A DNA stretch of 64,000 nucleotides from Alicyclobacillus sp. (GTDB taxonomy: Bacteria > Bacillota > Bacilli > Alicyclobacillales > Alicyclobacillaceae). A program made the translations under genes and the position numbers. The DNA is taken from NCBI GenBank assembly GCA_023511295.1, contig JAIMBT010000002.1, forward strand, positions 124,001 to 188,000. Direction: 5' to 3'. The notes beneath the pieces are model-generated. The model did not search any database and was not told the DNA's origin. It worked only from the letters and a program-made list of their open reading frames with translations. How positions within the stretch are numbered: position 1 is the stretch's first letter; every line of letters begins with the position of its first letter. Below, one piece after another: positions 1 through 64,000 of the stretch.

Positions 1-90
1 CTGGCGCTTACGGGTGAACAGGAACATCCAGATGTAGAGACCGACGATGACGACCAGCACCGCGATGGTAATCCACCAGCTAGCGGACAA
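1..90 (-). CDS. Truncated small membrane protein (N-terminal 30 residues only)
   Basis: The reading frame starts at TTG (88-90), preceded on the minus strand by GGGAGG about 9 bases upstream, and runs off the left edge of the window. The 30 visible residues are one hydrophobic segment (residues about 5-24, rich in Ile, Val, Leu and Trp) followed by a basic TRKRQ stretch. That pattern indicates a membrane anchor with a cytoplasmic positive patch. It lies downstream of pcrA on the same strand across a 180-base gap. The family cannot be told from so short a piece, and the translation start is inferred from the ribosome binding site. Confidence 0.55.
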   Translation of the reverse strand, partial: MSASWWITIAVLVVIVGLYIWMFLFTRKRQ

Positions 91-270
91 ACGTATCTTC
101 CTCCCGACGGGCGTTTTCAGAGTCCGTCCAAACGGGGCGCAATGCGCACACCGCCTGTTGGCGGCGCGCTGTGGCGAAGACCGCACACGCCAACCATGTA
201 GACCACATTGTACCACCTTTTCCGCGGCTGCTCCACGTCCAGCTTCCGCCCACCCGGCCGGTCGTCTTCG

Positions 271-2442
271 TCAGTGCGCTGCGGGCCGGGCGTGTCGGCG
301 CGGGATGGTCTTCATCCCCACGCGCGGGTGAAACATCACCTCAAGGTGCTGCTCCATCGTCGGCTCCGCACCGTCCCGGCCGACGGGAATCTCCTTCCAC
401 CCCAGGACAATCCCCTCTCCGTACTGGGGGTGCAAAATCCGATCTCCGGTCTTCCACTCGTACACGGCGTCGTTCGTGAGCGTCAGGCGTTCCACGTGTT
501 CAGGCGGGATCTCCGCCAAGAATCGCGAGGGTTCCCGCAGCAGGACCTGGCCGTACAGGGTGCGCTCTGTGCAGTAGGTCATGTACAGGTGGTCCTGCGC
601 CCGCGTCATCCCGACGTAGCACAAATTGCGCTCCTCCTCAATCCCAGCGGGATCATCCATGGAACGGGCGTGCGGAAACACCGTCTCCTCCATCCCCACC
701 ATGAACACGAGCGGAAACTCCAAACCTTTGCTGGCGTGCAACGTCATCAAACGGACGGCCTGACTGTCTTTCCCCCGCTCCTTGTCCACCTCGCTGAGGA
801 GCGATACCTCGGCGAGAAACTCCAGCAGCGTCCCTTGCCGGCGCCGGTCGAACGACTGGGTCACGCTGAACAGTTCGTCGATGTTCTCCAGCCGCTGCAG
901 ATCCTCCTTCTTCCCGCTCTCTTCATACATCCGGCGGTAACCGGTGGCGTGCAACACTTCGGCGAGAAACTCGCTGACCGGCGCGCCCTCCATCCAGAGC
1001 ATCAGTTCCTGCAGGGTCCCGTGAAACTGCTCTGCGGCGGTTCGGACCTTCTCGGAGAGGTCGATCTCGCTCGCCCGGCCCAACGCTTCCAGCAGCGTGA
1101 TGCCCTCGCTGTGTGCGAAGTCGAGCAGTTTCCCGACGGCCTGCGGTCCCAGTCCGCGTTTTGGCGTGTTGACCACGCGGAGCAGCGAGATCTCGTCCTG
1201 TGGGTTGGCGAGGACGCGCAAATACGCGAACACGTCTTTAATTTCACGCCTGTCATAGAACGTCAAACCGCCCACGATGGTGTACGGGATGGCCCGTTGC
1301 AGGAGGGCCTCTTCTATCGCCCGCGACTGCGCATTGGCCCGGTAGAGGACCGCGCAGTCGCCATAACCGCCGCCGTTCTGCACGTGGGCAGCGATGGTCT
1401 CTGCCACGTAACGCGCCTCGTCTTCACTGTCCGTCAACTCGCAGACGACAATCGGGTCCCCTAAGCCACGGACCGAGCGCAGGTTCTTCTCCTTGCGCCG
1501 TACGTTGTTCCGGATGACGCCGTTGGCCGCTTCGAGGATTCGTTCCGTCGAGCGGTAGTTGGTCTCCAGCGTGACCACCGAACAATTCGCGTAGTCGCGC
1601 TCGAAATCGAGGATGTTCTGGATATCCGCTCCGCGCCAGGCGTAGATGGCCTGGTCCGAGTCGCCGACCACACATACGTTTTGGTGGCGCAGGGCGAGCA
1701 AGCGCACCAGTTGGTACTGGGCGTGGTTCGTATCCTGGTACTCGTCGACGTGGATGTAGCGGAACTTGTCCTGATACTTCTCGCGGACGTCCGCGTGGGC
1801 CTGAAACAGGCGGACGGTGTTGCCGATGAGGTCGTCGAAGTCCATCGCGTTCGCGCCGAGCAGACGCTTCTCGTAGACCTCCATCACCTCTGCCGCGACC
1901 GCCTCAACGGGGCCAAGCCGCCGTCTGCCTCGTTTCGGACCGGCTTGGAGTTCGTTCTTCCAACGAGAAATGGCCGCGAGGACCTGGTAGGCGTCGAACT
2001 TCTTCAGGTCGTAGTTGAGGTCCAGCATGGCCTGTTGGACGGCGGTGCGCTGGTCGTCCGAGTCGAGGATGGTAAACGTCGGGCTGTAACCAATCCGCTC
2101 CGCCTCGCGCCGCAAGATCCGGACGCAGATGCTGTGAAAGGTCCCCATCCACAGGTCGTCTGCGGCCCGGCCGATGAGTTTGCGCACGCGCTCTTTCATC
2201 TCGCGCGCCGCCTTGTTCGTGAAGGTGATGGCGAGGATCTGGTGAACCGGGACCCCGCGCACCTGGATGAGGTAGGCAATCCGGCGCGTGAGTACGCTGG
2301 TTTTGCCACTGCCCGCACCGGCAACCACCAAAAGCGGGCCGTCGGTGGTCGTCACCGCCCGGCGCTGTTCGCGGTTCAACCCGCGCAGCAGGTCTGGAGC
2401 CGCCGTGGAAGCGGTGCCGGCCGCAGGGACGCCTGCAGACAT
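271..2442 (-). CDS. pcrA: ATP-dependent DNA helicase PcrA/UvrD
   Basis: Superfamily 1A 3'-5' DNA helicase of 723 residues, the usual PcrA length, acting in repair and plasmid/rolling-circle replication. Walker A AGAGSGKT is at residues 41-48. The Walker B type motif VDEYQDTNHAQY, GDSDQAIYAWRG (motif III), NYRST (motif IV) and the late VALT-type arginine motifs are all visible. The C terminus ends in a HPQYGEGIV segment, the Tudor-like RNA polymerase-interaction tail of Gram-positive PcrA. The ATG at 2442 follows GGGAG at suitable spacing. A strong promoter lies about 80 bases upstream and is divergent from folE. The ligA neighbour usual in Bacillus is not visible before the window edge. Confidence 0.95.
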   Translation of the reverse strand: MSAGVPAAGTASTAAPDLLRGLNREQRRAVTTTDGPLLVVAGAGSGKTSVLTRRIAYLIQVRGVPVHQILAITFTNKAAREMKERVRKLIGRAADDLWMGTFHSICVRILRREAERIGYSPTFTILDSDDQRTAVQQAMLDLNYDLKKFDAYQVLAAISRWKNELQAGPKRGRRRLGPVEAVAAEVMEVYEKRLLGANAMDFDDLIGNTVRLFQAHADVREKYQDKFRYIHVDEYQDTNHAQYQLVRLLALRHQNVCVVGDSDQAIYAWRGADIQNILDFERDYANCSVVTLETNYRSTERILEAANGVIRNNVRRKEKNLRSVRGLGDPIVVCELTDSEDEARYVAETIAAHVQNGGGYGDCAVLYRANAQSRAIEEALLQRAIPYTIVGGLTFYDRREIKDVFAYLRVLANPQDEISLLRVVNTPKRGLGPQAVGKLLDFAHSEGITLLEALGRASEIDLSEKVRTAAEQFHGTLQELMLWMEGAPVSEFLAEVLHATGYRRMYEESGKKEDLQRLENIDELFSVTQSFDRRRQGTLLEFLAEVSLLSEVDKERGKDSQAVRLMTLHASKGLEFPLVFMVGMEETVFPHARSMDDPAGIEEERNLCYVGMTRAQDHLYMTYCTERTLYGQVLLREPSRFLAEIPPEHVERLTLTNDAVYEWKTGDRILHPQYGEGIVLGWKEIPVGRDGAEPTMEQHLEVMFHPRVGMKTIPRRHARPAAH

Positions 2443-2524
2443 TCCGCCTCACTCCCGTCGTACAAACTGCTGGCCGAAGCGCGAGATGCCATCTCATCAC
2501 CGCGCCCGGCACAGGACAACCCCC

Positions 2525-2554
2525 ACTATACGGGGCCGGAGGAAACCGGGTCAA
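2525..2554 (-). promoter_or_regulatory. SigA-type promoter of pcrA
   Basis: On the minus strand TTGACC (2549-2554) is separated by 18 bases from TATAGT (2525-2530). The predicted start near 2518 leaves a 5' UTR of about 76 bases before pcrA. It sits back to back with the folE promoter. Confidence 0.65.
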
Positions 2555-2571
2555 GCCGGCGCGGCGGTGCT

Positions 2572-2600
2572 TTGACCGGATCGAAAACAACCTCTATAAT
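2572..2600 (+). promoter_or_regulatory. SigA-type promoter of folE
   Basis: TTGACC (2572-2577), a 17-base spacer and a perfect TATAAT (2595-2600) lie about 90 bases before folE. The match to the vegetative consensus is close. Confidence 0.8.
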
Positions 2601-2688
2601 TGGGCAATGATAGACTGGAGGCGACCCAGGCGCCGTGAGATCCCCTCGCAGGTGCCCGGGTTCCCTTCGCTAAGGGAGGTCGGGGGAC

Positions 2689-3369
2689 ATGCCCGAATCG
2701 ACATGGTCTGCATCGCCGCGCTCGGCTTCGGCCGAACCAGCGGAAGACGCTCGCCAGCTTTCGCCACGGTCCGAAAGCGAACGGGTGGACGCCGTACAGT
2801 CAGGTCCCGACCCAGAGCGGTTGGCGGAAGTGGCCCAGCACGTGCGCGAGATCTTGTCTTTGCTCGGTGAAGATCCGGCGCGCCCGGGTCTCCTGGACAC
2901 GCCGAACCGCGTCGCGAAGATGTTCGCAGAGATGCTGTCCGGGATGCACGTGCAGCCGGAGGACGTCCTGACCACCACGTTCGAAGAGCGCTCGGACGGC
3001 CCGGTGGTCGTTTCGAATATCACCTTTTACAGCCTGTGCGAGCACCACATGGTGCCCTTCTTCGGGACAGCGCACGTCGCCTACCTTCCCGGCGAGCGCA
3101 TCGTCGGGCTGAGCAAGATTGCCCGCCTCGTCGACGCGGTCAGCCATCGGCTGCAGGTCCAAGAGCGCATGACGCAGCAGATTGTCGACGGAATTGACGA
3201 GATCTTGAAGCCCCACGGCGCCATTGCGCTCGTCGAGGCACAGCACACGTGTATGTGCGCCCGTGGCGTGCGCAAGCCGGGCTCGTCCACGACAACCCTC
3301 GCGAGCACCGGCGAGTACCGCGACAACTATGCGCTTCGCCAGGAATTTCTGAGGATGATTGGTCGCTGA
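2689..3369 (+). CDS. folE: GTP cyclohydrolase I (type IA, zinc)
   Basis: Converts GTP to 7,8-dihydroneopterin triphosphate, the first step of folate synthesis. The 226-residue protein has a poorly conserved, Ser/Glu-rich N-terminal extension of about 40 residues before the core. Zinc ligands are visible as Cys117 and His120 in CEHHMVPFFG and Cys188 in TCMCARGVRKPGS. The QERMTQQI segment of the active site is also present. The ATG follows GGGAGG with good spacing. It stands alone, driven by the promoter at 2572-2600, and is followed by a hairpin that overlaps its stop codon. Confidence 0.95.
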   Translation: MPESTWSASPRSASAEPAEDARQLSPRSESERVDAVQSGPDPERLAEVAQHVREILSLLGEDPARPGLLDTPNRVAKMFAEMLSGMHVQPEDVLTTTFEERSDGPVVVSNITFYSLCEHHMVPFFGTAHVAYLPGERIVGLSKIARLVDAVSHRLQVQERMTQQIVDGIDEILKPHGAIALVEAQHTCMCARGVRKPGSSTTTLASTGEYRDNYALRQEFLRMIGR

Positions 3370-3402
3370 AGGGGCTTTCGCCAACCGGCCAACGGCCCCT
3401 TC
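3368..3402. terminator. Hairpin between folE and the convergent acyl-CoA ligase gene
   Basis: GAAGGGGC (3368-3375) pairs perfectly with GCCCCTTC (3395-3402). It overlaps the folE stop and lies just before the end of the opposing gene at 3408. There is no T-run on either side, so it is a terminator or mRNA 3'-end hairpin only by position. Confidence 0.4.
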
Positions 3403-3407
3403 ACGTC

Positions 3408-5234
3408 TCAACCGGCGTCCGGATGCGCCGCTTCCGCGTAGAGGCGGTCAATCTCGGCGGCGTACGCCGCCTGAACAGCCTTCGCTTTGACCTTTAATGT
3501 CGGGGTCAGCAGCCCGTTTTCAATCGTCATCGGTTCGCTGACGACGAGCACGCGCTTGGGCCGCTCGAACTCGGCGAACGCCTCCGTCTGGCGGCGCACC
3601 TGCGCGAGCAGGAATCCGTTCAGGTGCGCGTCCTCCGCCCACTGGTGCAGGAGCGGCGGCTGCACGCCTTCGCGGCGATACCAGGCACGCACTTCCTCCA
3701 CATTCGGCACCACCAGTGCTGCGATGAACTTCCGCCCCTGGCCGAGCAGGAGCACTTGGTCCACATACCGGTTGCGCAGAATCTCCTCTTCAATCGGAGC
3801 CGGTGTGACCTTTTTCCCAGTCGAGAGCACAATCAAGTTCTTCTTGCGGTCGGTCACGACCAGGTAGTCGTCGGGGCGTAGCTCCCCGATGTCGCCCGTG
3901 TGCATCCACCCATCGGCGGTGAACAGCTCTTGTGTGGCCTCCGCATTTTGATAGTAGCCGGCCGTGATACTTGGACCCCGCACGAGGATCTCGCCGTCTT
4001 CCGCAATCCGAATCTCGACGTTGTCGACGCGCTTGCCCACCGTCCCGATGCGGATGTCGTGCAGTGGATTGAAACAGACCACAGGGGACGTCTCCGTCAT
4101 GCCGTATCCCTCCACCACCGGTACGCCGACGGCGGTCAAAAACTCCGCGACATACGGCGGCAGCGGCGCACCGCCGGAAATGATGCACCGTAACCGGCCG
4201 CCCAAGCGATTCCGGACCTGGGACAGGACGAGTCGATCTGCGGCCTGCAACGCCCACCCGGACGCCGGTTCACGCCGCACGCGGGCTCGCGTGGCGGTGG
4301 TCATCGCCCATTCGAACAACCGCCTGCGCATCGGCGGTCCCGCTTCCACGGCGGCGGTCACGCCTTCGTACACCTTTTCCAGGAGCCGTGGCACGGTCGT
4401 GAACAAGGTCGGCCGAACCTGGAGGAAGTCGTCCATGATGGCGTGAATCCCGTGCGAGAAACAGATGGTTCCGCCGGCGGCGATGAAGCAGAACTGGCCG
4501 ACCGTCCGTTCGAAGATGTGCGACAACGGCAGGTAGGAGAGCGACAGGTCGTGCGGTTCCACGGCGAACTGGCGCAGGATGGCACCCACGTTGGCGAGGA
4601 GGTTCCCGTGCGTCAGCATCACGCCTTTGGGCTGTCCTGTCGTGCCGGAGGTGTACACGATGGTCGCGAGCGCGTCCTTGCTGACGGCCTGCCACCACCC
4701 CTGCGGTCGCGCGTGCAGCGGTTGTCGGTGCAGCCATTGGCTGAGCCGGTACACCGGCCACGGGCCTGCGGTTGTCGGTGGGGCCGCATTCGGGTTGTCA
4801 TCCAGCAAGACCACAAACTCGAGCGACGGGATGTCGGATGGCTCCACCTGCAACAGCTTCTCGAGCTGCGCCGCGTCCTGCAGACACAGCCCCTTCATCC
4901 CCGAATCGCGAATGATGTACTGCATCTGGCCGGGCGGCAAGCTCGGGTAAATCGGCACCGTACAGGCGCCGAGGCTCATGATGGCGAAGTCACAGACAGG
5001 CCACCACCATCCTCCTTCTGCCAACAGCCCCACCTTGTCTCCGGCACCCACCGCAACGTCCGCCAAATGTGCGGCGGCGCGCTCCACCTGCCGCCAAAGT
5101 TGGTCGTACGTCACACTGTCCCACCCGTTCACCGGATTCGGAAACATCAGCGCCCGGTCGCCGGCGCGTTCCACGGCGGTCTCCGCCAACATCTGGACCA
5201 AGTTGTCCCAAGCATCTGCGCTGGCCTTTCTCAC
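3408..5234 (-). CDS. Long-chain acyl-CoA synthetase (FadD/FAA1 type)
   Basis: AMP-forming ligase that activates long-chain fatty acids to acyl-CoA, likely at the inner membrane face. It has 608 residues, typical of the FAA1-like long-chain class. The AMP-binding P-loop YTSGTTGQPKGVMLTHG is at residues 194-210. The motif VEGYGMTETSPV and the C-terminal hinge TGDIGELRPDDYLVVTDRKK are also clear. The GTG start follows GGAGGGACCGAC at ideal spacing. It is monocistronic and convergent with folE. A perfect 19-base palindrome lies about 75 bases upstream of its start and may be its operator. Confidence 0.92.
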   Translation of the reverse strand: MRKASADAWDNLVQMLAETAVERAGDRALMFPNPVNGWDSVTYDQLWRQVERAAAHLADVAVGAGDKVGLLAEGGWWWPVCDFAIMSLGACTVPIYPSLPPGQMQYIIRDSGMKGLCLQDAAQLEKLLQVEPSDIPSLEFVVLLDDNPNAAPPTTAGPWPVYRLSQWLHRQPLHARPQGWWQAVSKDALATIVYTSGTTGQPKGVMLTHGNLLANVGAILRQFAVEPHDLSLSYLPLSHIFERTVGQFCFIAAGGTICFSHGIHAIMDDFLQVRPTLFTTVPRLLEKVYEGVTAAVEAGPPMRRRLFEWAMTTATRARVRREPASGWALQAADRLVLSQVRNRLGGRLRCIISGGAPLPPYVAEFLTAVGVPVVEGYGMTETSPVVCFNPLHDIRIGTVGKRVDNVEIRIAEDGEILVRGPSITAGYYQNAEATQELFTADGWMHTGDIGELRPDDYLVVTDRKKNLIVLSTGKKVTPAPIEEEILRNRYVDQVLLLGQGRKFIAALVVPNVEEVRAWYRREGVQPPLLHQWAEDAHLNGFLLAQVRRQTEAFAEFERPKRVLVVSEPMTIENGLLTPTLKVKAKAVQAAYAAEIDRLYAEAAHPDAG

Positions 5235-5572
5235 GTCGGTCCCTCCTTCGCGTCGCAGCCCCGCCGAAAGCGATTACACCACAGGGTTCAACACACCCCG
5301 TTGAATCGCAAATGACACCGTGTCATTTTGCTGGATGAAAGGGATTTCGCCGCAGATCACCAGATTCCTGCCGGGTCCAGCCAGGAATGTTTCGAACACA
5401 GCCGCGTCTCCTCGCTCGCGAACCATTGAATCCGCGTCCGAAGCCGATTCTGTTTGGCCTTCTCCCCGTGTTTTGGTACAGTTGGACTCAAGAATGGCGC
5501 GGCTCGTCCCATCGCCCGGCTGACCGTTGCCGCGCCGAGTCACACCCACGGACGCGCGAAAGGGTGAATCCG
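5235..5572. other. Divergent control region with palindromes
   Basis: No coding sequence seen. It separates the acyl-CoA ligase (minus) from a DJ-1-like gene (plus). It holds a perfect inverted repeat at 5310-5328, a shorter one (TTCAAC-7-GTTGAA, 5287-5305), and TGGTGTAAT near 5270 on the minus strand, which could be an extended -10 element for the ligase gene. Confidence 0.5.
5310..5328. promoter_or_regulatory. Perfect palindrome, candidate repressor operator
   Basis: AAATGACACCGTGTCATTT has 9-base perfect arms around one base. Its size and symmetry suit a TetR-type dimer, and fatty-acid degradation genes in Bacillales are often under TetR-type FadR. The sequence is not the Bacillus subtilis FadR box, so the regulator is inferred. 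Confidence 0.5.
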
Positions 5573-6148
5573 GTGCTGGCGTACGCCCTGTTCCTGGCAT
5601 TTCCGGAATGCGCCATCTGGCAGGTGGCACCGCTGCAACGCGCACTGCGGCAGCACGGCTGGACGATGCGGACCGTTACGGTCGACCAGCCGACCGTCTC
5701 CACAGACGGCGGACTCGTCCTGACCGCGCAGGCGACGGTCCACACCTTGTACCCGCGAGACGCGCGGCTGTTGTTGATGGCCGGGGGCGACATCTCAGGG
5801 ACCTTGGCGGACGACCCAAGTCTCCACCGGTTTCTCCGCCAATACGACCTCGGGCGCGGCTGGATTGCCGCCATCGGCAACGCCTGGCGGCCGCTCGCGG
5901 CCGCCGGCTTGGCAGGCGGACGACGCCTCGCCGTCGACGGTCCGTTGCCGGAAAGAGCGGACGTCGAAGGTCTCCACCGCGCTGTGTTCGACTCGGGGCC
6001 CACCGCCGTGGACGGGAACCTCATCACCGCTCGCAGCAGCGCAGTGGCGGCCTTCACGGCGCAGGTCCTCACCTGCCTGCGATTGTCCGCTCCGGCCGAC
6101 GGCCCACGCGACCGGTTCGACGGCGGACGCCCGTCCACACACCGTTAA
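5573..6148 (+). CDS. DJ-1/PfpI-like protein lacking the nucleophilic cysteine
   Basis: The 191-residue protein has the class I glutamine amidotransferase-like layout. A first strand (YALFLAFPECAIWQ) is followed by RLLLMAGGDI and a nucleophile-elbow region IAAIGNAWRPLAAAGL near residue 100. In DJ-1/PfpI proteins the elbow usually reads AICxx, but here the Cys position is Gly (AIGNAW). Protease or glyoxalase chemistry is therefore doubtful. GTG at 5573 is chosen because AAGGGTG lies 6 bases upstream; an in-frame GTG at 5564 has no clear ribosome binding site. It is followed after 13 bases by the lipoprotein cyclophilin and probably shares its transcript. Function unknown. Confidence 0.65.
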   Translation: MLAYALFLAFPECAIWQVAPLQRALRQHGWTMRTVTVDQPTVSTDGGLVLTAQATVHTLYPRDARLLLMAGGDISGTLADDPSLHRFLRQYDLGRGWIAAIGNAWRPLAAAGLAGGRRLAVDGPLPERADVEGLHRAVFDSGPTAVDGNLITARSSAVAAFTAQVLTCLRLSAPADGPRDRFDGGRPSTHR

Positions 6149-6161
6149 GGAGGTTTCACCA

Positions 6162-6899
6162 ATGACCCACCGCACATTTCGACTGGCGGCGCTCGCCGCC
6201 GCAGCCGCACTGTACCTGGCAGGGTGTGGCACGCCCGCGACCGGCAACAGCGCTGGCAACCAAGCCGCCACCAGCGCCGCTGGCAACAGCGCGTTGAGCA
6301 ACACCGCCGACGGCGGGACACCCGCCAATGCGCCGTCGACGGGGAATGAAGGAGCCCACACGAAGATCATGCAGTGGAGTTCCCCGCCGCCGATGCAGAT
6401 TGACGTCAACAAGCAGTACGACGCCGTGTTTCATACCAATTACGGCGATTTCACCGTCGAACTGTTCGCCAAATCCGCCCCGCACACCGTCAACAACTTC
6501 GTATTTTTGGCGGAACACAAGTTCTACCAGAACGACGCGTTCTTCCGCATCATCCGGCAGTTCATGATTCAGACGGGAGATCCGTTGAACAACGGCACGG
6601 GCGGCCCCGGTTACACGTTCGCCGATGAACTGCCCCCCAAATACCCGTACGGTCCCGGCATCGTCGCGATGGCCAATGCCGGTCCGAACACAAACGGGAG
6701 CCAATTTTTCATCTGTACGGGCCCCGAAAGCACCGGCCTCCAACCCGACTACACGGAATTTGGCAAGGTCATCTCGGGTATGGACGTGGTGCAGAAGATT
6801 GCCGCCATCCCCGTCGTCGCGAACCCGGTGATGGGTGGAGAGATGAGCAAGCCGACCAAGCTCGCCTACATCCAATCGATTGACATCGAAGTCAAGTGA
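6162..6899 (+). CDS. Lipoprotein cyclophilin-type peptidyl-prolyl isomerase
   Basis: Cis-trans prolyl isomerase predicted to act outside the membrane on secreted proteins. The 245-residue preprotein has a lipoprotein signal peptide with lipobox LAGC (Cys22). A low-complexity Asn/Ala/Thr linker (about 23-65) and a cyclophilin domain (about 85-245) follow. Domain landmarks are NYGDFTVELF, the catalytic-arginine segment FFRIIRQFMIQTGDP and NTNGSQFFI. The ATG follows AAGGAGG with 8-9 base spacing. It lies between the DJ-1-like gene and a small exported protein on the same strand. In this role many Bacillota use PrsA (parvulin type) instead. Confidence 0.93.
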   Translation: MTHRTFRLAALAAAAALYLAGCGTPATGNSAGNQAATSAAGNSALSNTADGGTPANAPSTGNEGAHTKIMQWSSPPPMQIDVNKQYDAVFHTNYGDFTVELFAKSAPHTVNNFVFLAEHKFYQNDAFFRIIRQFMIQTGDPLNNGTGGPGYTFADELPPKYPYGPGIVAMANAGPNTNGSQFFICTGPESTGLQPDYTEFGKVISGMDVVQKIAAIPVVANPVMGGEMSKPTKLAYIQSIDIEVK

Positions 6900-6939
6900 G
6901 GGCGCAGGGAACGTCGAGTGGGCCAAGGAGGAATATGGG

Positions 6940-7401
6940 ATGCGACGATATTCGTGGCTCCTCACACTGCTCGTGATTGTCGCCGTCTTCTTCATCCGCC
7001 GCGGGACGATACCGGCGGCGGATTACCCGAGCGACGCCGTGCCCACCGCCGCCGGCGTTCAGGTGGCGGTTCAGATGGAGCCAGCGGCGTCCCGCGGGGA
7101 GTCGTGGACGTTGATGCGACAGTCGAACGGCACACCGGTCGTGATGGTGTACACGGACCAGCGGCCCGTTGCGCGGTTCATCGCCGGGTCAAAACTGGAT
7201 ACCAAGGACGCTGGCACCACGTACGCCACGTCCGGTCAAATCAAGCTGGGGCTGGAGACCTACCAGGCCACCGAGATCCACATCAGCGCAGACCACAAAA
7301 GCGGGTACATCCTCCTCCACAGCACCGATACCACGGGATTGCCCGCGAACGCCGTCAACGGAGTCGCGAACGATGCCAATGCGGCTGCGAACGCTGGATG
7401 A
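6940..7401 (+). CDS. Small exported or membrane-anchored protein, unknown
   Basis: A 153-residue protein with an N-terminal hydrophobic segment (residues 5-19, SWLLTLLVIVAVFFI) after MRRY. It looks like an uncleaved anchor or signal peptide without a lipobox. The remainder is polar and predicted outside the cell, and the tail is rich in Asn and Ala. The ATG at 6940 follows AAGGAGG, 41 bases after the cyclophilin gene, so the two are likely co-transcribed. No family was recognised. Confidence 0.75.
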   Translation: MRRYSWLLTLLVIVAVFFIRRGTIPAADYPSDAVPTAAGVQVAVQMEPAASRGESWTLMRQSNGTPVVMVYTDQRPVARFIAGSKLDTKDAGTTYATSGQIKLGLETYQATEIHISADHKSGYILLHSTDTTGLPANAVNGVANDANAAANAG

Positions 7402-7414
7402 CGCACCCGCCCTG

Positions 7415-8731
7415 TCACACCACGGCCGCGGTGTGCGTCCGGAAATCGGCGGCGACGCGGCGGCCGCCTGGCAGGTTGGCCGCCGGATAGACGGCGAACT
7501 CTCCGGCGAGGTCGCTGCTCACCGCGCTGAGGACCGCCGCTGCAGGTGCGTCGCAACCGCGAATCCACCAGGCCTCGGCATCGCCCCCCGCCATTCCGGC
7601 GTACTTCACCTGGGTGGCACCGAGGATGGACCGCCAGGCGAGCGCCGCTTCCGGCCCCGCCGCCACCCCAAAAGGAAACCGCCGCCGTACCAAGAAGGCC
7701 GGGTAGCGCACCGCCGCGACCGACGCGCGGCGCAGCGCCCGCAACCGCACGCTCCCACCCTGCAACAGTTGAACGATGTCCTCCACCACAGCGCTCGCCG
7801 TCGGCAGCGCACCGGCCCCCGGCCCCAGCAGACCAATGCGGCCGACGAGGTCGCCCTCCAGGCCGAGGAAGTTGTCGGCACCGGTGACGTGGTACAGCGG
7901 ATCATCTTGCGTCGTCAACTGCGGCCGCACCGACGCCCACAGCCTGCCCGACTCGGCATCCCAGCGGCCCTCCACGACGTGCCGCAGGCGACAACCGAGC
8001 TGCGCCGCCAACTGCACGTCCGCCTGGGTCACGTCGGAGATCCCAGCCACGTCCACATCATCTGCGACCACGTCGACGTCGAACGCCAGCCGCGCGAGAA
8101 TCTGGAACTTGTAGAGGGCATCGCGCCCCTCGAGGTCCATGGCGGGGTCGGCCTCCGCGTAACCGAGACGCTGCGCTTCGGCCAGCGCCTCCGCGAAGTC
8201 CAAACCTGCGTCCTCCATTCGCGACAGGATGTAGTTGTTCGTGCCATTCACAATGCCGCGGATGTGCCCAATCCGGTTGGCGACGAAGTAACTGTGCAGG
8301 TTATGGACCGCCGGCACGCCGCCAAGTACGCTGCCTTCGCACATCAAGGCCCGTCCCTTCGCCGCAGCCAGCGCTTGCAGCGCTTCCCCGTGCCGCGCCA
8401 GCAACTCCTTGTTCGCCGTGACCACGTCCTTGCCCGCTGCGAGGGCCGCTTGGATGGCGGCGTGCGCCGGCTCCAACCCGCCCATCACCTCCACCACCAC
8501 GTCCACCGCCGGGTCGTTCACCACCGACCGCCAGTCCGTACAGAGCCGCGCTGCGTCGACTGCTTCGTGGCGCTCCTTCGCCAGGTCTCGCACGGCGATC
8601 CGGTGCACGACCACCTCCGCCCCCGCTCGCGCCAACAGCGCCGCTCGGTTCTGCTCCAACGCGGCGACCACACCGCCGCCGACGACCCCGCACCCTAACA
8701 ATCCAATCCGTACCACGCGCGCCATCCCCAT
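7415..8731 (-). CDS. hom: Homoserine dehydrogenase
   Basis: NAD(P)-dependent reduction of aspartate semialdehyde to homoserine. The nucleotide-binding start IGLLGCGVVGGGVV opens the protein. The catalytic-domain signature is seen around GTNNYILSRMEDAGLDFAEALAEAQRLGYAEADPAMDLEG. A C-terminal regulatory extension gives a length of 438, usual for the Bacillus enzyme. The ATG at 8731 overlaps the metX stop (TGATG), so translation is coupled; an ATG at 8725 and a GTG at 8734 are alternatives. It is second in the metX-hom operon and therefore under the SAM riboswitch, which ties homoserine supply to methionine need. Confidence 0.93.
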   Translation of the reverse strand: MGMARVVRIGLLGCGVVGGGVVAALEQNRAALLARAGAEVVVHRIAVRDLAKERHEAVDAARLCTDWRSVVNDPAVDVVVEVMGGLEPAHAAIQAALAAGKDVVTANKELLARHGEALQALAAAKGRALMCEGSVLGGVPAVHNLHSYFVANRIGHIRGIVNGTNNYILSRMEDAGLDFAEALAEAQRLGYAEADPAMDLEGRDALYKFQILARLAFDVDVVADDVDVAGISDVTQADVQLAAQLGCRLRHVVEGRWDAESGRLWASVRPQLTTQDDPLYHVTGADNFLGLEGDLVGRIGLLGPGAGALPTASAVVEDIVQLLQGGSVRLRALRRASVAAVRYPAFLVRRRFPFGVAAGPEAALAWRSILGATQVKYAGMAGGDAEAWWIRGCDAPAAAVLSAVSSDLAGEFAVYPAANLPGGRRVAADFRTHTAAVV

Positions 8732-9927
8732 CACACCCTCTCCAGTTGATCCCGCACCATCGCTTGCAGGCGCGGGTCCTCTCGTAAAAACGCGTCGTGG
8801 CCGAACTGGGAGTCCAACTCCAGGTACGTCCCGCGGACGCCTGCGGCGGCCGCCAGAGCGGCCGTTTTCGCCAGATCTCTCGCGCCGTACAGGTAGTCCG
8901 AGGAGATGCCAATCAGCGTGAGGCGCGCGCGCATCTGGCGCAGTGCACCGGCGAGGCCGCCGCGATTACGCCCGATGTCGTGCCCGTCCATGGCTTTGGT
9001 GAGGTACAGGTAGCTGTTGGCGTCAAACCGCCGCACGAACTTGCGACTGTTGTAGGCGAGGTACGACTCGACCTCAAACAGAGGGGCGGTGAATGCGGCC
9101 GCTTGGCCGTTACCGTCCGGACTGCGCCACCGACGCTCGGCGACCGCGTGCGCCCGCCCCGCTTCGACGCGCTCCACCGGCGCGCCCTGTCTCGGTTCGC
9201 TGCACGTGCGACGGGCGAACCGCTGCTGGTACAGGTCGCCGGCGCGGTACGTGAGCAAGCCGATGGTCCGTGCGAGCGCCAACCCCTGCTCGGGGATGGT
9301 CCCCGCTGCGTAGTAGTCGCCGTTGCACCACATCGGGTCTGCGGTGATGGCCTGGCGCATCGCCGCGTTGTAGCCGATGGCGAGCGGCGGGAAGACAGCG
9401 TGCGCGGCAATCACCATCACGTGTTGGACGCGAGCGGGATCAAGCAGTGCCCATTCCCACGCCTGCATGCCGCCGAGCGAACCGCCGACGACGGCCCGAA
9501 TACCGGCGACATGCAAAGCATCGAGCAGTTCCATCTGCAGCCGAACCATGTCCCGAATGCTGACCTCTGGGAAGCGCAGCGCGTACGGACGGCCGTCCGG
9601 CGCGATGGAGCTGGGGCCGGTCGTACCGGCGCAGCCGCCGAGGACGTTGCTGCAGACGACGAAGTAGCGCTCCGTATCGATGGGCTTGCCGGGCCCGACC
9701 ATGGCAGACCACCATCCCGGCCCGTCGGCTGTGTCGCCCGCCCGCGCGTCGCCTGTCAGGGCGTGACAGACCACCACGGCGTTATCCCTCGCCGTGTTCA
9801 ACTCCCCCCAGGTCTCGTACGCCACCTCGACATCGAGGCGGGCGCCGCATTCCAGTGCAAAGCCTGGCCGGCGCCACACCCGGGCCGTTTGAACCGAACG
9901 GTCCTCTGCGCGAACCGCCACGCGCAT
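8731..9927 (-). CDS. metX: Homoserine O-acetyltransferase
   Basis: Alpha/beta-hydrolase acyltransferase that makes O-acetyl-homoserine for methionine synthesis. The 398-residue protein has the nucleophile elbow GGSLGGMQAWEWA with Ser150 and the C-terminal catalytic His in FGHDAF. HALTGD and GTTGPSS, typical of MetX, are also present. A polar insert of about 50 residues (EPRQGAPVERVEAG region) precedes the lid. The second of two close ATGs (9927) is preferred because GGGAGGGG lies 6 bases upstream; the ATG at 9933 would be too close. The specificity (acetyl versus succinyl) is taken from overall MetX likeness. It is the first gene after the S-box leader. Confidence 0.92.
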   Translation of the reverse strand: MRVAVRAEDRSVQTARVWRRPGFALECGARLDVEVAYETWGELNTARDNAVVVCHALTGDARAGDTADGPGWWSAMVGPGKPIDTERYFVVCSNVLGGCAGTTGPSSIAPDGRPYALRFPEVSIRDMVRLQMELLDALHVAGIRAVVGGSLGGMQAWEWALLDPARVQHVMVIAAHAVFPPLAIGYNAAMRQAITADPMWCNGDYYAAGTIPEQGLALARTIGLLTYRAGDLYQQRFARRTCSEPRQGAPVERVEAGRAHAVAERRWRSPDGNGQAAAFTAPLFEVESYLAYNSRKFVRRFDANSYLYLTKAMDGHDIGRNRGGLAGALRQMRARLTLIGISSDYLYGARDLAKTAALAAAAGVRGTYLELDSQFGHDAFLREDPRLQAMVRDQLERV

Positions 9928-9955
9928 ATCCATCCCCTCCCAACACCGCAGACGC

Positions 9956-9984
9956 AAAAAATCCGCTCCCGAGAGGAAGCGGAC
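9956..9984 (-). terminator. SAM-riboswitch-controlled terminator
   Basis: On the minus strand TCCGCT and AGCGGA form the stem, followed by six T (9956-9961). It lies between the SAM aptamer and metX and is the expected expression platform. Confidence 0.85.
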
Positions 9985-10011
9985 CCGCGATGTCAGAACG
10001 GACCGACACTC

Positions 10012-10130
10012 CTCTCATCTCTCAGTTCCGGCAAGCGCGCCAGAACTGCAGGAATTGGCACCTCTCCAGGCCGAAGCCTGGTGGTTGCCGGGTTTCATCG
10101 GGCCAGTCCCTCCACCACTCTGGATAAGAG
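10012..10130 (-). promoter_or_regulatory. SAM-I (S-box) riboswitch
   Basis: Minus-strand leader whose ends CTCTTATC and GATGAGAG close P1. Between them are the conserved AGAGTGGTGGAGGGACTGGC, CCGATGAAACCCGGCAACC, and a purine-rich GGTGCCAATTCCTGC, all S-box core elements. It precedes a T-tailed hairpin and metX-hom. Binding of S-adenosylmethionine is expected to end transcription early. Confidence 0.95.
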
Positions 10131-10161
10131 CTTTGTCGCGATGCGGTTGTTTGATGGCGAC

Positions 10162-10190
10162 AATATATCACCGGGTTGCGGGGCTGTCAA
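10162..10190 (-). promoter_or_regulatory. SigA-type promoter of the metX-hom operon
   Basis: On the minus strand a perfect TTGACA (10185-10190), a 17-base spacer and TATATT (10162-10167) lie just upstream of the SAM aptamer. Confidence 0.8.
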
Positions 10191-10254
10191 CGCGCGACTG
10201 GGAGGGGGCGGCGTTCGACAAGGAGCGGACCCAATCGACCAAATCCCTGTCAAC

Positions 10255-10283
10255 TTGACGTCCATGGGTGCCACTGGTTAAAT
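10255..10283 (+). promoter_or_regulatory. Promoter of the nucleotidyltransferase cassette
   Basis: TTGACG (10255-10260), 17 bases, TTAAAT (10278-10283). The -35 region is part of the palindrome GTCAACTTGAC, a possible operator. About 90 bases of leader follow before the first gene. Confidence 0.5.
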
Positions 10284-10378
10284 GAGATGGACAGTCTGCG
10301 CGGCGTGGGCAGCTCGCGTGCACCTGCACGGATGCCTCGCCCGCGACGCTGTATCGGGTATTCAAAGGAGCTGGTTCG

Positions 10379-11113
10379 ATGCCTCCCGTTTCCGCCGTGA
10401 TTCTGGCTGCTGGTCGGTCTGCCCGCCTGCGGCCGCTGACGGACGATAGACCGAAGTGCCTGTTGCCGATGGGCGCGAAGACCATCCTCGACTGGCAACT
10501 GCAAGCTCTCAGGGCCATCGGCGTTTCCGACATCACCGTGGTCGTGGGATACCAGCAAGCGCAGATTCGGGCCCATATCGCGACACATTACCCGCAGTTG
10601 AACGTGCGCTACGTGGTCAACGAGCGGTTCGCATCGACCAACACCCTGTTTTCACTCGCGCTCGCATTGGAGCAGGTGACGGGCGATTTCTACTATCTCA
10701 ACGCCGACGTGGTGTTCGAACAGGCCATCCTCGAGCGCCTGGCGCCGCATCGGGGCGGCGGGTATCTGGCGGTCGACCGCAAGCAGTGTCGCGAGGAAGA
10801 GGTCAAGGTCCTGGTCGACGGGACTCAGGTCCTTCAAATCGGCAAGCACTTGGACCCTGCGGCGTGCTACGGCGAATTTATCGGTGTGGCGAAGTTCACG
10901 GACGGGTTTGCAGATCGGTTCCGCGCGACCGTGATGGCCGAGGCCGTGCCGGGGAATGAGATGAAGTTCTTTGAGCACGCCCTCGATGTCATGCCGGACA
11001 AGTCTGGCATGAACGTGGTGGATATCACCGGCCTGCCCTGTGTCGAGGTCGATTTCCCTGAGGACTACGAGTACGCCGTACAGGAAGTCCTCGCGAAGTT
11101 TCCGGCCCGCTGA
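10379..11113 (+). CDS. Sugar/alcohol-phosphate nucleotidyltransferase
   Basis: A 244-residue enzyme of the NTP-transferase fold. The signature VILAAGRSARLRPLTDDRPK (residues 7-26) binds the nucleotide, and LNADVVFE holds the metal-binding aspartate. Length and sequence style resemble LicC-type phosphocholine cytidylyltransferases and inositol-phosphate cytidylyltransferases more than glucose-1-phosphate uridylyltransferases. The next gene is a CDP-alcohol phosphatidyltransferase, so this enzyme probably makes the CDP-activated alcohol; the substrate is unknown. The ATG follows AAAGGAG. It is the first gene of a three-gene cassette. Confidence 0.85.
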   Translation: MPPVSAVILAAGRSARLRPLTDDRPKCLLPMGAKTILDWQLQALRAIGVSDITVVVGYQQAQIRAHIATHYPQLNVRYVVNERFASTNTLFSLALALEQVTGDFYYLNADVVFEQAILERLAPHRGGGYLAVDRKQCREEEVKVLVDGTQVLQIGKHLDPAACYGEFIGVAKFTDGFADRFRATVMAEAVPGNEMKFFEHALDVMPDKSGMNVVDITGLPCVEVDFPEDYEYAVQEVLAKFPAR

Positions 11114-11145
11114 CAGCGGACCGACGCCACACGGAGGTCGTCGAC

Positions 11146-12006
11146 ATGACAGAGCGACAGCGGTCCGACTTTGCGCAAATCAACGCCTGTGCGAAGCGGC
11201 CCACCGACATCTGGACGAACTACCTATACTACACCTTTTCGCTGCGCCTTGTGTACCTCATCCGCAACACGCGCATCTCCCCGAACGGCCTGACCTTGAC
11301 CGCGTTGGTCTTGGTCCTCATCGGGTCTGTCCTGTACGCCCTTGGAACCCGCACGGGCCTCACAGTGGGATTGATTCTCGTGCAGATTTCCTATGTATTC
11401 GACTGCGCGGATGGCCAACTCGCCCGGTTTCGCCAGCAGTATTCGCCCATCGGTGGGTGGTTGGACCAAATGGCGGACCGCGTGAAGGAGTTCGTCATGC
11501 TGTTCGCCCTCGCTTACGGGTACAACCGATTCCATCCGGGAACGCGGGTCTGGATGTGGGCGATGTTCGCCCTGTTTGCCTTGTATGTCCTCGAGTACTT
11601 GGGACAGATTGAGATGTTTCGGCGACCGCCGGCAACGCCGGAGGAAGGCGCGGATATGTTGAAGCGCACGCGGCCAGTGGCCGCGCCGGCACCGGCGCCA
11701 GCGGACCTCCCCGCGAAGTCAGAAGCCGCGAAGGGCGACGATGTCCCCACACCGAGCGCCGCAGCGGAGGACCCGGGCGCCGACAGCTTTTCTCGGATGC
11801 AGCGCCTGCGCAGCTTGGTTCCCTTTCGGAGCTTCATCATCGGCGAACAGTACTTCGCCATGCTCGTCTTCCTGGCGTTCGGAGCGGTCTATCCGTACCT
11901 GGTGTTCGTCGCCGTTCTCGGCTTCCTGATGGCCATCTACCGCCCGGTCGTCGACGCGGTCAAGCACCGCCGGGCTGTGCGCGCGAAGCGGGGTGCTGTG
12001 CTGTGA
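11146..12006 (+). CDS. CDP-alcohol phosphatidyltransferase with a cytosolic insert
   Basis: Integral membrane enzyme that transfers a phosphoalcohol from a CDP-linked donor. The family signature D-x2-DG-x2-AR-x8-G-x3-D-x3-D is complete: Asp86, Asp89, Gly90, Ala93, Arg94, Gly103, Asp107 and Asp111. Hydrophobic helices lie on both sides, at about 47-85, 115-155 and 236-265. A polar, Pro/Ala/Glu-rich stretch of about 65 residues (158-222) splits the membrane domain, which is unusual for this compact family. The ATG follows GGAGG with 8-base spacing. Its stop overlaps the start of the glycosyltransferase (GTGA). The product could be a phospholipid or a soluble phosphodiester; the sequence does not say which. 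Confidence 0.9.
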   Translation: MTERQRSDFAQINACAKRPTDIWTNYLYYTFSLRLVYLIRNTRISPNGLTLTALVLVLIGSVLYALGTRTGLTVGLILVQISYVFDCADGQLARFRQQYSPIGGWLDQMADRVKEFVMLFALAYGYNRFHPGTRVWMWAMFALFALYVLEYLGQIEMFRRPPATPEEGADMLKRTRPVAAPAPAPADLPAKSEAAKGDDVPTPSAAAEDPGADSFSRMQRLRSLVPFRSFIIGEQYFAMLVFLAFGAVYPYLVFVAVLGFLMAIYRPVVDAVKHRRAVRAKRGAVL

Positions 12007-13172
12007 GACGTGTCTCCACGGTTGTCCTCACCGCCGCGGTGGCGTGGACGGGGACGCATGCTCGCCCGCAGCACGTCGCGCTCGGACTCGCCAGGCGCGG
12101 CTGGGATGTGTTGTTCGTCGACGGCCCGGTGACGTGGATTGGCCCCCTGAAGAATCCGGACCTTCGCGCCCGCGCCATTCCAAAGGATCCCTTGCGAGAC
12201 GTCCCCGTGGATGGCTCTGGGCGGCTTCGCGTACTGTCACCGATGGCCTCTGCGCCGTTTGGAAACCTGTACCGCCCGGTCAACCGCATAAACCAATGGC
12301 TGCTGGCGGAGCAGATTCGGCGGGCCGCGCCAGGACCGTACGTCCTGTTGCCGATGCTCCCGGGGTCGGTCGACCTCCTCCCCCACCTGCACCCGTTGGC
12401 GACCGTCTACGACTGTGTAGATCTGCACGCGGAGTTTCAAGGGTTTGTCCATCCGGCACTGGTAACCCGAATGGAGCAAGACCTGGTGGCCGTCAGCCGC
12501 GTTGTGTTCGCAACGGCAGACGCGCTGCGGGAGCGTCTGCTCGCATGGCACAACGACGTGCGGCTGGTGCCGAACGCGGCCGAGGTGGAGCACTTTGCGA
12601 AAACTTCGGAACTGCCGGAGCACCCGCTGTTGGCCCCCATCCAAAAGCCGCGGGTCGGCTACGTCGGCGGCATCGGATCTTGGGTGGACCAACAGCTGAT
12701 CTTTCAGCTCGCTGTCTCCCGCCCGACGGTGCAGTGGGTGATGATTGGTCCGGTCGAAACGGACGTTTCCCGCCTGCGCGGCCTGCCCAATGTGCACTTC
12801 CTCGGCCTCCAGCCGTACGCGCAACTACCGCGTTTCCTGGCGGGCTTTGACGCCGCCCTGCACGCCTTCGTCCAGAACGACCTGACCCAGAGCGTCAACC
12901 CCATCAAGATCTACGAGTACCTCGCTGCGGGCCGTGAAGTGATTGCCACCACCAGCCGCGAGCTTTCCCGGATGGACCGTTTGCTGTGGCTCGTTCGCAA
13001 CGCTGACGACGCCCTGGCCGCACTCGACGCGATTCTGGCGGGCGCGCACAGGTGCAGCGACGCCGACCGGCAGGCGTTTGTCGCGGCGCACTCGTGGGAC
13101 GCGCGCGTGAGCGAGATAGACCGCGTGCTGCGCGCCATCGTCCCTGCCGAGTTGCGGCCGCCGCGGGTGTGA
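12003..13172 (+). CDS. GT-B glycosyltransferase, TuaH-like
   Basis: The 389-residue protein has two Rossmann-like halves. The N-terminal half starts HARPQHVALGLARRGWDVLFVDG. The C-terminal half contains PRVGYVGGIGSWVD and the donor-binding segment NPIKIYEYLAAGREVIAT. This layout is that of family 4-type transferases such as TuaH of teichuronic acid synthesis. It starts with a GTG that overlaps the stop of the CDP-alcohol transferase, so it is translationally coupled. It probably glycosylates the lipid or polymer made by the two upstream enzymes. Donor and acceptor are not predictable. Confidence 0.82.
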   Translation: MRRVSTVVLTAAVAWTGTHARPQHVALGLARRGWDVLFVDGPVTWIGPLKNPDLRARAIPKDPLRDVPVDGSGRLRVLSPMASAPFGNLYRPVNRINQWLLAEQIRRAAPGPYVLLPMLPGSVDLLPHLHPLATVYDCVDLHAEFQGFVHPALVTRMEQDLVAVSRVVFATADALRERLLAWHNDVRLVPNAAEVEHFAKTSELPEHPLLAPIQKPRVGYVGGIGSWVDQQLIFQLAVSRPTVQWVMIGPVETDVSRLRGLPNVHFLGLQPYAQLPRFLAGFDAALHAFVQNDLTQSVNPIKIYEYLAAGREVIATTSRELSRMDRLLWLVRNADDALAALDAILAGAHRCSDADRQAFVAAHSWDARVSEIDRVLRAIVPAELRPPRV

Positions 13173-13194
13173 AGGCGAGCACACCCGCCTTCAC
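13169..13194. terminator. Hairpin after the glycosyltransferase gene
   Basis: GTGAAGGCG (13169-13177) pairs with CGCCTTCAC (13186-13194), overlapping the stop codon. It has no T-run. It separates the cassette from the convergent acyl-CoA ligase gene at 13254. Confidence 0.4.
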
Positions 13195-13253
13195 CCCAAG
13201 GGGCGTTCCTGGATGCGGGCCCCCGCCCGCCATGCCGTGCGAAGCGCGGAAAG

Positions 13254-14822
13254 TTACACCCCGGCATGCCGCGCTGCTTCGCGCTGTCGCAACTCGATGC
13301 GGCGGATTTTTCCACTCGACGTCTTCGGCAACGAGTCCACGAATTCGATGGCGCGCGGGTACTTATAAGGCGCTGTGACGGCCTTCACGTGGTCCTGCAG
13401 CCGACCCACCAACTCCGGGTCAGCGGCATCTGCGGGGTCTCGCAAGACGACGAACGCCTTCACGATGTGCCCACGTTCCTCGTCCGGGCTGGCCACGACG
13501 GCGCATTCGGCCACCTGTGGATGTTTGACGAGCGCGTCCTCGACTTCAAACGGGCCAATCGTGTAGCCGGCCGAGATGATGATGTCGTCCGCCCGCCCCT
13601 CAAACCAGATGTATCCATCCTCGTCCATCCGCCCCTGGTCGCCCGTGATGTACCAGTCGCCGCGGAACGCCTTGGCGGTGCGCTCCTCGTCTGCCAGGTA
13701 CCCTTTGAACAGTGTCGGGAACGTCTTGTGGACAGCGATGTGCCCGGTCTCGCCGACCGCAACTGGGTTCCCGTCGTCGTCGACAATCTCCACGCGCGTA
13801 CCGGGAAACGGTTTGCCCATGGAACCGGGCTTCACGGGCATGTCGCGCAAGGTCCCGGCAAGCAGACTGTTCTCGGTCTGCCCGTAACCGTCGCGGACCG
13901 TTACGCCGAAGGCCTTGGCGAAGGTGTCAATCACCTCGCGATTGAGCGGCTCTCCCGCCGACACAGCGGACCGCAACCGCACCTGGTAGTGTTCGAGATT
14001 GCGGACTTTCGCCATCAGGCGGTACTCCGTCGGTGTTGCGCACAGCAAACGGATGGAGTAGGTCTCCAGCAGTTGCAGGGTGTTGGCGGGATCAAACCGT
14101 CCCTGGTAGACAAACCCCGTCGCACCGTTCCCCAGCACCGCCACGAATGGACTCCACACCCACTTCGCCCAGCCCGGGCTCGCCGTCGCCCAAGCCAGCT
14201 CCCCTGCCTGCGCGTCGAACCAGTACGTCCCGGCGACTGCGAGGTGCTCGCGCGGCCACGCGTACGTGTGCATCACGCCTTTCGGGCCGCCGGTCGTGCC
14301 ACTGGTGTAGGACAGGAACGCGAGGTCGGCGTCATCCGTGTCGACGAGGAAATCCGCCGTACTCCCGAGCTCGTACAGGGTGTCCATCTCCGTCCATCCC
14401 TCCACGGGCCCTCCCACGCACACCCGTTGCGCCAGCACTGCCCCGGCTGTCTTCGCTGCTGCATCCACCTCGGCCGTGAGGCTGTGGTGCGCAATCACGG
14501 CCTTCACGTCCGCATGATGCAGCCGGTAGGCGATATCTCCTTGACGCAGCATCTCAGACCCCGGCAAGACCGTCGCCCCGACCTTCAACAAAGACAGGTA
14601 GACCACATAGGCGTCGACGCCGCGCGGCAGCAGGACGAGGACGCGTTCTCCTTTGTGCACGCCGATGCGGGACAGCGCACTGGCCAGGCGGTTGGTCCGC
14701 GCACGCAGTTCACCGTACGTCACGCGCGTTTCGCTGCGGTCTGCACCGACGCAGAGAAGCGCGAGCCGTTCTGGGTGCGCCCCTGCAATCGCGTCCACCT
14801 CTCGAGCAAAGTTGTACCCCAA
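13254..14822 (-). CDS. Acyl/aryl-CoA ligase, AMP-forming
   Basis: Adenylate-forming ligase of 522 residues, shorter than the FAA1-type enzyme at 3408. P-loop SYTSGTTGGPKGVMHTY, acyl-site motif DGYGQTENSLLAG, hinge GDWYITGDQGRMDEDGYIWF and the catalytic Lys near the end (LPKTSSGKIRR) are all present. It resembles medium-chain, acetyl- or benzoate-CoA ligases; the acid is not predictable. The TTG start at 14822 is chosen because GGAGG lies 9 bases upstream. It follows an acyl-CoA dehydrogenase gene on the same strand after 253 bases, so a shared catabolic role is plausible. Confidence 0.9.
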   Translation of the reverse strand: MGYNFAREVDAIAGAHPERLALLCVGADRSETRVTYGELRARTNRLASALSRIGVHKGERVLVLLPRGVDAYVVYLSLLKVGATVLPGSEMLRQGDIAYRLHHADVKAVIAHHSLTAEVDAAAKTAGAVLAQRVCVGGPVEGWTEMDTLYELGSTADFLVDTDDADLAFLSYTSGTTGGPKGVMHTYAWPREHLAVAGTYWFDAQAGELAWATASPGWAKWVWSPFVAVLGNGATGFVYQGRFDPANTLQLLETYSIRLLCATPTEYRLMAKVRNLEHYQVRLRSAVSAGEPLNREVIDTFAKAFGVTVRDGYGQTENSLLAGTLRDMPVKPGSMGKPFPGTRVEIVDDDGNPVAVGETGHIAVHKTFPTLFKGYLADEERTAKAFRGDWYITGDQGRMDEDGYIWFEGRADDIIISAGYTIGPFEVEDALVKHPQVAECAVVASPDEERGHIVKAFVVLRDPADAADPELVGRLQDHVKAVTAPYKYPRAIEFVDSLPKTSSGKIRRIELRQREAARHAGV

Positions 14823-15075
14823 TGTGCAACACCTCCGCTTGGTCTCCGATGATGAATCCGCTTTCTTCCCGTCCGCGGGCGGCTGAATTCAGACGTGCGG
14901 ACAGATGGCGTTCGACTCTATTGTATGGCGGCGTGGGACGCGGGTCTAGGGGGCAGGCTGCGCCGACGTCCAGGGGAGGCGCCGGCGCAGGGGAAGGATG
15001 GCGCTCGGAGTGACAGGCGATACGCCAATCGTTGCGAAGAGGCGATTCCTTCGGCGACGCGCCGCGGATGTCGCC
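14823..15075. other. Non-coding gap
   Basis: About 250 bases between the acyl-CoA dehydrogenase and acyl-CoA ligase genes, both on the minus strand. It is rich in G and C. Apart from the ligase ribosome binding site I see no gene, clear promoter or terminator. Confidence 0.5.
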
Positions 15076-16272
15076 TCAAGCGCGCGGTCCACGCTCCGCC
15101 GTACACTCCGCGACGGCTGCAGCCGCCAACGACTTGTAGGTCACGTCGTCCATCGGCGGATTGTGCAGGCCGGCTCGGACGTCGCGGTACAACCGTTCGA
15201 GGATGAGGTCCCGGGAGAGGCTGCGCGCCCCGACCACGCGCATCGCCAGGTCCACCACCTCGACCGCTGCGTTGGTCGCGAGCGTCTTGGCCGCCCCAAA
15301 CTGCGGCCGCAAGGCCCTGCGTGCCTCTGGCGTGCCCTCGTCCCAACGACGCGCCAGGTCGTACATCAAGGTGCGCGCCGCCAGCAGTTTCAGCTCCATC
15401 TCGCCGAGTTTGGCCTGGATGTGGTCCACCTGGGCAATCGGGTGCGGGAGGCTGTTGGGCTGGTAGGTTCCTGCATAGCGCGCCGCGAAGTCCCGTGCGT
15501 TCAACGCGACGCCGAGGTAACACGCGGGGATGTGCAACATCCACCCGCCGCCGTCCGCGTTGCGCGGGGACTTTTCGCCCGGATTCATGCGGCTGACGCA
15601 GTGATGCGCCGGGACGAACACGTCGTTCAGCAGGATATCGTGGCTGCCCGTGGCGCGCATCCCCATCACGTTCCACGTTTCGACGATCTCGATGTCCTCC
15701 CCGCGCACGAGGAACTCACCCACTTGGGGAGATCCTTCGATGCCCGCCGTCACGAGGACCCAATCGAGCGCCGGGCTCAACGTGCTGAACGTCTTGCGAC
15801 CGCGAATGCGGTACCCGCCGTCGACCGGCGTCGCGGTGGTCTCCGGCCGGCCGCCGCGGCTCGGGCTGCCGGTCGCCGGCTCACTCGCACAGCTGTTGAG
15901 AAGTGCGCCCTTGGCGATGGTGGAAGCGCAGATTTCTGCGAAGACGTCCTCCGGCAACGCGCGCGTCGTCCGCAGGCACAGCATCAGGCCAACATGCCAA
16001 CCGATGGCGAGCGCGGTGGAGCCGTCTCCGCGCGCGAGCTGCTCCTGATGCAGAAGCATCTCGTACAGCGAGATCTCGAGGCCTCCGTATGCCTTCGGCA
16101 CCGTCCAGCCGACGTATCCGCAGTCCCGCAGTGCCTCGATGTGTGCGTGCGGAAACGTGTTGTCGCGGTCGTGCCGCGGAGCACTTTCGGCGAACCGCTG
16201 GGACAGCGCTGCAATCACTTCATGGCGGGCTTGTTCGTCAGCGGATCGGACAAACCAATCGGAGGTGTTCAC
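15076..16272 (-). CDS. Acyl-CoA dehydrogenase family flavoprotein
   Basis: The 398-residue protein has the three-domain layout of acyl-CoA dehydrogenases. The N-terminal helices include the [15 protein letters not shown] segment. The middle beta domain shows [13 protein letters not shown] and the [19 protein letters not shown] segment. The C-terminal helical domain includes [19 protein letters not shown], the FAD/dimer region. The catalytic Glu is not obvious, so it could also be a nitroalkane-oxidase- or DszC-like monooxygenase relative. The GTG at 16272 overlaps the stop of the upstream thioredoxin gene (GTGA), with GGAGG upstream. The pairing with a thioredoxin is unusual. Confidence 0.82.
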
Positions 16273-16610
16273 CCGTGCACCGCCTCCTGCTCCAGCACGC
16301 GAGCCAGAAAGTCCTCCACTTCGGCACGGGTCTTGCGCAACTTGCTGACGAACCGGCCGACGACAGCTCCGTCGCGGAACACGAGCAAACTCGGGATACC
16401 GAGGATGTCGTAGGTTTCGCAGAGCTCGGGGAACTGGTCGCGGTCCACCTTCAGGAAGGTGAAATCCCGCGCGTGGGCTTCGGCCACGTCGTCGATAAAC
16501 TGGTCGAGAAAACGGCAATCGGGGCACCAGTCGGCGCTGAACAACAGCACCGTCCGCTGCGGTGAACGGATGGCCTCGACAAACTGTTCGATGCTCGAAA
16601 CGCTGTTCAC
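16269..16610 (-). CDS. Thioredoxin-like protein
   Basis: A 113-residue thioredoxin fold with redox motif WCPDC (residues 28-32) and the cis-proline loop GIPSLLVF. There is no signal peptide, so it is cytosolic. The motif differs from the WCGPC of housekeeping thioredoxins, and the tail is longer by a few residues. The GTG start follows AAGGAG with 9-base spacing. Its stop overlaps the start of the acyl-CoA dehydrogenase gene, so the two are translationally coupled and may work together. Confidence 0.9.
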
Positions 16611-16645
16611 GTCAATCCGCTCCTTTGTCCCACCTTTCAGCTCGG

Positions 16646-18166
16646 CTACAGGTGGTAAATCGGGGTGAACTTTTCCCAGAAGTAGTCTACCAGGTACTGT
16701 CCGTTCAGGTCCTCTCCGGTGGCTTGTCGCAAGATCTCGCGCGGCGTTCGCAGTTTCCCGTACTGGTGCACGTGTTCGCGCATCCAGCCGAGCACCGGTG
16801 CGAGGTTCCCAGAGGCCACCTCATCCATCGCGCTGGGCACGTCGCGCAGCAGGGCATGCCGCAGCTGCGCCGCGTAGAGGTTGCCCAGGGCGTACGACGG
16901 GAAGTAGCCGAACAGCCCACCTGACCAGTGTACGTCCTGAAGCACGCCATGCGCGTCGTCCGGGGGTGAGATGCCGAGGTACGACTCCATCTTCTCGCGC
17001 CAGATGCCCGGCAGATCTGCGACCTCGAGCTCCCCTTCGATGAGCGCCTTCTCCAGCTCGTAGCGGAGCATGATATGGAGGTTGTACGTGACCTCGTCGG
17101 CGTCAATCCGAATCAAGGACGGTTCCACGCAGTTGACCGCCGCGTGGAAGGCGTCCAGCGCCAGCCCCTTCAGTTGCGGAAACGCCCGTTGCAGGTCCGC
17201 GTACAGCGGAACCCAGAACGCCTGGGACCGGCCAATCATGTTCTCGAAGAAGCGCGACTGCGACTCGTGCATCCCCATCGAAGTCCCCGTCGCAAGGGGC
17301 GTGCCGGTGAGGTCTGGATGGATGCCCTGCTCGTAGAGCGCGTGCCCGCCCTCGTGAATCGTGCTGAATACCGACGCCCGCAGGTCGTCTTCCACAAACA
17401 TCGTCGTGATGCGCGCGTCGTACCGGTTGATGGTCGTCTGGAACGGGTGTACTGTCGGGTCCATCCGACCCGCTTCAAAGTCGTAGCCGATGTGGCGCAA
17501 AAGCCGCGCGTTCAGCGCCCGCTGGCGCTCGATGTCAAAGGTCTGGCAGAGGGGGGACACGTCCGGGCGGATGCCCGACGAGACAATCTCCCCCAACAGG
17601 CGCACGGTTTCCTCGCGAAGGGGTGCGAACAGTGCGTCCACCACATCGGTCGTCAACCCAGGCTCGTAGAGGTCCAGCAGCGTATCGTACGGCCGACGGC
17701 CGCTGTCTCCCCAGTACCCCGCAAACTCGCGTTCCAACTGGACAATCCGCTCCAGATACGGCGCGAACAGCGCGAACTCCGACTGCTCCTTCGCCTCGGC
17801 CCAAACGGTCTCCGCCTCCGCCGTCAGCGTGACGAACGCCCGCTTGCGCTCGGCTGGAATCCGCCGGTTGCGCTCGAACTCTCGCCGACACTCGACCACC
17901 ACGGCCTGCGTGACTGGGTCGAGCTCGGCCCAGGTCGACGGCTCTTCCAGGCGGTCCAGAAACTCCGCCATCTGCGGCCCCGTTTGGCGGCGGAACACCT
18001 CGTCCGAGAGCGTGCCGATGGCCTCGCTGCGCAGCGCAACACCTTTGCGCGGCGCCCCGGTGCGCAGGTCCCACTCCATCAGCGCAACGGCCTCCCGGTA
18101 GTGATCCATCTCGTTTAAGTACGAGCGAAACGCGCGGACCCAGTCCGCTGTCGACGTACCGCCCAT
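16646..18166 (-). CDS. Metallocarboxypeptidase, M32 family (Taq carboxypeptidase type)
   Basis: Cytosolic zinc carboxypeptidase of 506 residues that trims C-terminal residues with broad specificity. The HEXXH zinc motif reads STIHEGGHALYEQG. It is followed by HESQSRFFENMIGRS, the second signature of M32, and IRIDADEVTYNLHI. The ATG at 18166 is preferred because AAGGAGG lies 8 bases upstream; the ATG at 18172 is only 2 bases from it. It lies just upstream (minus strand) of the thioredoxin/acyl-CoA dehydrogenase pair with a 35-base gap. Confidence 0.94.
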   Translation of the reverse strand: MGGTSTADWVRAFRSYLNEMDHYREAVALMEWDLRTGAPRKGVALRSEAIGTLSDEVFRRQTGPQMAEFLDRLEEPSTWAELDPVTQAVVVECRREFERNRRIPAERKRAFVTLTAEAETVWAEAKEQSEFALFAPYLERIVQLEREFAGYWGDSGRRPYDTLLDLYEPGLTTDVVDALFAPLREETVRLLGEIVSSGIRPDVSPLCQTFDIERQRALNARLLRHIGYDFEAGRMDPTVHPFQTTINRYDARITTMFVEDDLRASVFSTIHEGGHALYEQGIHPDLTGTPLATGTSMGMHESQSRFFENMIGRSQAFWVPLYADLQRAFPQLKGLALDAFHAAVNCVEPSLIRIDADEVTYNLHIMLRYELEKALIEGELEVADLPGIWREKMESYLGISPPDDAHGVLQDVHWSGGLFGYFPSYALGNLYAAQLRHALLRDVPSAMDEVASGNLAPVLGWMREHVHQYGKLRTPREILRQATGEDLNGQYLVDYFWEKFTPIYHL

Positions 18167-18211
18167 CCACATCTCCTCCTTCACGTCCCATGCGGCACGT
18201 CGGCAGACAGC

Positions 18212-19318
18212 TCACTCGGCCTGTGCCGCCTCCTGCTCCGTTCCAAAGACCAGCCACGCGTCCGGCAGGTGGCGTTGGCCGTTCGGGTCCAACGTCGACG
18301 GCGTGTTGACAATCTTCCCGTCGTCGTACAGCACGCTCGACGAGCCACCGTCCATCGCACACGCATTGACCGCTCCGTACTGCAGCATGATGTCCATCAC
18401 CTGCCGCTGACTGGCGCCCATCCCGGACCCGCCGTGGAAGCGGCCGTTGATGACGACGAAGATGACCGTCCCGTCCTTCGCCTGACCGATGGCCGTGCGC
18501 GGACCGTAGCCCCAACCGCCGTCTCCGTAAGTGATCATCGGTTTTCCGTCCACAACCAGTTCCGGGTGGAACTGCATCGCGTCTCGTACCCCCATCTTCT
18601 GCAGCTGCGCGACACTGTAGTCGCCCATCACCATGACCCCGTCCGTTGTAAAGCCCACCGTGACCCACCCAGACCCCGGCTCGGCTGCATGGAGCACCTT
18701 CCCGCCGGACATCTCGAGGCCGACGGCCTGACCGCCCCAACCTTCCCCGTTCGGGTCCTGGAAGCCGCTGGCGTTCGTTCCCGCGACGGCGCCGACGCGC
18801 TTCGCCATGTCGGTGATGTACTCACCCATGTCGCCGTGCACCTCTGCCGGGACGAGCCGAACCAGACGAGGGTCGTGCACGAGTAGGACATATCCGTTGT
18901 AACCCTTTCCCGAAATCGGGTCGAGTTCCACGGACTGGTCTGTCGTCGGCGTGGACGACACCGGCGTGGCAGGCGGCACCTCCACGTCGCTGCGGGCTGC
19001 CGCTGTGTAGACGGGCGCGTGTAGTTGTCTGGCGAGCTGTTGGTACTCCGCCTGGGTCGTGATGAAGTGGGCCAAGGCGTAGTGCCGCGTCGAGATGATG
19101 GTCTCGGCGAGGGCAATCCGCTGTTGCTGGCCCCACGGCGTGAGAAATCCCACTGCGTAACACGCCGCCGCGAACAAGACGATGCACGAAATCGTCGACA
19201 GGGCGATGTTGCGCATCGCCCGGAGGATGCGGTGGCGCGTTCGCTTGCGTCCCTGCTGTCTTCTATCCCGTCGAGTCGTTGGCCTCTTCGCAGCCGACGG
19301 CTCTCCTTGTCTTCTCAA
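18212..19318 (-). CDS. Membrane-anchored phosphodiester glycosidase (NAGPA) domain protein
   Basis: The 368-residue protein starts with a basic cytoplasmic tail (about 35 residues, RRDRRQQGRKRTRHR), then a membrane segment (ALSTISCIVLFAAACYAVGFL) and an extracellular C-terminal domain. That domain carries the NAGPA/phosphodiester alpha-GlcNAcase signatures TNASGFQDPNG, GPRTAIGQAKDGTVIFVVING and the late ACAMDGGSSSVLYDDGK. Bacterial members act on cell-wall or exopolysaccharide phosphodiesters. The TTG at 19318 is chosen because GGGGAGGAGG lies about 7 bases upstream. It is followed by the M32 peptidase gene after 45 bases. Confidence 0.85.
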   Translation of the reverse strand: MRRQGEPSAAKRPTTRRDRRQQGRKRTRHRILRAMRNIALSTISCIVLFAAACYAVGFLTPWGQQQRIALAETIISTRHYALAHFITTQAEYQQLARQLHAPVYTAAARSDVEVPPATPVSSTPTTDQSVELDPISGKGYNGYVLLVHDPRLVRLVPAEVHGDMGEYITDMAKRVGAVAGTNASGFQDPNGEGWGGQAVGLEMSGGKVLHAAEPGSGWVTVGFTTDGVMVMGDYSVAQLQKMGVRDAMQFHPELVVDGKPMITYGDGGWGYGPRTAIGQAKDGTVIFVVINGRFHGGSGMGASQRQVMDIMLQYGAVNACAMDGGSSSVLYDDGKIVNTPSTLDPNGQRHLPDAWLVFGTEQEAAQAE

Positions 19319-19573
19319 ACCGGTTCCTCCTCCCCAACCTCGCGGCCCTGTCGAAACGCGACTGGAGCTGTCGCTAGAAAGGACGGTCCGCAGGCCCATC
19401 CCGTTACAAATCGGCAGCCGAGACTACCGACCCGTCCGGTTGTCCCGGCGCCCGACCGATGCACGGAGCCGGCCGGGCGCACCGTTTCATGATACCGAAC
19501 CTTTCTGCTCGGTCGGAAGAGAGGAAAGCTGGAACCGCCGGCACCTCCATGCCGGACACCGCATGGTTCGGCC

Positions 19574-20452
19574 TTACAGGCCCGCCTCGTCACCGGTGGC
19601 GACGGGATGCTCCGGAACCGAGCACCAGTCGCTCCAACTCCCGGGGTACAGCCTCGCATCTGGAAGGCCGGCCAGGTGCAGGGCGAACAGGTTCGCGCAG
19701 GCCGTAACGCCAGACCCGCAGTACATCACCAGCGGTCGCTCTGGGGAGCAGAGCGATTCAAAGCGCTGGCGCTGCCAGTCGCCCGGCTGCCAGGTCCCGT
19801 CCGGGCGCAGGCCCTCTTCCCACGGTCGATTGACAGCGCCTGGGATGTGGCCCGCCACCGGATCGATGGGCTCCATCTCCCCGCGGTAGCGGTTCGCCGC
19901 ACGGGCGTCGACCAGCAAGCCAGGCCGCTCCCCGCGGACCATCTGCTCGACGTCGGCTGTGGAGACGACCCAGTCGCTGTGCACGCGAGCGGTGAACTGA
20001 CCGCTTCGCGGCGCCGGAATCGCCGTCTCCACTGGGAATCCGCCGGCCACCCAGGCGGTCCAGCCACCGTCTAAGACCCGGACGCGGTCCAAGCCGACGT
20101 AGCGGAGCAGCCACCAAGCCCGCGCCGCCATACCGCCGCCCGCATCGTAGACGACCACCTCGCGGTCCTCCGTCACCCCCGCTGCCGCCAACTTGGCCGC
20201 CAACACCTCCGCATCTGGCAATGGATGGCGTCCTCCGTGTGTGCCCCGCGGGCCGGAAAGGTCGTGCTCGAGGTGAAGGTAGTAGGCCGTCGGGATGTGA
20301 CCGCACTGGTAAGCGTCAAACCCCGCGTTCGGCTGTCCGAGGCTGAACCGGCAGTCGAACACGACGAGCGCACTGGCGTCCTCCTGCAGTGCCTTTGCGA
20401 GTTCTGCGGGCGTGCGGAGGAGCGTTTCATCCCGGCTCGTCCGCTCAGTCAT
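19574..20452 (-). CDS. Sulfurtransferase, two-domain rhodanese
   Basis: Thiosulfate or 3-mercaptopyruvate sulfurtransferase of 292 residues with tandem rhodanese domains. The inactive N-terminal domain contains VVFDCRFSLG and DREVVVYDAGGG. The catalytic C-terminal domain contains LLVDARAANRYRGE and the active-site loop MYCGSGVTACAN with the persulfide Cys. Thiosulfate as donor is a guess from the CGSGVTA loop; mercaptopyruvate enzymes often show CG(S/T)G as well. The start overlaps the SDR stop by several bases, so the two genes form one operon. Confidence 0.92.
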   Translation of the reverse strand: MTERTSRDETLLRTPAELAKALQEDASALVVFDCRFSLGQPNAGFDAYQCGHIPTAYYLHLEHDLSGPRGTHGGRHPLPDAEVLAAKLAAAGVTEDREVVVYDAGGGMAARAWWLLRYVGLDRVRVLDGGWTAWVAGGFPVETAIPAPRSGQFTARVHSDWVVSTADVEQMVRGERPGLLVDARAANRYRGEMEPIDPVAGHIPGAVNRPWEEGLRPDGTWQPGDWQRQRFESLCSPERPLVMYCGSGVTACANLFALHLAGLPDARLYPGSWSDWCSVPEHPVATGDEAGL

Positions 20453-21224
20453 GGCGCGCCACCTTGCCGGCTCCCGCCTGATCTCTCGGCTTGACGATGA
20501 TGGCGTCGATGTTCACGTGCACCGGCCGGGTTACTGCAAACAGGATACAATCCGCGATGTCTTCGGCGGTCAGCGGCGTCATCCCCGCGTAGACCTGGTC
20601 CGCCTTCGCCTGGTCTCCGTGGTAGCGCACCACGCTAAACTCCGTCTCCACCATGCCCGGGTCAATCGTTGTCACGCGCACCGGTTTGCCGAGCAGTTCC
20701 TGCCGCAAGGCGTCCGTGATGGCCCGGACTGCGAACTTCGTCGCACAGTACACAGACCCCCCGGCGTAGGCTTCGCGCCCGGCAATCGATCCCAGGTTGA
20801 CGACATGCCCGTTTCCGGACGCGATGATGTCCGGTATCAACAACCGGGTCATGCGCAGCAGCCCGGACACGTTGGTGTCAATCATCACCTGCCACTCGCT
20901 GTCGTCCTTCGCGTCTTCGATGTACGTCGTGCCGCGCGCCAAACCAGCGTTGTTGACCAGGACGTGTACGGAACCGAAGGTCTCACGCACGCGCTGAACG
21001 AACCGCTCGCACGACTGGACATCGGTGACATCGAGGGCTGCCGTCAGCGGCCGCTCCCCGGTGGTTGTCGCAATCTCTTCAGCCAAGCCTGCCAAACGTT
21101 CCACTCGCCGCGCGCCGAGTGCCAACCGAAAGCCCGCGCCCGCAAGCGCCTTGGCCGCGGCAGCGCCAATCCCGGCACTGGCGCCGGTGATAACCGCCAC
21201 GCGCCCATTCCCTTGTACCGCCAT
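20445..21224 (-). CDS. Short-chain dehydrogenase/reductase
   Basis: A 259-residue classical SDR, probably NADP-preferring because basic residues follow the second strand (GARRVERL). The TGASAGIG cofactor motif is at 13-20, NNAG at 91-94, and the catalytic Ser146, Tyr159 and Lys163 are all in place. It resembles YdfG/serine-dehydrogenase-type and general clan members; the substrate is unknown. The ATG follows GGAGGAGGAG with good spacing. It is the first gene of an SDR-rhodanese operon. Confidence 0.92.
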   Translation of the reverse strand: MAVQGNGRVAVITGASAGIGAAAAKALAGAGFRLALGARRVERLAGLAEEIATTTGERPLTAALDVTDVQSCERFVQRVRETFGSVHVLVNNAGLARGTTYIEDAKDDSEWQVMIDTNVSGLLRMTRLLIPDIIASGNGHVVNLGSIAGREAYAGGSVYCATKFAVRAITDALRQELLGKPVRVTTIDPGMVETEFSVVRYHGDQAKADQVYAGMTPLTAEDIADCILFAVTRPVHVNIDAIIVKPRDQAGAGKVARHD

Positions 21225-21411
21225 CCCAAACTCCTCCTCCATCCGGGAGTGCTTGTCCCACCCCGCTGCTTCCGCGCCCACAGAGGACGAAACGGGGCCG
21301 GGCCCAATCCGCCGAACGGACCGGGCGTACCTACATACAATGGTACCACGCCTGGGGGCAGACCGGCAGATGGCAGACCCGGGCACGAAGGCGAAGTGAG
21401 GAGTGATATCC

Positions 21412-21735
21412 ATGGCATGCCCTGAAGTGGTGACCGGGCGCGTGGCCATCCCGGGCGAGAACTACGCGCGGATTCAGAGCAGCGTCGACGCGGGGCGGCA
21501 TCTCTGGCGACTGTCGCCGGTGCGCACCGCGCAGGTCGTGGGCACACGGCACCTCGGCCTCCGCAACACCGACTCGTACACCTTTGTGGAACAGTACCTA
21601 GACCCCGGATCTGGGTTGCAAAATGCAGTCGTCCGGGTCCGCCACGGGTCGTGCGAGTACCTTGTGCAACTCTACCAGCCCGAGCGACAGGGACCGAGCG
21701 GCATCTGGGTGGTTTCCGAGGTCACGGAACTGTAA
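21412..21735 (+). CDS. Hypothetical protein, 107 residues
   Basis: A soluble small protein without membrane segments or signal peptide, rich in charged and beta-prone stretches (LWRLSPVRTAQVVGTRHLG, NAVVRVRHGSCEYLVQLYQP). The ATG at 21412 follows AGGAG at 8 bases. Codon use matches the neighbours and strong third-position GC supports it as real. It stands alone between a divergent SDR operon and zwf. I recognise no family. Confidence 0.7.
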   Translation: MACPEVVTGRVAIPGENYARIQSSVDAGRHLWRLSPVRTAQVVGTRHLGLRNTDSYTFVEQYLDPGSGLQNAVVRVRHGSCEYLVQLYQPERQGPSGIWVVSEVTEL

Positions 21736-21936
21736 GCGCGGCGAAGCGAACGGGAGGCGCGGCGGGTCTCCCGCCCGCGGTCGGATGCGGCGAGCGCAGT
21801 GGGTGAATGGAAACGGTGGTCTGTGGTGCCGCTCCAAGTCTGCTACAATCAGATGGGATTGGACAGCCTAGGAGCGTGTCCGGGTCGGCAGCCGTGACGC
21901 CGCCGCAACACCGGTCACCAAGAAGGATGAGACAAC

Positions 21937-23502
21937 GTGCCACGGACGGAACTCAGCCACGCCACGATGTTCGGGACCGCCCATGCGCTCCCCCCGCACA
22001 CGTTCATCATGTTCGGCGCGACCGGAGACCTCGCGCGGCGAAAGCTGTTCCCGGCGCTGTTCGCGCTGTACCAGAATGGACAGCTGCCGGCACAGTTCGC
22101 TGTGATGGGGACGGCGCGCACCCCCTACACCCTGCCCGCCTTCCGAGCCGACGTGCGGGCAGCGCTCGAATCGTTCGCCCGCTGCCCCGTCGACGCGGAT
22201 GCCTGGGCCGACTTTGCGGAACACCTCTTCTACTGTCCCGTCGATGTACGCTCGCCGGAGGACTTCTCCCGCCTCCGCGAAGCGGTGACCGACATCGAGC
22301 GGCGCTTTGACCTGCCGGAACAGCGCGTGTTCTACCTCGCGATGGCGCCAGAGCTGTTCGCGGACGTGGTCATCCAGCTGCAAGGCTGCGGACTCACGGC
22401 CGCCCGCGGCTGGCGGCGCCTCATCATCGAGAAGCCGTTCGGCCGCGACCTGGCATCGGCCGAACGGTTGAACGACCAGCTGCAGCAGGTCTTCGAGGAG
22501 GCGGAGATCTACCGGATTGACCACTACCTGGGGAAGGAGATGGTGCAGAACATCGAGGTGCTGCGATTCGCCAACTCCATCTTCGAACCCGTGTGGGACA
22601 ACCGGTCGATTCAGAACGTGCAGATCACGTCCAGCGAGACGGTCGGCGTGGAGGAGCGTGCCGGATACTACGACCAAGCCGGCGCGCTCCGCGACATGGT
22701 GCAGAACCACATGCTGCAGATGGTCATGATGGTGGCGATGGAGCCGCCGAGCCGCCTGAAGACCGAAGCCATCCGCGACGAAAAGGTGAAGGTCCTGCGG
22801 TCCTTGCGGCGGCTGTCCGGCGCCGAGGTGGCATCGCACGTCGTCCGCGGTCAGTACGCGAGCGGGCAGATTGCGGGGCAGGCGGTACCGGGATACTGCA
22901 GCGAGCCCGGCGTCCCAGCCGATTCGCGGACGGAGACGTTCGTCGCGGCGCGGCTGTGGATTGACAACTTCCGCTGGGCGGGCGTGCCGTTTTACATCCG
23001 CACTGGCAAGCGGATGGCGGCGAAGGTCACCGAGATTGTCATCCAGTTCAAAGAGCTGCCTCGGATGTACTTCAACCAAACCGGCCAACTGTTGCCGAAC
23101 CGGCTGGTCATCCACGTTCACCCGGAGGAGGGAATCTCTATACAGGTCAACGCGAAACGTCCGGGCACGGACGGGGCGGTCGTGCCGGTGGCGATGGAGT
23201 TCGGCCAGGCGCCGGACAACTCGCCGGAGGCCTACGAGCGCTTGCTGTACGACGGTATCCGCGGCGACTCGACGTTCTTCACGCGCTGGGACGAGGTCTC
23301 GCTGGCGTGGAAGTTTGTCGATCCGATTGCCGAATCGTTCCGCATGAACCGGGTCCCGCTCGCTCTGTACCCTGCCGGATCTTGGGGCCCGGCGGCGTCA
23401 GATCAATTATTGGCTGCCGACGACGCACGGTGGTGGCCACTCACCGGACAAGCTCCGGCGATACCGGAGCAGGTGCATCAGGCGGGCCATCCGCTGGACT
23501 GA
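21937..23502 (+). CDS. zwf: Glucose-6-phosphate 1-dehydrogenase
   Basis: Oxidises glucose-6-phosphate to 6-phosphogluconolactone with NADP, the entry to the oxidative pentose phosphate pathway. The nucleotide motif MFGATGDLARRKLFPALF is near residue 30. The active-site signature RIDHYLGKEMVQN is present, and the length of 521 is usual. The GTG start follows AAGGATGAG; an internal ATG at 21967 is possible. TACAAT about 90 bases upstream may be its -10. It is followed after 48 bases by a cyclase-family gene and faces gnd, its pathway partner, on the other strand. Confidence 0.95.
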   Translation: MPRTELSHATMFGTAHALPPHTFIMFGATGDLARRKLFPALFALYQNGQLPAQFAVMGTARTPYTLPAFRADVRAALESFARCPVDADAWADFAEHLFYCPVDVRSPEDFSRLREAVTDIERRFDLPEQRVFYLAMAPELFADVVIQLQGCGLTAARGWRRLIIEKPFGRDLASAERLNDQLQQVFEEAEIYRIDHYLGKEMVQNIEVLRFANSIFEPVWDNRSIQNVQITSSETVGVEERAGYYDQAGALRDMVQNHMLQMVMMVAMEPPSRLKTEAIRDEKVKVLRSLRRLSGAEVASHVVRGQYASGQIAGQAVPGYCSEPGVPADSRTETFVAARLWIDNFRWAGVPFYIRTGKRMAAKVTEIVIQFKELPRMYFNQTGQLLPNRLVIHVHPEEGISIQVNAKRPGTDGAVVPVAMEFGQAPDNSPEAYERLLYDGIRGDSTFFTRWDEVSLAWKFVDPIAESFRMNRVPLALYPAGSWGPAASDQLLAADDARWWPLTGQAPAIPEQVHQAGHPLD

Positions 23503-23550
23503 ACGCGGGCCCATGCCAACCCGACTCCAGCTGAACGGGAGGAGATCTGC

Positions 23551-24189
23551 TTGCGCGTCTACGACGTCTCGATGCCCATCACGACGGACATGCAGGTGTA
23601 CAAGAACCGCGACGAGAAACGGCCGGCCTTTGACGTGACGCGCGACCACCCCGAGGGCGGGGATGGGGTCCGCGAGAGCCGGGCACACCTCGACGTACAT
23701 ACGGGCACGCACATCGACGCACCGCTGCACATGTTGAAGGACGGCGCCGGGATTGAACAGATTCCACTGGACCGCCTGCTCGGCCCGTGCCGCGTGGTGG
23801 ATCTCCGCCACGTGGCCGACGCCATTCACCGGGAAGACCTCGAGCCGCTCGACGTCCGCCCCGGTGACTTCCTCCTCCTGCAGACGCGAAACTCGGCCGA
23901 ATCGACGTTCAACCCCGGCTTCGTCTATCTCGCAGCGGACGGCGCCGCGTACCTGGCCGAGCGACGCTCGGCAGGCGTCGGCATCGATGCGCTGGGCGTC
24001 GAGCGAGATCAACCGGACCACGCCACGCACAAGGCGCTGTTTGCCGCCGGAATGGTCGTCATCGAAGGGTTACGGCTCGCCGATGTCCCATCCGGGCGGT
24101 ACTGGATGGCCGCACTCCCGCTGCCCTTCGTCGGGCTCGACGCAGCCCCCGCGCGCGTCGTGCTGATGAAAACGGCGCCTGCCGGTTGA
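23551..24189 (+). CDS. Cyclase/arylformamidase-family metal hydrolase
   Basis: A 212-residue protein of the cyclase (kynurenine formamidase KynB-like) family. The metal motif HTGTHIDAPLHM is clear, with a conserved Asp/His upstream in SRAHLDVH and the late HATHKALFAAGMVVIEGL region. The N terminus, VYDVSMPITTDMQVYKNR, is typical. Members hydrolyse cyclic amides or formamides. With no kynurenine genes nearby the substrate is unknown. The TTG start follows GGGAGGAG with good spacing. It is downstream of zwf and probably co-transcribed. Confidence 0.85.
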   Translation: MRVYDVSMPITTDMQVYKNRDEKRPAFDVTRDHPEGGDGVRESRAHLDVHTGTHIDAPLHMLKDGAGIEQIPLDRLLGPCRVVDLRHVADAIHREDLEPLDVRPGDFLLLQTRNSAESTFNPGFVYLAADGAAYLAERRSAGVGIDALGVERDQPDHATHKALFAAGMVVIEGLRLADVPSGRYWMAALPLPFVGLDAAPARVVLMKTAPAG

Positions 24190-24200
24190 ACCCGGCAGGC
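24177..24200. terminator. Hairpin at the convergent end of the cyclase and gnd genes
   Basis: GCCTGCCGG (24177-24185) and CCGGCAGGC (24192-24200) pair perfectly around a 6-base loop that contains the cyclase stop codon. There is no T-run, so terminator function is likely but not certain. Confidence 0.5.
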
Positions 24201-24263
24201 CACCTTCCGTCAGACGAACCGCGATGCGTCTTGAACCGGTCGACACCCCTCCCGCCATCCGCC

Positions 24264-25166
24264 TCACTTGTCGCTGCGTTCGACCGCGTGCCCGCCGAAC
24301 TCGTTGCGCAGCGCGGCGACCACCTTGCCGGTGAAGGTGTCTGACTCCGTCGAACGATAGCGCATGAGGAGCGACAGGGCGATGACCGGCGCCGCCACCT
24401 GCAAATCCAGCGCCTCCTCCACCGTCCACTTGCCTTCGCCCGAGGAGTGCATCACCCCGCGGATGCCGGAGAGCTTCGCATCCTTCGCGAACGCCCGCTG
24501 TGTCAGCTCCATCAGCCAGCCGCGGATGACCGAACCGTTCGACCACACCCCCGCCAGCTTCTCATAGTCGTAGGCAAACGGCCCTTTCTCGAGGATCTCG
24601 AAACCCTCGCCGATGGCCGCCATCATGCCGTATTCAATCCCGTTGTGCACCATCTTCGCGTAGTGACCGCTGCCGCTGGGCCCGGTGTACAGGTACCCGC
24701 CGGGCACCGCCGTGTCGCGGAACAGCGGCTCAATCACGGGAAACACCGCGGCGTCTCCGCCGACCATGTAGCAAGCGCCGTGACGCGCCCCCTCCATCCC
24801 GCCGGAGGTCCCGACGTCGAAGTAGACCAAGCCCGCCGACGCCAGCCGCTCGCTGCGGCGAACCGAATCCTGGTAGTGGGAGTTGCCGCCGTCCAACACG
24901 ATGTCCCCCGTTCCAAGCAGGGGGAGGAGCTCGTCCAACAGCCGGTCAACCAGCGGCCCTTGCGGCACCATCAGCCACACCACCTTCGGGGTGGGGAGCG
25001 CCTCGACGAGGTCCACCAGCGTCGAAGCGCCCTCGCCGCCCGCAGCCCGGAAGTGTGAGACGGCTTCCGCAGAGACGTCGTGCGCAACCACCTGGTGGCC
25101 GTGCTCCATCAGATTCAACGCGAGGTTGAATCCCATCTTCCCGAGTCCAATCAGTCCAATCTTCAC
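24264..25166 (-). CDS. gnd: 6-phosphogluconate dehydrogenase, decarboxylating (short form)
   Basis: Converts 6-phosphogluconate to ribulose-5-phosphate. The 300-residue length is that of the short YqeC-like (often NAD-linked) class rather than the 470-residue enzyme. The start IGLIGLGKMGFNLALNL binds the cofactor. GGNSHYQDSVRR and the catalytic-lysine region HYAKMVHNGIEYGMMAAIGEG are intact. The GTG start follows GGAGGGTCAGCT. Its promoter region is shared with the divergent HAD gene. Convergent with zwf and its partner gene. Confidence 0.93.
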   Translation of the reverse strand: MKIGLIGLGKMGFNLALNLMEHGHQVVAHDVSAEAVSHFRAAGGEGASTLVDLVEALPTPKVVWLMVPQGPLVDRLLDELLPLLGTGDIVLDGGNSHYQDSVRRSERLASAGLVYFDVGTSGGMEGARHGACYMVGGDAAVFPVIEPLFRDTAVPGGYLYTGPSGSGHYAKMVHNGIEYGMMAAIGEGFEILEKGPFAYDYEKLAGVWSNGSVIRGWLMELTQRAFAKDAKLSGIRGVMHSSGEGKWTVEEALDLQVAAPVIALSLLMRYRSTESDTFTGKVVAALRNEFGGHAVERSDK

Positions 25167-25219
25167 AGCTGACCCTCCATCTCTTCGTTCCGGTCGTGAA
25201 ACGCCCGCTCCACGGCGTT

Positions 25220-25249
25220 TTGACCCTAACCCGTGCGACCTCTTATACT
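25220..25249 (+). promoter_or_regulatory. SigA-type promoter giving a leaderless HAD transcript
   Basis: TTGACC (25220-25225), an 18-base spacer and TATACT (25244-25249). The A of the ATG at 25256 is 7 bases after the -10 box, exactly where transcription would start. Confidence 0.7.
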
Positions 25250-25255
25250 GTGCGT

Positions 25256-25942
25256 ATGACAGCGACTGAACGAACCACCGCCATCCTGTTTGACCTCGAC
25301 GGCACCTTGATCGACACGACGCCAGTGGTGTTGCCGGCGTTCCGCGAGACGTTGGCCGAGTTCGGCCAGTTCATCCCGCCGGAGGACGTCCTCTTGCGCA
25401 CGTACGGGATGCCAGACGACGCCATCTGGCGGATGCTGATGCCAGCGGCGAGCGAATCCGAGCGACAGGCTGCGTTTCATCGGGCAGAGGCCCGTTCCCG
25501 TGCCGGTATGTACCAACACGATTTACTGTTCCCACACGCGCGCGACGTGTTGACCGAGCTGAAACAGCGCGGGTGCCTGTTGACCACCGCCAGCAACTGC
25601 GGGCCGGTGTATTTGGATGCAGTGCTTGACTCCCAAGGCTTGCGCCACCTGTTCACCCACCCGCTCTGCCTGGGATCTGTCAAAGGACAGACGAAGGCGG
25701 ACGTCCTCGCCGTGCACTTCCGCCGGCTCGCGCGCGATACGTCGGTGATGGTCGGCGACCGGGCGTCGGACGTGGAAGCCGCGCAGGCACACGGCATAGC
25801 CGTCATCGGATGCACCTACGGATTCGGTCCACGCGAGGAGTTGGCACAGGCCGACGCCTGTGTCGACAGCCTGCCGGAACTGCTCAGCTGGTTCCCGGAC
25901 GGCCGCTGCCTCCTGCACGCGCCGCCCAGCGGGCCCCGGTGA
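25256..25942 (+). CDS. HAD-family phosphatase, PpaX/phosphoglycolate-phosphatase-like
   Basis: A 228-residue haloacid dehalogenase hydrolase with the nucleophile motif ILFDLDGTLIDTTP (residues about 10-23), a helical cap, and the fourth motif VMVGDRASDVEAAQAHG. It resembles pyrophosphatase PpaX and phosphoglycolate phosphatase; the substrate is unknown. No ribosome binding site precedes the ATG. The promoter places transcription start at or next to the ATG, so the mRNA appears leaderless. The stop codon lies inside a 24-bp inverted repeat. Confidence 0.88.
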   Translation: MTATERTTAILFDLDGTLIDTTPVVLPAFRETLAEFGQFIPPEDVLLRTYGMPDDAIWRMLMPAASESERQAAFHRAEARSRAGMYQHDLLFPHARDVLTELKQRGCLLTTASNCGPVYLDAVLDSQGLRHLFTHPLCLGSVKGQTKADVLAVHFRRLARDTSVMVGDRASDVEAAQAHGIAVIGCTYGFGPREELAQADACVDSLPELLSWFPDGRCLLHAPPSGPR

Positions 25943-25992
25943 GGGAGGACCGCACGGCTGCGCGGTGTCTCCCTCACCGGGGCCCGCTGGGC
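25924..25992. terminator. Long 24-bp hairpin between two convergent genes
   Basis: Bases 25924-25947 are the exact reverse complement of 25969-25992. The loop itself contains ACCGC/GCGGT that can pair. It covers the HAD stop codon and ends two bases before the stop of the opposing gene. It most likely acts as a two-way terminator or mRNA-end stabiliser. Confidence 0.65.
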
Positions 25993-25994
25993 CG

Positions 25995-26909
25995 TTAGCG
26001 CATCCGCTCCCACATCGACGGCGGCAACTTGCCGAGCGTCTCCATGAGCAGCTGGTACAGGTCCAGGTCGAGCGCCGCGCGCGGGTCCACCCCGGCGAGT
26101 TCCGCCAGCTGGCGCACCGTATAGCGTTCCTTGCGCAGCGTCCGCATCGCCTTCTCCCACTGTTGCAGATGCGGGCCGTGATAGTCGATGAGGAAGTTCC
26201 ATTTGACCGGATCGAGCGCGAGACATGCCTGCATCATATCCGCCACCACCTCGACGGTTGCGCCCTGCGCTCCCTTCTCGAACAACCGCTGCCGGAACAC
26301 GGTCTTGATGAGCGCCTCTTCCGAGAACTCCATGAGAAACGGGGGCATGATGTAGCCCACCGGCAGCTTTGCGCGCGCCGCCTGCATCTGCTCCACTCGC
26401 TCTTGCTTGGCAAGGCGAATCACGTTGCGGATGCGCTCGAGCTCCTCCTCGTACTCCTCTGGATTCTTCGCCTCTACCGGCAATTCAAACCCCCATGGCA
26501 CGTTCGCCCGCTGGCCGCCGGCGATACGCGTGGGCCGACCGACGGTGTACGTCACAAGGTGGTCGTACACCGTCTTGCCGACGCCGAGGTACAAGAACAA
26601 CACGGTCTCACCGCGAATCGGTTCGTACGAGTGGCCCGCACTGACCATGCTGTGCAAGAACCGATCTGTGTTCGCCATGTCGCGGTACTTGCCGAGGTAA
26701 AGGCTGGCCTTGAAGGCGCTGCTCAGGCGGTGTTGATCTGTGCCGCGCAGCGCGACGACGCGCCCGTGCTGGGTCACGTTCCACCCCTCGTCCGCGTAGC
26801 AGAGGTTGATGAACCGCTCGATGTTCGCGAGGTGTTCTTCCACGGGCACGAGGTCCGTGAGGAACTGCAAGCGCGGATGGCGGAGGAAGGAACGGTCGAG
26901 TTGGAACAT
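25995..26909 (-). CDS. ThyX-like protein lacking the ThyX signature
   Basis: A 304-residue cytosolic protein. The middle (RFLHSMVSAGHSYEP, then GETVLFLYLGVGKTVYDHLV) and the C-terminal half (ARAKLPVGYIMPP, EEALIKTVFRQRLFEKGAQGAT) follow the order and spacing of flavin-dependent thymidylate synthase segments. The family signature RHRxxSxNExSxRY is replaced by TYTVGRPTRIAGGQRAN, so the usual FAD/dUMP contacts are mostly gone. I infer a divergent paralogue, possibly with another flavin or nucleotide role. The assignment rests on pattern reading only. The ATG start has a weak upstream ribosome binding site. It is monocistronic. Confidence 0.55.
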   Translation of the reverse strand: MFQLDRSFLRHPRLQFLTDLVPVEEHLANIERFINLCYADEGWNVTQHGRVVALRGTDQHRLSSAFKASLYLGKYRDMANTDRFLHSMVSAGHSYEPIRGETVLFLYLGVGKTVYDHLVTYTVGRPTRIAGGQRANVPWGFELPVEAKNPEEYEEELERIRNVIRLAKQERVEQMQAARAKLPVGYIMPPFLMEFSEEALIKTVFRQRLFEKGAQGATVEVVADMMQACLALDPVKWNFLIDYHGPHLQQWEKAMRTLRKERYTVRQLAELAGVDPRAALDLDLYQLLMETLGKLPPSMWERMR

Positions 26910-27017
26910 ACCGAGATCAGCTCCCTGTCAGAACGGTGCCCCTGGCCGCCTGATGGACTGCCTCGGGACAAGCACTGCTCTCAGTATAGCGAAGATGGGG
27001 CCGATTTTGTCGAAACG

Positions 27018-27048
27018 GGCCGGCATCCCCCCCAAGGGGCAGCCGGCC
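27018..27048 (-). terminator. Terminator of the CotF-like genes
   Basis: On the minus strand GGCCGGC and GCCGGCC enclose an inner CCCC/GGGG pair, followed by CGTTT. It lies about 45 bases after the CotF-like gene ending at 27093. Confidence 0.6.
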
Positions 27049-27092
27049 CTCCTTCGCAAGTTTGGGTTTCGCCGGGACCCTGCCGGTACCCC

Positions 27093-27491
27093 TCAGTGGC
27101 GGTTCCCGGGCTGTTGCATGGAGCTCGATGCGTTCCCCATCACCTGTGCCATGGCCTGGGGATTGACCTGGGGCTGGCCTGCCTGGCGCTGCTGCTGAGA
27201 GAGCCATTGCTGCGTCTGTTGTCCGGTCTGCTGATGTTCCTGTGCCTCTTGCTGCACGTGTTGCTGCGGCGCCTGGGTCGGGTTGTACCAGCCCTTCTGG
27301 CTCATGAGGTCGAAGATCTGGTTGTGGATCTTCAGCGTGTCGTTGAACAGCTGTGCGAAACACTGGCGGACGACCTGGCAACTCGCCTCGGTCGACGCGG
27401 TCGCGTACTCGGTTACGGTGCGCTTCTCGTCGGACAGGACCATATTCACCAGGTCTTGTTCGGACATCATGCTCGGAGTGGTGGGTGTCAT
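27093..27491 (-). CDS. CotF-like spore coat protein with Gln-rich tail
   Basis: A 132-residue protein whose first 75 residues (SEQDLVNMVLSDEKRTVTEYATA, then CFAQLFNDTLKIHNQIFDLMSQKGWY) have the two-helix coat F domain layout, ending in the typical KGWYNP. The remaining 55 residues are very rich in Gln with HVQQEAQEHQQTGQQTQQW, consistent with a structural or cross-linked coat role. The ATG follows GAGGAG at 9-10 bases. It is the second of a tandem pair of CotF-like genes, 38 bases apart. Expression in the mother cell during sporulation is inferred; I see no clear SigE/SigK promoter. Confidence 0.82.
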   Translation of the reverse strand: MTPTTPSMMSEQDLVNMVLSDEKRTVTEYATASTEASCQVVRQCFAQLFNDTLKIHNQIFDLMSQKGWYNPTQAPQQHVQQEAQEHQQTGQQTQQWLSQQQRQAGQPQVNPQAMAQVMGNASSSMQQPGNRH

Positions 27492-27529
27492 CGTGTGTCG
27501 CTCCTCTCTGTGGATGGTACCAAACGGTG

Positions 27530-29145
<1,616 letters not shown>

Positions 29146-29258
29146 GGCGGCCGGGCGATGGGACGGCCAGAGGTCGTATGGGACTGATGGGGGCGGCACC
29201 ACTCGACCTGGAGGTGCCCTGGCGGGCCGCAGCACCCGGCAGGCGGTGTGGCGAGGCA

Positions 29259-29297
29259 TAAAACGGGGGTGCGCCGCATAGCGGGTGCACCCCGTTC
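29259..29297 (-). terminator. Terminator of the zinc-ribbon gene
   Basis: On the minus strand AACGGGGTGC pairs with GCACCCCCGTT (one bulge) and is followed by TTTTAT. It may also stop mnmA transcripts from the other side. Confidence 0.65.
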
Positions 29298-29345
29298 ACG
29301 TTGTCCGCATGTCCAATGGCTCCTTCGCCTCGGCGACGTTCTCGC

Positions 29346-29474
29346 CTACCAGGGGCTCTCGACTTCGCGTGCCCAGGCATCCGTGCAATGCCGACACAGC
29401 AGCAGCGCCTGTTGCTCTGGTTCCAGGTCGTCTCCGCAAATCGAGCACGTTGGTTTCTCGTCCCACTCGTTCAT
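29346..29474 (-). CDS. 42-residue zinc-ribbon peptide
   Basis: A very short frame that begins ATG AAC GAG TGG and encodes 42 residues with two CxxC pairs, Cys10/Cys13 (CSIC) and Cys27/Cys30 (CRHC). The 13-residue spacing between the pairs is suitable for one zinc. GGGAGG precedes the ATG at about 8 bases. A T-tailed terminator follows the stop after about 50 bases, so it has its own transcription unit. The protein is acidic. It could be a regulator or an assembly factor; no family name is offered. Confidence 0.7.
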   Translation of the reverse strand: MNEWDEKPTCSICGDDLEPEQQALLLCRHCTDAWAREVESPW

Positions 29475-29857
29475 CTCCGCATCCTCCCTTCTCCGCGATA
29501 GTTCAGTGACGCCACTCCGTCTGCCTAGTCTTCCCGATTTACGGAGAATCGACCCACCGTCGTGGGTTGATTCCGATTATATTCGATGGACAATTCCGGC
29601 ACAACGACGAATGTCTGATTATTGTGACCGATATGTGAATTTGGTTGAAGGGGCGGGTGCACGGGCGTGACACGACGCTTGTGCAAGTCCGGTACTTGCG
29701 TGTGGTGCGGGACGTCGCCAAGCGCGCGAATCCGGCTCCTCAAAGGAACGCCGTTCCCTTATCCGGGGCGCAGCCCCCTCTCTCGCCCGTTTCCCGCTCC
29801 ACGTTGCCTGATTCCGCCGAAAAAGAGGGGGCAAAACCCCCTCCGACTCGCTCCTTC
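29475..29857. other. Non-coding gap with an AT-richer block
   Basis: Between the zinc-ribbon gene and pepF, both on the minus strand. Bases about 29560-29645 are clearly richer in A and T than the surroundings. Frames of 60-72 residues cross it on the minus strand but have no convincing ribosome binding site. The pepF terminator fills its right end. Confidence 0.5.
29819..29843 (-). terminator. Rho-independent terminator of pepF
   Basis: On the minus strand GAGGGGG-TTTTG-CCCCCTC is followed by TTTTT, only 15 bases after the pepF stop. Confidence 0.9.
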
Positions 29858-31651
29858 TTACTCCGTCCGCCGCAGGAACTCCTCTACGTCGGCGATGGCC
29901 AGTGCGATGGACGACTCCCAGAAGTCCGGCCGATGCAAGTCGACGCCGAGGTGCTTCTGAGCCAGATCTTCCACCCGCATGCTGCCCGTGTCCCGCAACA
30001 GGGCGACATACCGGTCTGCAAACGCCGCCCCCTCCTCCAGCGACCGCGCATAGATGCCGGTGCTGAACAGGTACCCAAACGTGTACGGGAAGTTGTAGAA
30101 CGGCGTACCTGTGATGTAGAAGTGGAGCTTTGACGCCCAGAAGTGCGGATGGTAGGTTGCGAGTGCTCCGCCGTAGGCCTCCCGCTGCGCCTCCGTCATC
30201 AATTCGCACAGCCGCGCCACGCTGACCAGGCCCCGCTTGCGCTCCTCGTAGAACCGGGTTTCGAAGAGGAAGCGTGCGTGGATGTTCATGAACATCGCGA
30301 CGCTGCGGTGTACCTTGTCGTCGAGCAGGGACACCCGCTCCGCATCGCTCGTCGCCTGTCGTACCGCGGCGTCCGCCGTGATCATCTCAGCGAAGGTCGA
30401 AGCCGTCTCCGCGACGTTCATGGCGTAGTTCTGTGCAAACCGGGGCAGCCCCTTCATGACGTGCTGGTGGTAGGCATGTCCCAGCTCGTGTGCGAGGGTC
30501 GACACGTTGCCGACCGTACCCGAGAAAGTCGTGAACACCCGCGTCTGCTCGCTCACCGGGAAACTCGTGCAGAACGCCCCTGGCCGTTTGCCGGGCCGGT
30601 CTTCCGCCTCAATCCAACGCGCTTCGAAGCAGTGGTTCGCGAATTCTGCCATCCGCGGGCTGAAGCGACCAAAGTGCTGGACGATGAAATCGCGCGCTTC
30701 CTCGTACGACACCGTCCGCGAGGTCTGTTCGAGCGGTGCTTCGACGTCGCTCCAGCCGAGCTTCTCCAACCCGAGCACCTTTGCCTTGCGCTCCAGGTAA
30801 TCGATAAACGGCTGCTTGTGGTCCGCAATCACGCCCCACATCGTCTCCAACGTCTCGAGGTCCATCCGGTTGACGTCGAGCGGCTCCTTCAGGAAGGAGT
30901 CCCATCCGCGATGGCGATACAGGGCTAAGCGAAACCCGGCAATCCGGTTCAACGCATCCGCGCACAGCTCCGCATTCTCCGCCCAGACCTTCTCCCACTT
31001 GGCAAAGACCTCATCTCGGACCTCCTTGTCCGCCGACAGCATCTTGTTGTGGGCCTGGCCCATCGACAGCGCCTGAACGCGGCCATTTTCCTCATACGGC
31101 AGCGTCATGCGCCCGACGATGGTATCGTACAGCTGGCTCCAGCCGTGGTAGCCGTCCACCATCAGGTCCGTAGCCAGACGCTCCAAATCGGGCGCCATCC
31201 GCTCCTTTGACCTGCGTCGGCGTTCCTCTAAGCTGAACCGAACCGACTGGACGGACGGGATGGCCACCAACGCCGTCCAGGTGGCCTCCGGCAGGTTCGC
31301 AAGTGCAGCATCGAAGGTGGTGAACAGGCCACCCAGTTTGGCGCCGATCCCGCTGACCCGCCCCCGCAGCTCCTTGGCCCCAGCATCGGTCGCGTCGGCC
31401 GCACCCAAGCAGGACACGAAAGCCCCTGCCTCGCGCTGGCGACTGGCGAGGTCCTGGACCGTCTCCAGCATGTCCGCAAGCGCTTGCACCGTCGCCCCGT
31501 CCAACCGCTGCTGCAGGTCCGTCGCAAACGCATCCGTGTCCCGTTCCAAGTCCGACAAAAACGCGGCGAACGTCTCCGACCGACTTCCGCCTGCAAAGAT
31601 ACTGTCGAGGTCCCAGGTGGGGTTCAGCTTTTCACGCAATGGTCCCGGCAT
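29858..31651 (-). CDS. pepF: Oligoendopeptidase F (M3B)
   Basis: Cytosolic zinc oligopeptidase of 597 residues that cleaves peptides of about 6-18 residues. The zinc motif LAHELGHAYHQH is present with upstream AFCTSFPVSEQTRVFTTF and the downstream third ligand region NVAETASTFAEM. The ATG at 31651 (MPGPLREKLNPTWDLDSIF) is chosen because GGAGGAG lies upstream and the segment after it matches PepF N termini; a longer frame to 31783 crosses a repeat tract and looks artefactual. Divergent from a lysR gene. The terminator lies directly after the stop. Confidence 0.94.
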   Translation of the reverse strand: MPGPLREKLNPTWDLDSIFAGGSRSETFAAFLSDLERDTDAFATDLQQRLDGATVQALADMLETVQDLASRQREAGAFVSCLGAADATDAGAKELRGRVSGIGAKLGGLFTTFDAALANLPEATWTALVAIPSVQSVRFSLEERRRRSKERMAPDLERLATDLMVDGYHGWSQLYDTIVGRMTLPYEENGRVQALSMGQAHNKMLSADKEVRDEVFAKWEKVWAENAELCADALNRIAGFRLALYRHRGWDSFLKEPLDVNRMDLETLETMWGVIADHKQPFIDYLERKAKVLGLEKLGWSDVEAPLEQTSRTVSYEEARDFIVQHFGRFSPRMAEFANHCFEARWIEAEDRPGKRPGAFCTSFPVSEQTRVFTTFSGTVGNVSTLAHELGHAYHQHVMKGLPRFAQNYAMNVAETASTFAEMITADAAVRQATSDAERVSLLDDKVHRSVAMFMNIHARFLFETRFYEERKRGLVSVARLCELMTEAQREAYGGALATYHPHFWASKLHFYITGTPFYNFPYTFGYLFSTGIYARSLEEGAAFADRYVALLRDTGSMRVEDLAQKHLGVDLHRPDFWESSIALAIADVEEFLRRTE

Positions 31652-31917
31652 ACTCCGTCTCCTCCTCTTCCATCTGACAACAGACCTTGTCCATCCAGCA
31701 ACTTGTCCATCCAGCAACAGACCTTGTCCATCCGGCAGCAGATGGTCGATACGGCGGCAAACCACCTCCGAACCGTCCGCCAAAGACCAGATGTCGCCAA
31801 CTCCACGTCCAATGTATCAGACCGGAGGGCTTCCGTGCTATGATCTGGATGAATGCACCGCCGGGCTCGTCCAGTCGGGCGGCTGTCGATTTGAGCGCTG
31901 AACAGGAGGGTGCCGGT
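31652..31917. other. Divergent pepF/lysR control region
   Basis: No gene accepted. It contains three near-identical direct repeats at 31686-31738 and a likely -10 element TATGAT near 31840 on the plus strand. LysR-type regulators commonly bind between themselves and a divergent target, so pepF may be a target. Confidence 0.45.
31686..31738. repeat. Three direct copies of a 16-base unit
   Basis: CTTGTCCATCCAGCAA occurs at 31686-31701 and 31702-31717, and as CTTGTCCATCCGGCAG at 31723-31738, where it follows a 5-base gap. Head-to-tail copies upstream of pepF could be binding sites or simple slippage. Confidence 0.75.
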
Positions 31918-32814
31918 ATGGACACCAAGGACATCTCACTGTTCCTCACCATCGCCCGGCTGGGGTCCATCTCGCGGACGGCAGATCAAATGTTCATGTC
32001 CCAGTCCACCGTCACCGCCCACCTGCAGCGGCTCGAACGGACGCTCGGGTACCCGCTGTTTCACCGGTTGCCGACCGGCGTGCAGCTGACCAAAGAGGGT
32101 CAGCAACTCATCCCACTCGCCGAGCGGATGGCCGCTTTGGAAGAGGAGATTTTGCACCCGGAGCCGCTGCAAACACCCGTCCTGAGAATCATGTCCGGGC
32201 GGGCGTTCGTCTCCGCAGACGTCCCGGAGTGCTTGCACCGCATGGCCCGGCGGACGCGGGTGCACCTCAAGGTCCGGATGGGCATGTACGACGATATGAT
32301 GCAGGCGCTCCTTTCGAACCAGGTCGACTTCTGTTTCCTCGGCGAGCCCATCTATCACGCGCAGATTCGACAGCTCGAGTTCTTGCCGGACGTGATTGAC
32401 CTGATTGTGCCGGTGGGACATCGATTTACGCGCGACTTCCCGGGAATCCACGCCCTCAACCGGGAGCCGTTTGTCGCCTTCGGCCGCAGCAGTTCGCCCT
32501 TTCGTCGCCGGATGATGAACCTGCTTGCCCGCGAGGACATCTACCCCCAGGTGCAGATGGAACTCGACAGTATCGACGGCATCAAGGCGATGGTCGGGCA
32601 CGGGCTCGGGGTCTCCCTGCTGCCACGGCGGACCCTGCATGACGCGCAGTTCAAGTCCTACGTCCCCATCCCACTGCACGACCCGCGCTGGACTCGCCCG
32701 ACGTTGTTGGCCTTTCCAGCAGAGATTGAACACCGGCCCCTCACGCAGCAGTTCATCGATGTCGTGACCGAGTACTATCAGAGTGTTTCCGGGAGCACGC
32801 CGGAGAGAGGATGA
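31918..32814 (+). CDS. LysR-family transcriptional regulator
   Basis: A 298-residue regulator with an N-terminal winged helix-turn-helix (SLFLTIARLGSISRTADQMF, then MSQSTVTAHLQRLERTLGYP, residues about 6-45). The linker helix and a periplasmic-binding-type effector domain (about 90-298) follow, with GHGLGVSLLPRRT near the end. The ATG follows GGAGGGTGCCGGT. The inducer is unknown. It is divergent from pepF and followed after 5 bases by a tetR-type gene. Confidence 0.92.
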   Translation: MDTKDISLFLTIARLGSISRTADQMFMSQSTVTAHLQRLERTLGYPLFHRLPTGVQLTKEGQQLIPLAERMAALEEEILHPEPLQTPVLRIMSGRAFVSADVPECLHRMARRTRVHLKVRMGMYDDMMQALLSNQVDFCFLGEPIYHAQIRQLEFLPDVIDLIVPVGHRFTRDFPGIHALNREPFVAFGRSSSPFRRRMMNLLAREDIYPQVQMELDSIDGIKAMVGHGLGVSLLPRRTLHDAQFKSYVPIPLHDPRWTRPTLLAFPAEIEHRPLTQQFIDVVTEYYQSVSGSTPERG

Positions 32815-32819
32815 GCTGA

Positions 32820-33437
32820 ATGCGAACGGCCATGACGCGAGACGAGCGGCACGCCCATATCCTCCACGTGGCACGGGCTCTGTTTGCCGAGAGAGGCTAC
32901 GAAGACGTCCGAATTGCGGACGTGATTGCGGCGAGCAACATTGCACGCGGGACGTTCTACCTGCACTTCGATTCCATGGAATCGCTGCTGATGGCCGTGT
33001 TCGACGACGTTGTCGAGGAGGTTTGGGCGGAGATTGGCCCCATTCTCGAACGCGTGGAGGATTTGGAAGCGTGCACAGCGCAAACCGTGCACGCGGTCCT
33101 GACGATGTTCCATCGGGAGACGAATCCGCTCGCCGAGGTGTTCTTCTCTGGCGGCGGCGCCGCGTTTCAGAAGCGGCGGGAAGAGGCGCTGTACGAGAAG
33201 TTTGGCGCACTGATGGAGCGCGCGCTCGCCATTCGCCACCACATCCCGCTCGACGGCAGCCGCCCCGAGGACGAGAAGCGGCTGCGTTGGACGGTGGTGA
33301 CGCTCATCACGTTGGTGGCCAACATGGCGCACTACGCCGCCGAAGCGGTGCCCGACGAAGAAACCGAGGCGTTCGAACGGCAGCTCGTGAAGTTCGTGCT
33401 CGCCGGGATACAGGCGCACTTCGCCGCCGTCTCCTGA
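32820..33437 (+). CDS. TetR-family transcriptional regulator
   Basis: A 205-residue repressor-type protein. The N-terminal HTH is TRDERHAHILHVARALFAER through DVIAASNIARGTFYLHF (residues about 5-50). The ligand-binding C-terminal helices are variable. Its start follows the lysR stop by 5 bases, so the two regulators are co-transcribed; ATG 32832 is an alternative start. Its stop codon abuts the transketolase stop with no base in between. The regulated genes are unknown. The palindromes at 5310 and 40213 are candidate targets of some TetR-type protein, but no link is shown. Confidence 0.9.
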   Translation: MRTAMTRDERHAHILHVARALFAERGYEDVRIADVIAASNIARGTFYLHFDSMESLLMAVFDDVVEEVWAEIGPILERVEDLEACTAQTVHAVLTMFHRETNPLAEVFFSGGGAAFQKRREEALYEKFGALMERALAIRHHIPLDGSRPEDEKRLRWTVVTLITLVANMAHYAAEAVPDEETEAFERQLVKFVLAGIQAHFAAVS

Positions 33438-35432
33438 TTAGCCTCGCTCCAACAGCTCTCGCGCCGCGCGGATGACGTGGTCCACCGTGAACCCGTAGGC
33501 CTTCACGACCACGTCGCCAGGGCCCGAGGCTCCAAAGCGGTCAATCCCCAACACCTTGCCCTGCAACCCGACGTACGCGTGCCAGGGCATCGAGTGCGCC
33601 ATCTCCACGGCCAGGCGCCGCGTGACCGACGGCGGCAACACTTCAGCTTGATAAGCTGCGTCCTGCTGGTTGAACAGCTCCATGCACGGGAAGTTCACCA
33701 CGCGGCAGGACACACCCTCTGCCGCAAGCGCTCGAGCGGCTGCCAGCACCAGTTGCAGCTCCGACCCAGTCGCCATGAGGACGAGCTGCTCACCGTCCCC
33801 GTACTGCGCCGCCACATACGCGCCGCGCGCGAAATCCGCTGCGTGTGCCGCGACCTCCGGCAGGGTCGGTACCTTCTGCCGCGTGAGCGCAATCGCGACC
33901 GGCTTGTCCCGGTGCTCCAGCGCGAACCGTACGGCCTGCGCCGTCTCCGTCGCGTCGGCCGGGCGAAACACGCGCAGCCCCGGTATGACGCGAAGCGACG
34001 CCAGTTGCTCCACCGGCTGGTGCGTCGGGCCGTCCTCGCCGACCGCGATGCTGTCGTGCGTGAGGATGTGCAGGACGGGGACCTCCATCAAGGCCGACAA
34101 CCGAAGCGCCGGGCGCAGGTAGTCGCAGAACACGAGGAACGTGCCGGCGAACGGGACAACCGCGCCGTGCAGGGCCATGCCGTTCAAGATGGCCCCCATC
34201 GCGTGCTCCCGGACTCCGTAGAAGAAGTTTCGGCCGCTGTAGCTGCCCCGTTCAAACCGGCCGGCATCTTTCATCAGCGTCTTGTTCGATCCCGACAAAT
34301 CCGCCGACCCTCCCACCAGCACCGGGACGTGCGGCGCAATCGCGTTGATGATTTGGCCGAACGCGTCGCGGGTCGCCACCTCACCTTCGAACGTCGGCAA
34401 GATGCGGTCCCAGTCCACGCGAACCCGCTGGTGCAGAGCGTCGACGAACGCCTGGGCAGCCTCCGGATGCGCCTGGCCGTACTGTTCGACCAGTTCGTCC
34501 CAACGCGCCGCCTCCGCCCTCCCCGCGGCCGACCGGTCGCCGTACAGAGCGTAGACCTCGTCCGGGACGTGGAACGGATCAAACGACCAGTGGTAGGCAG
34601 CCTTCGCCTTCGCAGCCTCCTCTGCACCGAGCGGCGACCCGTGAACCGCGCTCGTGCCCTGCTTTGTCGGCGCCCCGAAGCCGATGATGGTCTTCACTTC
34701 AATCAGCGTCGGGCCGTCCGTGAACGACCGGGCCGTGGCAATCGCCTGCTCAATGGCGGCGAGATCATTCCCGTCCTCCACCCGCAACACGTGCCATCCG
34801 TACGCGGAAAAGCGCTTCGCCACGTCTTCGGTGAACGACCAGCGCGTGGGACCATCGAGGGAGATGTCGTTGGAGTCGTAGAGGACAATCAGCTTGTGCA
34901 GCCCGAGGTGCCCCGCGAGCGATGCCGCCTCCGCCGCGACGCCCTCCATCAGGTCGCCGTCTCCGCACAGTGCATAGGTGTAGTGGTCCACCAGCGGGAA
35001 ACCGTCGCGGTTGAAGGTCGAAGCGAGGAAGCGCTCCGCCATCGCCATCCCCACCGCCATGCCAATCCCCTGGCCAAGCGGTCCAGTGGTCGCGTCGACG
35101 CCAGGGGTGTGGCCGTACTCCGGGTGCCCTGGCGTCTTCGAACCAAACTGGCGGAACTGCTGAATATCTTCGATGGATACGTCAAAGCCCGCCAGGTGCA
35201 ACAGGCTGTACAGCAACATCGACCCGTGCCCGGCGGACAGCACGAACCGATCTCGATTCAACCAATCCGGCCGCTTTGGGTCGTAGCGCAAAAAGCGCGA
35301 CCACAGCACGTGGGCCATCGGCGCCGCCCCCATCGGCAGCCCCGGGTGGCCAGCGTTGGCACGTTCCACCGCATCAATCGACAGGGTGCGGATGGTGTTC
35401 ACTGCGAGATTGTCAACCTGGCTGAATGCCAT
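33438..35432 (-). CDS. tkt: Transketolase
   Basis: TPP-dependent transfer of two-carbon units in the non-oxidative pentose phosphate pathway. The 664 residues match the family. [16 protein letters not shown] and [14 protein letters not shown] (the TPP motif) lie in the first domain. The pyrimidine domain has [20 protein letters not shown], and [17 protein letters not shown] carries the catalytic Glu/His region. The ATG at 35432 ([20 protein letters not shown]) fits family N termini. It lies next to the thiamine transporter operon. Confidence 0.96.
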
Positions 35433-35587
35433 TGTCGTCCCCACTCCATTCGGGTAGCGTCTTTGCGTCCATGATAGCATTCCCCGGAGCGGCAGCCAAA
35501 GCGTGCCATCGCCCCGGGGTCTGTTGCAGGCTCGTACGCAAGCGACCCGCGTTCATCCATGCGCTCCGACGACATCTGAATGCACCG

Positions 35588-38056
35588 TCAGCCGACCTGA
35601 TTGCCCCAAATCACCGCGACCAGCGACAGAAGGACGGCGAGTGCCGTGTAGCAGACGTCCCACGCTCCCACTCGTACCCGGCGGTAGTAGCTGCGACCGT
35701 CGGGGCGCCGGGCGGCCGGCCCGACGAAGCCGCGCGCCTCCATCGCGGTGGCCACCCGCTCACTCATCCGGACCGCTTGGCTAAACAGTGGCAACGCGTA
35801 TGTCACAGAGCGCAGGGCGGTTCGCGCCTCTCGTCCGCGGATGACGCGAGCCTGATGGAGTTTGCGCCACTCCGAGCGAAACATCGGTGCAAACCGCGTG
35901 CCAGCCAGGACGCCGTAGGACAGCATCGGCGACAGGTGAAAGTTCTTGCAGAGGCTGACCAAGAGCTCGGTCAAATCCGCGGTGCTGACGAGCAGAATCC
36001 CCCAGCCCACCACGCCGAGCATGCGGAAGGCCAACACGAGCCCATTGTGCAGCCCCACCCAGCTCAGATTCCACCACAACACGCGCAGGTGGGCGGCCCC
36101 TGGGGGAACCGCCGAAAAGGCGACGAACGACCACACGTAAAGCACGTAGAACGCGACGAACGCACTGATGCGCTTGGCCAACCGCCACGGGTGTATCCAC
36201 CCGACCGCGAGGGCGAGCAAGAGCGGCAGACAGCAGACCGCGACAGCCGACGCCAGCGTGTGTGCGAACATGGCAATCACAGCCGCCGCCACCGACGTCA
36301 TCAGGTGCAGACCCGGGTTCAGCGCCGCAGCCGGCGTCGAGCGCTGGCGCGGCACGGCTGACGCCGACTCCAGTTCTTTGGATGCAGACCCTACGGACGC
36401 CCTGCCTTCCGGCGTCGCACTCGCCGACGCTTCGTGGATAACGGCCGCGGCATCGTCGAGGAGATGCGCACGACGCAGAACCTCAGGCTGCTTCAACAGG
36501 TCCGAGGGATGGCCCCAAAACAGGAGCCGGCCCTCCGCCAACACCGCAACGTGCGTGGCATACCGCCGCACGAGCTCCATGTCGTGCGTCGTCATGACCA
36601 ACGTCTTGCCCGCCTGTTGCAACCGCAGGAGGTGGTCCATAATGGCCTCCTGCGTCCGGGCGTCCTGCCCAAACGTGGGTTCGTCGAGCAAGTACAGGTC
36701 GTGGTCCACCCGCAGCATGGACGCGACGCTCAATCGTCGCTTCTGGCCCTGGCTGAGCCCGTAGGGACTCTGTTGCGCGGTCCCGTCCAACCCGAATTCC
36801 GCGAGCAAAGCGAGCACTTCTGCCGGCACGTCGTCGGCCACCACGCGGTTCGCCAACTCGTCGCCCACGCGCTCGAAGACGAACTGGTATTCGGGATTCT
36901 GGAAGCAGTAGGCCAGTTTCCGGAATCGATCCGCCGGCTTCCACGCCCCAACCGGCCGCCCTGCCAACTCAACCTGACCGGCCGCGAGTGGTTGCAGACC
37001 CGCCAACGCCTGGAGCAGCGACGACTTTCCGGCACCGTTCGGTCCGACAATCGCCGTGAAGGACCCCCGCGGCAACGCAAACGAGACGTCCCGCCAGACG
37101 GTGTCAGTCCCGTACGCAAGCGTCGCCCCCGTCACCGTCACGAGCGGCGCCGCATCCGCCACCGGCTGCGAGCGGTCTGCGGTCCGCACTTCCTCCGCGG
37201 CCACGGCCGCCCGCGCTGTCACGTCCGGCACCGAATCTGTCCCAAGTGCGGTCGGTCCGGCCGACGGCCGCACCTGCCACGCTGGCAGAATGCCCTCGGC
37301 AACCATCCACGGCCACGCTTCCTCCAGTACGGCTTCCGGGGTGCCGACGCGACGGATGCGGCCCGTATGGTCCATCATCACCACCCGGTCTGCCACCGGC
37401 AACAGCGCAGCAAACTTGTGTTCAATCACCAGCAGGGTCTTGCCCTGCGCCTTGAGCCGCGCGATGGTGTCGAACACCTGGCGGGTCGAAGCTGGATCAA
37501 GGTTGGCCGTGGGTTCGTCCAAAATAAGGAGTTGCGCGTCGGTGGCGAGGGCGGCCGCAATCGCGAGCTTCTGTTTCATGCCACCGGAGAATGTGCTGTG
37601 GGCCACCGCTGGGTTCACGGCCAACCCGGCCTCCGCCAACGAAGCCAAGATACGGTCCGGCATGTCCTCGCGAGGCACACACCGGTTCTCGAGCCCGAAG
37701 GCAATCTCGTCGTCCACCCGAAGCATGCAGAACTGCGTCTCCGGGTCTTGGAAGACGATGGCGACCCGGCCCGGCGCCTGAAGGTCGCCCGCTCGCCAGA
37801 TCTGTCCGCTCACCTCCGCCTCGACGGAGGACGGGATGAGGCCCGCGCAGGCGAGGCCGAGGGTACTCTTGCCGCAGCCGCTCGGGCCGAGCAGCAGCAC
37901 GCATTCGCCAGGGGCGATGGCGAGATTGACATCTGACACGCTCGGCGCACCGGCATCCGGGTACTGGATGGACACGCCGTGCAACGCCAGCAGAGGCCGC
38001 GCCGGTACCGCCGCGGCCTGCTCTGAACGAGGCATCGTGGTCTGCACCGGCGTCAC
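35588..38056 (-). CDS. Fused ECF transporter: two ATPases plus T component (YkoD-YkoC type)
   Basis: An 822-residue protein that combines three ECF subunits. ATPase 1 (about 20-260) has Walker A GPSGCGKS (57-64), signature FSGGMKQ (156-162), Walker B LLILDEP (176-182) and His213. ATPase 2 (about 305-530) has GPNGAGKS (338-345), LSQGQKR (434-440), LYLLDEP (454-460) and His491. After a linker of about 50 residues the EcfT-like membrane part (about 583-822) has several helices and the coupling motifs ARVIRG and AMEARGF. B. subtilis encodes these as separate ykoD and ykoC. The start overlaps the ykoE-like gene (ATGA). Substrate thiamine or its pyrimidine moiety, inferred from the riboswitch. Confidence 0.92.
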   Translation of the reverse strand: MTPVQTTMPRSEQAAAVPARPLLALHGVSIQYPDAGAPSVSDVNLAIAPGECVLLLGPSGCGKSTLGLACAGLIPSSVEAEVSGQIWRAGDLQAPGRVAIVFQDPETQFCMLRVDDEIAFGLENRCVPREDMPDRILASLAEAGLAVNPAVAHSTFSGGMKQKLAIAAALATDAQLLILDEPTANLDPASTRQVFDTIARLKAQGKTLLVIEHKFAALLPVADRVVMMDHTGRIRRVGTPEAVLEEAWPWMVAEGILPAWQVRPSAGPTALGTDSVPDVTARAAVAAEEVRTADRSQPVADAAPLVTVTGATLAYGTDTVWRDVSFALPRGSFTAIVGPNGAGKSSLLQALAGLQPLAAGQVELAGRPVGAWKPADRFRKLAYCFQNPEYQFVFERVGDELANRVVADDVPAEVLALLAEFGLDGTAQQSPYGLSQGQKRRLSVASMLRVDHDLYLLDEPTFGQDARTQEAIMDHLLRLQQAGKTLVMTTHDMELVRRYATHVAVLAEGRLLFWGHPSDLLKQPEVLRRAHLLDDAAAVIHEASASATPEGRASVGSASKELESASAVPRQRSTPAAALNPGLHLMTSVAAAVIAMFAHTLASAVAVCCLPLLLALAVGWIHPWRLAKRISAFVAFYVLYVWSFVAFSAVPPGAAHLRVLWWNLSWVGLHNGLVLAFRMLGVVGWGILLVSTADLTELLVSLCKNFHLSPMLSYGVLAGTRFAPMFRSEWRKLHQARVIRGREARTALRSVTYALPLFSQAVRMSERVATAMEARGFVGPAARRPDGRSYYRRVRVGAWDVCYTALAVLLSLVAVIWGNQVG

Positions 38057-38631
38057 CGGACCCCTGGCACCTGTCGACCGAGTTCAAAGTTGCGGACCAC
38101 GCCGGCCCGGCGCAGGGCGTTGCCGACCCAAACCGGCAGCAGCCCAGCGAAGAACGCCCCGCTCAACAACGTCAGCACGATGTAGCCGAGGATGACCGGG
38201 AACGTGTAGGTGTACCCCTGGTACTGCGTCAACCACTGGATGGAGTTGCCGATTCCGCCCACTGCGCCCCCGAACAGCATCGCGGCCGCACCCCAGCGGC
38301 GCCACAGGAGGATGACCAAAGCCACCTCGAAGCCGCCCCCCTGCACGAGACCGCTCATGAGCACCGACGGCCCGTACGGGCTGCCGAGGACCCACTCGAA
38401 GAAGGCGCTCGCAAAGCCAGCCAGCAACGCCACCCCCGGCTTTCGGATGATGTAGGCGGCAAGGCCAGAGGCCAGCCACCACACGCCGTTGACGATACCC
38501 CCGATAGCTGGACTGACGGTCGAACCGAAGAGCGGCTGGGTCAGCCAGTCCCACCCCATGTAGATGGCACCGCAGACCACCGAGATCATCACCGCCAACA
38601 CCACATCCCGCAACTTCCACGCACGACGCAT
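38053..38631 (-). CDS. ykoE: ECF substrate-binding membrane subunit, YkoE type (thiamine)
   Basis: A 192-residue membrane protein with about six helices (LRDVVLAVMISVVCGAIYMGW first). GPSVLMSGLVQGGGFE and the long hydrophobic second half match the YkoE S-component of thiamine transporters. ATG 38631 is listed; TTG 38637 would sit closer to the AGGAG ribosome binding site and is an equal alternative. It is the first gene behind the TPP riboswitch. No YkoF-like thiamine-binding gene follows, unlike B. subtilis. Confidence 0.88.
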   Translation of the reverse strand: MRRAWKLRDVVLAVMISVVCGAIYMGWDWLTQPLFGSTVSPAIGGIVNGVWWLASGLAAYIIRKPGVALLAGFASAFFEWVLGSPYGPSVLMSGLVQGGGFEVALVILLWRRWGAAAMLFGGAVGGIGNSIQWLTQYQGYTYTFPVILGYIVLTLLSGAFFAGLLPVWVGNALRRAGVVRNFELGRQVPGVR

Positions 38632-38697
38632 TCGCAACCCATCTCCTCTCACATCGGCGGCGCCTTGCGGCCTCCAAGTGAAGGACGCGACATCTCG

Positions 38698-38749
38698 CAA
38701 AAACAGGCCCTGTTCCTCGGCTGCAGGTGCAGCCGCGCGCAACAGGGCC
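38698..38749 (-). terminator. TPP-riboswitch-controlled terminator
   Basis: On the minus strand GGCCCTGTT (38741-38749) pairs with AACAGGGCC (38706-38714), with an inner hairpin CGGCTGC/GCAGCCG and a TTTTT tail. It lies between the THI box and ykoE, as expected for a transcriptional switch. Confidence 0.85.
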
Positions 38750-38766
38750 CGGTAACGGCATGTCGA

Positions 38767-38885
38767 GCACTTCCTCCCGCTGGTATGACCCAGATCGAGT
38801 CCTGAAGGGTTAGCGGAACCCCGCTTCTCAGCCTCAGAGCTGCGGCTCTTTCAAACCGGCAGCCCATCGGCACCCCTAGCGCCCC
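38767..38885 (-). promoter_or_regulatory. TPP (THI-box) riboswitch
   Basis: Minus-strand leader with the conserved GGGGTGCC start, CTGAGA (in GAGGCTGAGAAGCGG), AACCCTTC and the pyrophosphate-sensor GATCTGGGTCATACCAGCG followed by GGAGGAAG. It controls the ykoE transporter operon through the terminator just downstream. Confidence 0.95.
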
Positions 38886-38905
38886 TGATTCATTTGTACA
38901 CTGCC

Positions 38906-38934
38906 AATGTAGCACGCAGCCCGGCGGTTGTAAA
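38906..38934 (-). promoter_or_regulatory. Promoter of the thiamine transporter operon
   Basis: On the minus strand TTTACA (38929-38934), a 17-base spacer and TACATT (38906-38911), just upstream of the THI box. Confidence 0.65.
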
Positions 38935-39024
38935 CGAGATTCTCGAATGCGCGGCAGCTCGGAAACCCGATGCCGCCGGGTTCGAGCCCAGCGCCCACGC
39001 GGACGGCACACCCAGCCTGCCTCG

Positions 39025-40116
39025 TCACTCGGTCAATGGGCCCACGTACTCCGACTGCGGCCGAATCAGGCGGTTGTGCGCTGCCTGCTCCAGGACGTGC
39101 GCCGTCCAGCCCACCATGCGGCTGCAGCAGAATGTCGGCGTGTACAGCGGCTTCGGCAAGCCGACGCTGCGGAGGATGGCCGCCGCCCAGTACTCGACGT
39201 TGGTGTACAACTGCCGACCCGGCTTGTACTCGGCGAGCAGCCGCAACGCTTCCTGCTCGACTCGCACCGCCAGGGCAAAGTGCGGGTCTGCCCCGGTAAA
39301 GCGGGCCACCACGTCACGGAGGGCGCGGGCCCGCGGGTCTTGCGTCTTGTAGACGCGGTGCCCAAACCCCATCAGCCGTTCGCCTCGCTCCAGCGCCGCC
39401 CGCAACCAAGCCTCCGCCGCATCTTCGCTGCCAATCTCCTCCAGCATCGTCATCACCTCGGACGGCGCCCCGCCGTGCAACGGACCCTTCATCGCACCGA
39501 GTGCCGCGGTCATCGCCGAGACCACGTCCGACTGCGTCGACGTCACCACCCGCCCCGCGAAGGTCGACGCATTCAGCCCGTGCTCCATCGTGATGACCAG
39601 GTACGCCTCGAGCGTGCGCACCTCGGCCTCCGCGGGCACCTGCCCGCGTCGCAACATGTACAGGTAGTTCGCCGTGTGACCCAGGTCTGGGTTCGGCGCC
39701 ACCGGTTCCTCGCCCGCCAACCGAGCCGCCCGCGCAGCAATCACCGTGGGCAACACAGCCGTCAGCCGGATGGCGTCGTCGACCGCCGGCGGCCAATCCC
39801 GCGTCACCCCGAGCGCCGATACGGCTGTCCGAAGGACGCTCATCATGTCTCGATCCGCTGGCAACGCCCGCACGACGGCGTCCACTTCCGGCGGTAACGC
39901 CCGATACTCCCGCAGCTCCCGCTCCAATGCAACGCGCTCCGCCTCGGTCGGGAGGTGCCCCCGCCACAGCAGGTGCGCGACCTCCTCGAAGGTCCGGTGT
40001 ACGGCTAAATCGGCGGCATCGTACCCCCGAAACAGCAGCCGTCCCTGCTGTCCATCCACCAGGCTGAGCTCCGTCTCTGCAACGACCACACCTTCCAATC
40101 CATTGACGCGAACCAT
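39025..40116 (-). CDS. Citrate synthase (or 2-methylcitrate synthase)
   Basis: Condenses acetyl-CoA with oxaloacetate. It is a type I bacterial enzyme of 363 residues, the short Gram-positive form. The catalytic His is in EHGLNASTF and the second in GPLHGGAPSEV, with GFGHRVYKTQDPRA and the Asp/Arg region near FTGADPHFALA. The ATG at 40116 (MVRVNGLEGVVVAETELS) fits family starts. With aconitase in the same window and no prp genes, citrate is the more likely product. Divergent from a metallo-beta-lactamase gene across an operator-like palindrome. Confidence 0.93.
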   Translation of the reverse strand: MVRVNGLEGVVVAETELSLVDGQQGRLLFRGYDAADLAVHRTFEEVAHLLWRGHLPTEAERVALERELREYRALPPEVDAVVRALPADRDMMSVLRTAVSALGVTRDWPPAVDDAIRLTAVLPTVIAARAARLAGEEPVAPNPDLGHTANYLYMLRRGQVPAEAEVRTLEAYLVITMEHGLNASTFAGRVVTSTQSDVVSAMTAALGAMKGPLHGGAPSEVMTMLEEIGSEDAAEAWLRAALERGERLMGFGHRVYKTQDPRARALRDVVARFTGADPHFALAVRVEQEALRLLAEYKPGRQLYTNVEYWAAAILRSVGLPKPLYTPTFCCSRMVGWTAHVLEQAAHNRLIRPQSEYVGPLTE

Positions 40117-40200
40117 CCGCGTGCCCCCCCCTCTGCCGCGCCATCGGCCCGGCAGACCGTTTGTTGTGCACCCCCATGGTAACCGCTCGCAGCGTTCATG

Positions 40201-40229
40201 TATAATGATTAAAATCAATCCGATTGATT
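40201..40229 (+). promoter_or_regulatory. -10 element and palindromic operator candidate
   Basis: TATAAT (40201-40206) is followed at once by the perfect palindrome AATCAAT-CCG-ATTGATT (40213-40229), which would cover the transcription start of the metallo-beta-lactamase gene. No strong -35 is visible. This placement suits a repressor site. Confidence 0.6.
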
Positions 40230-40324
40230 GTTTAAAGCAATCGTTACATCCATTCTGGAGGCTCAGACTGGACCGCAACGGCCGTTCGCGGGCCAAGGAG
40301 AGCGTCCGAGCGAGGTGCGGCAAG

Positions 40325-40954
40325 GTGGAGGTCACGAAGGGGATACACCTGTTGGAGGAGACCAAGGGCAGTTTTGTGTACGTGGTGTTGGGGGACGAAC
40401 CGGTCCTCGTCGACACCGGAATGGCCGGGAAGGGCGAGCAGATCATCGCGGCGCTCCAGCGGATCGGTATTGGACCGACGGACCTCGCGCACATCGTCCT
40501 GACCCACCACGATGTGGACCACATCGGCAACGCCCGCCAGCTTCAGGCGTGGTCGCGCGCCACGGTGTGGGCCCCAGAAGCCGAGATCCCGTACATCCAC
40601 GGCGCCGCCAGGGAACGGGGCATTCGGCAGGTTTTGAAGGCCTTGATGCGCGTCGACCGCTCGGTCGACGTCCGCGCGTACGAAGCCGGCGGTCGCGTGG
40701 GCGGCCTCGAGGTGATTCCGGCACCCGGCCACACCCCCGGACACGTCTGCCTTCGCGCCGGAGACACCCTGCTGGCGGGTGATCTGGTGACGACGCGGCG
40801 GGGCGCGCTCCGGCCCAGCCCAGGGTTCCTGACGTGGGACAAAGCGGCCTTGCGCCGGTCGCTGCAGGAAGTCGGGCGGCTCACCTTCGACTGGGTCTGC
40901 CCCGCGCACGGCCTGCCCGTCCGGCGCGGCAACCTGTGGGAGACGTTGCTGTAG
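40325..40954 (+). CDS. Metallo-beta-lactamase-fold hydrolase
   Basis: A 209-residue protein with the MBL fold. The metal motif THHDVDHIG (residues 60-68) has Asp at the position of the second His, as seen in several subfamilies. PGHTPGHVCL and a late CPAHG supply further ligands. GSFVYVVLGDEPVLVDTGM at the start is typical of small thioesterase/glyoxalase-II-like members. The GTG at 40325 is supported by GAGGTG upstream. The substrate is unknown. It is followed by a lysR gene after 31 bases. Confidence 0.88.
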   Translation: MEVTKGIHLLEETKGSFVYVVLGDEPVLVDTGMAGKGEQIIAALQRIGIGPTDLAHIVLTHHDVDHIGNARQLQAWSRATVWAPEAEIPYIHGAARERGIRQVLKALMRVDRSVDVRAYEAGGRVGGLEVIPAPGHTPGHVCLRAGDTLLAGDLVTTRRGALRPSPGFLTWDKAALRRSLQEVGRLTFDWVCPAHGLPVRRGNLWETLL

Positions 40955-40985
40955 AGGTCAGTTTGCAGGTGGGGAGACGAACACC

Positions 40986-41879
40986 GTGGATCTGAACTGG
41001 TTGGAGACGTTTCTCGTCGCGGCCGAAGAAGGCAACCTGCGGCGTGCGGCCGAGCGACTGCACCTGGCGCAACCGACGGTGACGCAGCAGATTCAGAAAC
41101 TGGAGGCCGCCTGTGGCTGCCCCTTGTTCGACCGGGTGGGTCGGCAGCTGGTCCTGAACGCGGCGGGGCGCCGGTTTCAGGCCCATGCGTCCGATGTCTG
41201 GGCGCGGTACCACGAGGGGTTGGCCGACCTGGCGCGCCTACAGCAGGGCTACGACGTGACGCTGCGGCTGGTCTGTTCGCCACTGATTGCGACGACCTAC
41301 CTTCCCCGCTGGGTGCAGGCCTATCAGCGGGAACGCCGCAACGTTGAGTTCGCCGTGGAAATCTGCGAGTCGCAACAGATCTTGGAGCGGCTTCTGCAGG
41401 GCGGCGCTGACCTGGCGTTCTCGCGACTGGCCGCGACGCACCCGCGGTTAACGCGGACCCCGTTGTACGCAGACCCCGTCGTGATGGTGGCGCCCCACGC
41501 CCGCACGGATATGGACGAGCCACCGCGCACGGCCGAGGAATGGCTCGCCGACGAGGTGGTGTTCACGCACTGCCACCCCGAGTACTGGGATGCACTCGTC
41601 CCGGCGCTGCGGCGCGTAAACCCAGCTCTGCGTACGATGAAGGTCAGCCAGGTGCACGTCGCGCTGCACTGGATTGCGGAGGGCATGGGCGTATCCTTTC
41701 TGCCGAAGAGCACCATCCGGCGCGACGTACTCCGCGGCACCGTCGAGGAAGTCCCACTGCCCGCCGTACCACTGCCAACCGCGTACACCTACCTGCTGTT
41801 GCCCATCGCCGCGTCCGCCGCCGCGCGGTCGTTTGCCGAGCACGTGCTCGCGTACATGAAGGAGCGACCCGTCTCCTGA
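40986..41879 (+). CDS. LysR-family transcriptional regulator
   Basis: A 297-residue regulator. The N-terminal HTH reads NWLETFLVAAEEGNLRRAAE through HLAQPTVTQQIQKLEAACGC (residues about 3-45). The effector domain (about 88-297) contains LLQGGADLAFSRLA and EGMGVSFLPKS. The GTG start follows GGGGAGACG. It is probably co-transcribed with the MBL gene, and may regulate it or the divergent citrate synthase gene. Genes of the CitR/CcpC type are LysR regulators in Bacillus, so a role in citrate synthase control is worth testing. Confidence 0.9.
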   Translation: MDLNWLETFLVAAEEGNLRRAAERLHLAQPTVTQQIQKLEAACGCPLFDRVGRQLVLNAAGRRFQAHASDVWARYHEGLADLARLQQGYDVTLRLVCSPLIATTYLPRWVQAYQRERRNVEFAVEICESQQILERLLQGGADLAFSRLAATHPRLTRTPLYADPVVMVAPHARTDMDEPPRTAEEWLADEVVFTHCHPEYWDALVPALRRVNPALRTMKVSQVHVALHWIAEGMGVSFLPKSTIRRDVLRGTVEEVPLPAVPLPTAYTYLLLPIAASAAARSFAEHVLAYMKERPVS

Positions 41880-41949
41880 CTACAGGACCGGCGACGTCCC
41901 GCACGGATGCTTCCAACGCGCGCTCCCACGCATGGTGAGCTCCGCCCGC

Positions 41950-42711
41950 TCAGCCGCCGAACCCTGCGGGACGCCCGTCGAACGGACACCCCAACACCTC
42001 CGTCGCGACCGCGTAGGCGACCCCGTGTTCGTCGCATCGCCGGGTGACGACGTCGGCGGCCTCCTTGACCTCCGGCTGCGCGTTCCCCATGGCAATGCCG
42101 AGCCCCGCAAACTCAATCATCGGGATGTCGTTCAGGCTGTCGCCGATGGCGACCACCTCGTGCGGCTGGATACCGCAGCGGGCACACACCTCCGCGAGCC
42201 CGGTCGACTTGGTCGCTCCGCGCGCGTTGATCTCGATGTTGAGAGGGTCCGAGTTGGACAGGCTGACATCCGCTCGGTTGCCGAGCGCTCTCCACGCCTC
42301 CCCAATCGCAGCAGGAGAGCGTCCGTGCAGACCGAACTTCAGCCACGTCAGGCGCTCGACATCCTCCGGGATGTCCGCTTCATACACCGGACCGTCCACC
42401 GTGGCTCCCCAGTAGTGCAGGTCCAGCCTGCGGGCGAGCTGGCGCAAACCGGCGACAACCCGGCCATCCAACTCGCGGCGGACGAGCACCGTCCCGTCCG
42501 ACCGGCGCACCTCCGCACCGTTCGACGTGACCACCGGCACCTCGATGCCGAGGTCCGCAACCCAGGCTTCCACGAGCCCGTGCCAGTGGCGACCGGTCGC
42601 GAACGTGAACGGGATCCCGTTCGACCGCGCCTTCAGCAGCCAGTCGCGGGTCGGTTCCGAGAGGGTGTGATCCGCCTGCAGGGTCGTCCCATCGAGATCG
42701 AGCGCAATCAA
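41950..42711 (-). CDS. Cof-type HAD phosphatase
   Basis: A 253-residue HAD hydrolase of the IIB cap (Cof) class, acting on sugar phosphates or flavin-type phosphates. The nucleophile motif LIALDLDGTTLQ opens the protein. VTSNGAEV lies in motif II and AIGDSLNDIPMIEFAGLGIAM in motif IV. The TTG at 42711 is assumed as start; AGGTGG lies only 3 bases upstream, and the frame stays open farther upstream without ATG or good GTG, so the start is uncertain. Divergent from the GalT-like gene. Confidence 0.85.
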   Translation of the reverse strand: MIALDLDGTTLQADHTLSEPTRDWLLKARSNGIPFTFATGRHWHGLVEAWVADLGIEVPVVTSNGAEVRRSDGTVLVRRELDGRVVAGLRQLARRLDLHYWGATVDGPVYEADIPEDVERLTWLKFGLHGRSPAAIGEAWRALGNRADVSLSNSDPLNIEINARGATKSTGLAEVCARCGIQPHEVVAIGDSLNDIPMIEFAGLGIAMGNAQPEVKEAADVVTRRCDEHGVAYAVATEVLGCPFDGRPAGFGG

Positions 42712-42917
42712 CTTCCACCTGGAAATGACAAACCACTCCGTTCTTTCGCCGTCCGGCCGTGCACGGGCTGGGGCGCCGCGGCGCCGCCGATGGCGAGCCC
42801 GTAACGGCCGCGGAACTCGCACACCCGGTTGACGGCGGCTGTGACTTTTCCTTCCCGACAGATTAAAATTACGATAGGTTGCTGCGTGTGCACAAGCCAC
42901 GACGGGAGGGGATGGCC

Positions 42918-43733
42918 TTGGCCGACACGCACCTGCGCTTCATATCCCGCATCGGCTCACAAAAACCGGAGAGCATCATCAACCGCCAGACGGTGTGCCC
43001 CTTCTGCGACCGAGCGCAGCTCGACGAGATCATCGACGAGGATGGCACCATCCTGCTTGTCAAAAACAAATACCCTGTTCTCGAGGACGCGTATCAGACC
43101 GTCGTGATTGAGACCAACGACTGCGATGGCGAGCTCTCCGTCTACGACCGCTCTCACCTGCACCGCCTGTTCCGCTTCGGATTCCGCCACTGGTTGGAGA
43201 TGCAGGCGTCGGCCCGCTACGCGTCCGTCCTGTTCTTCAAGAACCACGGGCCACTGTCTGGGGGGACCATCCACCACCCGCACATGCAGATTGTCGGTCT
43301 CAACCGCGTCGACTACCGAACGACGCTCCAGACGCTGTACTTCGAAGGAATTCCGGTCACGCGGACGGCGAGCGCCGCGCTCAACGTGTCGACGCAGCCG
43401 CGGGTCGGTTTCTTTGAGTTCAACGTGCTGCTCGACCACCTCGCGGAACTGGACACGATGGCTGACTACGTTCAGGCAGCGGTGCACTACACACTGAACC
43501 ACTTGAGCCGGTCATGCAACAGCTACAACCTGTTCTTCTACGAGTTGCCGGACGGGCGCTTCGCGTGCAAGGTGACGCCGCGGTTTGTGACGTCCCCGCT
43601 GTACATCGGCTACGCCATTCCCCAGGTGTCGGACCGGGTGGAGGAGGTCGCAGCGGATTTGCAGCGCCGCTATTTCGCGCACTGCAAGCCGACGCCATCG
43701 TCCACACACCCAAGTGGCGACGGAAGGCCCTGA
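42918..43733 (+). CDS. GalT/HIT-like nucleotidyltransferase-fold protein (DUF4931 type)
   Basis: A 271-residue protein with a HIT-like active-site stretch GGTIHHPHMQIVGL (His-Pro-His as in galactose-1-phosphate uridylyltransferases). A CPFC motif (residues about 21-24, VCPFCDRAQ) could bind zinc. It lacks the complete GalT length. I place it in the GalT-like DUF4931 group. TTG 42918 is preferred to ATG 42912 because GGGAGGGG is 6 bases before it. Probably binds a nucleotide-sugar or phosphate ester; no reaction is known to me. The stop is 57 bases from hisIE, convergent. Confidence 0.75.
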   Translation: MADTHLRFISRIGSQKPESIINRQTVCPFCDRAQLDEIIDEDGTILLVKNKYPVLEDAYQTVVIETNDCDGELSVYDRSHLHRLFRFGFRHWLEMQASARYASVLFFKNHGPLSGGTIHHPHMQIVGLNRVDYRTTLQTLYFEGIPVTRTASAALNVSTQPRVGFFEFNVLLDHLAELDTMADYVQAAVHYTLNHLSRSCNSYNLFFYELPDGRFACKVTPRFVTSPLYIGYAIPQVSDRVEEVAADLQRRYFAHCKPTPSSTHPSGDGRP

Positions 43734-43789
43734 GGGCGCCCGAAGCGAACCGCGCCTGCCAAGCCGTCCCAGCGGCCCGTCTGAACCCA

Positions 43790-44683
43790 TCAGTGCTCCC
43801 GGTGCCGCTCCCGCAGGACCGCCCACACGTCCCCCGGCGTCAGTCCCACGCCCCGCCACAGCGCCAACAGGTGAAACACCAGATCTGCGCTTTCGGCCGC
43901 CAACTCTTTGCGCCCGGCCGCACCCGCCGCCGCGTTCTTCGCCGCGATGGCGACCTCGACGCCTTCCTCGCCGACCTTCTTCGCGAGTTTGTCCACGCCT
44001 TGTTCAAACAAGTAACTCGTGTAAGACCCCGGCGGCCGTTCCCGGAAGCGTGCGTCGAGCGTCGCCCACAGCGCCTGGAGGATGTCCGCGGATGGGTTTT
44101 CCACCTCCACCCCAGACGACGTCACAGCGGCGTCCGGCGGGAGAGACGCCGGTGGCTCCGCCGCCTCGGGGGCATCGCAAGCCGGAGCGCCTTCTCCGCG
44201 TGATTCCAGCGGCGTCACAGCGGCGGCCGGGATTGGGATGGACCGGAAGAAACAGCTCGGCGCCCCCGTGTGACAGGCGGGTCCTGCCGCTTCGACCCGG
44301 TACAGAACGGCATCACCGTCGCAGTCGATTCGCACCTCCACCACGCGCTGCACGTGGCCACTGGTCGCACCCTTCTGCCAGTACGCTTGGCGAGACCGGC
44401 TCCAAAACCACGCGTATCCCGTCGCGAGGGTGCGCTTCAGGGCCTCGCGGTTGGCGTAAGCCTGCATCAACACAGCCTCCGACCGGGCGTCCTGAACGAC
44501 GACCGGCACCAAGCCGGTCGCCGTGTCGTAGCGCACCGCTTCCAGCGGCACAGCCTGCAGCACGGACGTCGGCGCCCCCTCCAGGCTGTCCGCATGAACG
44601 GCTGACCCGCTGGCCATCTCGCCATGACGCCATCCGCTCTCCGCCCCACTGCTCACCGTGCGGCTGTCGCCTCGCTCGTCCAT
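43790..44683 (-). CDS. hisIE: HisIE: phosphoribosyl-AMP cyclohydrolase / phosphoribosyl-ATP pyrophosphatase
   Basis: A 297-residue bifunctional enzyme for steps 2 and 3 of histidine synthesis. The HisI part (about 40-150) has [33 protein letters not shown] and CHTGAPSCF. The HisE part (about 205-297) has [25 protein letters not shown] Pro/Ala-rich linker of about 50 residues joins them. About 40 poorly conserved residues precede HisI. The start overlaps hisF by 31 bases. It is last in the his operon, convergent with the GalT-like gene. Confidence 0.95.
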
Positions 44684-45441
44684 CGCACCGGAACCCCCCT
44701 CTGCCGCAGATACGCCTTGACCTGCCCGATGGAGGTCTCGGCGAAGTGAAAGATACTGGCCGCGAGCGCCGCGTCGGCCTGGCCCTCGGTCAGCACCTGC
44801 GCGAAGTGTTCCTTCTTCCCCGCGCCGCCGCTCGCAATCACCGGCACCCGCACTGCGGACGCGACCAACCGGGTGAGTTGGAGATCATACCCCTCTCGCG
44901 TGCCGTCCTGGCGAAAGCTGGTCAGCAAGATCTCCCCGGCACCGAACTCGACCGCCTTCTTCGCCCACGCGACGGCCTCCAACCCCGTGCCAAGCTTGCC
45001 GCCCTGAATCATCACCTCGTAGGTCCCCATCGTCTCGTTTCGGTTGGCGTCGATGGCCACGACCACACACTGCTCGCCGAAGCGGTGGGCCGCCTCTCGG
45101 ATGAGGCCGGGGTCCCGCACGGCCCCTGTGTTCATGGAAACCTTATCAGCGCCCGCCAGCAGCAGCGCCCGAACGTCGTCGATGGTCGACACGCCGCCGC
45201 CGACGGTGAGCGGGATATTGACCCGGCTCGCCACTTCGGCCACCACCCGATGCGTCGCCAGGCGTCCCTCCTCGGACGCGGAGATATCGAGCAGCACCAG
45301 CTCGTCCGCCCCTTCGCGGCAGTACTGTTCTGCCAGCGCCACCGGATCTCCCGCATCCCGCCGGTCGGTCAGAAACCCGACGTGCTTCACAACCCGTCCG
45401 TCGAGGACGTCGAAGCACGGGATGATCCGCTTCGTCAACAC
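44653..45441 (-). CDS. hisF: Imidazole glycerol phosphate synthase, cyclase subunit
   Basis: Works with HisH to form imidazole glycerol phosphate and AICAR. A (beta/alpha)8 protein of 262 residues. Catalytic Asp residues are in [15 protein letters not shown] and VIASGGAG-preceding strands. The GTG at 45441 ([12 protein letters not shown]) is preferred because GGAGGGAG lies 7-8 bases before it. It overlaps the hisA stop by 7 bases (coupled translation). Confidence 0.95.
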
Positions 45442-46190
45442 GTCGCTCCCTCCGTTTCCAGCCACGCGAGGGCTTCCCGCACATTCAGGCGCCCTTCATA
45501 GATGGCACGGCCTGCGATGGCCCCCGCCAAGCCGGCCTGCTTCGCAGCCTGAACGTCCTCCAGGCTGCGGATGCCTCCAGATGCGATGGCGCGGAGCCCC
45601 TGGGCCGCGACGTGGCCTGCAAGTTCCAGGTTGGGACCGGTCAGGGCGCCGTCGCGATCGACATCCGTCACCAGTGCGTGCACCGCACCAACATCCGCCA
45701 ACCGCCGCGCGACGTCCACCAACGGCACGTCCGTCTGTTCCTCCCAACCGCGGACTGCCATCCGACCGCCGCGGCCGTCGAGCCCAACGACCAGCGCCTC
45801 GGCACCGAACCGACGCACTGCACCCTCGACCCATCCGGGCTGGAGCGCTGCCGTGCCGACGACGCAGCGGGCGACGCCCAGGTTGAGCCACGCCGCCATC
45901 GTATCGAGGTCCCGCACACCGCCGCCGACCTGCACCTTTGCGCCAACGGAAGCAGCGGCCTGCAGGATGGCCGTCACCGCCGACTGGTTCTCCGGCTGAC
46001 CCGACCGCGCTGCGTCCAGGTCCACCACGTGTAAAAAGCGCGCTCCCTCCGCGAGCCAGTGTTCCGCCGTCCTGCGCGGGTCGGCCCCGTACGTCGTCGC
46101 CGATCTGTAATCCCCGCGCAGCAGCCGCACGCAGCGGCCACCGAGGATGTCGATGGCCGGGTACAAGGTGAAAGCTGACGACCCGTTCAT
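45435..46190 (-). CDS. hisA: ProFAR isomerase
   Basis: Phosphoribosylformimino-AICAR isomerase, (beta/alpha)8 barrel of 251 residues. The N-terminal catalytic Asp is in [15 protein letters not shown] and the second in [16 protein letters not shown]. Phosphate-binding glycines appear in VGGGVRD and ASGGIRS. The ATG at 46190 lies 4 bases after the hisH stop. Confidence 0.95.
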
Positions 46191-46194
46191 CCCG

Positions 46195-46863
46195 TCATGC
46201 CCGGCCAACGGAAACGCCCTCCCCGTCCGGCTTCTGCGCCCGGCACAGCGCGACGAAGTTGCGCAGGATGGCTTCGCCGACTGGCCCACTCTTCTCGGGA
46301 TGGAACTGCGTCCCGAAGACGTGGCCCTTCGCGACGACGGCGGGAACCTGGACCCCGCCGTATTGCGCCGCGGCCAACAGGTGCTGCGGCTCCTGCAGGA
46401 CCGCGTAGTACGAGTGCACGAAGTAGACGTAGTCGCCGACCGCGACGCCGCGAAGCAGCGGGTGATCTGCTACCGTCACCAGGTCGTTCCACCCCATGTG
46501 CGGGACCTTCACACTTCCCGGAAACCGCACGACGCGGCCGGGCAGGATACCCAGCCCGACATGAGTGCCGTGCTCCTCACTCAGGGAAAACAGCAACTGC
46601 ATCCCGAGGCAGATGCCGAGCAGCGGTCGCTCTTCACGGACCGCCTGTCGGACGACGCCGAGCAGGCCGCTCGCGCGCAGTTGAAACATCGCGTCGCCAA
46701 ACGCCCCGACCCCTGGCAGCACCAATCCCTCGACGCGGCCGCCTGCGACTTCCTCGGCCCACTCCGTCGCACTCCGGACCACGACAGTGTCCGCCCCAGC
46801 CCGGCGAAACCCGCTCGCGACGCTGGAGAGGTTGCCGATGCCAAGGTCCAACAGCGCAATCAT
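46195..46863 (-). CDS. hisH: Imidazole glycerol phosphate synthase, glutamine amidotransferase subunit
   Basis: Supplies ammonia from glutamine to HisF. The 222-residue class I amidotransferase has the nucleophile elbow GICLGMQLLF with the catalytic Cys, and the late His and Glu in GTQFHPEKSG. The ATG overlaps the hisB stop (ATGA). Confidence 0.96.
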   Translation of the reverse strand: MIALLDLGIGNLSSVASGFRRAGADTVVVRSATEWAEEVAGGRVEGLVLPGVGAFGDAMFQLRASGLLGVVRQAVREERPLLGICLGMQLLFSLSEEHGTHVGLGILPGRVVRFPGSVKVPHMGWNDLVTVADHPLLRGVAVGDYVYFVHSYYAVLQEPQHLLAAAQYGGVQVPAVVAKGHVFGTQFHPEKSGPVGEAILRNFVALCRAQKPDGEGVSVGRA

Positions 46864-47483
46864 TCCAGCACCCCCTTACTGCTCGGCACGCGGTCGCCGA
46901 CCGTCTCCACGGCCATGGCCAACGCCGCTCCGAACGCCTTGAACAACCCCTCAACCATGTGGTGGCTGTTGTCTCCGTACAGGATGGCCAGATGCAGTGC
47001 CATCCGAGCCTCGTTTGCAACCGACTTGAAAAACTCCGACACGAGTTCAGTCGAGAAGGTTCCAATTCGCTCGCTCGGTACGCGCCCCTGCAACACGAAT
47101 GCCGGCCGCCCCGATAGGTCAATCACTGCGCGCGCGAGCGTTTCGTCCATCGGCGTGTGCCGCTCGCCGTAGCGGCGGATGCCGCGCTTGTCGCCGAGCG
47201 CCTGGTGAATGGCTTTGCCGAGGCACAGCCCGATGTCCTCCACCAGGTGGTGGTCGTCGACGTCGACATCGCCGGAGGCGGTCACCACGAGGTCAAACCG
47301 ACCGTGGACCGCCGTCAGGTGGAGCATGTGCCGGAGGAACGGGATTGGCAGATTGAGCGCCACCGTCCCGCTCCCGTGCAGGTTCAACCGCAGGTCCACC
47401 TTGGTCTCTCCGGTCTCGCGGACAATCTCCGCCGCGAACGACGGAGCGCCCGCCATCGGTCCACGGTCCTGCGTTGGATTCAT
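46860..47483 (-). CDS. hisB: Imidazoleglycerol-phosphate dehydratase
   Basis: Manganese enzyme for step 6, 207 residues, without a phosphatase domain (monofunctional as in other Bacillota). VRETGETKVDL, the metal motifs DDHHLVEDIG and NSHHMVEGLFKAFG are intact. The usual FLDHMLD segment reads FLRHMLH here. Start ATG overlaps the hisD stop (ATGA). Confidence 0.95.
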   Translation of the reverse strand: MNPTQDRGPMAGAPSFAAEIVRETGETKVDLRLNLHGSGTVALNLPIPFLRHMLHLTAVHGRFDLVVTASGDVDVDDHHLVEDIGLCLGKAIHQALGDKRGIRRYGERHTPMDETLARAVIDLSGRPAFVLQGRVPSERIGTFSTELVSEFFKSVANEARMALHLAILYGDNSHHMVEGLFKAFGAALAMAVETVGDRVPSSKGVLE

Positions 47484-48793
47484 CGTCCATCCCCCTCTTG
47501 TGCGGTCTGCAACCGGATGGCCACGGACCGCGCGTGGCCAGAGAGCCCTTCCGCTTCCGCCAGGGTTTGAATCCGCCGAGCGTGCCGGGCAAGCGTCTGC
47601 TTCGGGTAGGAGACGTAGGTCATGCGGCGAAGGAAGTCCAGCACGCCCAAACCCGACGCAAACCGCGCAGTTCCGTGTGTCGGCAGCACGTGGTTCGGCC
47701 CGGCGAAGTAGTCCCCCACCGGCTCTGGCGTGTAGGGGCCGAGAAAGACCGCGCCCGCCCGCGTGATGCTGTGGAGCCACGCCTCGGGCTGCGCGACCAT
47801 CAACTCGACGTGCTCCGGAGCGCTGCGGTTGACCACTGCGATGACCTCGTCGCGTGAGGCTGCCGTCACGAGCGCGCCCCACCGTGCCAGCGCCTGCTCG
47901 GCAATCGTCCGCCGCGGCAGCACGGTGACCTGCTGCCGCAACGCAGCCTCCACGGCATCGGCCAGGCTCGCGTCGGTGAGCACGCAGACGGCGCCCGCCT
48001 CCGGGTCGTGCTCGGCCTGAGCCAACAGGTCCGCTGCGATGTACGCGGGGTCCGCCGTCTCGTCCGCCACGATGAACACTTCGCTCGGTCCGGCGATGCT
48101 GTCAATCCCGACGTCGCCCATCACCGCCCGCTTCGCCAGGGCGACGTACAGATTGCCAGGGCCAGCCAGCTTGTCCACCCTCCTGACCGACTCGGTGCCG
48201 TACGCAAACGCTGCAACGGCTTGCGCACCGCCGACCCGCACCACGTCCCGAACGCCCACGGCGTGTGCGGCGGCGAGCACGAGCGGATGCGGCCAACCCG
48301 TGTCAGGTTGCGGCGGCGACGCCAGCACGATGTCCGTCACGCCCGCCACCTGGGCGGGGATGACGTTCATCAACACCGTCGACGGGTACGCGGCGCGCCC
48401 ACCGGGTGCGTACACGCCGACGCGACCGAGCGGGCGCCAGGTCAGCCCGAGCGTCGCCCCGTCGGCGTCCACCCACGACAGGTCCTTCGGAAGCTGCTGC
48501 GCGTGGAACGTTCGAATCCGGTCGGCCGCATCGGTGATGGCGGCCCGCAACTCGGCTCCGAGCCCTTCCCATGCCCGTTGCAGTTCCGCCTCCGGCACCC
48601 GGATGTCCCAGTCCGCAGCCGCCGCCTGTTCCGTATCCAAAGTGGCAGTCCAGCGGCGCAGCGCGCTGTCGCCGCCTTCGCGCACATCGGCGACAATCTC
48701 GCGGACGCGGGACTCGGCAGCGGGATCGACATGCGTCGACCGGTTCCACTCGAACGCGGACGCCTCCACGCGCCGCAAGAGATATTCAGCCAT
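47480..48793 (-). CDS. hisD: Histidinol dehydrogenase
   Basis: Zinc NAD enzyme oxidising histidinol to histidine, 437 residues. PGGRAAYPSTVLMNVIPAQVAGV near residue 125 and GPSEVFIVADETADP around 250 are characteristic, and the catalytic Glu/His region QAEHDPEAGA and zinc ligands near the C terminus (PTHGTARFASGL) are present. The ATG at 48793 overlaps hisG by 8 bases. Confidence 0.96.
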   Translation of the reverse strand: MAEYLLRRVEASAFEWNRSTHVDPAAESRVREIVADVREGGDSALRRWTATLDTEQAAAADWDIRVPEAELQRAWEGLGAELRAAITDAADRIRTFHAQQLPKDLSWVDADGATLGLTWRPLGRVGVYAPGGRAAYPSTVLMNVIPAQVAGVTDIVLASPPQPDTGWPHPLVLAAAHAVGVRDVVRVGGAQAVAAFAYGTESVRRVDKLAGPGNLYVALAKRAVMGDVGIDSIAGPSEVFIVADETADPAYIAADLLAQAEHDPEAGAVCVLTDASLADAVEAALRQQVTVLPRRTIAEQALARWGALVTAASRDEVIAVVNRSAPEHVELMVAQPEAWLHSITRAGAVFLGPYTPEPVGDYFAGPNHVLPTHGTARFASGLGVLDFLRRMTYVSYPKQTLARHARRIQTLAEAEGLSGHARSVAIRLQTAQEGDGR

Positions 48794-49430
48794 CGCGCCC
48801 GTCCCCTTTCTGAATGGCTCGTTGCAAATGCTCCGTCACGCGGTCAATCTCCGATCGACGGCTGCGGTAGCTCGCCCGGTTGGCGATGAGCCGCGCGGAG
48901 ACCGGCAACACGCGGTCGAACACCGCCAATCCGTTGGCCGCGAGGGTGCCACCCGTCTGTACCAGGTCGAAAATCCGGTCGGCGAGGCCGATGACCGCAG
49001 CGAGTTCGATGGATCCCCCGAGCTCCACAATCTCGACCGCCTGTCCGCGCCGGCGGAAGTAGTCGTCCGCCAAGCGGGGGTACTTCGTCGCGACCCGCCG
49101 CGGGACCGACGGCCGCAGCTCGGGCCGGCCAGCGACACAGAGGGTGCAACGGGCGGTGTCGAGATCGAGCAGCTCGTAGACCTCGCGACCCGCTTCGAGG
49201 ATGACGTCTTCACCGACAATGCCCAGGTCCGCAACGCCGAAGGAGACGTACGTCGGCACATCCGCCGGCTTGGCCAAGAGCAGCCGCACCATTCCGAAGG
49301 CAGCGTTCTCCGCCGAGAAGACGAGGGCTCGACTGTCTTCTAAGTCCGGCGGGACGGGCAGTCCGGCGCGCTGCCAGAGCGGCAGAACATCGTTCAGCGT
49401 GCGCCCCTTCGCCAAGGCAAACGTGATCAC
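48786..49430 (-). CDS. hisG: ATP phosphoribosyltransferase, short form
   Basis: First and committed step of histidine synthesis. The 214-residue protein is the short form that lacks the C-terminal regulatory domain and needs HisZ. ITFALAKGRTLNDVLPLW opens it; GVADLGIVGEDVI and the PRPP-binding motif DLVQTGGTLAANGL follow. The GTG start lies 3 bases after hisZ. Confidence 0.95.
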   Translation of the reverse strand: MITFALAKGRTLNDVLPLWQRAGLPVPPDLEDSRALVFSAENAAFGMVRLLLAKPADVPTYVSFGVADLGIVGEDVILEAGREVYELLDLDTARCTLCVAGRPELRPSVPRRVATKYPRLADDYFRRRGQAVEIVELGGSIELAAVIGLADRIFDLVQTGGTLAANGLAVFDRVLPVSARLIANRASYRSRRSEIDRVTEHLQRAIQKGDGRDG

Positions 49431-49433
49431 CCG

Positions 49434-50495
49434 TCACCCCTCCTTCGCGCCGATATCGAGCCAATCCCCGTCGCTCTGAGCGGCAGTGAGCCGTTCGACC
49501 TCGTAGGTGAAGCCGATGGCGGGCGCCGGCGCGCCAAACTGAGCGAGCAAGTCGTCGTAGCGGCCGCCCTGTGCGACGGGCGCTCCGGTTCCGGGCACGA
49601 ACACCTCAAACACGACGCCGGTGTAATAGCTGAGGTCGCGGTGCAAGGTGAGGTCAAACGTGACCGGAGTGCGCAACCGCAGCCCCTGCAGTTGGTCCGC
49701 GAGGCGGACCAGCTCGTCCCACACGGCGAGCGCCCGCTGGCCCGCTGCCGAGTCCTGCCACGCGTCGCGCAGGGCCGCATGCAGCGTCTCCGGCCGGAAC
49801 GGATTGAGCGCCGACATTTGCCGCAACAAATCCGGCATGGCGGCACCCTGGCCCGACTCGCCGAGGGTGCGCCGGAAGCCGACGTAATCCCCGCGCACCA
49901 GGCAATCGAGCAGGTCCGGAACGCCCGTCGACGGCACGCCGCACGCTTCCAGGTACGCCTCCGCGAAGCGCGCGTGGCTGAGGACCAACTGCGCGTCGGT
50001 CACGCCAATATCGCGGAGCCCACTCTCACAGATGGCGAGCAACGTGGCGTCGATCTCGCCGGCCGGCGGACCAATCCACTCGACGCCGACTTGCGTGGAC
50101 TCCGCGGCGCGGCCGGCTGCCCAAGAGAGGGACGCCGGTTCGTCCGACCGATGGTACACCCGTTCGGCGTAACACCAACGCACCTCGGCCGCCCCAGCCT
50201 GTACGAGGGGCGCCGCCATGCGCGCAATGGACGGCGTCAGTTCCGGGCGCAGGGCCATCGTTCGGCCCGACGCGTCAAACAACCGGACCCAGTGCTCCGC
50301 CTCGTCCGTGCTGCGCCCGCGCAGTAGGGTGTCCACGTACTCAAACGTCCCGCACGAGACCAGTTCGAAGCCGTGCCGCTCGCACGCGGCGAGCAGGCGA
50401 TTCTCCACCATCCGCCGCTGCCGGGCCTGGCCAGGGTACATATCGCGCATGCCCGGTGGCCGATCTGCCCACCGGGTTTGCGGTTCCCACGCCAT
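49434..50495 (-). CDS. hisZ: HisZ, regulatory subunit of ATP phosphoribosyltransferase
   Basis: Histidyl-tRNA-synthetase-like protein of 353 residues that lacks aminoacylation activity and gives histidine feedback to short HisG. RPPGMRDMYPGQARQRRMVEN is the motif-1-like start. LRPELTPSIARMAAP is the motif-2 region. The ATG at 50495 follows GAGAGGAGGACCTGCG. It is the first gene after the his promoter and a leader of about 180 bases. Confidence 0.92.
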   Translation of the reverse strand: MAWEPQTRWADRPPGMRDMYPGQARQRRMVENRLLAACERHGFELVSCGTFEYVDTLLRGRSTDEAEHWVRLFDASGRTMALRPELTPSIARMAAPLVQAGAAEVRWCYAERVYHRSDEPASLSWAAGRAAESTQVGVEWIGPPAGEIDATLLAICESGLRDIGVTDAQLVLSHARFAEAYLEACGVPSTGVPDLLDCLVRGDYVGFRRTLGESGQGAAMPDLLRQMSALNPFRPETLHAALRDAWQDSAAGQRALAVWDELVRLADQLQGLRLRTPVTFDLTLHRDLSYYTGVVFEVFVPGTGAPVAQGGRYDDLLAQFGAPAPAIGFTYEVERLTAAQSDGDWLDIGAKEG

Positions 50496-50674
50496 CGCAG
50501 GTCCTCCTCTCCCAGGTCTCGTAAAGGCGGGCCGAAGCGAAGGCACCGCCGTCACTAGACACGGTCTTTTCTTAGCGTTCCCCTGTTGCGCCGAAGCAGC
50601 CGTCAACCGCCTCGGCCCACCACCAAAGTGGCGCTGCGTCCCGCACTTTAGTCTGATAACGTACTAAAGCAAGC
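50496..50674 (-). promoter_or_regulatory. Structured leader of the his operon
   Basis: The minus-strand 5' UTR from the predicted start (about 50674) to hisZ can fold into several stems: CCCGC-GCTTTAGT with ACTAAAG-GCGGG at the start, then GCAGC/GCTGC, and GGCGG/CCGCC with a short TTT next to the ribosome binding site. I see no run of His codons and no convincing T-box AGGGTGGNACCGCG; the nearest match is GACGGCGGTGCC. Regulation at this leader is inferred from its length and structure. Confidence 0.45.
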
Positions 50675-50680
50675 GGGTCT

Positions 50681-50709
50681 ATTATAGCGGAGGGCTTGAC
50701 ATCGGTCAA
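50681..50709 (-). promoter_or_regulatory. SigA-type promoter of the his operon
   Basis: On the minus strand TTGACC (50704-50709), 17 bases, TATAAT (50681-50686). The -35 sits in the inverted repeat TTGACCGATGTCAA, which could be an operator. Confidence 0.8.
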
Positions 50710-50750
50710 CGCATGAACCCCTCCCGTTTCGGTCAAGTGGCCGATGCGCA

Positions 50751-50777
50751 GACAGGCGGCCAGTCTGGCCGCCTGTC
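50751..50777 (-). terminator. Strong hairpin after ispG
   Basis: GACAGGCGGCCAG and CTGGCCGCCTGTC form 13 perfect pairs around a single T, 45 bases after the ispG stop. No T-run follows, so termination is likely but not proven. Confidence 0.55.
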
Positions 50778-50822
50778 CTCGGAGCATTCAGGTGATGCGT
50801 ATGCGGGCCATATTCACCGGCC

Positions 50823-51911
50823 CTATTCGTGCAGTCGGCCCGTTTCCGCGTACCGCTTCGCCATCACGTCAATCTCGCGCTTCAACTCGCTGACCAACTC
50901 GGCCTCCGGGATCTTCCGGACGACCTCGCCCCGCCGGAAGAGCAGCCCTTCGCCGCGCGCGCCGGCAATTCCGATGTCTGCCTCGCGGGCCTCGCCGGGG
51001 CCGTTGACCGCGCAACCGAGGACGGACACCTTAATGGGCGCCTTGATGTGTTGCAGATACTCCTCCACTTCGTTCGCCACCGAGATGAGGTCGATGTCAA
51101 TCCGCCCGCAGGTCGGGCACGACACCAGGGTCGGTGCGTTCGAGATGAGGTGGAAGTCTTTCAGCAACTCGCGCGCGACCTTCACTTCTTCGACCGGATC
51201 TGCGCTCAACGACACGCGAATCGTGTTGCCAATTCCCATCGACAGCAGTGTCCCGAGGCCGGCGGCGCTCTTGATGGTGCCGCTGTACAGGGTACCGGAC
51301 TCGGTGATGCCCAAGTGCAGCGGGTAATCGAAGGTTTCTGCGGCGAGTCGATACGCCTCAATGGCGAGCGGCAGGTCCGACGCCTTCATCGAGACGATGA
51401 TGTCGTGGAAGTCCAACGCTTCAAGGATACGGATGTGGTGCAGGGCGCTCTCCAACATCCCCTGAGCCGTTGGGTATCCGTACTTCTCCAGGATCTCTCG
51501 CTCCAGTGAACCGGCATTGACCCCGATGCGGATGGGGATGTGCCGCTCTTTGCACGCCTTCACAACGGCCTCGACGCGGTCGCGTCGTCCGATATTTCCC
51601 GGGTTAATCCGCACCTTGTCGACGCCGTTTTCAATCGCGAGCAGCGCGAGTCGATAATCGAAGTGAATGTCCGCCACCAGTGGGATGTGGATGCGCCGCT
51701 TGATCTCCTTGACGGCAGCGGCAGCCTCCTTCGTGTTCACCGTGACGCGTACAACCTCGCAGCCAGCGTCTTCGAGCCGGTGAATCTCCGCAACGGTCCG
51801 CTCCACATCCGCTGTCTTCGTTGTCGTCATGCTTTGAATGACCACGCGGTCAGACCCGCCGATGGTGAGCGGGCCGACCTGGACGGGCCTTGTATCTCTG
51901 CGATGGAACAT
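50823..51911 (-). CDS. ispG: 4-hydroxy-3-methylbut-2-en-1-yl diphosphate synthase (flavodoxin)
   Basis: Iron-sulfur enzyme of the MEP isoprenoid pathway. The 362 residues are the usual bacterial length without the plant insert. [19 protein letters not shown] starts the barrel. Cluster Cys residues lie in [11 protein letters not shown] and [11 protein letters not shown]. The ATG at 51911 follows AAGGGG. It is monocistronic. Confidence 0.95.
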
Positions 51912-51958
51912 CGGTTCAGACCCCTTCCATCCAATTCCTATCCATGCTTCACAAGACT

Positions 51959-51987
51959 ATTATACTGCGGTGCCATGGACGTGCGAA
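51959..51987 (-). promoter_or_regulatory. Probable ispG promoter
   Basis: On the minus strand TTCGCA (51982-51987), 17 bases, TATAAT (51959-51964), about 45 bases before ispG. Confidence 0.5.
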
Positions 51988-52109
51988 CCCCGAAGCGGCA
52001 GGAGGCTCCAACGACCTTGCACCCCGCCCTCCGTGGCGACCAGTGTTTCCTATTTCGGTGGGGTTCTGCTACAGTGGTGTCGATCCATATTTCGAGATGA
52101 GGTGCGGAG

Positions 52110-53177
52110 ATGATTGAGAAAATCCAGCAATACCTTGGAGCGGAAGCAGACTACTACCTGAAGCACACGTCGACGACGATTCCGCGTTCTGCCTTGACCC
52201 CCCCATCGCCCGACGCCGTGAGCACCGTCTACGCACAGACAGACCGAAACAACCAAGTCCTGCGCAACCTCCAGAGCCTCTTCAACCACGGGCGGTTGGC
52301 GGGAACCGGCTACGTCTCCATCCTCCCGGTCGACCAGGGCATCGAACACGCAGCCGGCGCGTCTTTTGCGAAGAATCCCGCCTATTTTGATCCCGCGAAC
52401 ATCGTGGAACTGGCCATCGAAGGGGGCTGCAACGCGGTCGCCTCCACCTTCGGCGTGCTGGGCCTCACCGCGCGCAAGTACGCCCACAAGATTCCGTACA
52501 TCGTGAAAATCAACCACAACGAACTCCTGACCTATCCGAACAAGTACGACCAAGTCCTGTTCGGGAGCGTGCGCCAGGCGTGGGAGATGGGGGCGGCCGG
52601 CGTCGGCGCCACCATCTACTTCGGGTCCGATGAATCCACCCGGCAATTGCAGGAAGTGAGCGAGGCCTTCGAAGAGGCGCACGAGTTGGGAATGTTCACC
52701 GTGCTGTGGTGCTACTTGCGGAACAGCCAGTTCAAGGTCGGCGGCGTCGACTACCACACAGCGGCAGACCTCACGGGACAAGCCAACCACCTCGGCGTGA
52801 CGATTGAGGCTGACATCATCAAGCAGAAGTTGCCGGAAGTCAACGGCGGCTACAAGGCGCTGAACATGGAGGGCAGCAGTTACGGCAAGACGGACGAGCG
52901 AATCTACACCGAACTCACCTCCGACCATCCGATTGACCTTGCGCGCTACCAGGTGGCGAACTGTTACATGGGCAAGATTGGGCTCATCAGTTCCGGCGGT
53001 GCATCTGGCGCCAACGACTACGCCGAAGCCGTGAAAACAGCCGTCATCAACAAGCGCGCTGGCGGGATGGGCCTCATCTCGGGTCGCAAGGCATTCCAGC
53101 GCCCGATGAAGGAAGGCGTCGAGATTTTGAACTTGATTCAGGACGTGTATCTCTGCAAAGACGTCACCTTGGCGTAA
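52110..53177 (+). CDS. Fructose-bisphosphate aldolase, class I (FbaB/DhnA type)
   Basis: Schiff-base aldolase of 355 residues, archaeal/DhnA-type rather than the class II enzyme usual in Bacillus. [15 protein letters not shown] near residue 70 and the late [21 protein letters not shown] region are typical. The catalytic Lys lies in the [10 protein letters not shown] or following strand. The start follows GAGGTGCGGAG. It reversibly splits fructose 1,6-bisphosphate; such enzymes often serve gluconeogenesis. It is followed by yjzC on the same strand. Confidence 0.92.
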
Positions 53178-53272
53178 CCCTTGCCCTGACCCGGCCCATC
53201 GGCGTGCATACGCGGCTCACCCGGATGCAACAATACGGATTGTCCGGACAACAGCCAGCGAGGTGATGACCA

Positions 53273-53458
53273 GTGGGCCAGCACAACCAGTTTGAACCCG
53301 GCTGGGAAGTGCCGAACGACGGAGAGTATGTGGAGGTCGGCGAACACCCGGACAGCGCGAACCTGCACCACCCGCGGAAAGTCCGGCTTCGCAAGGGAGA
53401 CAAATTTCCCGAGACCTCAAATCCCAATCGCAAGTGGACGCGCAACCGCAACCGGTAA
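53273..53458 (+). CDS. yjzC: YjzC-family small protein
   Basis: A 61-residue protein matching YjzC of Bacillus over its length. It starts GQHNQFEPGWEVPNDGEYVE, has VRLRKGDKFPETSNPNRKW near the end and a basic tail. GTG start preceded by GAGGTG. The function of YjzC is unknown; conserved GDKFPET suggests a short zinc-free fold. A perfect terminator hairpin follows. Confidence 0.88.
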   Translation: MGQHNQFEPGWEVPNDGEYVEVGEHPDSANLHHPRKVRLRKGDKFPETSNPNRKWTRNRNR

Positions 53459-53509
53459 GTGCCTGCCGGGAACCATCGCACAACCATTTAAACTGCTTAA
53501 ACTGCGCAA

Positions 53510-53534
53510 CGGGGCCCCGCCGGGGCCCCGTTTC
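53510..53534 (+). terminator. Terminator after yjzC
   Basis: ACGGGGCCCC and GGGGCCCCGT pair perfectly around GCC and are followed by TTT. It also faces the membrane protein gene ending at 53557. Confidence 0.75.
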
Positions 53535-53556
53535 ACCTATGGGAGACCGATATCGG

Positions 53557-54267
53557 TTAGAACGAGCGGTTGGGAGCGACGACAACCGCCGACACTGGCT
53601 TTGGCGTCAACAGGTGATACCCCACAAAGAAACCGGCCCACCCAACGGCCATCAAGACCCAGAACAACTCCGGCCAGCCCAGCCTTGCGGCACTTCCGGC
53701 AGCCGAGATGACCAAGACGCCACCGGCAATCCACAAATTTCCGGCTAGAAACGGCATCGACGAGCGCTTTTGCGCCGTCCGTATCGCGGACACCACGGCG
53801 ACACCGACCACGGCCAGTGCTCCAAAACTGTTCAGCCCAATCAGCGGCGCGAGCCACCCGGTTCGTTCAGCAATGATACCCGTTCCCGCTCCACCGTTCA
53901 GTTGCCGAAGCATCTCGAGATGGACCGGCGCGACAGACAACTCGACTGTCGCCAGCGCTCCGATGGAGAGGACGACCGCCGCCAGAATCCAGACGATGTG
54001 CGGTCGGCAAACCAAGGCGAGACTGCCCAATCCCATGAGGCACGGCATCCACAGCGCCCCGCAACCGTAGTAAACGAGAAACCACCCCTGCGCGCCCGGT
54101 GCGTGCCATGCGGCCAAGCAATACGCCGCGGAACCGACGCACGACAGCCATAGAGAAATGGACCAGAACCCCAGGTTGAGACGCCGTTTGCGCACCCATT
54201 GCCGGGTGACGGAGACGGCGAACCACGCCGTGATGACGACCACGGCCATCGCAGGTATGGCAACCAT
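53557..54267 (-). CDS. Seven-helix membrane protein, unknown
   Basis: A 236-residue polytopic protein with about seven hydrophobic segments, beginning MVAIPAMAVVVITAWFAVSV and ending in a short cytoplasmic or exterior tail (PVSAVVVAPNRSF). It contains no clear heme, metal or catalytic motif. The ATG follows GGGGGG-rich sequence. It sits at the end of the oxidase operon after subunit III and the candidate 33-residue peptide. A role in oxidase assembly (compare CtaG in B. subtilis) is possible by position only; it does not resemble CtaG. Confidence 0.7.
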   Translation of the reverse strand: MVAIPAMAVVVITAWFAVSVTRQWVRKRRLNLGFWSISLWLSCVGSAAYCLAAWHAPGAQGWFLVYYGCGALWMPCLMGLGSLALVCRPHIVWILAAVVLSIGALATVELSVAPVHLEMLRQLNGGAGTGIIAERTGWLAPLIGLNSFGALAVVGVAVVSAIRTAQKRSSMPFLAGNLWIAGGVLVISAAGSAARLGWPELFWVLMAVGWAGFFVGYHLLTPKPVSAVVVAPNRSF

Positions 54268-54367
54268 GCCTTTCCCCCCATTCGAGGTGACCTCGCCCGT
54301 CTGGCAGCCCATTCGTCGGAAAATCACAATGCGGCGCCGATTCCACAGAATCCGCGCCGCATCCAGG

Positions 54368-54469
54368 TCATCCCTTTTTCGCGTTGGACAGGTACGTACT
54401 GTAGCGCAGAATCAACAAAGTGACACCAATAAAGACAAACGCGCCAAAGGCGAATAACATGAGCTGCAT
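54368..54469 (-). CDS. Candidate 33-residue oxidase-associated membrane peptide
   Basis: A short frame between subunit III and the seven-helix protein. It begins MQLMLFAFGAFVFIGVTLLI, a single membrane helix, and ends in a short polar tail with two lysines (NAKKG). The size and position recall tiny subunits of heme-copper oxidases (CtaF or CcoQ-like), though CtaF itself is about three times longer. The ribosome binding site is weak (GGGG); AAGGAGG lies about 40 bases upstream. Moderately supported. Confidence 0.5.
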   Translation of the reverse strand: MQLMLFAFGAFVFIGVTLLILRYSTYLSNAKKG

Positions 54470-54532
54470 GGCCCCGGCGTCAGCGCATCAACGCGCCGAC
54501 TCCCTCCTTCCGCGTTGCGAGTGTCAAAGGCC

Positions 54533-55156
54533 TCACAGGTGCTGTCCGCACCAGGCGGCGAATTGCCCGACGGTCAACACGTTCTCAAGCAACAGAATGA
54601 CAATCCCCGAGAGCGCGGTATAAATCCAGACGTTTGTCGCGACCGGAAAGAAGGCGTTGACCTTCCCTTTGTTCGCGAACGTGCTGTACCACCCAGCAAC
54701 GGCCAACAGGATGACGCAGATAGCACTGAGCACAAACTGGGCGACCTCCGTCGGTGCGTAGATGGTTGCAGCCTGCGGGCTGTAGTGGCCGACCCACAGC
54801 ATCAACCGGAAGTGGATGCCGGTCATCGCGACGTACGACAGCGTGGCCAGTGCCAAGACCCCGCGAAACGCGCCCCACTTGTCTTTCACAAACAGCGCCC
54901 CTGCAATCACCACGAGGATAGCGGACAGAATGGCACACAGCACCGCGTAGTCGGGTAACTGGGTCAGCAAGCCCGGATGCAGCTTCCCAAACTTGGACGG
55001 ACTCCAACCGCGCAGGTAGACGTTCGCCGCCACGAACGTACCCGTCATGAAGGTGAGGGCGACCAGCCCGCACCAAACCGCGAGGTTCGCATTGCCCTGA
55101 TGGTCAATGTGCTCTTCGTGTGCAGCGTGTGCACTCGCTGGCGAATGGGTTGACAT
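54533..55156 (-). CDS. ctaE: Cytochrome c oxidase subunit III
   Basis: A 207-residue membrane protein with five helices, the usual length for Gram-positive CtaE. It has a His-rich start (SAHAAHEEHIDHQ) before the first helix. GIHFRLMLWVGHYSPQ matches the subunit III core. The ATG follows GGGAGG. It is third in the ctaC-ctaD-ctaE operon. Confidence 0.9.
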   Translation of the reverse strand: MSTHSPASAHAAHEEHIDHQGNANLAVWCGLVALTFMTGTFVAANVYLRGWSPSKFGKLHPGLLTQLPDYAVLCAILSAILVVIAGALFVKDKWGAFRGVLALATLSYVAMTGIHFRLMLWVGHYSPQAATIYAPTEVAQFVLSAICVILLAVAGWYSTFANKGKVNAFFPVATNVWIYTALSGIVILLLENVLTVGQFAAWCGQHL

Positions 55157-55273
55157 GTGCGGACCTCCCACCTTTCCTTTCACAATGGCACCGGGTTCCG
55201 GCTGTGACACCGTCCGCATTCGGGAGCCGCCACGCCGGAAGCCGCGTCCTTGGGCGTCCAGGTCTTGGTTTCC

Positions 55274-56899
55274 TTACGGCGCGGACTGAGCAGCCTGCGC
55301 CAATTCCTCTGCCGTGTACGGTTGATACGGATTCGCCGTCACAACCGGAATCTCGTCGAAGTTGTGCTCCGGCGGCGGTGAGCTGGTCTGCCACTCCAGC
55401 GTGCGAGCGACCCACGGATTCGGTCCAACCTTCGGCCCGCGCTTCGCGTGGTAGAGCAGGTTGTAGATGATGACCAGCGTGCCGAGTCCGAGAATGTAAG
55501 CGCCGACCGTACAAACGTCGTTCCAGAACTGGAAGGCCGGGTCATACGACGCGATGCGCCGCGGCATGCCGGCAAGTCCCAACAGGTGCATTGGGAAGAA
55601 GGTCACCTGCGTGCCGATGAAGTAGAGCCAGAAGCCCAAATAACCGAGTTTCTTGCTGTACATCCGACCGGTGACCTTCGGATACCAGAAGTGGAGCCCC
55701 GCCATGATGGTCATGACGCTCCCGCCAAACAACACGTAGTGGATATGCGCGACGACAAAGTAGGTGTCGTGCAGCTGCATGTCGAGCGGGACGGCTGCGA
55801 CAATCACACCGCTGAACCCACCGATGATGAACGACCCGATGAACCCGAGCGACGCAAACATCATCGGAACCGTGTACTCCACGGCCCCGCGCCACATGGT
55901 GGCCAGCCAGTTGAAGATCTTGACAGACGTCGGGACCGCGATGATCATCGACGAGATCATGAACGGGATGCCTTCCGACATCTGCATCCCAGCGACGAAC
56001 ATGTGGTGGGCCCACACGAAGAAGCCGAGGAATCCAATCGCCACGCTCGAGTAGGCGATGGCGTGGTAGCCGAAGATGGGTTTGCGGGAGAACACCGGCA
56101 GCACTTCCGAGATGATGCCAAAGGCTGGGACAATCATGATGTAGACCGCCGGATGGGAGTAAAACCAGAACAGGTGCTGGTAAAGCATCGGGTCCCCGCC
56201 CGCCGCGCTGTTGAAAAACACGGTGCCAAAGTGCCGGTCCGCAAGCAGCGTCGTGATGGCGCCGGCGAGGGCCGGCGTGCCGAACAACTGCATGTACGCC
56301 GTGACCAGCATGCTCCAGACGAACAGGGGCATGCGGTTGAGCGTCATGCCCGGCGCCCGCATCCGCTGAATCGTCACGATGAAGTTGATGGCACCGAGGA
56401 TGGAGGACAGGCCAGCGATGTGCAGCCCCGTAATCCACAGGTCGATGCCGGGGCCGGTGGACGTCACGCTGTACGGCGGGTACGAGGTCCAGCCAGCGTC
56501 CGGCATGCCAGACACCATGCTGAGCAGGAACACGATACCGGAGGCCAGATACAGCCAGTAGCTGAGCGCGTTCATCCGCGGGAACGCCATGTCGCGGGCG
56601 CCAATCTGCAGAGGCACCAGATAGTTTCCAAAGCCGCCCGTCAACAGCGGGATGATGACGGCGAAAATCATGACCGTCGCGTGCATCGTGAAGAACTCAT
56701 TGTAATCTTGGGCCGGGAAGACCCCTGCCGGCACCAACAGATCTGTCCGCACGAGCAGCGCGAACAATCCGCCGAGGAGGAAGAAGAACAGCGCGGTCAC
56801 GCCATACATGATACCGATTTTCTTGTGGTCGACCGTGAGGACCCACTCTCTCACGAAGGACCGCCGCTCTGCGTATGGCGCCTCCAGCACAGCCGCCAT
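55274..56899 (-). CDS. ctaD: Cytochrome c oxidase subunit I (A2-type, YSHPxV motif)
   Basis: The 541-residue catalytic subunit has 12 helices. Heme a/a3 and CuB ligands are clear: His73 in TMHATVM, His249 and Tyr253 in YSHPAVYI (cross-linked pair), and His298/His299 in VWAHHMF. The Glu of the D-channel in A1 oxidases (GHPEVYI) is absent; the YSHPxV form defines subfamily A2. RHFGTVFFNSAAGGDP and the GGLLTGGFGN-type loops are present. The ATG follows GTGGTGACC-rich sequence. It forms part of ctaC-ctaD-ctaE. Confidence 0.95.
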   Translation of the reverse strand: MAAVLEAPYAERRSFVREWVLTVDHKKIGIMYGVTALFFFLLGGLFALLVRTDLLVPAGVFPAQDYNEFFTMHATVMIFAVIIPLLTGGFGNYLVPLQIGARDMAFPRMNALSYWLYLASGIVFLLSMVSGMPDAGWTSYPPYSVTSTGPGIDLWITGLHIAGLSSILGAINFIVTIQRMRAPGMTLNRMPLFVWSMLVTAYMQLFGTPALAGAITTLLADRHFGTVFFNSAAGGDPMLYQHLFWFYSHPAVYIMIVPAFGIISEVLPVFSRKPIFGYHAIAYSSVAIGFLGFFVWAHHMFVAGMQMSEGIPFMISSMIIAVPTSVKIFNWLATMWRGAVEYTVPMMFASLGFIGSFIIGGFSGVIVAAVPLDMQLHDTYFVVAHIHYVLFGGSVMTIMAGLHFWYPKVTGRMYSKKLGYLGFWLYFIGTQVTFFPMHLLGLAGMPRRIASYDPAFQFWNDVCTVGAYILGLGTLVIIYNLLYHAKRGPKVGPNPWVARTLEWQTSSPPPEHNFDEIPVVTANPYQPYTAEELAQAAQSAP

Positions 56900-57053
56900 T
56901 TGGTCACCACCTCACACAAGTCGTCTGAGTTCCGCCTGGAGTCGCGCAATTGCTATTCCGCGAGACCGCCTCACACGGTCCGGCACTCGTCGCGAGCTGC
57001 GGCACGCACCACTCTGCGCACGCGTCACCGGGTCGAGACAGTCCAGCCGCCTG

Positions 57054-57716
57054 TCAGGAACCGCTGCTTTTGCTCTGCTGCTGTTTCTCCGTTGCGAGCC
57101 ACTGGTTGAAGTCGGACTCGCTCATAATCGTCATGTGGCCGACCATCGTGGGGTGACCCGGGCCGCAAAACTGGTCACACGGCACGAGGAACGTCTGACC
57201 CACGTACTTCGGCTCCACGTCCACCCAGAACTGCGTCTCGCGACCGGGGAGCGCGTCCTGCTGCATGCGCATCGGCGCGAGGTAGAAGCCGTGGATGACG
57301 TCCTGTGAGGTGATGTCGAAGCGCACGTCCTCACCCGCCGGAATTCTCAGGTCGTTGTGCGTATCCACACCATTCGGATACTTGAACTCCCAGTACCACT
57401 CGTGCCCAATCACCTGGATGACGACGGGTTTCGCCGGTTGGGTCTGCGCGGCGTACACGTCGTGCACGCTGGCCACGCCCATGATGACGAGGATGAGTGC
57501 GGGAACCAGTGTCCAGACGAACTCCAATTTGTTGTTGCCGTGCACGTTTGCGCCCACTTGGTTTCGCTTCGTCCGCCGGTAACGAACAAGGAAAGTGATA
57601 AGCAAGACTTCCACGAGTACAAAGAAAAATGTGACCACAGCGAGCACGAAGTAGAAGAGCCCGTCTACGTTGTGCGCCATTTGGGTCAGTTGTACGGGCA
57701 ACCATGAATTTCCCAC
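57054..57716 (-). CDS. ctaC: Cytochrome c oxidase subunit II
   Basis: A 220-residue subunit with two N-terminal helices (about 19-46 and 67-84) and an external CuA domain. CuA ligands are His142, Cys180, Cys184, His188 and Met191 in CDQFCGPGHPTM. There is no lipobox and no C-terminal cytochrome c domain, so it forms an aa3 rather than a caa3 oxidase. The GTG start follows AAGGAGGG. It is first in the operon. Confidence 0.94.
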   Translation of the reverse strand: MGNSWLPVQLTQMAHNVDGLFYFVLAVVTFFFVLVEVLLITFLVRYRRTKRNQVGANVHGNNKLEFVWTLVPALILVIMGVASVHDVYAAQTQPAKPVVIQVIGHEWYWEFKYPNGVDTHNDLRIPAGEDVRFDITSQDVIHGFYLAPMRMQQDALPGRETQFWVDVEPKYVGQTFLVPCDQFCGPGHPTMVGHMTIMSESDFNQWLATEKQQQSKSSGS

Positions 57717-57752
57717 CTTACACCCTCCTTATAGGCGCAACCGTGTCAATTT

Positions 57753-57806
57753 TCAGTTGTGCCGCTCCATCATCCGCCGCCGCACGGTGAGCGTCCGATG
57801 TGACAT
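57753..57806 (-). CDS. Candidate 17-residue leader peptide before ctaC
   Basis: ATG at 57806 follows AGGAGG with ideal spacing and opens a 17-codon frame (MSHRTLTVRRRMMERHN) ending 36 bases before the ctaC start. It is strongly basic. The ribosome binding site is as good as any in the window. It could be a regulatory upstream frame or chance. Confidence 0.5.
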   Translation of the reverse strand: MSHRTLTVRRRMMERHN

Positions 57807-57936
57807 CGGCTCCCTCCTATCCGGGCTCGTGAACAATGTACCTGCAAGCGGAGACTTCAGCCCCGTGCGAGGCACGGGTGAGATTCGCGTGGCGCTTCCA
57901 ATGAAAGCGGTACAACTCCGCACAACATACGGGTAC

Positions 57937-57967
57937 AGTTTACCACAATTTATCTCATTTCCGTCAA
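57937..57967 (-). promoter_or_regulatory. Candidate promoter of the oxidase operon
   Basis: On the minus strand TTGACG (57962-57967), 19 bases, extended TGGTAAACT (-10 57937-57942). It implies a 5' UTR of about 215 bases. Confidence 0.4.
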
Positions 57968-58111
57968 GCAGGCCGACCCCCTCACCGCGTTCGCGAGAAT
58001 CGCCATGCTGCGCAAAATTCCGACGCCGCTCTATGCGGCTGCAGGCGCTTGCAGTATAATCGCGAAGTAGATTCCGGTCCCAGGCCGGACGCTGTGAGAG
58101 GGGGCTCGGCG

Positions 58112-58618
58112 ATGCCCGCCCAGACTGCTTCAGAACTGGCCAAGCGCCGCAACCTGCGCGCCCGCGCCGTCATCGTCGCGATGGTGATTGCGATTGCCCT
58201 CGGCGGTTGGTGGCTGTATGTCTACATGCAGCAGGTGCACGCCGTGCGCGCGGCGGAACACAAACACACCTTTGACGAGTACGTCGTCACCCACCACCTC
58301 GGAACCCTCGAACTGATTGACTCTGGTACCGGGCTCGACGCGATGTCCTACGTCCTCACCGTCAACCGCCCGGTTCCGGACGCACAGCGCGCCGCGTGGG
58401 CCGAAAACCTCATGCGACTCTACGTTCAATACGACCACGGTTCGCTGCTGACCATCCAGTCCATCAATCCCACGACCCACAAACCGAACCCGATTGCGCA
58501 GTGTCATTACGACGACGACACTCGACAGTTTCAGATGACGGTCGACCTGTCAAACGGGCAAACGAGGGTCATCAACCAGGTGGTCAACTGGTTGCCGAGC
58601 AGCGGGCAAGGGTCCTGA
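58112..58618 (+). CDS. Single-pass membrane protein, unknown
   Basis: A 168-residue protein with a basic N-terminal tail (LAKRRNLRARAVI), one helix (about 22-42, IVAMVIAIALGGWWLYVYM) and a polar external domain with little low complexity. ATG follows GAGAGGGGGC. It precedes the TagO-like gene by 15 bases, so the two are probably co-transcribed. No family was recognised. A scaffold or regulatory role in wall-polymer synthesis would be guesswork. Confidence 0.72.
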   Translation: MPAQTASELAKRRNLRARAVIVAMVIAIALGGWWLYVYMQQVHAVRAAEHKHTFDEYVVTHHLGTLELIDSGTGLDAMSYVLTVNRPVPDAQRAAWAENLMRLYVQYDHGSLLTIQSINPTTHKPNPIAQCHYDDDTRQFQMTVDLSNGQTRVINQVVNWLPSSGQGS

Positions 58619-58633
58619 GCAGGAGGCGGCGCG

Positions 58634-59599
58634 ATGCGAATCTGGGCGGCAGGATGTATCGCCTTGGCCATCTCCCTGCTCCTCGTTCCGCTCGTCCGGC
58701 GGTGTGCCATCCGCTGGCGGTTTTACGATATGCCGAATGCGCGCAAGGTCCACCGCACGCCGCTCCCGCTCCTCGGCGGCACGGCGATTGTGGCTGGCTT
58801 CTTGGCAGCGTCGCTCCTCGTGAGCCCACCAAGCGGCCCCGGCGCGCCTGTTTATTGGAGTATTTTTGGCGGAACACTGATGCTGTACGCCATCGGAACC
58901 GTCGACGACTTCTTCAAGACGCGGCGCAGGGACTTCTCGGCCGGGGTCCGATTGCTGGTGCAAGTGGGTGCAGCGACGTGGGTTGCCCTGGCGGGAGGCA
59001 AGGTGCACACCTTGAGCGTGCCGTTCGGAGGCGGACACTACGTCGTGTTGCCGGCGGCCATCTCCTGGCCACTCACGGTCATTTGGATTGTCGGCGTCAT
59101 CAACGTCTTCAACTTTCTCGACGGGCTGGACGGGTTGGCCGCTGGCATCGGCGTCATTTCCGGCGTCACGCTCACGCTCTTTGCGTACAAGGCCGGCGAC
59201 ACGCAATCGGCCGTGCTGGCGGCAGGACTGGCTGGCGGCGCGCTCGGGTTTTTGCGTTACAACTTCTATCCAGCGCGGATTATCATGGGCGACGCGGGCT
59301 CTACGTGCATCGGCTTCGTGCTGGCGGCCGTTTCCGCCCTCGGCGCGTACAAGTCGGCGACCCTCGTCTCCATCGTCGTGCCTGTCCTCGCGCTCGGTTT
59401 GCCGATTTTCGACGCCATCCGCGTGGTGATTGGCCGCGCGCGGCGCAGACAACCGGTCTACCGACCAGATCAGACGCACAGCCACCACCGCCTGTTGAAC
59501 GCAGGGTTCTCCCAGGTTCAGACGGTGACCGTCCTCTACCTCGTCAGCGCCTGTTTCGCACTGGCGTCGGTCATCTTGATGCTGGTGCAGCGCGGGTAG
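58634..59599 (+). CDS. tagO: Undecaprenyl-phosphate sugar-1-phosphate transferase (TagO/WecA family)
   Basis: Polytopic enzyme of 321 residues that starts wall teichoic acid or other polymer synthesis by linking GlcNAc-1-P to undecaprenyl phosphate. Metal and catalytic Asp residues lie in GTVDDFFKTRRRDF and NVFNFLDGLDGLAAG. MGDAGSTCIGFVLA and the His-rich loop DQTHSHHRLLNAGF fit the TagO/WecA group rather than MraY. The start has only a modest GGAGG-like site. It follows the single-pass membrane protein gene. Confidence 0.9.
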   Translation: MRIWAAGCIALAISLLLVPLVRRCAIRWRFYDMPNARKVHRTPLPLLGGTAIVAGFLAASLLVSPPSGPGAPVYWSIFGGTLMLYAIGTVDDFFKTRRRDFSAGVRLLVQVGAATWVALAGGKVHTLSVPFGGGHYVVLPAAISWPLTVIWIVGVINVFNFLDGLDGLAAGIGVISGVTLTLFAYKAGDTQSAVLAAGLAGGALGFLRYNFYPARIIMGDAGSTCIGFVLAAVSALGAYKSATLVSIVVPVLALGLPIFDAIRVVIGRARRRQPVYRPDQTHSHHRLLNAGFSQVQTVTVLYLVSACFALASVILMLVQRG

Positions 59600-59738
59600 G
59601 CGGTGACCTGGGCGCCGTCCCCTGACCGGCTGGCAGGGCAGGACGCGGTCGGAACGAGCGAGCCCCTCCACCAACGTCCATGCTGGCGTCGCCACCGACT
59701 CGGCGGCGCCTTCTAGATTTCAAAGGGAGGAACACAAC

Positions 59739-60899
59739 ACGGAGCCACTGACCCTGATTGCCACCGCACCGTTTGGTTTAGAAGCTGTCGTCAAGCGCGA
59801 GTTACAAGACCTCGGGGTGGCGGACGCGCACGCTTCCAACGGGTACGTCGAGTTCTCCGGTACCCTGCGGACTGTCGCCGATACCAACCTCTGGCTGCGC
59901 ACCGCCGACCGCGTCCTCGTCAAGTTGGGCGAGTTCCGCGCGGAGACGTTTGACGAACTGTTCGAGGGGACAAAAGCGCTGCCGTGGGCCGATTGGATTC
60001 CGGCAGACGGGCGTTTCCCGGTCGAGGGCCGCTCCGTCCGATCTCGGTTGTCCTCGGTACCCGCTTGCCAACGGATCGTCAAGAAGGCGGTGGTCGAATC
60101 GCTCCGCCACGGACACCGCACCGAGGTGCTGCCGGAAACGGGCGCCATGTATCCGATTGAAGTGTCTCTGCAGAAGGATGTAGCATTGCTCACGCTCGAC
60201 ACCTCGGGCCCTGGACTGCACAAGCGCGGTTACCGAAGCGAGACCGGACCGGCCCCCATCAAGGAGACACTGGCTGCCGCCTTGGTGCTGCTCAGCCGGT
60301 GGCTGCCTCACCGGCCGTTTGCAGACCCGCTCTGCGGCTCCGGGACCATTGCGATTGAGGCGGCACTGATTGGCCGCGGTATGGCGCCAGGGTGGCAGCG
60401 GACATTCGCCGCCGAACGGTGGCCAACCGTTGACCCGGTCGTCTGGACGGACGCGCGATCCGCTGCTGTGGCCAGCGCCCAGCGCTCCGCTCCCGTGGAG
60501 ATTCTCGGGTCGGATATCGATCCGGCCGCCGTCTCGATGGCCGCCCGCCACGCAGAACGCGCGGGCGTGGCAGACAGTATCCGCTTCACGGTGCAGGACG
60601 TCCGCCAGTTCCGGCCGGAGTCGGCGTACGGATGTGTCGTCACGAACCCGCCGTACGGCGAGCGGATCGGCGAGCAGTCGGAAGTTGAAACCCTGTACCG
60701 GGACCTGGGGAAGGTCGCACGGCGCCTCGACACGTGGAGCTGGTTCGTCATCACGTCCCATCCTCGGTTCGAACGGCTATTTGGGAAGCCTGCGGACAAA
60801 AACCGGAAGCTCTACAACGGGCGCATTGAGACCCACCTGTACCAGTACCTCGGCCCATTGCCGCCGCGGCCGCGCCCGGACGGTTTCACCACCCGCTAG
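59739..60899 (+). CDS. THUMP-domain RNA methyltransferase (RlmL-N/YpsC family), ACG start inferred
   Basis: The 386-residue protein matches the YpsC/RlmL-type 23S rRNA guanine-N2 methyltransferases. The N-terminal THUMP region begins (M)EPLTLIATAPFGLEAVVKRE and continues into SNGYVEFSGTLRTVADTNLWLRTADRVLV. The Rossmann methyltransferase domain has FADPLCGSGTIAIEAALIG, ILGSDIDPAAV and the catalytic VVTNPPYGERIG. The conserved start falls on ACG (59739-59741), 8 bases after GGGAGG, with no ATG, GTG or TTG in a usable position. The start codon is either ACG or the base differs from the natural sequence. Confidence 0.9.
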   Translation, partial: TEPLTLIATAPFGLEAVVKRELQDLGVADAHASNGYVEFSGTLRTVADTNLWLRTADRVLVKLGEFRAETFDELFEGTKALPWADWIPADGRFPVEGRSVRSRLSSVPACQRIVKKAVVESLRHGHRTEVLPETGAMYPIEVSLQKDVALLTLDTSGPGLHKRGYRSETGPAPIKETLAAALVLLSRWLPHRPFADPLCGSGTIAIEAALIGRGMAPGWQRTFAAERWPTVDPVVWTDARSAAVASAQRSAPVEILGSDIDPAAVSMAARHAERAGVADSIRFTVQDVRQFRPESAYGCVVTNPPYGERIGEQSEVETLYRDLGKVARRLDTWSWFVITSHPRFERLFGKPADKNRKLYNGRIETHLYQYLGPLPPRPRPDGFTTR

Positions 60900-60930
60900 G
60901 ACCTGTTCCCCGGCTTCGGTTCCGGTTTCA

Positions 60931-62181
60931 TCAACCCTCCCTCGTCACCGGACGCAGCACCGCGAGCAGGCGCGAGGGCTCGACGGGAGCGGAGCCCTGT
61001 GCGGCTTTCGCATTGCCGCCGCCCTTTCCGTCCACTGCGGCGAGGGCGGCCTGCACCCAGCGGTTCGCGGCCAGTGGTCCATCGCCTTCGACCTGTACGA
61101 GCAGGTGTGTCCGGCCGCCAAACTGACCCACCAGCGCGGCCGCCCGTTGCGGCGCTTCCGGCACGCGCTCCGCCAGCCTGGCGAGGACAGCGAGGGCCGT
61201 GCGCTTGAGATCCGCCACCTCTGCCAGGTCGCCGAGGGACGCCGAAACGACCGCGGCGCCGCTCGGATGAAGGGTGGCCCCAGCGGCCAACTCCGCCGCG
61301 GCCTTGTCTGCCAACTCCGCCCGCAACGCCTGCTCCCGTCGCGTCGCTGCCTTCACCTGCTCCAGCAGCGATGCGACGGCGTCCACCACCTCCGTTGTCC
61401 CGACCGATAAGGCGGCCCCGAGGTTCCGTGCCAGGTCCACATACGCACTCGCTGCCGAGAGGGCCCGCGCACCGCAGACGAAGGTGACCCGCAGCCCACC
61501 GCGCATGCGCTCCGTCCGGGTCACGAGAATCTGTCCGACCTGCCCCGTCGACGACGGGTGGGTCCCGCCGCAGGCGTTGTCCTCCAGCCCCTCGATGGTC
61601 ACAATCCGGATGTCCTCCGCCACCGACGGTGCCTTGCGCAGGTGCAGCCGCCCCACTTCCTCTGCGGTGACAAAGCGGGCTCGCACCGGCACATCGCGCC
61701 AAATCCAGCGATTCGCTGCGAGCAAGCCCGCCTCGACCTCCTCCGGTCCCAGCTCGGCTCCGGACAGGTCGATGGATGCCGCTTCGTCGCCGAGGTGGAA
61801 GCTGGAGGTGTGCGCACCGTACAACTGCTCGAAGCAGGCGGACAGGATATGCTGCCCGCAGTGTTGCTGCATCAGGTCGAAGCGCCGCGCCCAGTCAATC
61901 TCCCCCGAAACCGGGGTCCCGCGCGTCCAGCCGGACAGGGTGTCCGTTTGGGCCGGGTCCATCCGGTGCCACACGCCCTCCCCGTCCGCCTCCACCTGCA
62001 CGACGGACAATCCGCCAAGCGTGCCCGTGTCGTACGGCTGCCCACCCGACGTCGGGTAGAAGGCGGTTTGCCGCAATCTCACCCAAGTCCCTGCATCGTC
62101 CGTCCGGACCTCCTCGACCACCGACACAAACTGGTGCAGGTAACTATCCTCGTAGTACAGTCGCTGTTCGCGCAGTCCCAC
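60931..62181 (-). CDS. Alanyl-tRNA editing protein (AlaX-L type)
   Basis: Trans-editing factor that hydrolyses Ser- or Gly-tRNA-Ala. The 416-residue length includes a C-terminal DHHA1-like domain (GRTHLLVQVEGDG) as in AlaX-L. The editing site has QQHCGQHILSACFEQLYG (HxxxH) and CGGTHPSSTG (Cys/His zinc ligands). The N-terminal TAFYPTSGGQPYDTGTL is the usual beta-barrel start. The ATG follows GGAGATG-type sequence. It is monocistronic; a full alaS lies elsewhere. Confidence 0.92.
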   Translation of the reverse strand: MGLREQRLYYEDSYLHQFVSVVEEVRTDDAGTWVRLRQTAFYPTSGGQPYDTGTLGGLSVVQVEADGEGVWHRMDPAQTDTLSGWTRGTPVSGEIDWARRFDLMQQHCGQHILSACFEQLYGAHTSSFHLGDEAASIDLSGAELGPEEVEAGLLAANRWIWRDVPVRARFVTAEEVGRLHLRKAPSVAEDIRIVTIEGLEDNACGGTHPSSTGQVGQILVTRTERMRGGLRVTFVCGARALSAASAYVDLARNLGAALSVGTTEVVDAVASLLEQVKAATRREQALRAELADKAAAELAAGATLHPSGAAVVSASLGDLAEVADLKRTALAVLARLAERVPEAPQRAAALVGQFGGRTHLLVQVEGDGPLAANRWVQAALAAVDGKGGGNAKAAQGSAPVEPSRLLAVLRPVTREG

Positions 62182-62508
62182 CGCTGTCCATCTCCTTCCA
62201 CGTGTCCGCGCTCCGGGCCCAGGGTCGGGCGCCGTCCTTTCGTTATTCTACCTGCTCCAGACGGGCGGGTGCCAGCCGCGGCCGTTTCCTTGCATTGACC
62301 TGGAAGAGATAGTAGAGTGACATCGGAACACCCGATTTCCTTATCGGGAATGTCAATCCGGGTTCGACATCGCGCCCTGCATCTGCCACAATGTGTGAGG
62401 ACGCACGAGGGGGCCACCCGAAATGGACCCGCCAAAACCTGGCGGTGCATCACACCGCCAACCGACGCACCGTTGTTTTCCACTAGACTCGAAAGTGGGG
62501 GAGTGTCT
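62182..62508. other. Divergent alaX/acnA control region
   Basis: No gene seen. It holds an imperfect hairpin CCCGAT-6-ATCGGG (62331-62348) flanked by GACAT/ATGTC, TAGAAT (minus) near 62245 that may be the alaX -10, and TTCGAC-18-CACAAT upstream of acnA as a weak promoter. Confidence 0.4.
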
Positions 62509-64000
62509 ATGGCCACCTATCGAGATCCGTTTGGGATCCGCAAAAGCCTCAACGTCGGCGGCAAGTCGTACGCGTACTTCCGCCTGAACGGGCTGGAGGA
62601 GCAAGGTATCGGCCCGGTTTCAAAGCTTCCGTTCTCCATCAAAATCCTGCTCGAGGCGGTCGTTCGCCAGTACGACGAGCACGCCATCGACAAGGAGCAC
62701 GTCGTCGCGTTGGCCAACTGGAACGCGAAGGCGCCTCAGGACGCTGAGGTTCCGTTCAAGCCAGCCCGCATCCTGCTCCAGGACTTCACCGGCGTTCCCG
62801 CCGTGGTTGACCTGGCAGCCCTGCGCGCCGCGATGCAGCGCCTCGGCGGCGACCCGGACCGCATCAACCCGCTCATCCCCGTCGACCTCGTGATTGACCA
62901 CTCCGTGCAGGTCGACGCGTTCGCTTCCCGTGAGGCGCTCGAGTTCAATATCCGCAAAGAGTTCGAGCGCAACGAGGAGCGCTACAAGTTCCTTCGTTGG
63001 GCGCAGAAGGCGTTCGACAACTTCCGCGTCGTGCCGCCTGGCACCGGCATTGTCCACCAGGTCAACCTCGAGTACCTGGCGAAGGTCGTCCAGCAACGCG
63101 AAGTGGACGGAGAGACTTACGTGTTCCCGGACTCGCTCGTCGGGACGGACTCGCACACCACGATGATTAACGGCATCGGCGTCCTCGGCTGGGGCGTCGG
63201 CGGCATCGAGGCGGAGGCTTGCATGCTCGGCCAGCCGCTGTATCAGTTGATGCCAGAAGTGATTGGCTTTAAGCTGACCGGCCAGTTGCCGGAAGGTGCG
63301 ACGGCGACCGACCTCGCCCTGACCGTCACCAACATGCTGCGCAAGAAGGGCGTTGTCGGCAAGTTCGTCGAGTTCTACGGCCCAGGTTTAAGCAGCATCA
63401 GCGTCGCGGACCGCGCGACAGTCGCCAACATGGCGCCGGAATACGGCGCGACGATGGGCTTCTTCCCCGTCGACGCGGGCACCCTGGACTACCTGCGCAG
63501 CACGGGCCGCGACGAAGCGCTCATTGCACTGGTGGAGGCGTACACGAAGGAGCAGGGCTTATTCCGGACCGACGAGACGCCAGATCCGCTGTTCACTGAC
63601 ACCCTCGAGTTGAACCTGGCGGACGTCCAACCGACGCTGGCTGGCCCGCGCCGCCCGCAGGATAAGATTGCGCTGAAAGACATGAAATCGACCTTTGAGG
63701 AGACCCTGCGCAAACCCGTCGATCAGGCTGGATTCGGCCTCTCTGAGGATGGTGTGAACAAGCGGGTGGAGGTGAAGTTCGAAGACGGTCGCAACGCTGT
63801 GATGCGCACCGGCGCGGTCGTGATTGCCGCCATCACCAGCTGCACCAACACCTCCAACCCATCCGTGATGGTCGGCGCTGGCCTCATTGCAAAGAAAGCA
63901 GCCGAGCGCGGCCTCACCCCGCCGGCGTACGTGAAAACCAGCTTGGCACCCGGATCTCGCGTGGTGACAGACTACCTCGAGCGCGCGGGCTTGCTCGAGC
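62509..64000 (+). CDS. acnA: Aconitate hydratase A (5' part; runs off the window)
   Basis: TCA-cycle enzyme interconverting citrate and isocitrate with a [4Fe-4S] cluster. 497 of about 900 residues are visible. ATG at 62509 opens [18 protein letters not shown]. Characteristic segments include [25 protein letters not shown], the [17 protein letters not shown] segment with the first cluster Cys, and [11 protein letters not shown] near the edge. The remaining two cluster Cys residues are beyond or near the window end. In B. subtilis such an enzyme doubles as an iron-responsive RNA-binding protein; that is family knowledge, not shown here. Divergent from alaX. Confidence 0.94.

Follow-up and report, generated by a model that had tools for sequence, protein, structure and literature searches.

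Pairs of a cytidylyltransferase and a CDP-alcohol phosphotransferase are known from several systems, and the three-gene cassette described here belongs to this pairing. The closest described relative of its phosphotransferase, AF2299 of Archaeoglobus fulgidus (PDB 4o6m/4o6n/4q7c), is fused to an N-terminal cytidylyltransferase-like domain and takes CDP-glycerol into a pocket that is small and hydrophilic; like DIPP synthase it does not act on lipids, and soluble acceptors go with the six-transmembrane (TM) members of the family, while three or four extra helices are present in the lipid-acceptor members (PMC4634129). IPCT/DIPP synthase is a second fusion of a cytidylyltransferase with a six-TM phosphotransferase, which uses inositol and turns a soluble CDP-alcohol into a phosphodiester. 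For the LicC/PntC/CpgD family of cytidylyltransferases, the described substrates are phosphocholine, AEP, phosphoglutamine, inositol phosphate and phosphoglycerate (PMC6697681, PMC12275187), the last being used by CpgD of Caulobacter for a sphingolipid head group.

The window analysed here is a stretch of 64,000 nucleotides from Alicyclobacillus sp. (assembly GCA_023511295.1, contig JAIMBT010000002.1, positions 124,001 to 188,000), whose host genome comprises 3.43 Mb and is 99.6% complete; the relatives referred to below are Alicyclobacillus species. The cassette consists of three genes, which we call NT, AP and GT:

10379-11113, + strand: NT, 244 aa, LicC/PntC/CpgD-type cytidylyltransferase, predicted from sequence to be a CTP:glycerol-phosphate cytidylyltransferase
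11146-12006, + strand: AP, 286 aa, class I CDP-alcohol phosphotransferase with six TM helices
11608-11808, + strand: Pro/Ala-rich insert of AP (residues 155-221; core 165-211 of low confidence), a hypervariable TM4-TM5 loop
12003-13172, + strand: GT, 389 aa, GT-B fold, GT4-like, TuaH/WcaI-related, with a GTG start

Because their counterparts in other genomes share about 40-75% identity and the active-site residues are invariant, the three open reading frames are far from chance products. Their Pfam assignments are all above the cut-off (NTP_transf_3/NTP_transferase for NT, CDP-OH_P_transf for AP and Glyco_trans_1_4 for GT) and bear out the positions and the three gene classes that an earlier note had read from the sequence. 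That note had also called the genes translationally coupled, which holds for AP and GT, whose stop and start overlap by 4 bp (GTGA), but not for NT and AP, which lie 32 bp apart and are each preceded by a Shine-Dalgarno-like GGAG. In relatives, the distance between NT and AP lies between -17 and +93 bp when one locus, where the AP start is doubtful, is left aside, and several of them show an overlap of 4-17 bp. Because the flanking genes on both sides are oppositely oriented, the trio would form a transcription unit of its own. One flank holds, behind a SAM riboswitch (10012-10130, - strand), genes that we take by eye to encode homoserine dehydrogenase and homoserine O-acetyltransferase; on the other, a gene whose end is at 13254 presumably encodes, again by eye, an acyl-CoA ligase-like protein.

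AP is, as judged from its sequence and structure model, a class I CDP-alcohol phosphotransferase with the six-TM fold, and its catalytic activity is predicted. It scores 54.7 bits against PF01066 (cut-off 22), and the signature D86xxD89GxxAR94...G103xxxD107xxxD111 is complete, with D86, D89, G90, A93, R94, G103, D107 and D111 invariant in 18 sequences of the order Alicyclobacillales and in 33 sequences when distant ones are included. The model (pLDDT 85.8, pTM 0.78) comprises a juxtamembrane helix and six membrane helices. Profile comparison gave AF2299 with 4e-22 and DIPP synthase with 1e-7, and AF2299 was also the nearest solved structure (Z 23.9, 2.2 A over 208 residues), followed by DIPP synthase (Z 21.2), the PIP synthases (about 18; 18.1) and cholinephosphotransferase (14.6). 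AP and AF2299 thus share fold, signature and the number of TM helices, but differ in that the cytidylyltransferase-like domain fused to AF2299 is replaced here by NT, a separate protein of LicC fold. Identity between the two is about 21%, and the AP family is marked by the motifs CAKRPxDxWT and PFRxFxIGEQYF and by its variable TM4-TM5 loop.

This loop harbours the insert of about 65 residues amid the membrane helices to which the earlier note had drawn attention. The insert does exist, as 67 residues between TM4 and TM5 of which 37% are Pro or Ala, yet it is no trait of the family: elsewhere the loop has 28-59 residues and is mostly not Pro/Ala-rich, and across the window and its relatives Pro+Ala ranges from 11 to 37%, with the loop of the window being both the longest and the richest. 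Residues 165-211 form a low-confidence stretch of the structure model and are predicted to be disordered. Because it is hypervariable in length and disordered, we rejected the insert as a functional domain. By analogy with solved family members, the TM4-TM5 loop would be cytosolic.

NT is, by sequence, a cytidylyltransferase of the LicC/PntC/CpgD (COG1213) type in which the catalytic R16 and K26 and the metal-binding Asp are present; a preference for CTP is predicted. In the PDB it matches LicC and PntC-type enzymes best (4e-18 for LicC, 1jyk; 5e-12 for PntC, 6pd1, with a profile alignment over the full length), and residues R16, K26, N88, N108-A109-D110, E199 and E223 are invariant in relatives. 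LicC D105 and PntC E104 lie near the amine of the substrate (PMC6697681). At this position NT differs from both enzymes: the amine-contacting acidic residue of these subfamilies was not found, and N108 stands in its place in all 18 NT sequences of the order. In CpgD, by comparison, Asn90 and Asn110 bind the three-carbon glycerate, with Gly111 next after Asn110 (PMC13228409), and R16, K26 and D112 are critical (PMC12275187). When CpgD and NT are mapped by numbering and spacing rather than by aligned sequence, R16 and K26 carry the same numbers, D112 corresponds to D110, and N88 and N108-A109-D110 match by spacing, so that NT resembles CpgD in its LicC-like fold, the catalytic residues, the metal Asp and the Asn pair with its Asn-x-Asp.

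GT is, from its sequence and its model, a GT-B glycosyltransferase of GT4-like type. It exceeds the cut-off of PF13692 (30.5 against 27 bits), its model (pLDDT 93.8) has the GT-B fold and reaches Z values up to 30 against GT-B enzymes, and the sequence models place it with TuaH/WcaI relatives, far below cut-off. The top structural matches (sucrose-phosphate synthase, MshA, GlgM, PimB' and BshA) are so numerous that no substrate can be read from them.

In the Alicyclobacillales, NT and AP are passed on together and form the core of the cassette. AP matches at E<=0.001, distant paralogues included, were found in 26 of 41 relatives, and true orthologues (>190 bits) in 23. At 16 of 20 loci examined NT, AP and GT stand together (in one of them GT is cut by the contig end); two of the remaining four have AP and GT without NT, and two have NT and AP without GT. 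Among 55 Alicyclobacillales genomes scored, AP occurs in 37, of which 34 also have NT and three do not, and NT is found in none of the 18 genomes that lack AP; in all, 35 of 59 genomes of the order have NT. The A. sacchari/sendaiensis group and A. acidiphilus keep the NT-AP pair in different neighbourhoods, and Sulfoacidibacillus and a related MAG, from the second family of the order, show the gene order GT-NT-AP with different flanks. Because the pair is kept amid changed flanks, its linkage is more than inherited synteny. The conserved co-occurrence that the earlier note had proposed as a check was thus found for NT and AP, which are together in 34 genomes of the order; they are neither unconserved nor genes that act alone.

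TagD is the classical glycerol-3-phosphate cytidylyltransferase, which makes CDP-glycerol and has a fold unrelated to that of NT. If NT makes CDP-glycerol, then AP genomes without NT should hold another CDP-glycerol enzyme, and we tested this prediction in the three genomes that have AP and GT without NT, all from one genus (the A. herbarius/kakegawensis/shizuokensis group). TagD above the curated cut-off (TIGR01518) was found in 3 of 59 genomes of the order, which are exactly these three. The 55 scored genomes fall into three classes only (34 with AP and NT but without TagD, 3 with AP and TagD but without NT, and 18 with none of the three), and AP is present exactly where NT or TagD is present. 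The odds of this by chance are 1 in 7,770 (34 and 3 of 37) if the genomes are independent; because the three TagD genomes belong to one genus, the exchange was probably a single event, and the evidence is moderate. The window's own genome has neither TagD (TIGR01518) nor TagF-like genes (PF04464) and differs in this from the TagD/TagF wall teichoic acid pathway, with which it would share CDP-glycerol. In the TagD genus, TagD adjoins two TagF-like genes, and TagGH-like transporter genes are also near, as judged by eye. One possibility is that TagD arrived as part of a wall teichoic acid cluster and left NT superfluous; another is mere coincidence.

The explanation that in our view best accounts for these findings, and to which we give about an even chance of being right, is that the cassette makes a glycosylated glycerophosphodiester. 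NT would join CTP and glycerol phosphate to CDP-glycerol; AP would then move glycerophosphate from this donor to a hydroxyl group on an acceptor that is soluble or bears a phosphate, with release of CMP; and GT would put a sugar on the product or build the glycosylated acceptor. A solute, the head group of a lipid and a precursor for the envelope are all conceivable as the end product. Three observations point to CDP-glycerol: AP is nearest to AF2299, whose published donor it is; NT has the Asn-x-Asp whose Asn binds a three-carbon group in CpgD; and AP occurs exactly when NT or TagD does. That CDP-glycerol is the intermediate shared by NT and AP is itself a proposition that we hold with roughly even confidence, while the acceptor of AP is probably soluble and GT probably decorates the product with its sugar. 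Against CDP-glycerol it counts that TagD beside TagF-like genes may also reflect the unrelated acquisition of wall teichoic acid synthesis, that the CpgD residues were mapped by numbering and spacing, and that outside the order the closest relatives of NT comprise an aminotransferase fusion rather than glycerol-linked enzymes.

The last point bears on a possible but less likely alternative, in which NT takes a different small phosphate as its substrate (phosphoglycerate or the phosphate of an amino alcohol or a sugar), AP transfers the group so activated, and it is by coincidence that the TagD genus has lost NT. The breadth of substrates taken by the LicC/CpgD family and the use of phosphoglycerate by CpgD, with the same Asn-x-Asp, favour this alternative, as does a PntC-AEPT-like aminotransferase fusion with an NT domain, which is among the NTs closest to those of the order and in other Bacilli lies beside an AP homologue. 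Homologous AP and NT neighbours also occur in Myxococcota and Halanaerobiales. In the NT tree, the Alicyclobacillales sequences form one clade (100/99) whose nearest neighbour is the Halanaerobiales NT, followed by the aminotransferase-fusion domain (80/92). In an alignment of 81 homologues, where LicC is out of register by one column, Alicyclobacillales, Streptomyces and Halanaerobiales had the motif NAD/NGD, those other Bacilli in which NT is fused to or adjoins an aminotransferase had DGD, and Myxococcota mostly had YSD. Against the alternative stand the invariant Asn of NT at the site of the amine-contacting Asp/Glu of LicC and PntC, and TagD, the maker of CDP-glycerol, which marks exactly the NT-less AP genomes.

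Outside the order, Streptomyces has a cluster, whose region is mentioned in the literature (PMC13118837), with the order AP-NT-glycerol-1-phosphate dehydrogenase (AraM/G1PDH)-AP-GT2-ABC transporter (TagGH-like). It resembles the window in its adjacent, homologous NT and AP and in its glycosyltransferase, and adds the dehydrogenase homologue; it differs in its two APs, its ABC exporter, its other glycosyltransferase family and its NTs, which do not group with those of the Alicyclobacillales. As in Streptomyces, the dehydrogenase is a neighbour of NT/AP in Spongiactinospora and a few MAGs. Because the Alicyclobacillales clade is apart from these dehydrogenase-linked NTs of Streptomyces and the dehydrogenase finds no more than weak matches in the own genome (20-30% identity), we rejected it as proof of the NT substrate and kept it as weak support. 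Given the grouping in the tree, the wider comparison of sequences supports the chemistry of NT and AP in general, not glycerol in particular.

Whichever group NT activates, GT might be a neighbour kept by synteny that functionally lies outside the cassette, which we consider unlikely. GT is absent from 6 of 17 AP genomes tested, and in the complete genome G020 it stands alone, with NT and AP gone from the same site; a further genome, G030, holds GT but no AP, with GT lying at the end of a contig. The earlier note's view of a cassette that would fall if its genes acted alone is in this respect partly contradicted. On the other hand, GT is kept with NT and AP in the second family despite the differing gene order and flanks, and it overlaps AP in the window. 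GT is thus a frequent but dispensable accessory that some species have lost.

We give a small probability to AP being a phospholipid synthase that joins CDP-diacylglycerol and a phosphorylated alcohol in the manner of PIP synthase, with NT and GT serving another step. The PIP synthases are structurally related to AP, and Arg222, Arg266 and Lys273, invariant in the sequences of the order and with the two arginines in the C-terminal half, may hold an acceptor phosphate, the role proposed for R153/R191 of PIP synthase, an analogy drawn by role rather than by alignment of the positions. However, AF2299 and DIPP synthase are the better matches by profile and by structure, the strict pairing of NT and AP would have no reason if the donor were CDP-diacylglycerol, and AP does not reach the PIP synthase equivalog NF045883 (NCBIfam; 36 against 170 bits). 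Moreover, inositol-1-phosphate synthase (PF01658) had no match in the own, 99.6% complete genome, while Thermotoga and the other controls (six genomes) were positive. A housekeeping role of AP in phospholipid synthesis was ruled out, because three further family members, named by eye from sequence similarity as PgsA-, PgsA/ClsA- and PssA-like, are encoded elsewhere in the genome. A phosphonate lipid was likewise ruled out for this genome, in which the best match to PEP mutase (TIGR02320) reached 135 bits against a cut-off of 319.6.

An inositol solute pathway like that of IPCT/DIPP synthase, with GT acting as the counterpart of the mannosyl-DIP enzyme that Thermotoga has, would suit the soluble phosphodiester that is the natural product of a six-TM AP and the weak matches of NT and AP to the bifunctional IPCT/DIPPS equivalog NF041135 (NCBIfam), but with these at 64.6 and 57.4 bits against a cut-off of 580 and inositol-1-phosphate synthase missing, it is very improbable and was rejected.

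A dedicated CDP-activated pathway, in line with the earlier note, is supported by NT and AP in 34 genomes and by TagD in the NT-less ones. The note's suggestion of a lipid or polymer as the product fared less well: because AP has six helices and is most like the non-lipid enzymes AF2299 and DIPP synthase, the product is no less likely to be a soluble glycerophosphodiester or a glycan modification. The note had recognised no named pathway, and this agrees with the literature searched, in which we found no paper joining Alicyclobacillus to a CDP-alcohol phosphatidyltransferase and no description of the cassette product; a polar-lipid survey lists, beyond the usual lipids, only unidentified phospho- and glycolipids.

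Tentatively, and at somewhat less than an even chance, we extend the preferred reading, in which NT and AP share CDP-glycerol, to the whole order, which would make an undescribed glycosylated glycerophosphodiester from CDP-glycerol supplied by the LicC/CpgD-fold NT, with TagD as its stand-in in one genus. AP is widespread (37 of 55 Alicyclobacillales genomes), yet no description of its product came up in the literature searched, and the replacement by TagD renders the donor of AP testable by one assay. If the reading is true, NT would represent a second, unrelated family of CDP-glycerol enzymes, with a second fold for CDP-glycerol synthesis, that feeds a CDP-alcohol phosphotransferase rather than TagF, and the orphan AF2299-like phosphotransferase family would gain a concrete substrate. 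It would also predict a lineage-wide glycerophosphate compound in acidophiles, including the Alicyclobacillus that spoil fruit juice.

A SAM (S-box) riboswitch on the minus strand of the window precedes genes for homoserine O-acetyltransferase and homoserine dehydrogenase, and a TPP riboswitch, also on the minus strand, scored barely above the gathering score:
10012-10130 (-), SAM (S-box) riboswitch, 88 bits
38755-38887 (-), TPP riboswitch

Beyond the window, homologues of the cytidylyltransferase NT and the CDP-alcohol phosphotransferase AP occur in other arrangements. In Streptomyces, a squalene/phytoene synthase-like gene adjoins the cluster:
L062 9518-16557, AP-NT-glycerol-1-phosphate dehydrogenase-AP-GT2-ABC transporter

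In Bacilli of other families (L110-L114), consecutive genes encode AP, a PntC-AEPT-like fusion of nucleotidyltransferase and aminotransferase, and another NT. No match to PEP mutase was found in genomes G073, G132 and G154, so this fusion may act outside phosphonate metabolism.

Two NT-AP pairs are present in A. acidiphilus, where no homologue of the glycosyltransferase GT was found:
L041 9251-10738, NT and AP
L042 9256-10744, NT and AP

Several relatives have two ABC genes directly 5′ of NT, one for a double-permease protein and one for an ATPase that is extended at its C-terminus. The coordinates noted for these ABC genes are:
L028 5755-9052
L029 6010-9113
L030 6169-9243
L037 5993-9101
L047 6136-9218
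L142 3798-7237

In G020, an Alicyclobacillales genome, the same gene pair is still located upstream of GT, despite the loss of NT and AP. The cargo of the ABC pair might have a link to the NT/AP/GT cassette.
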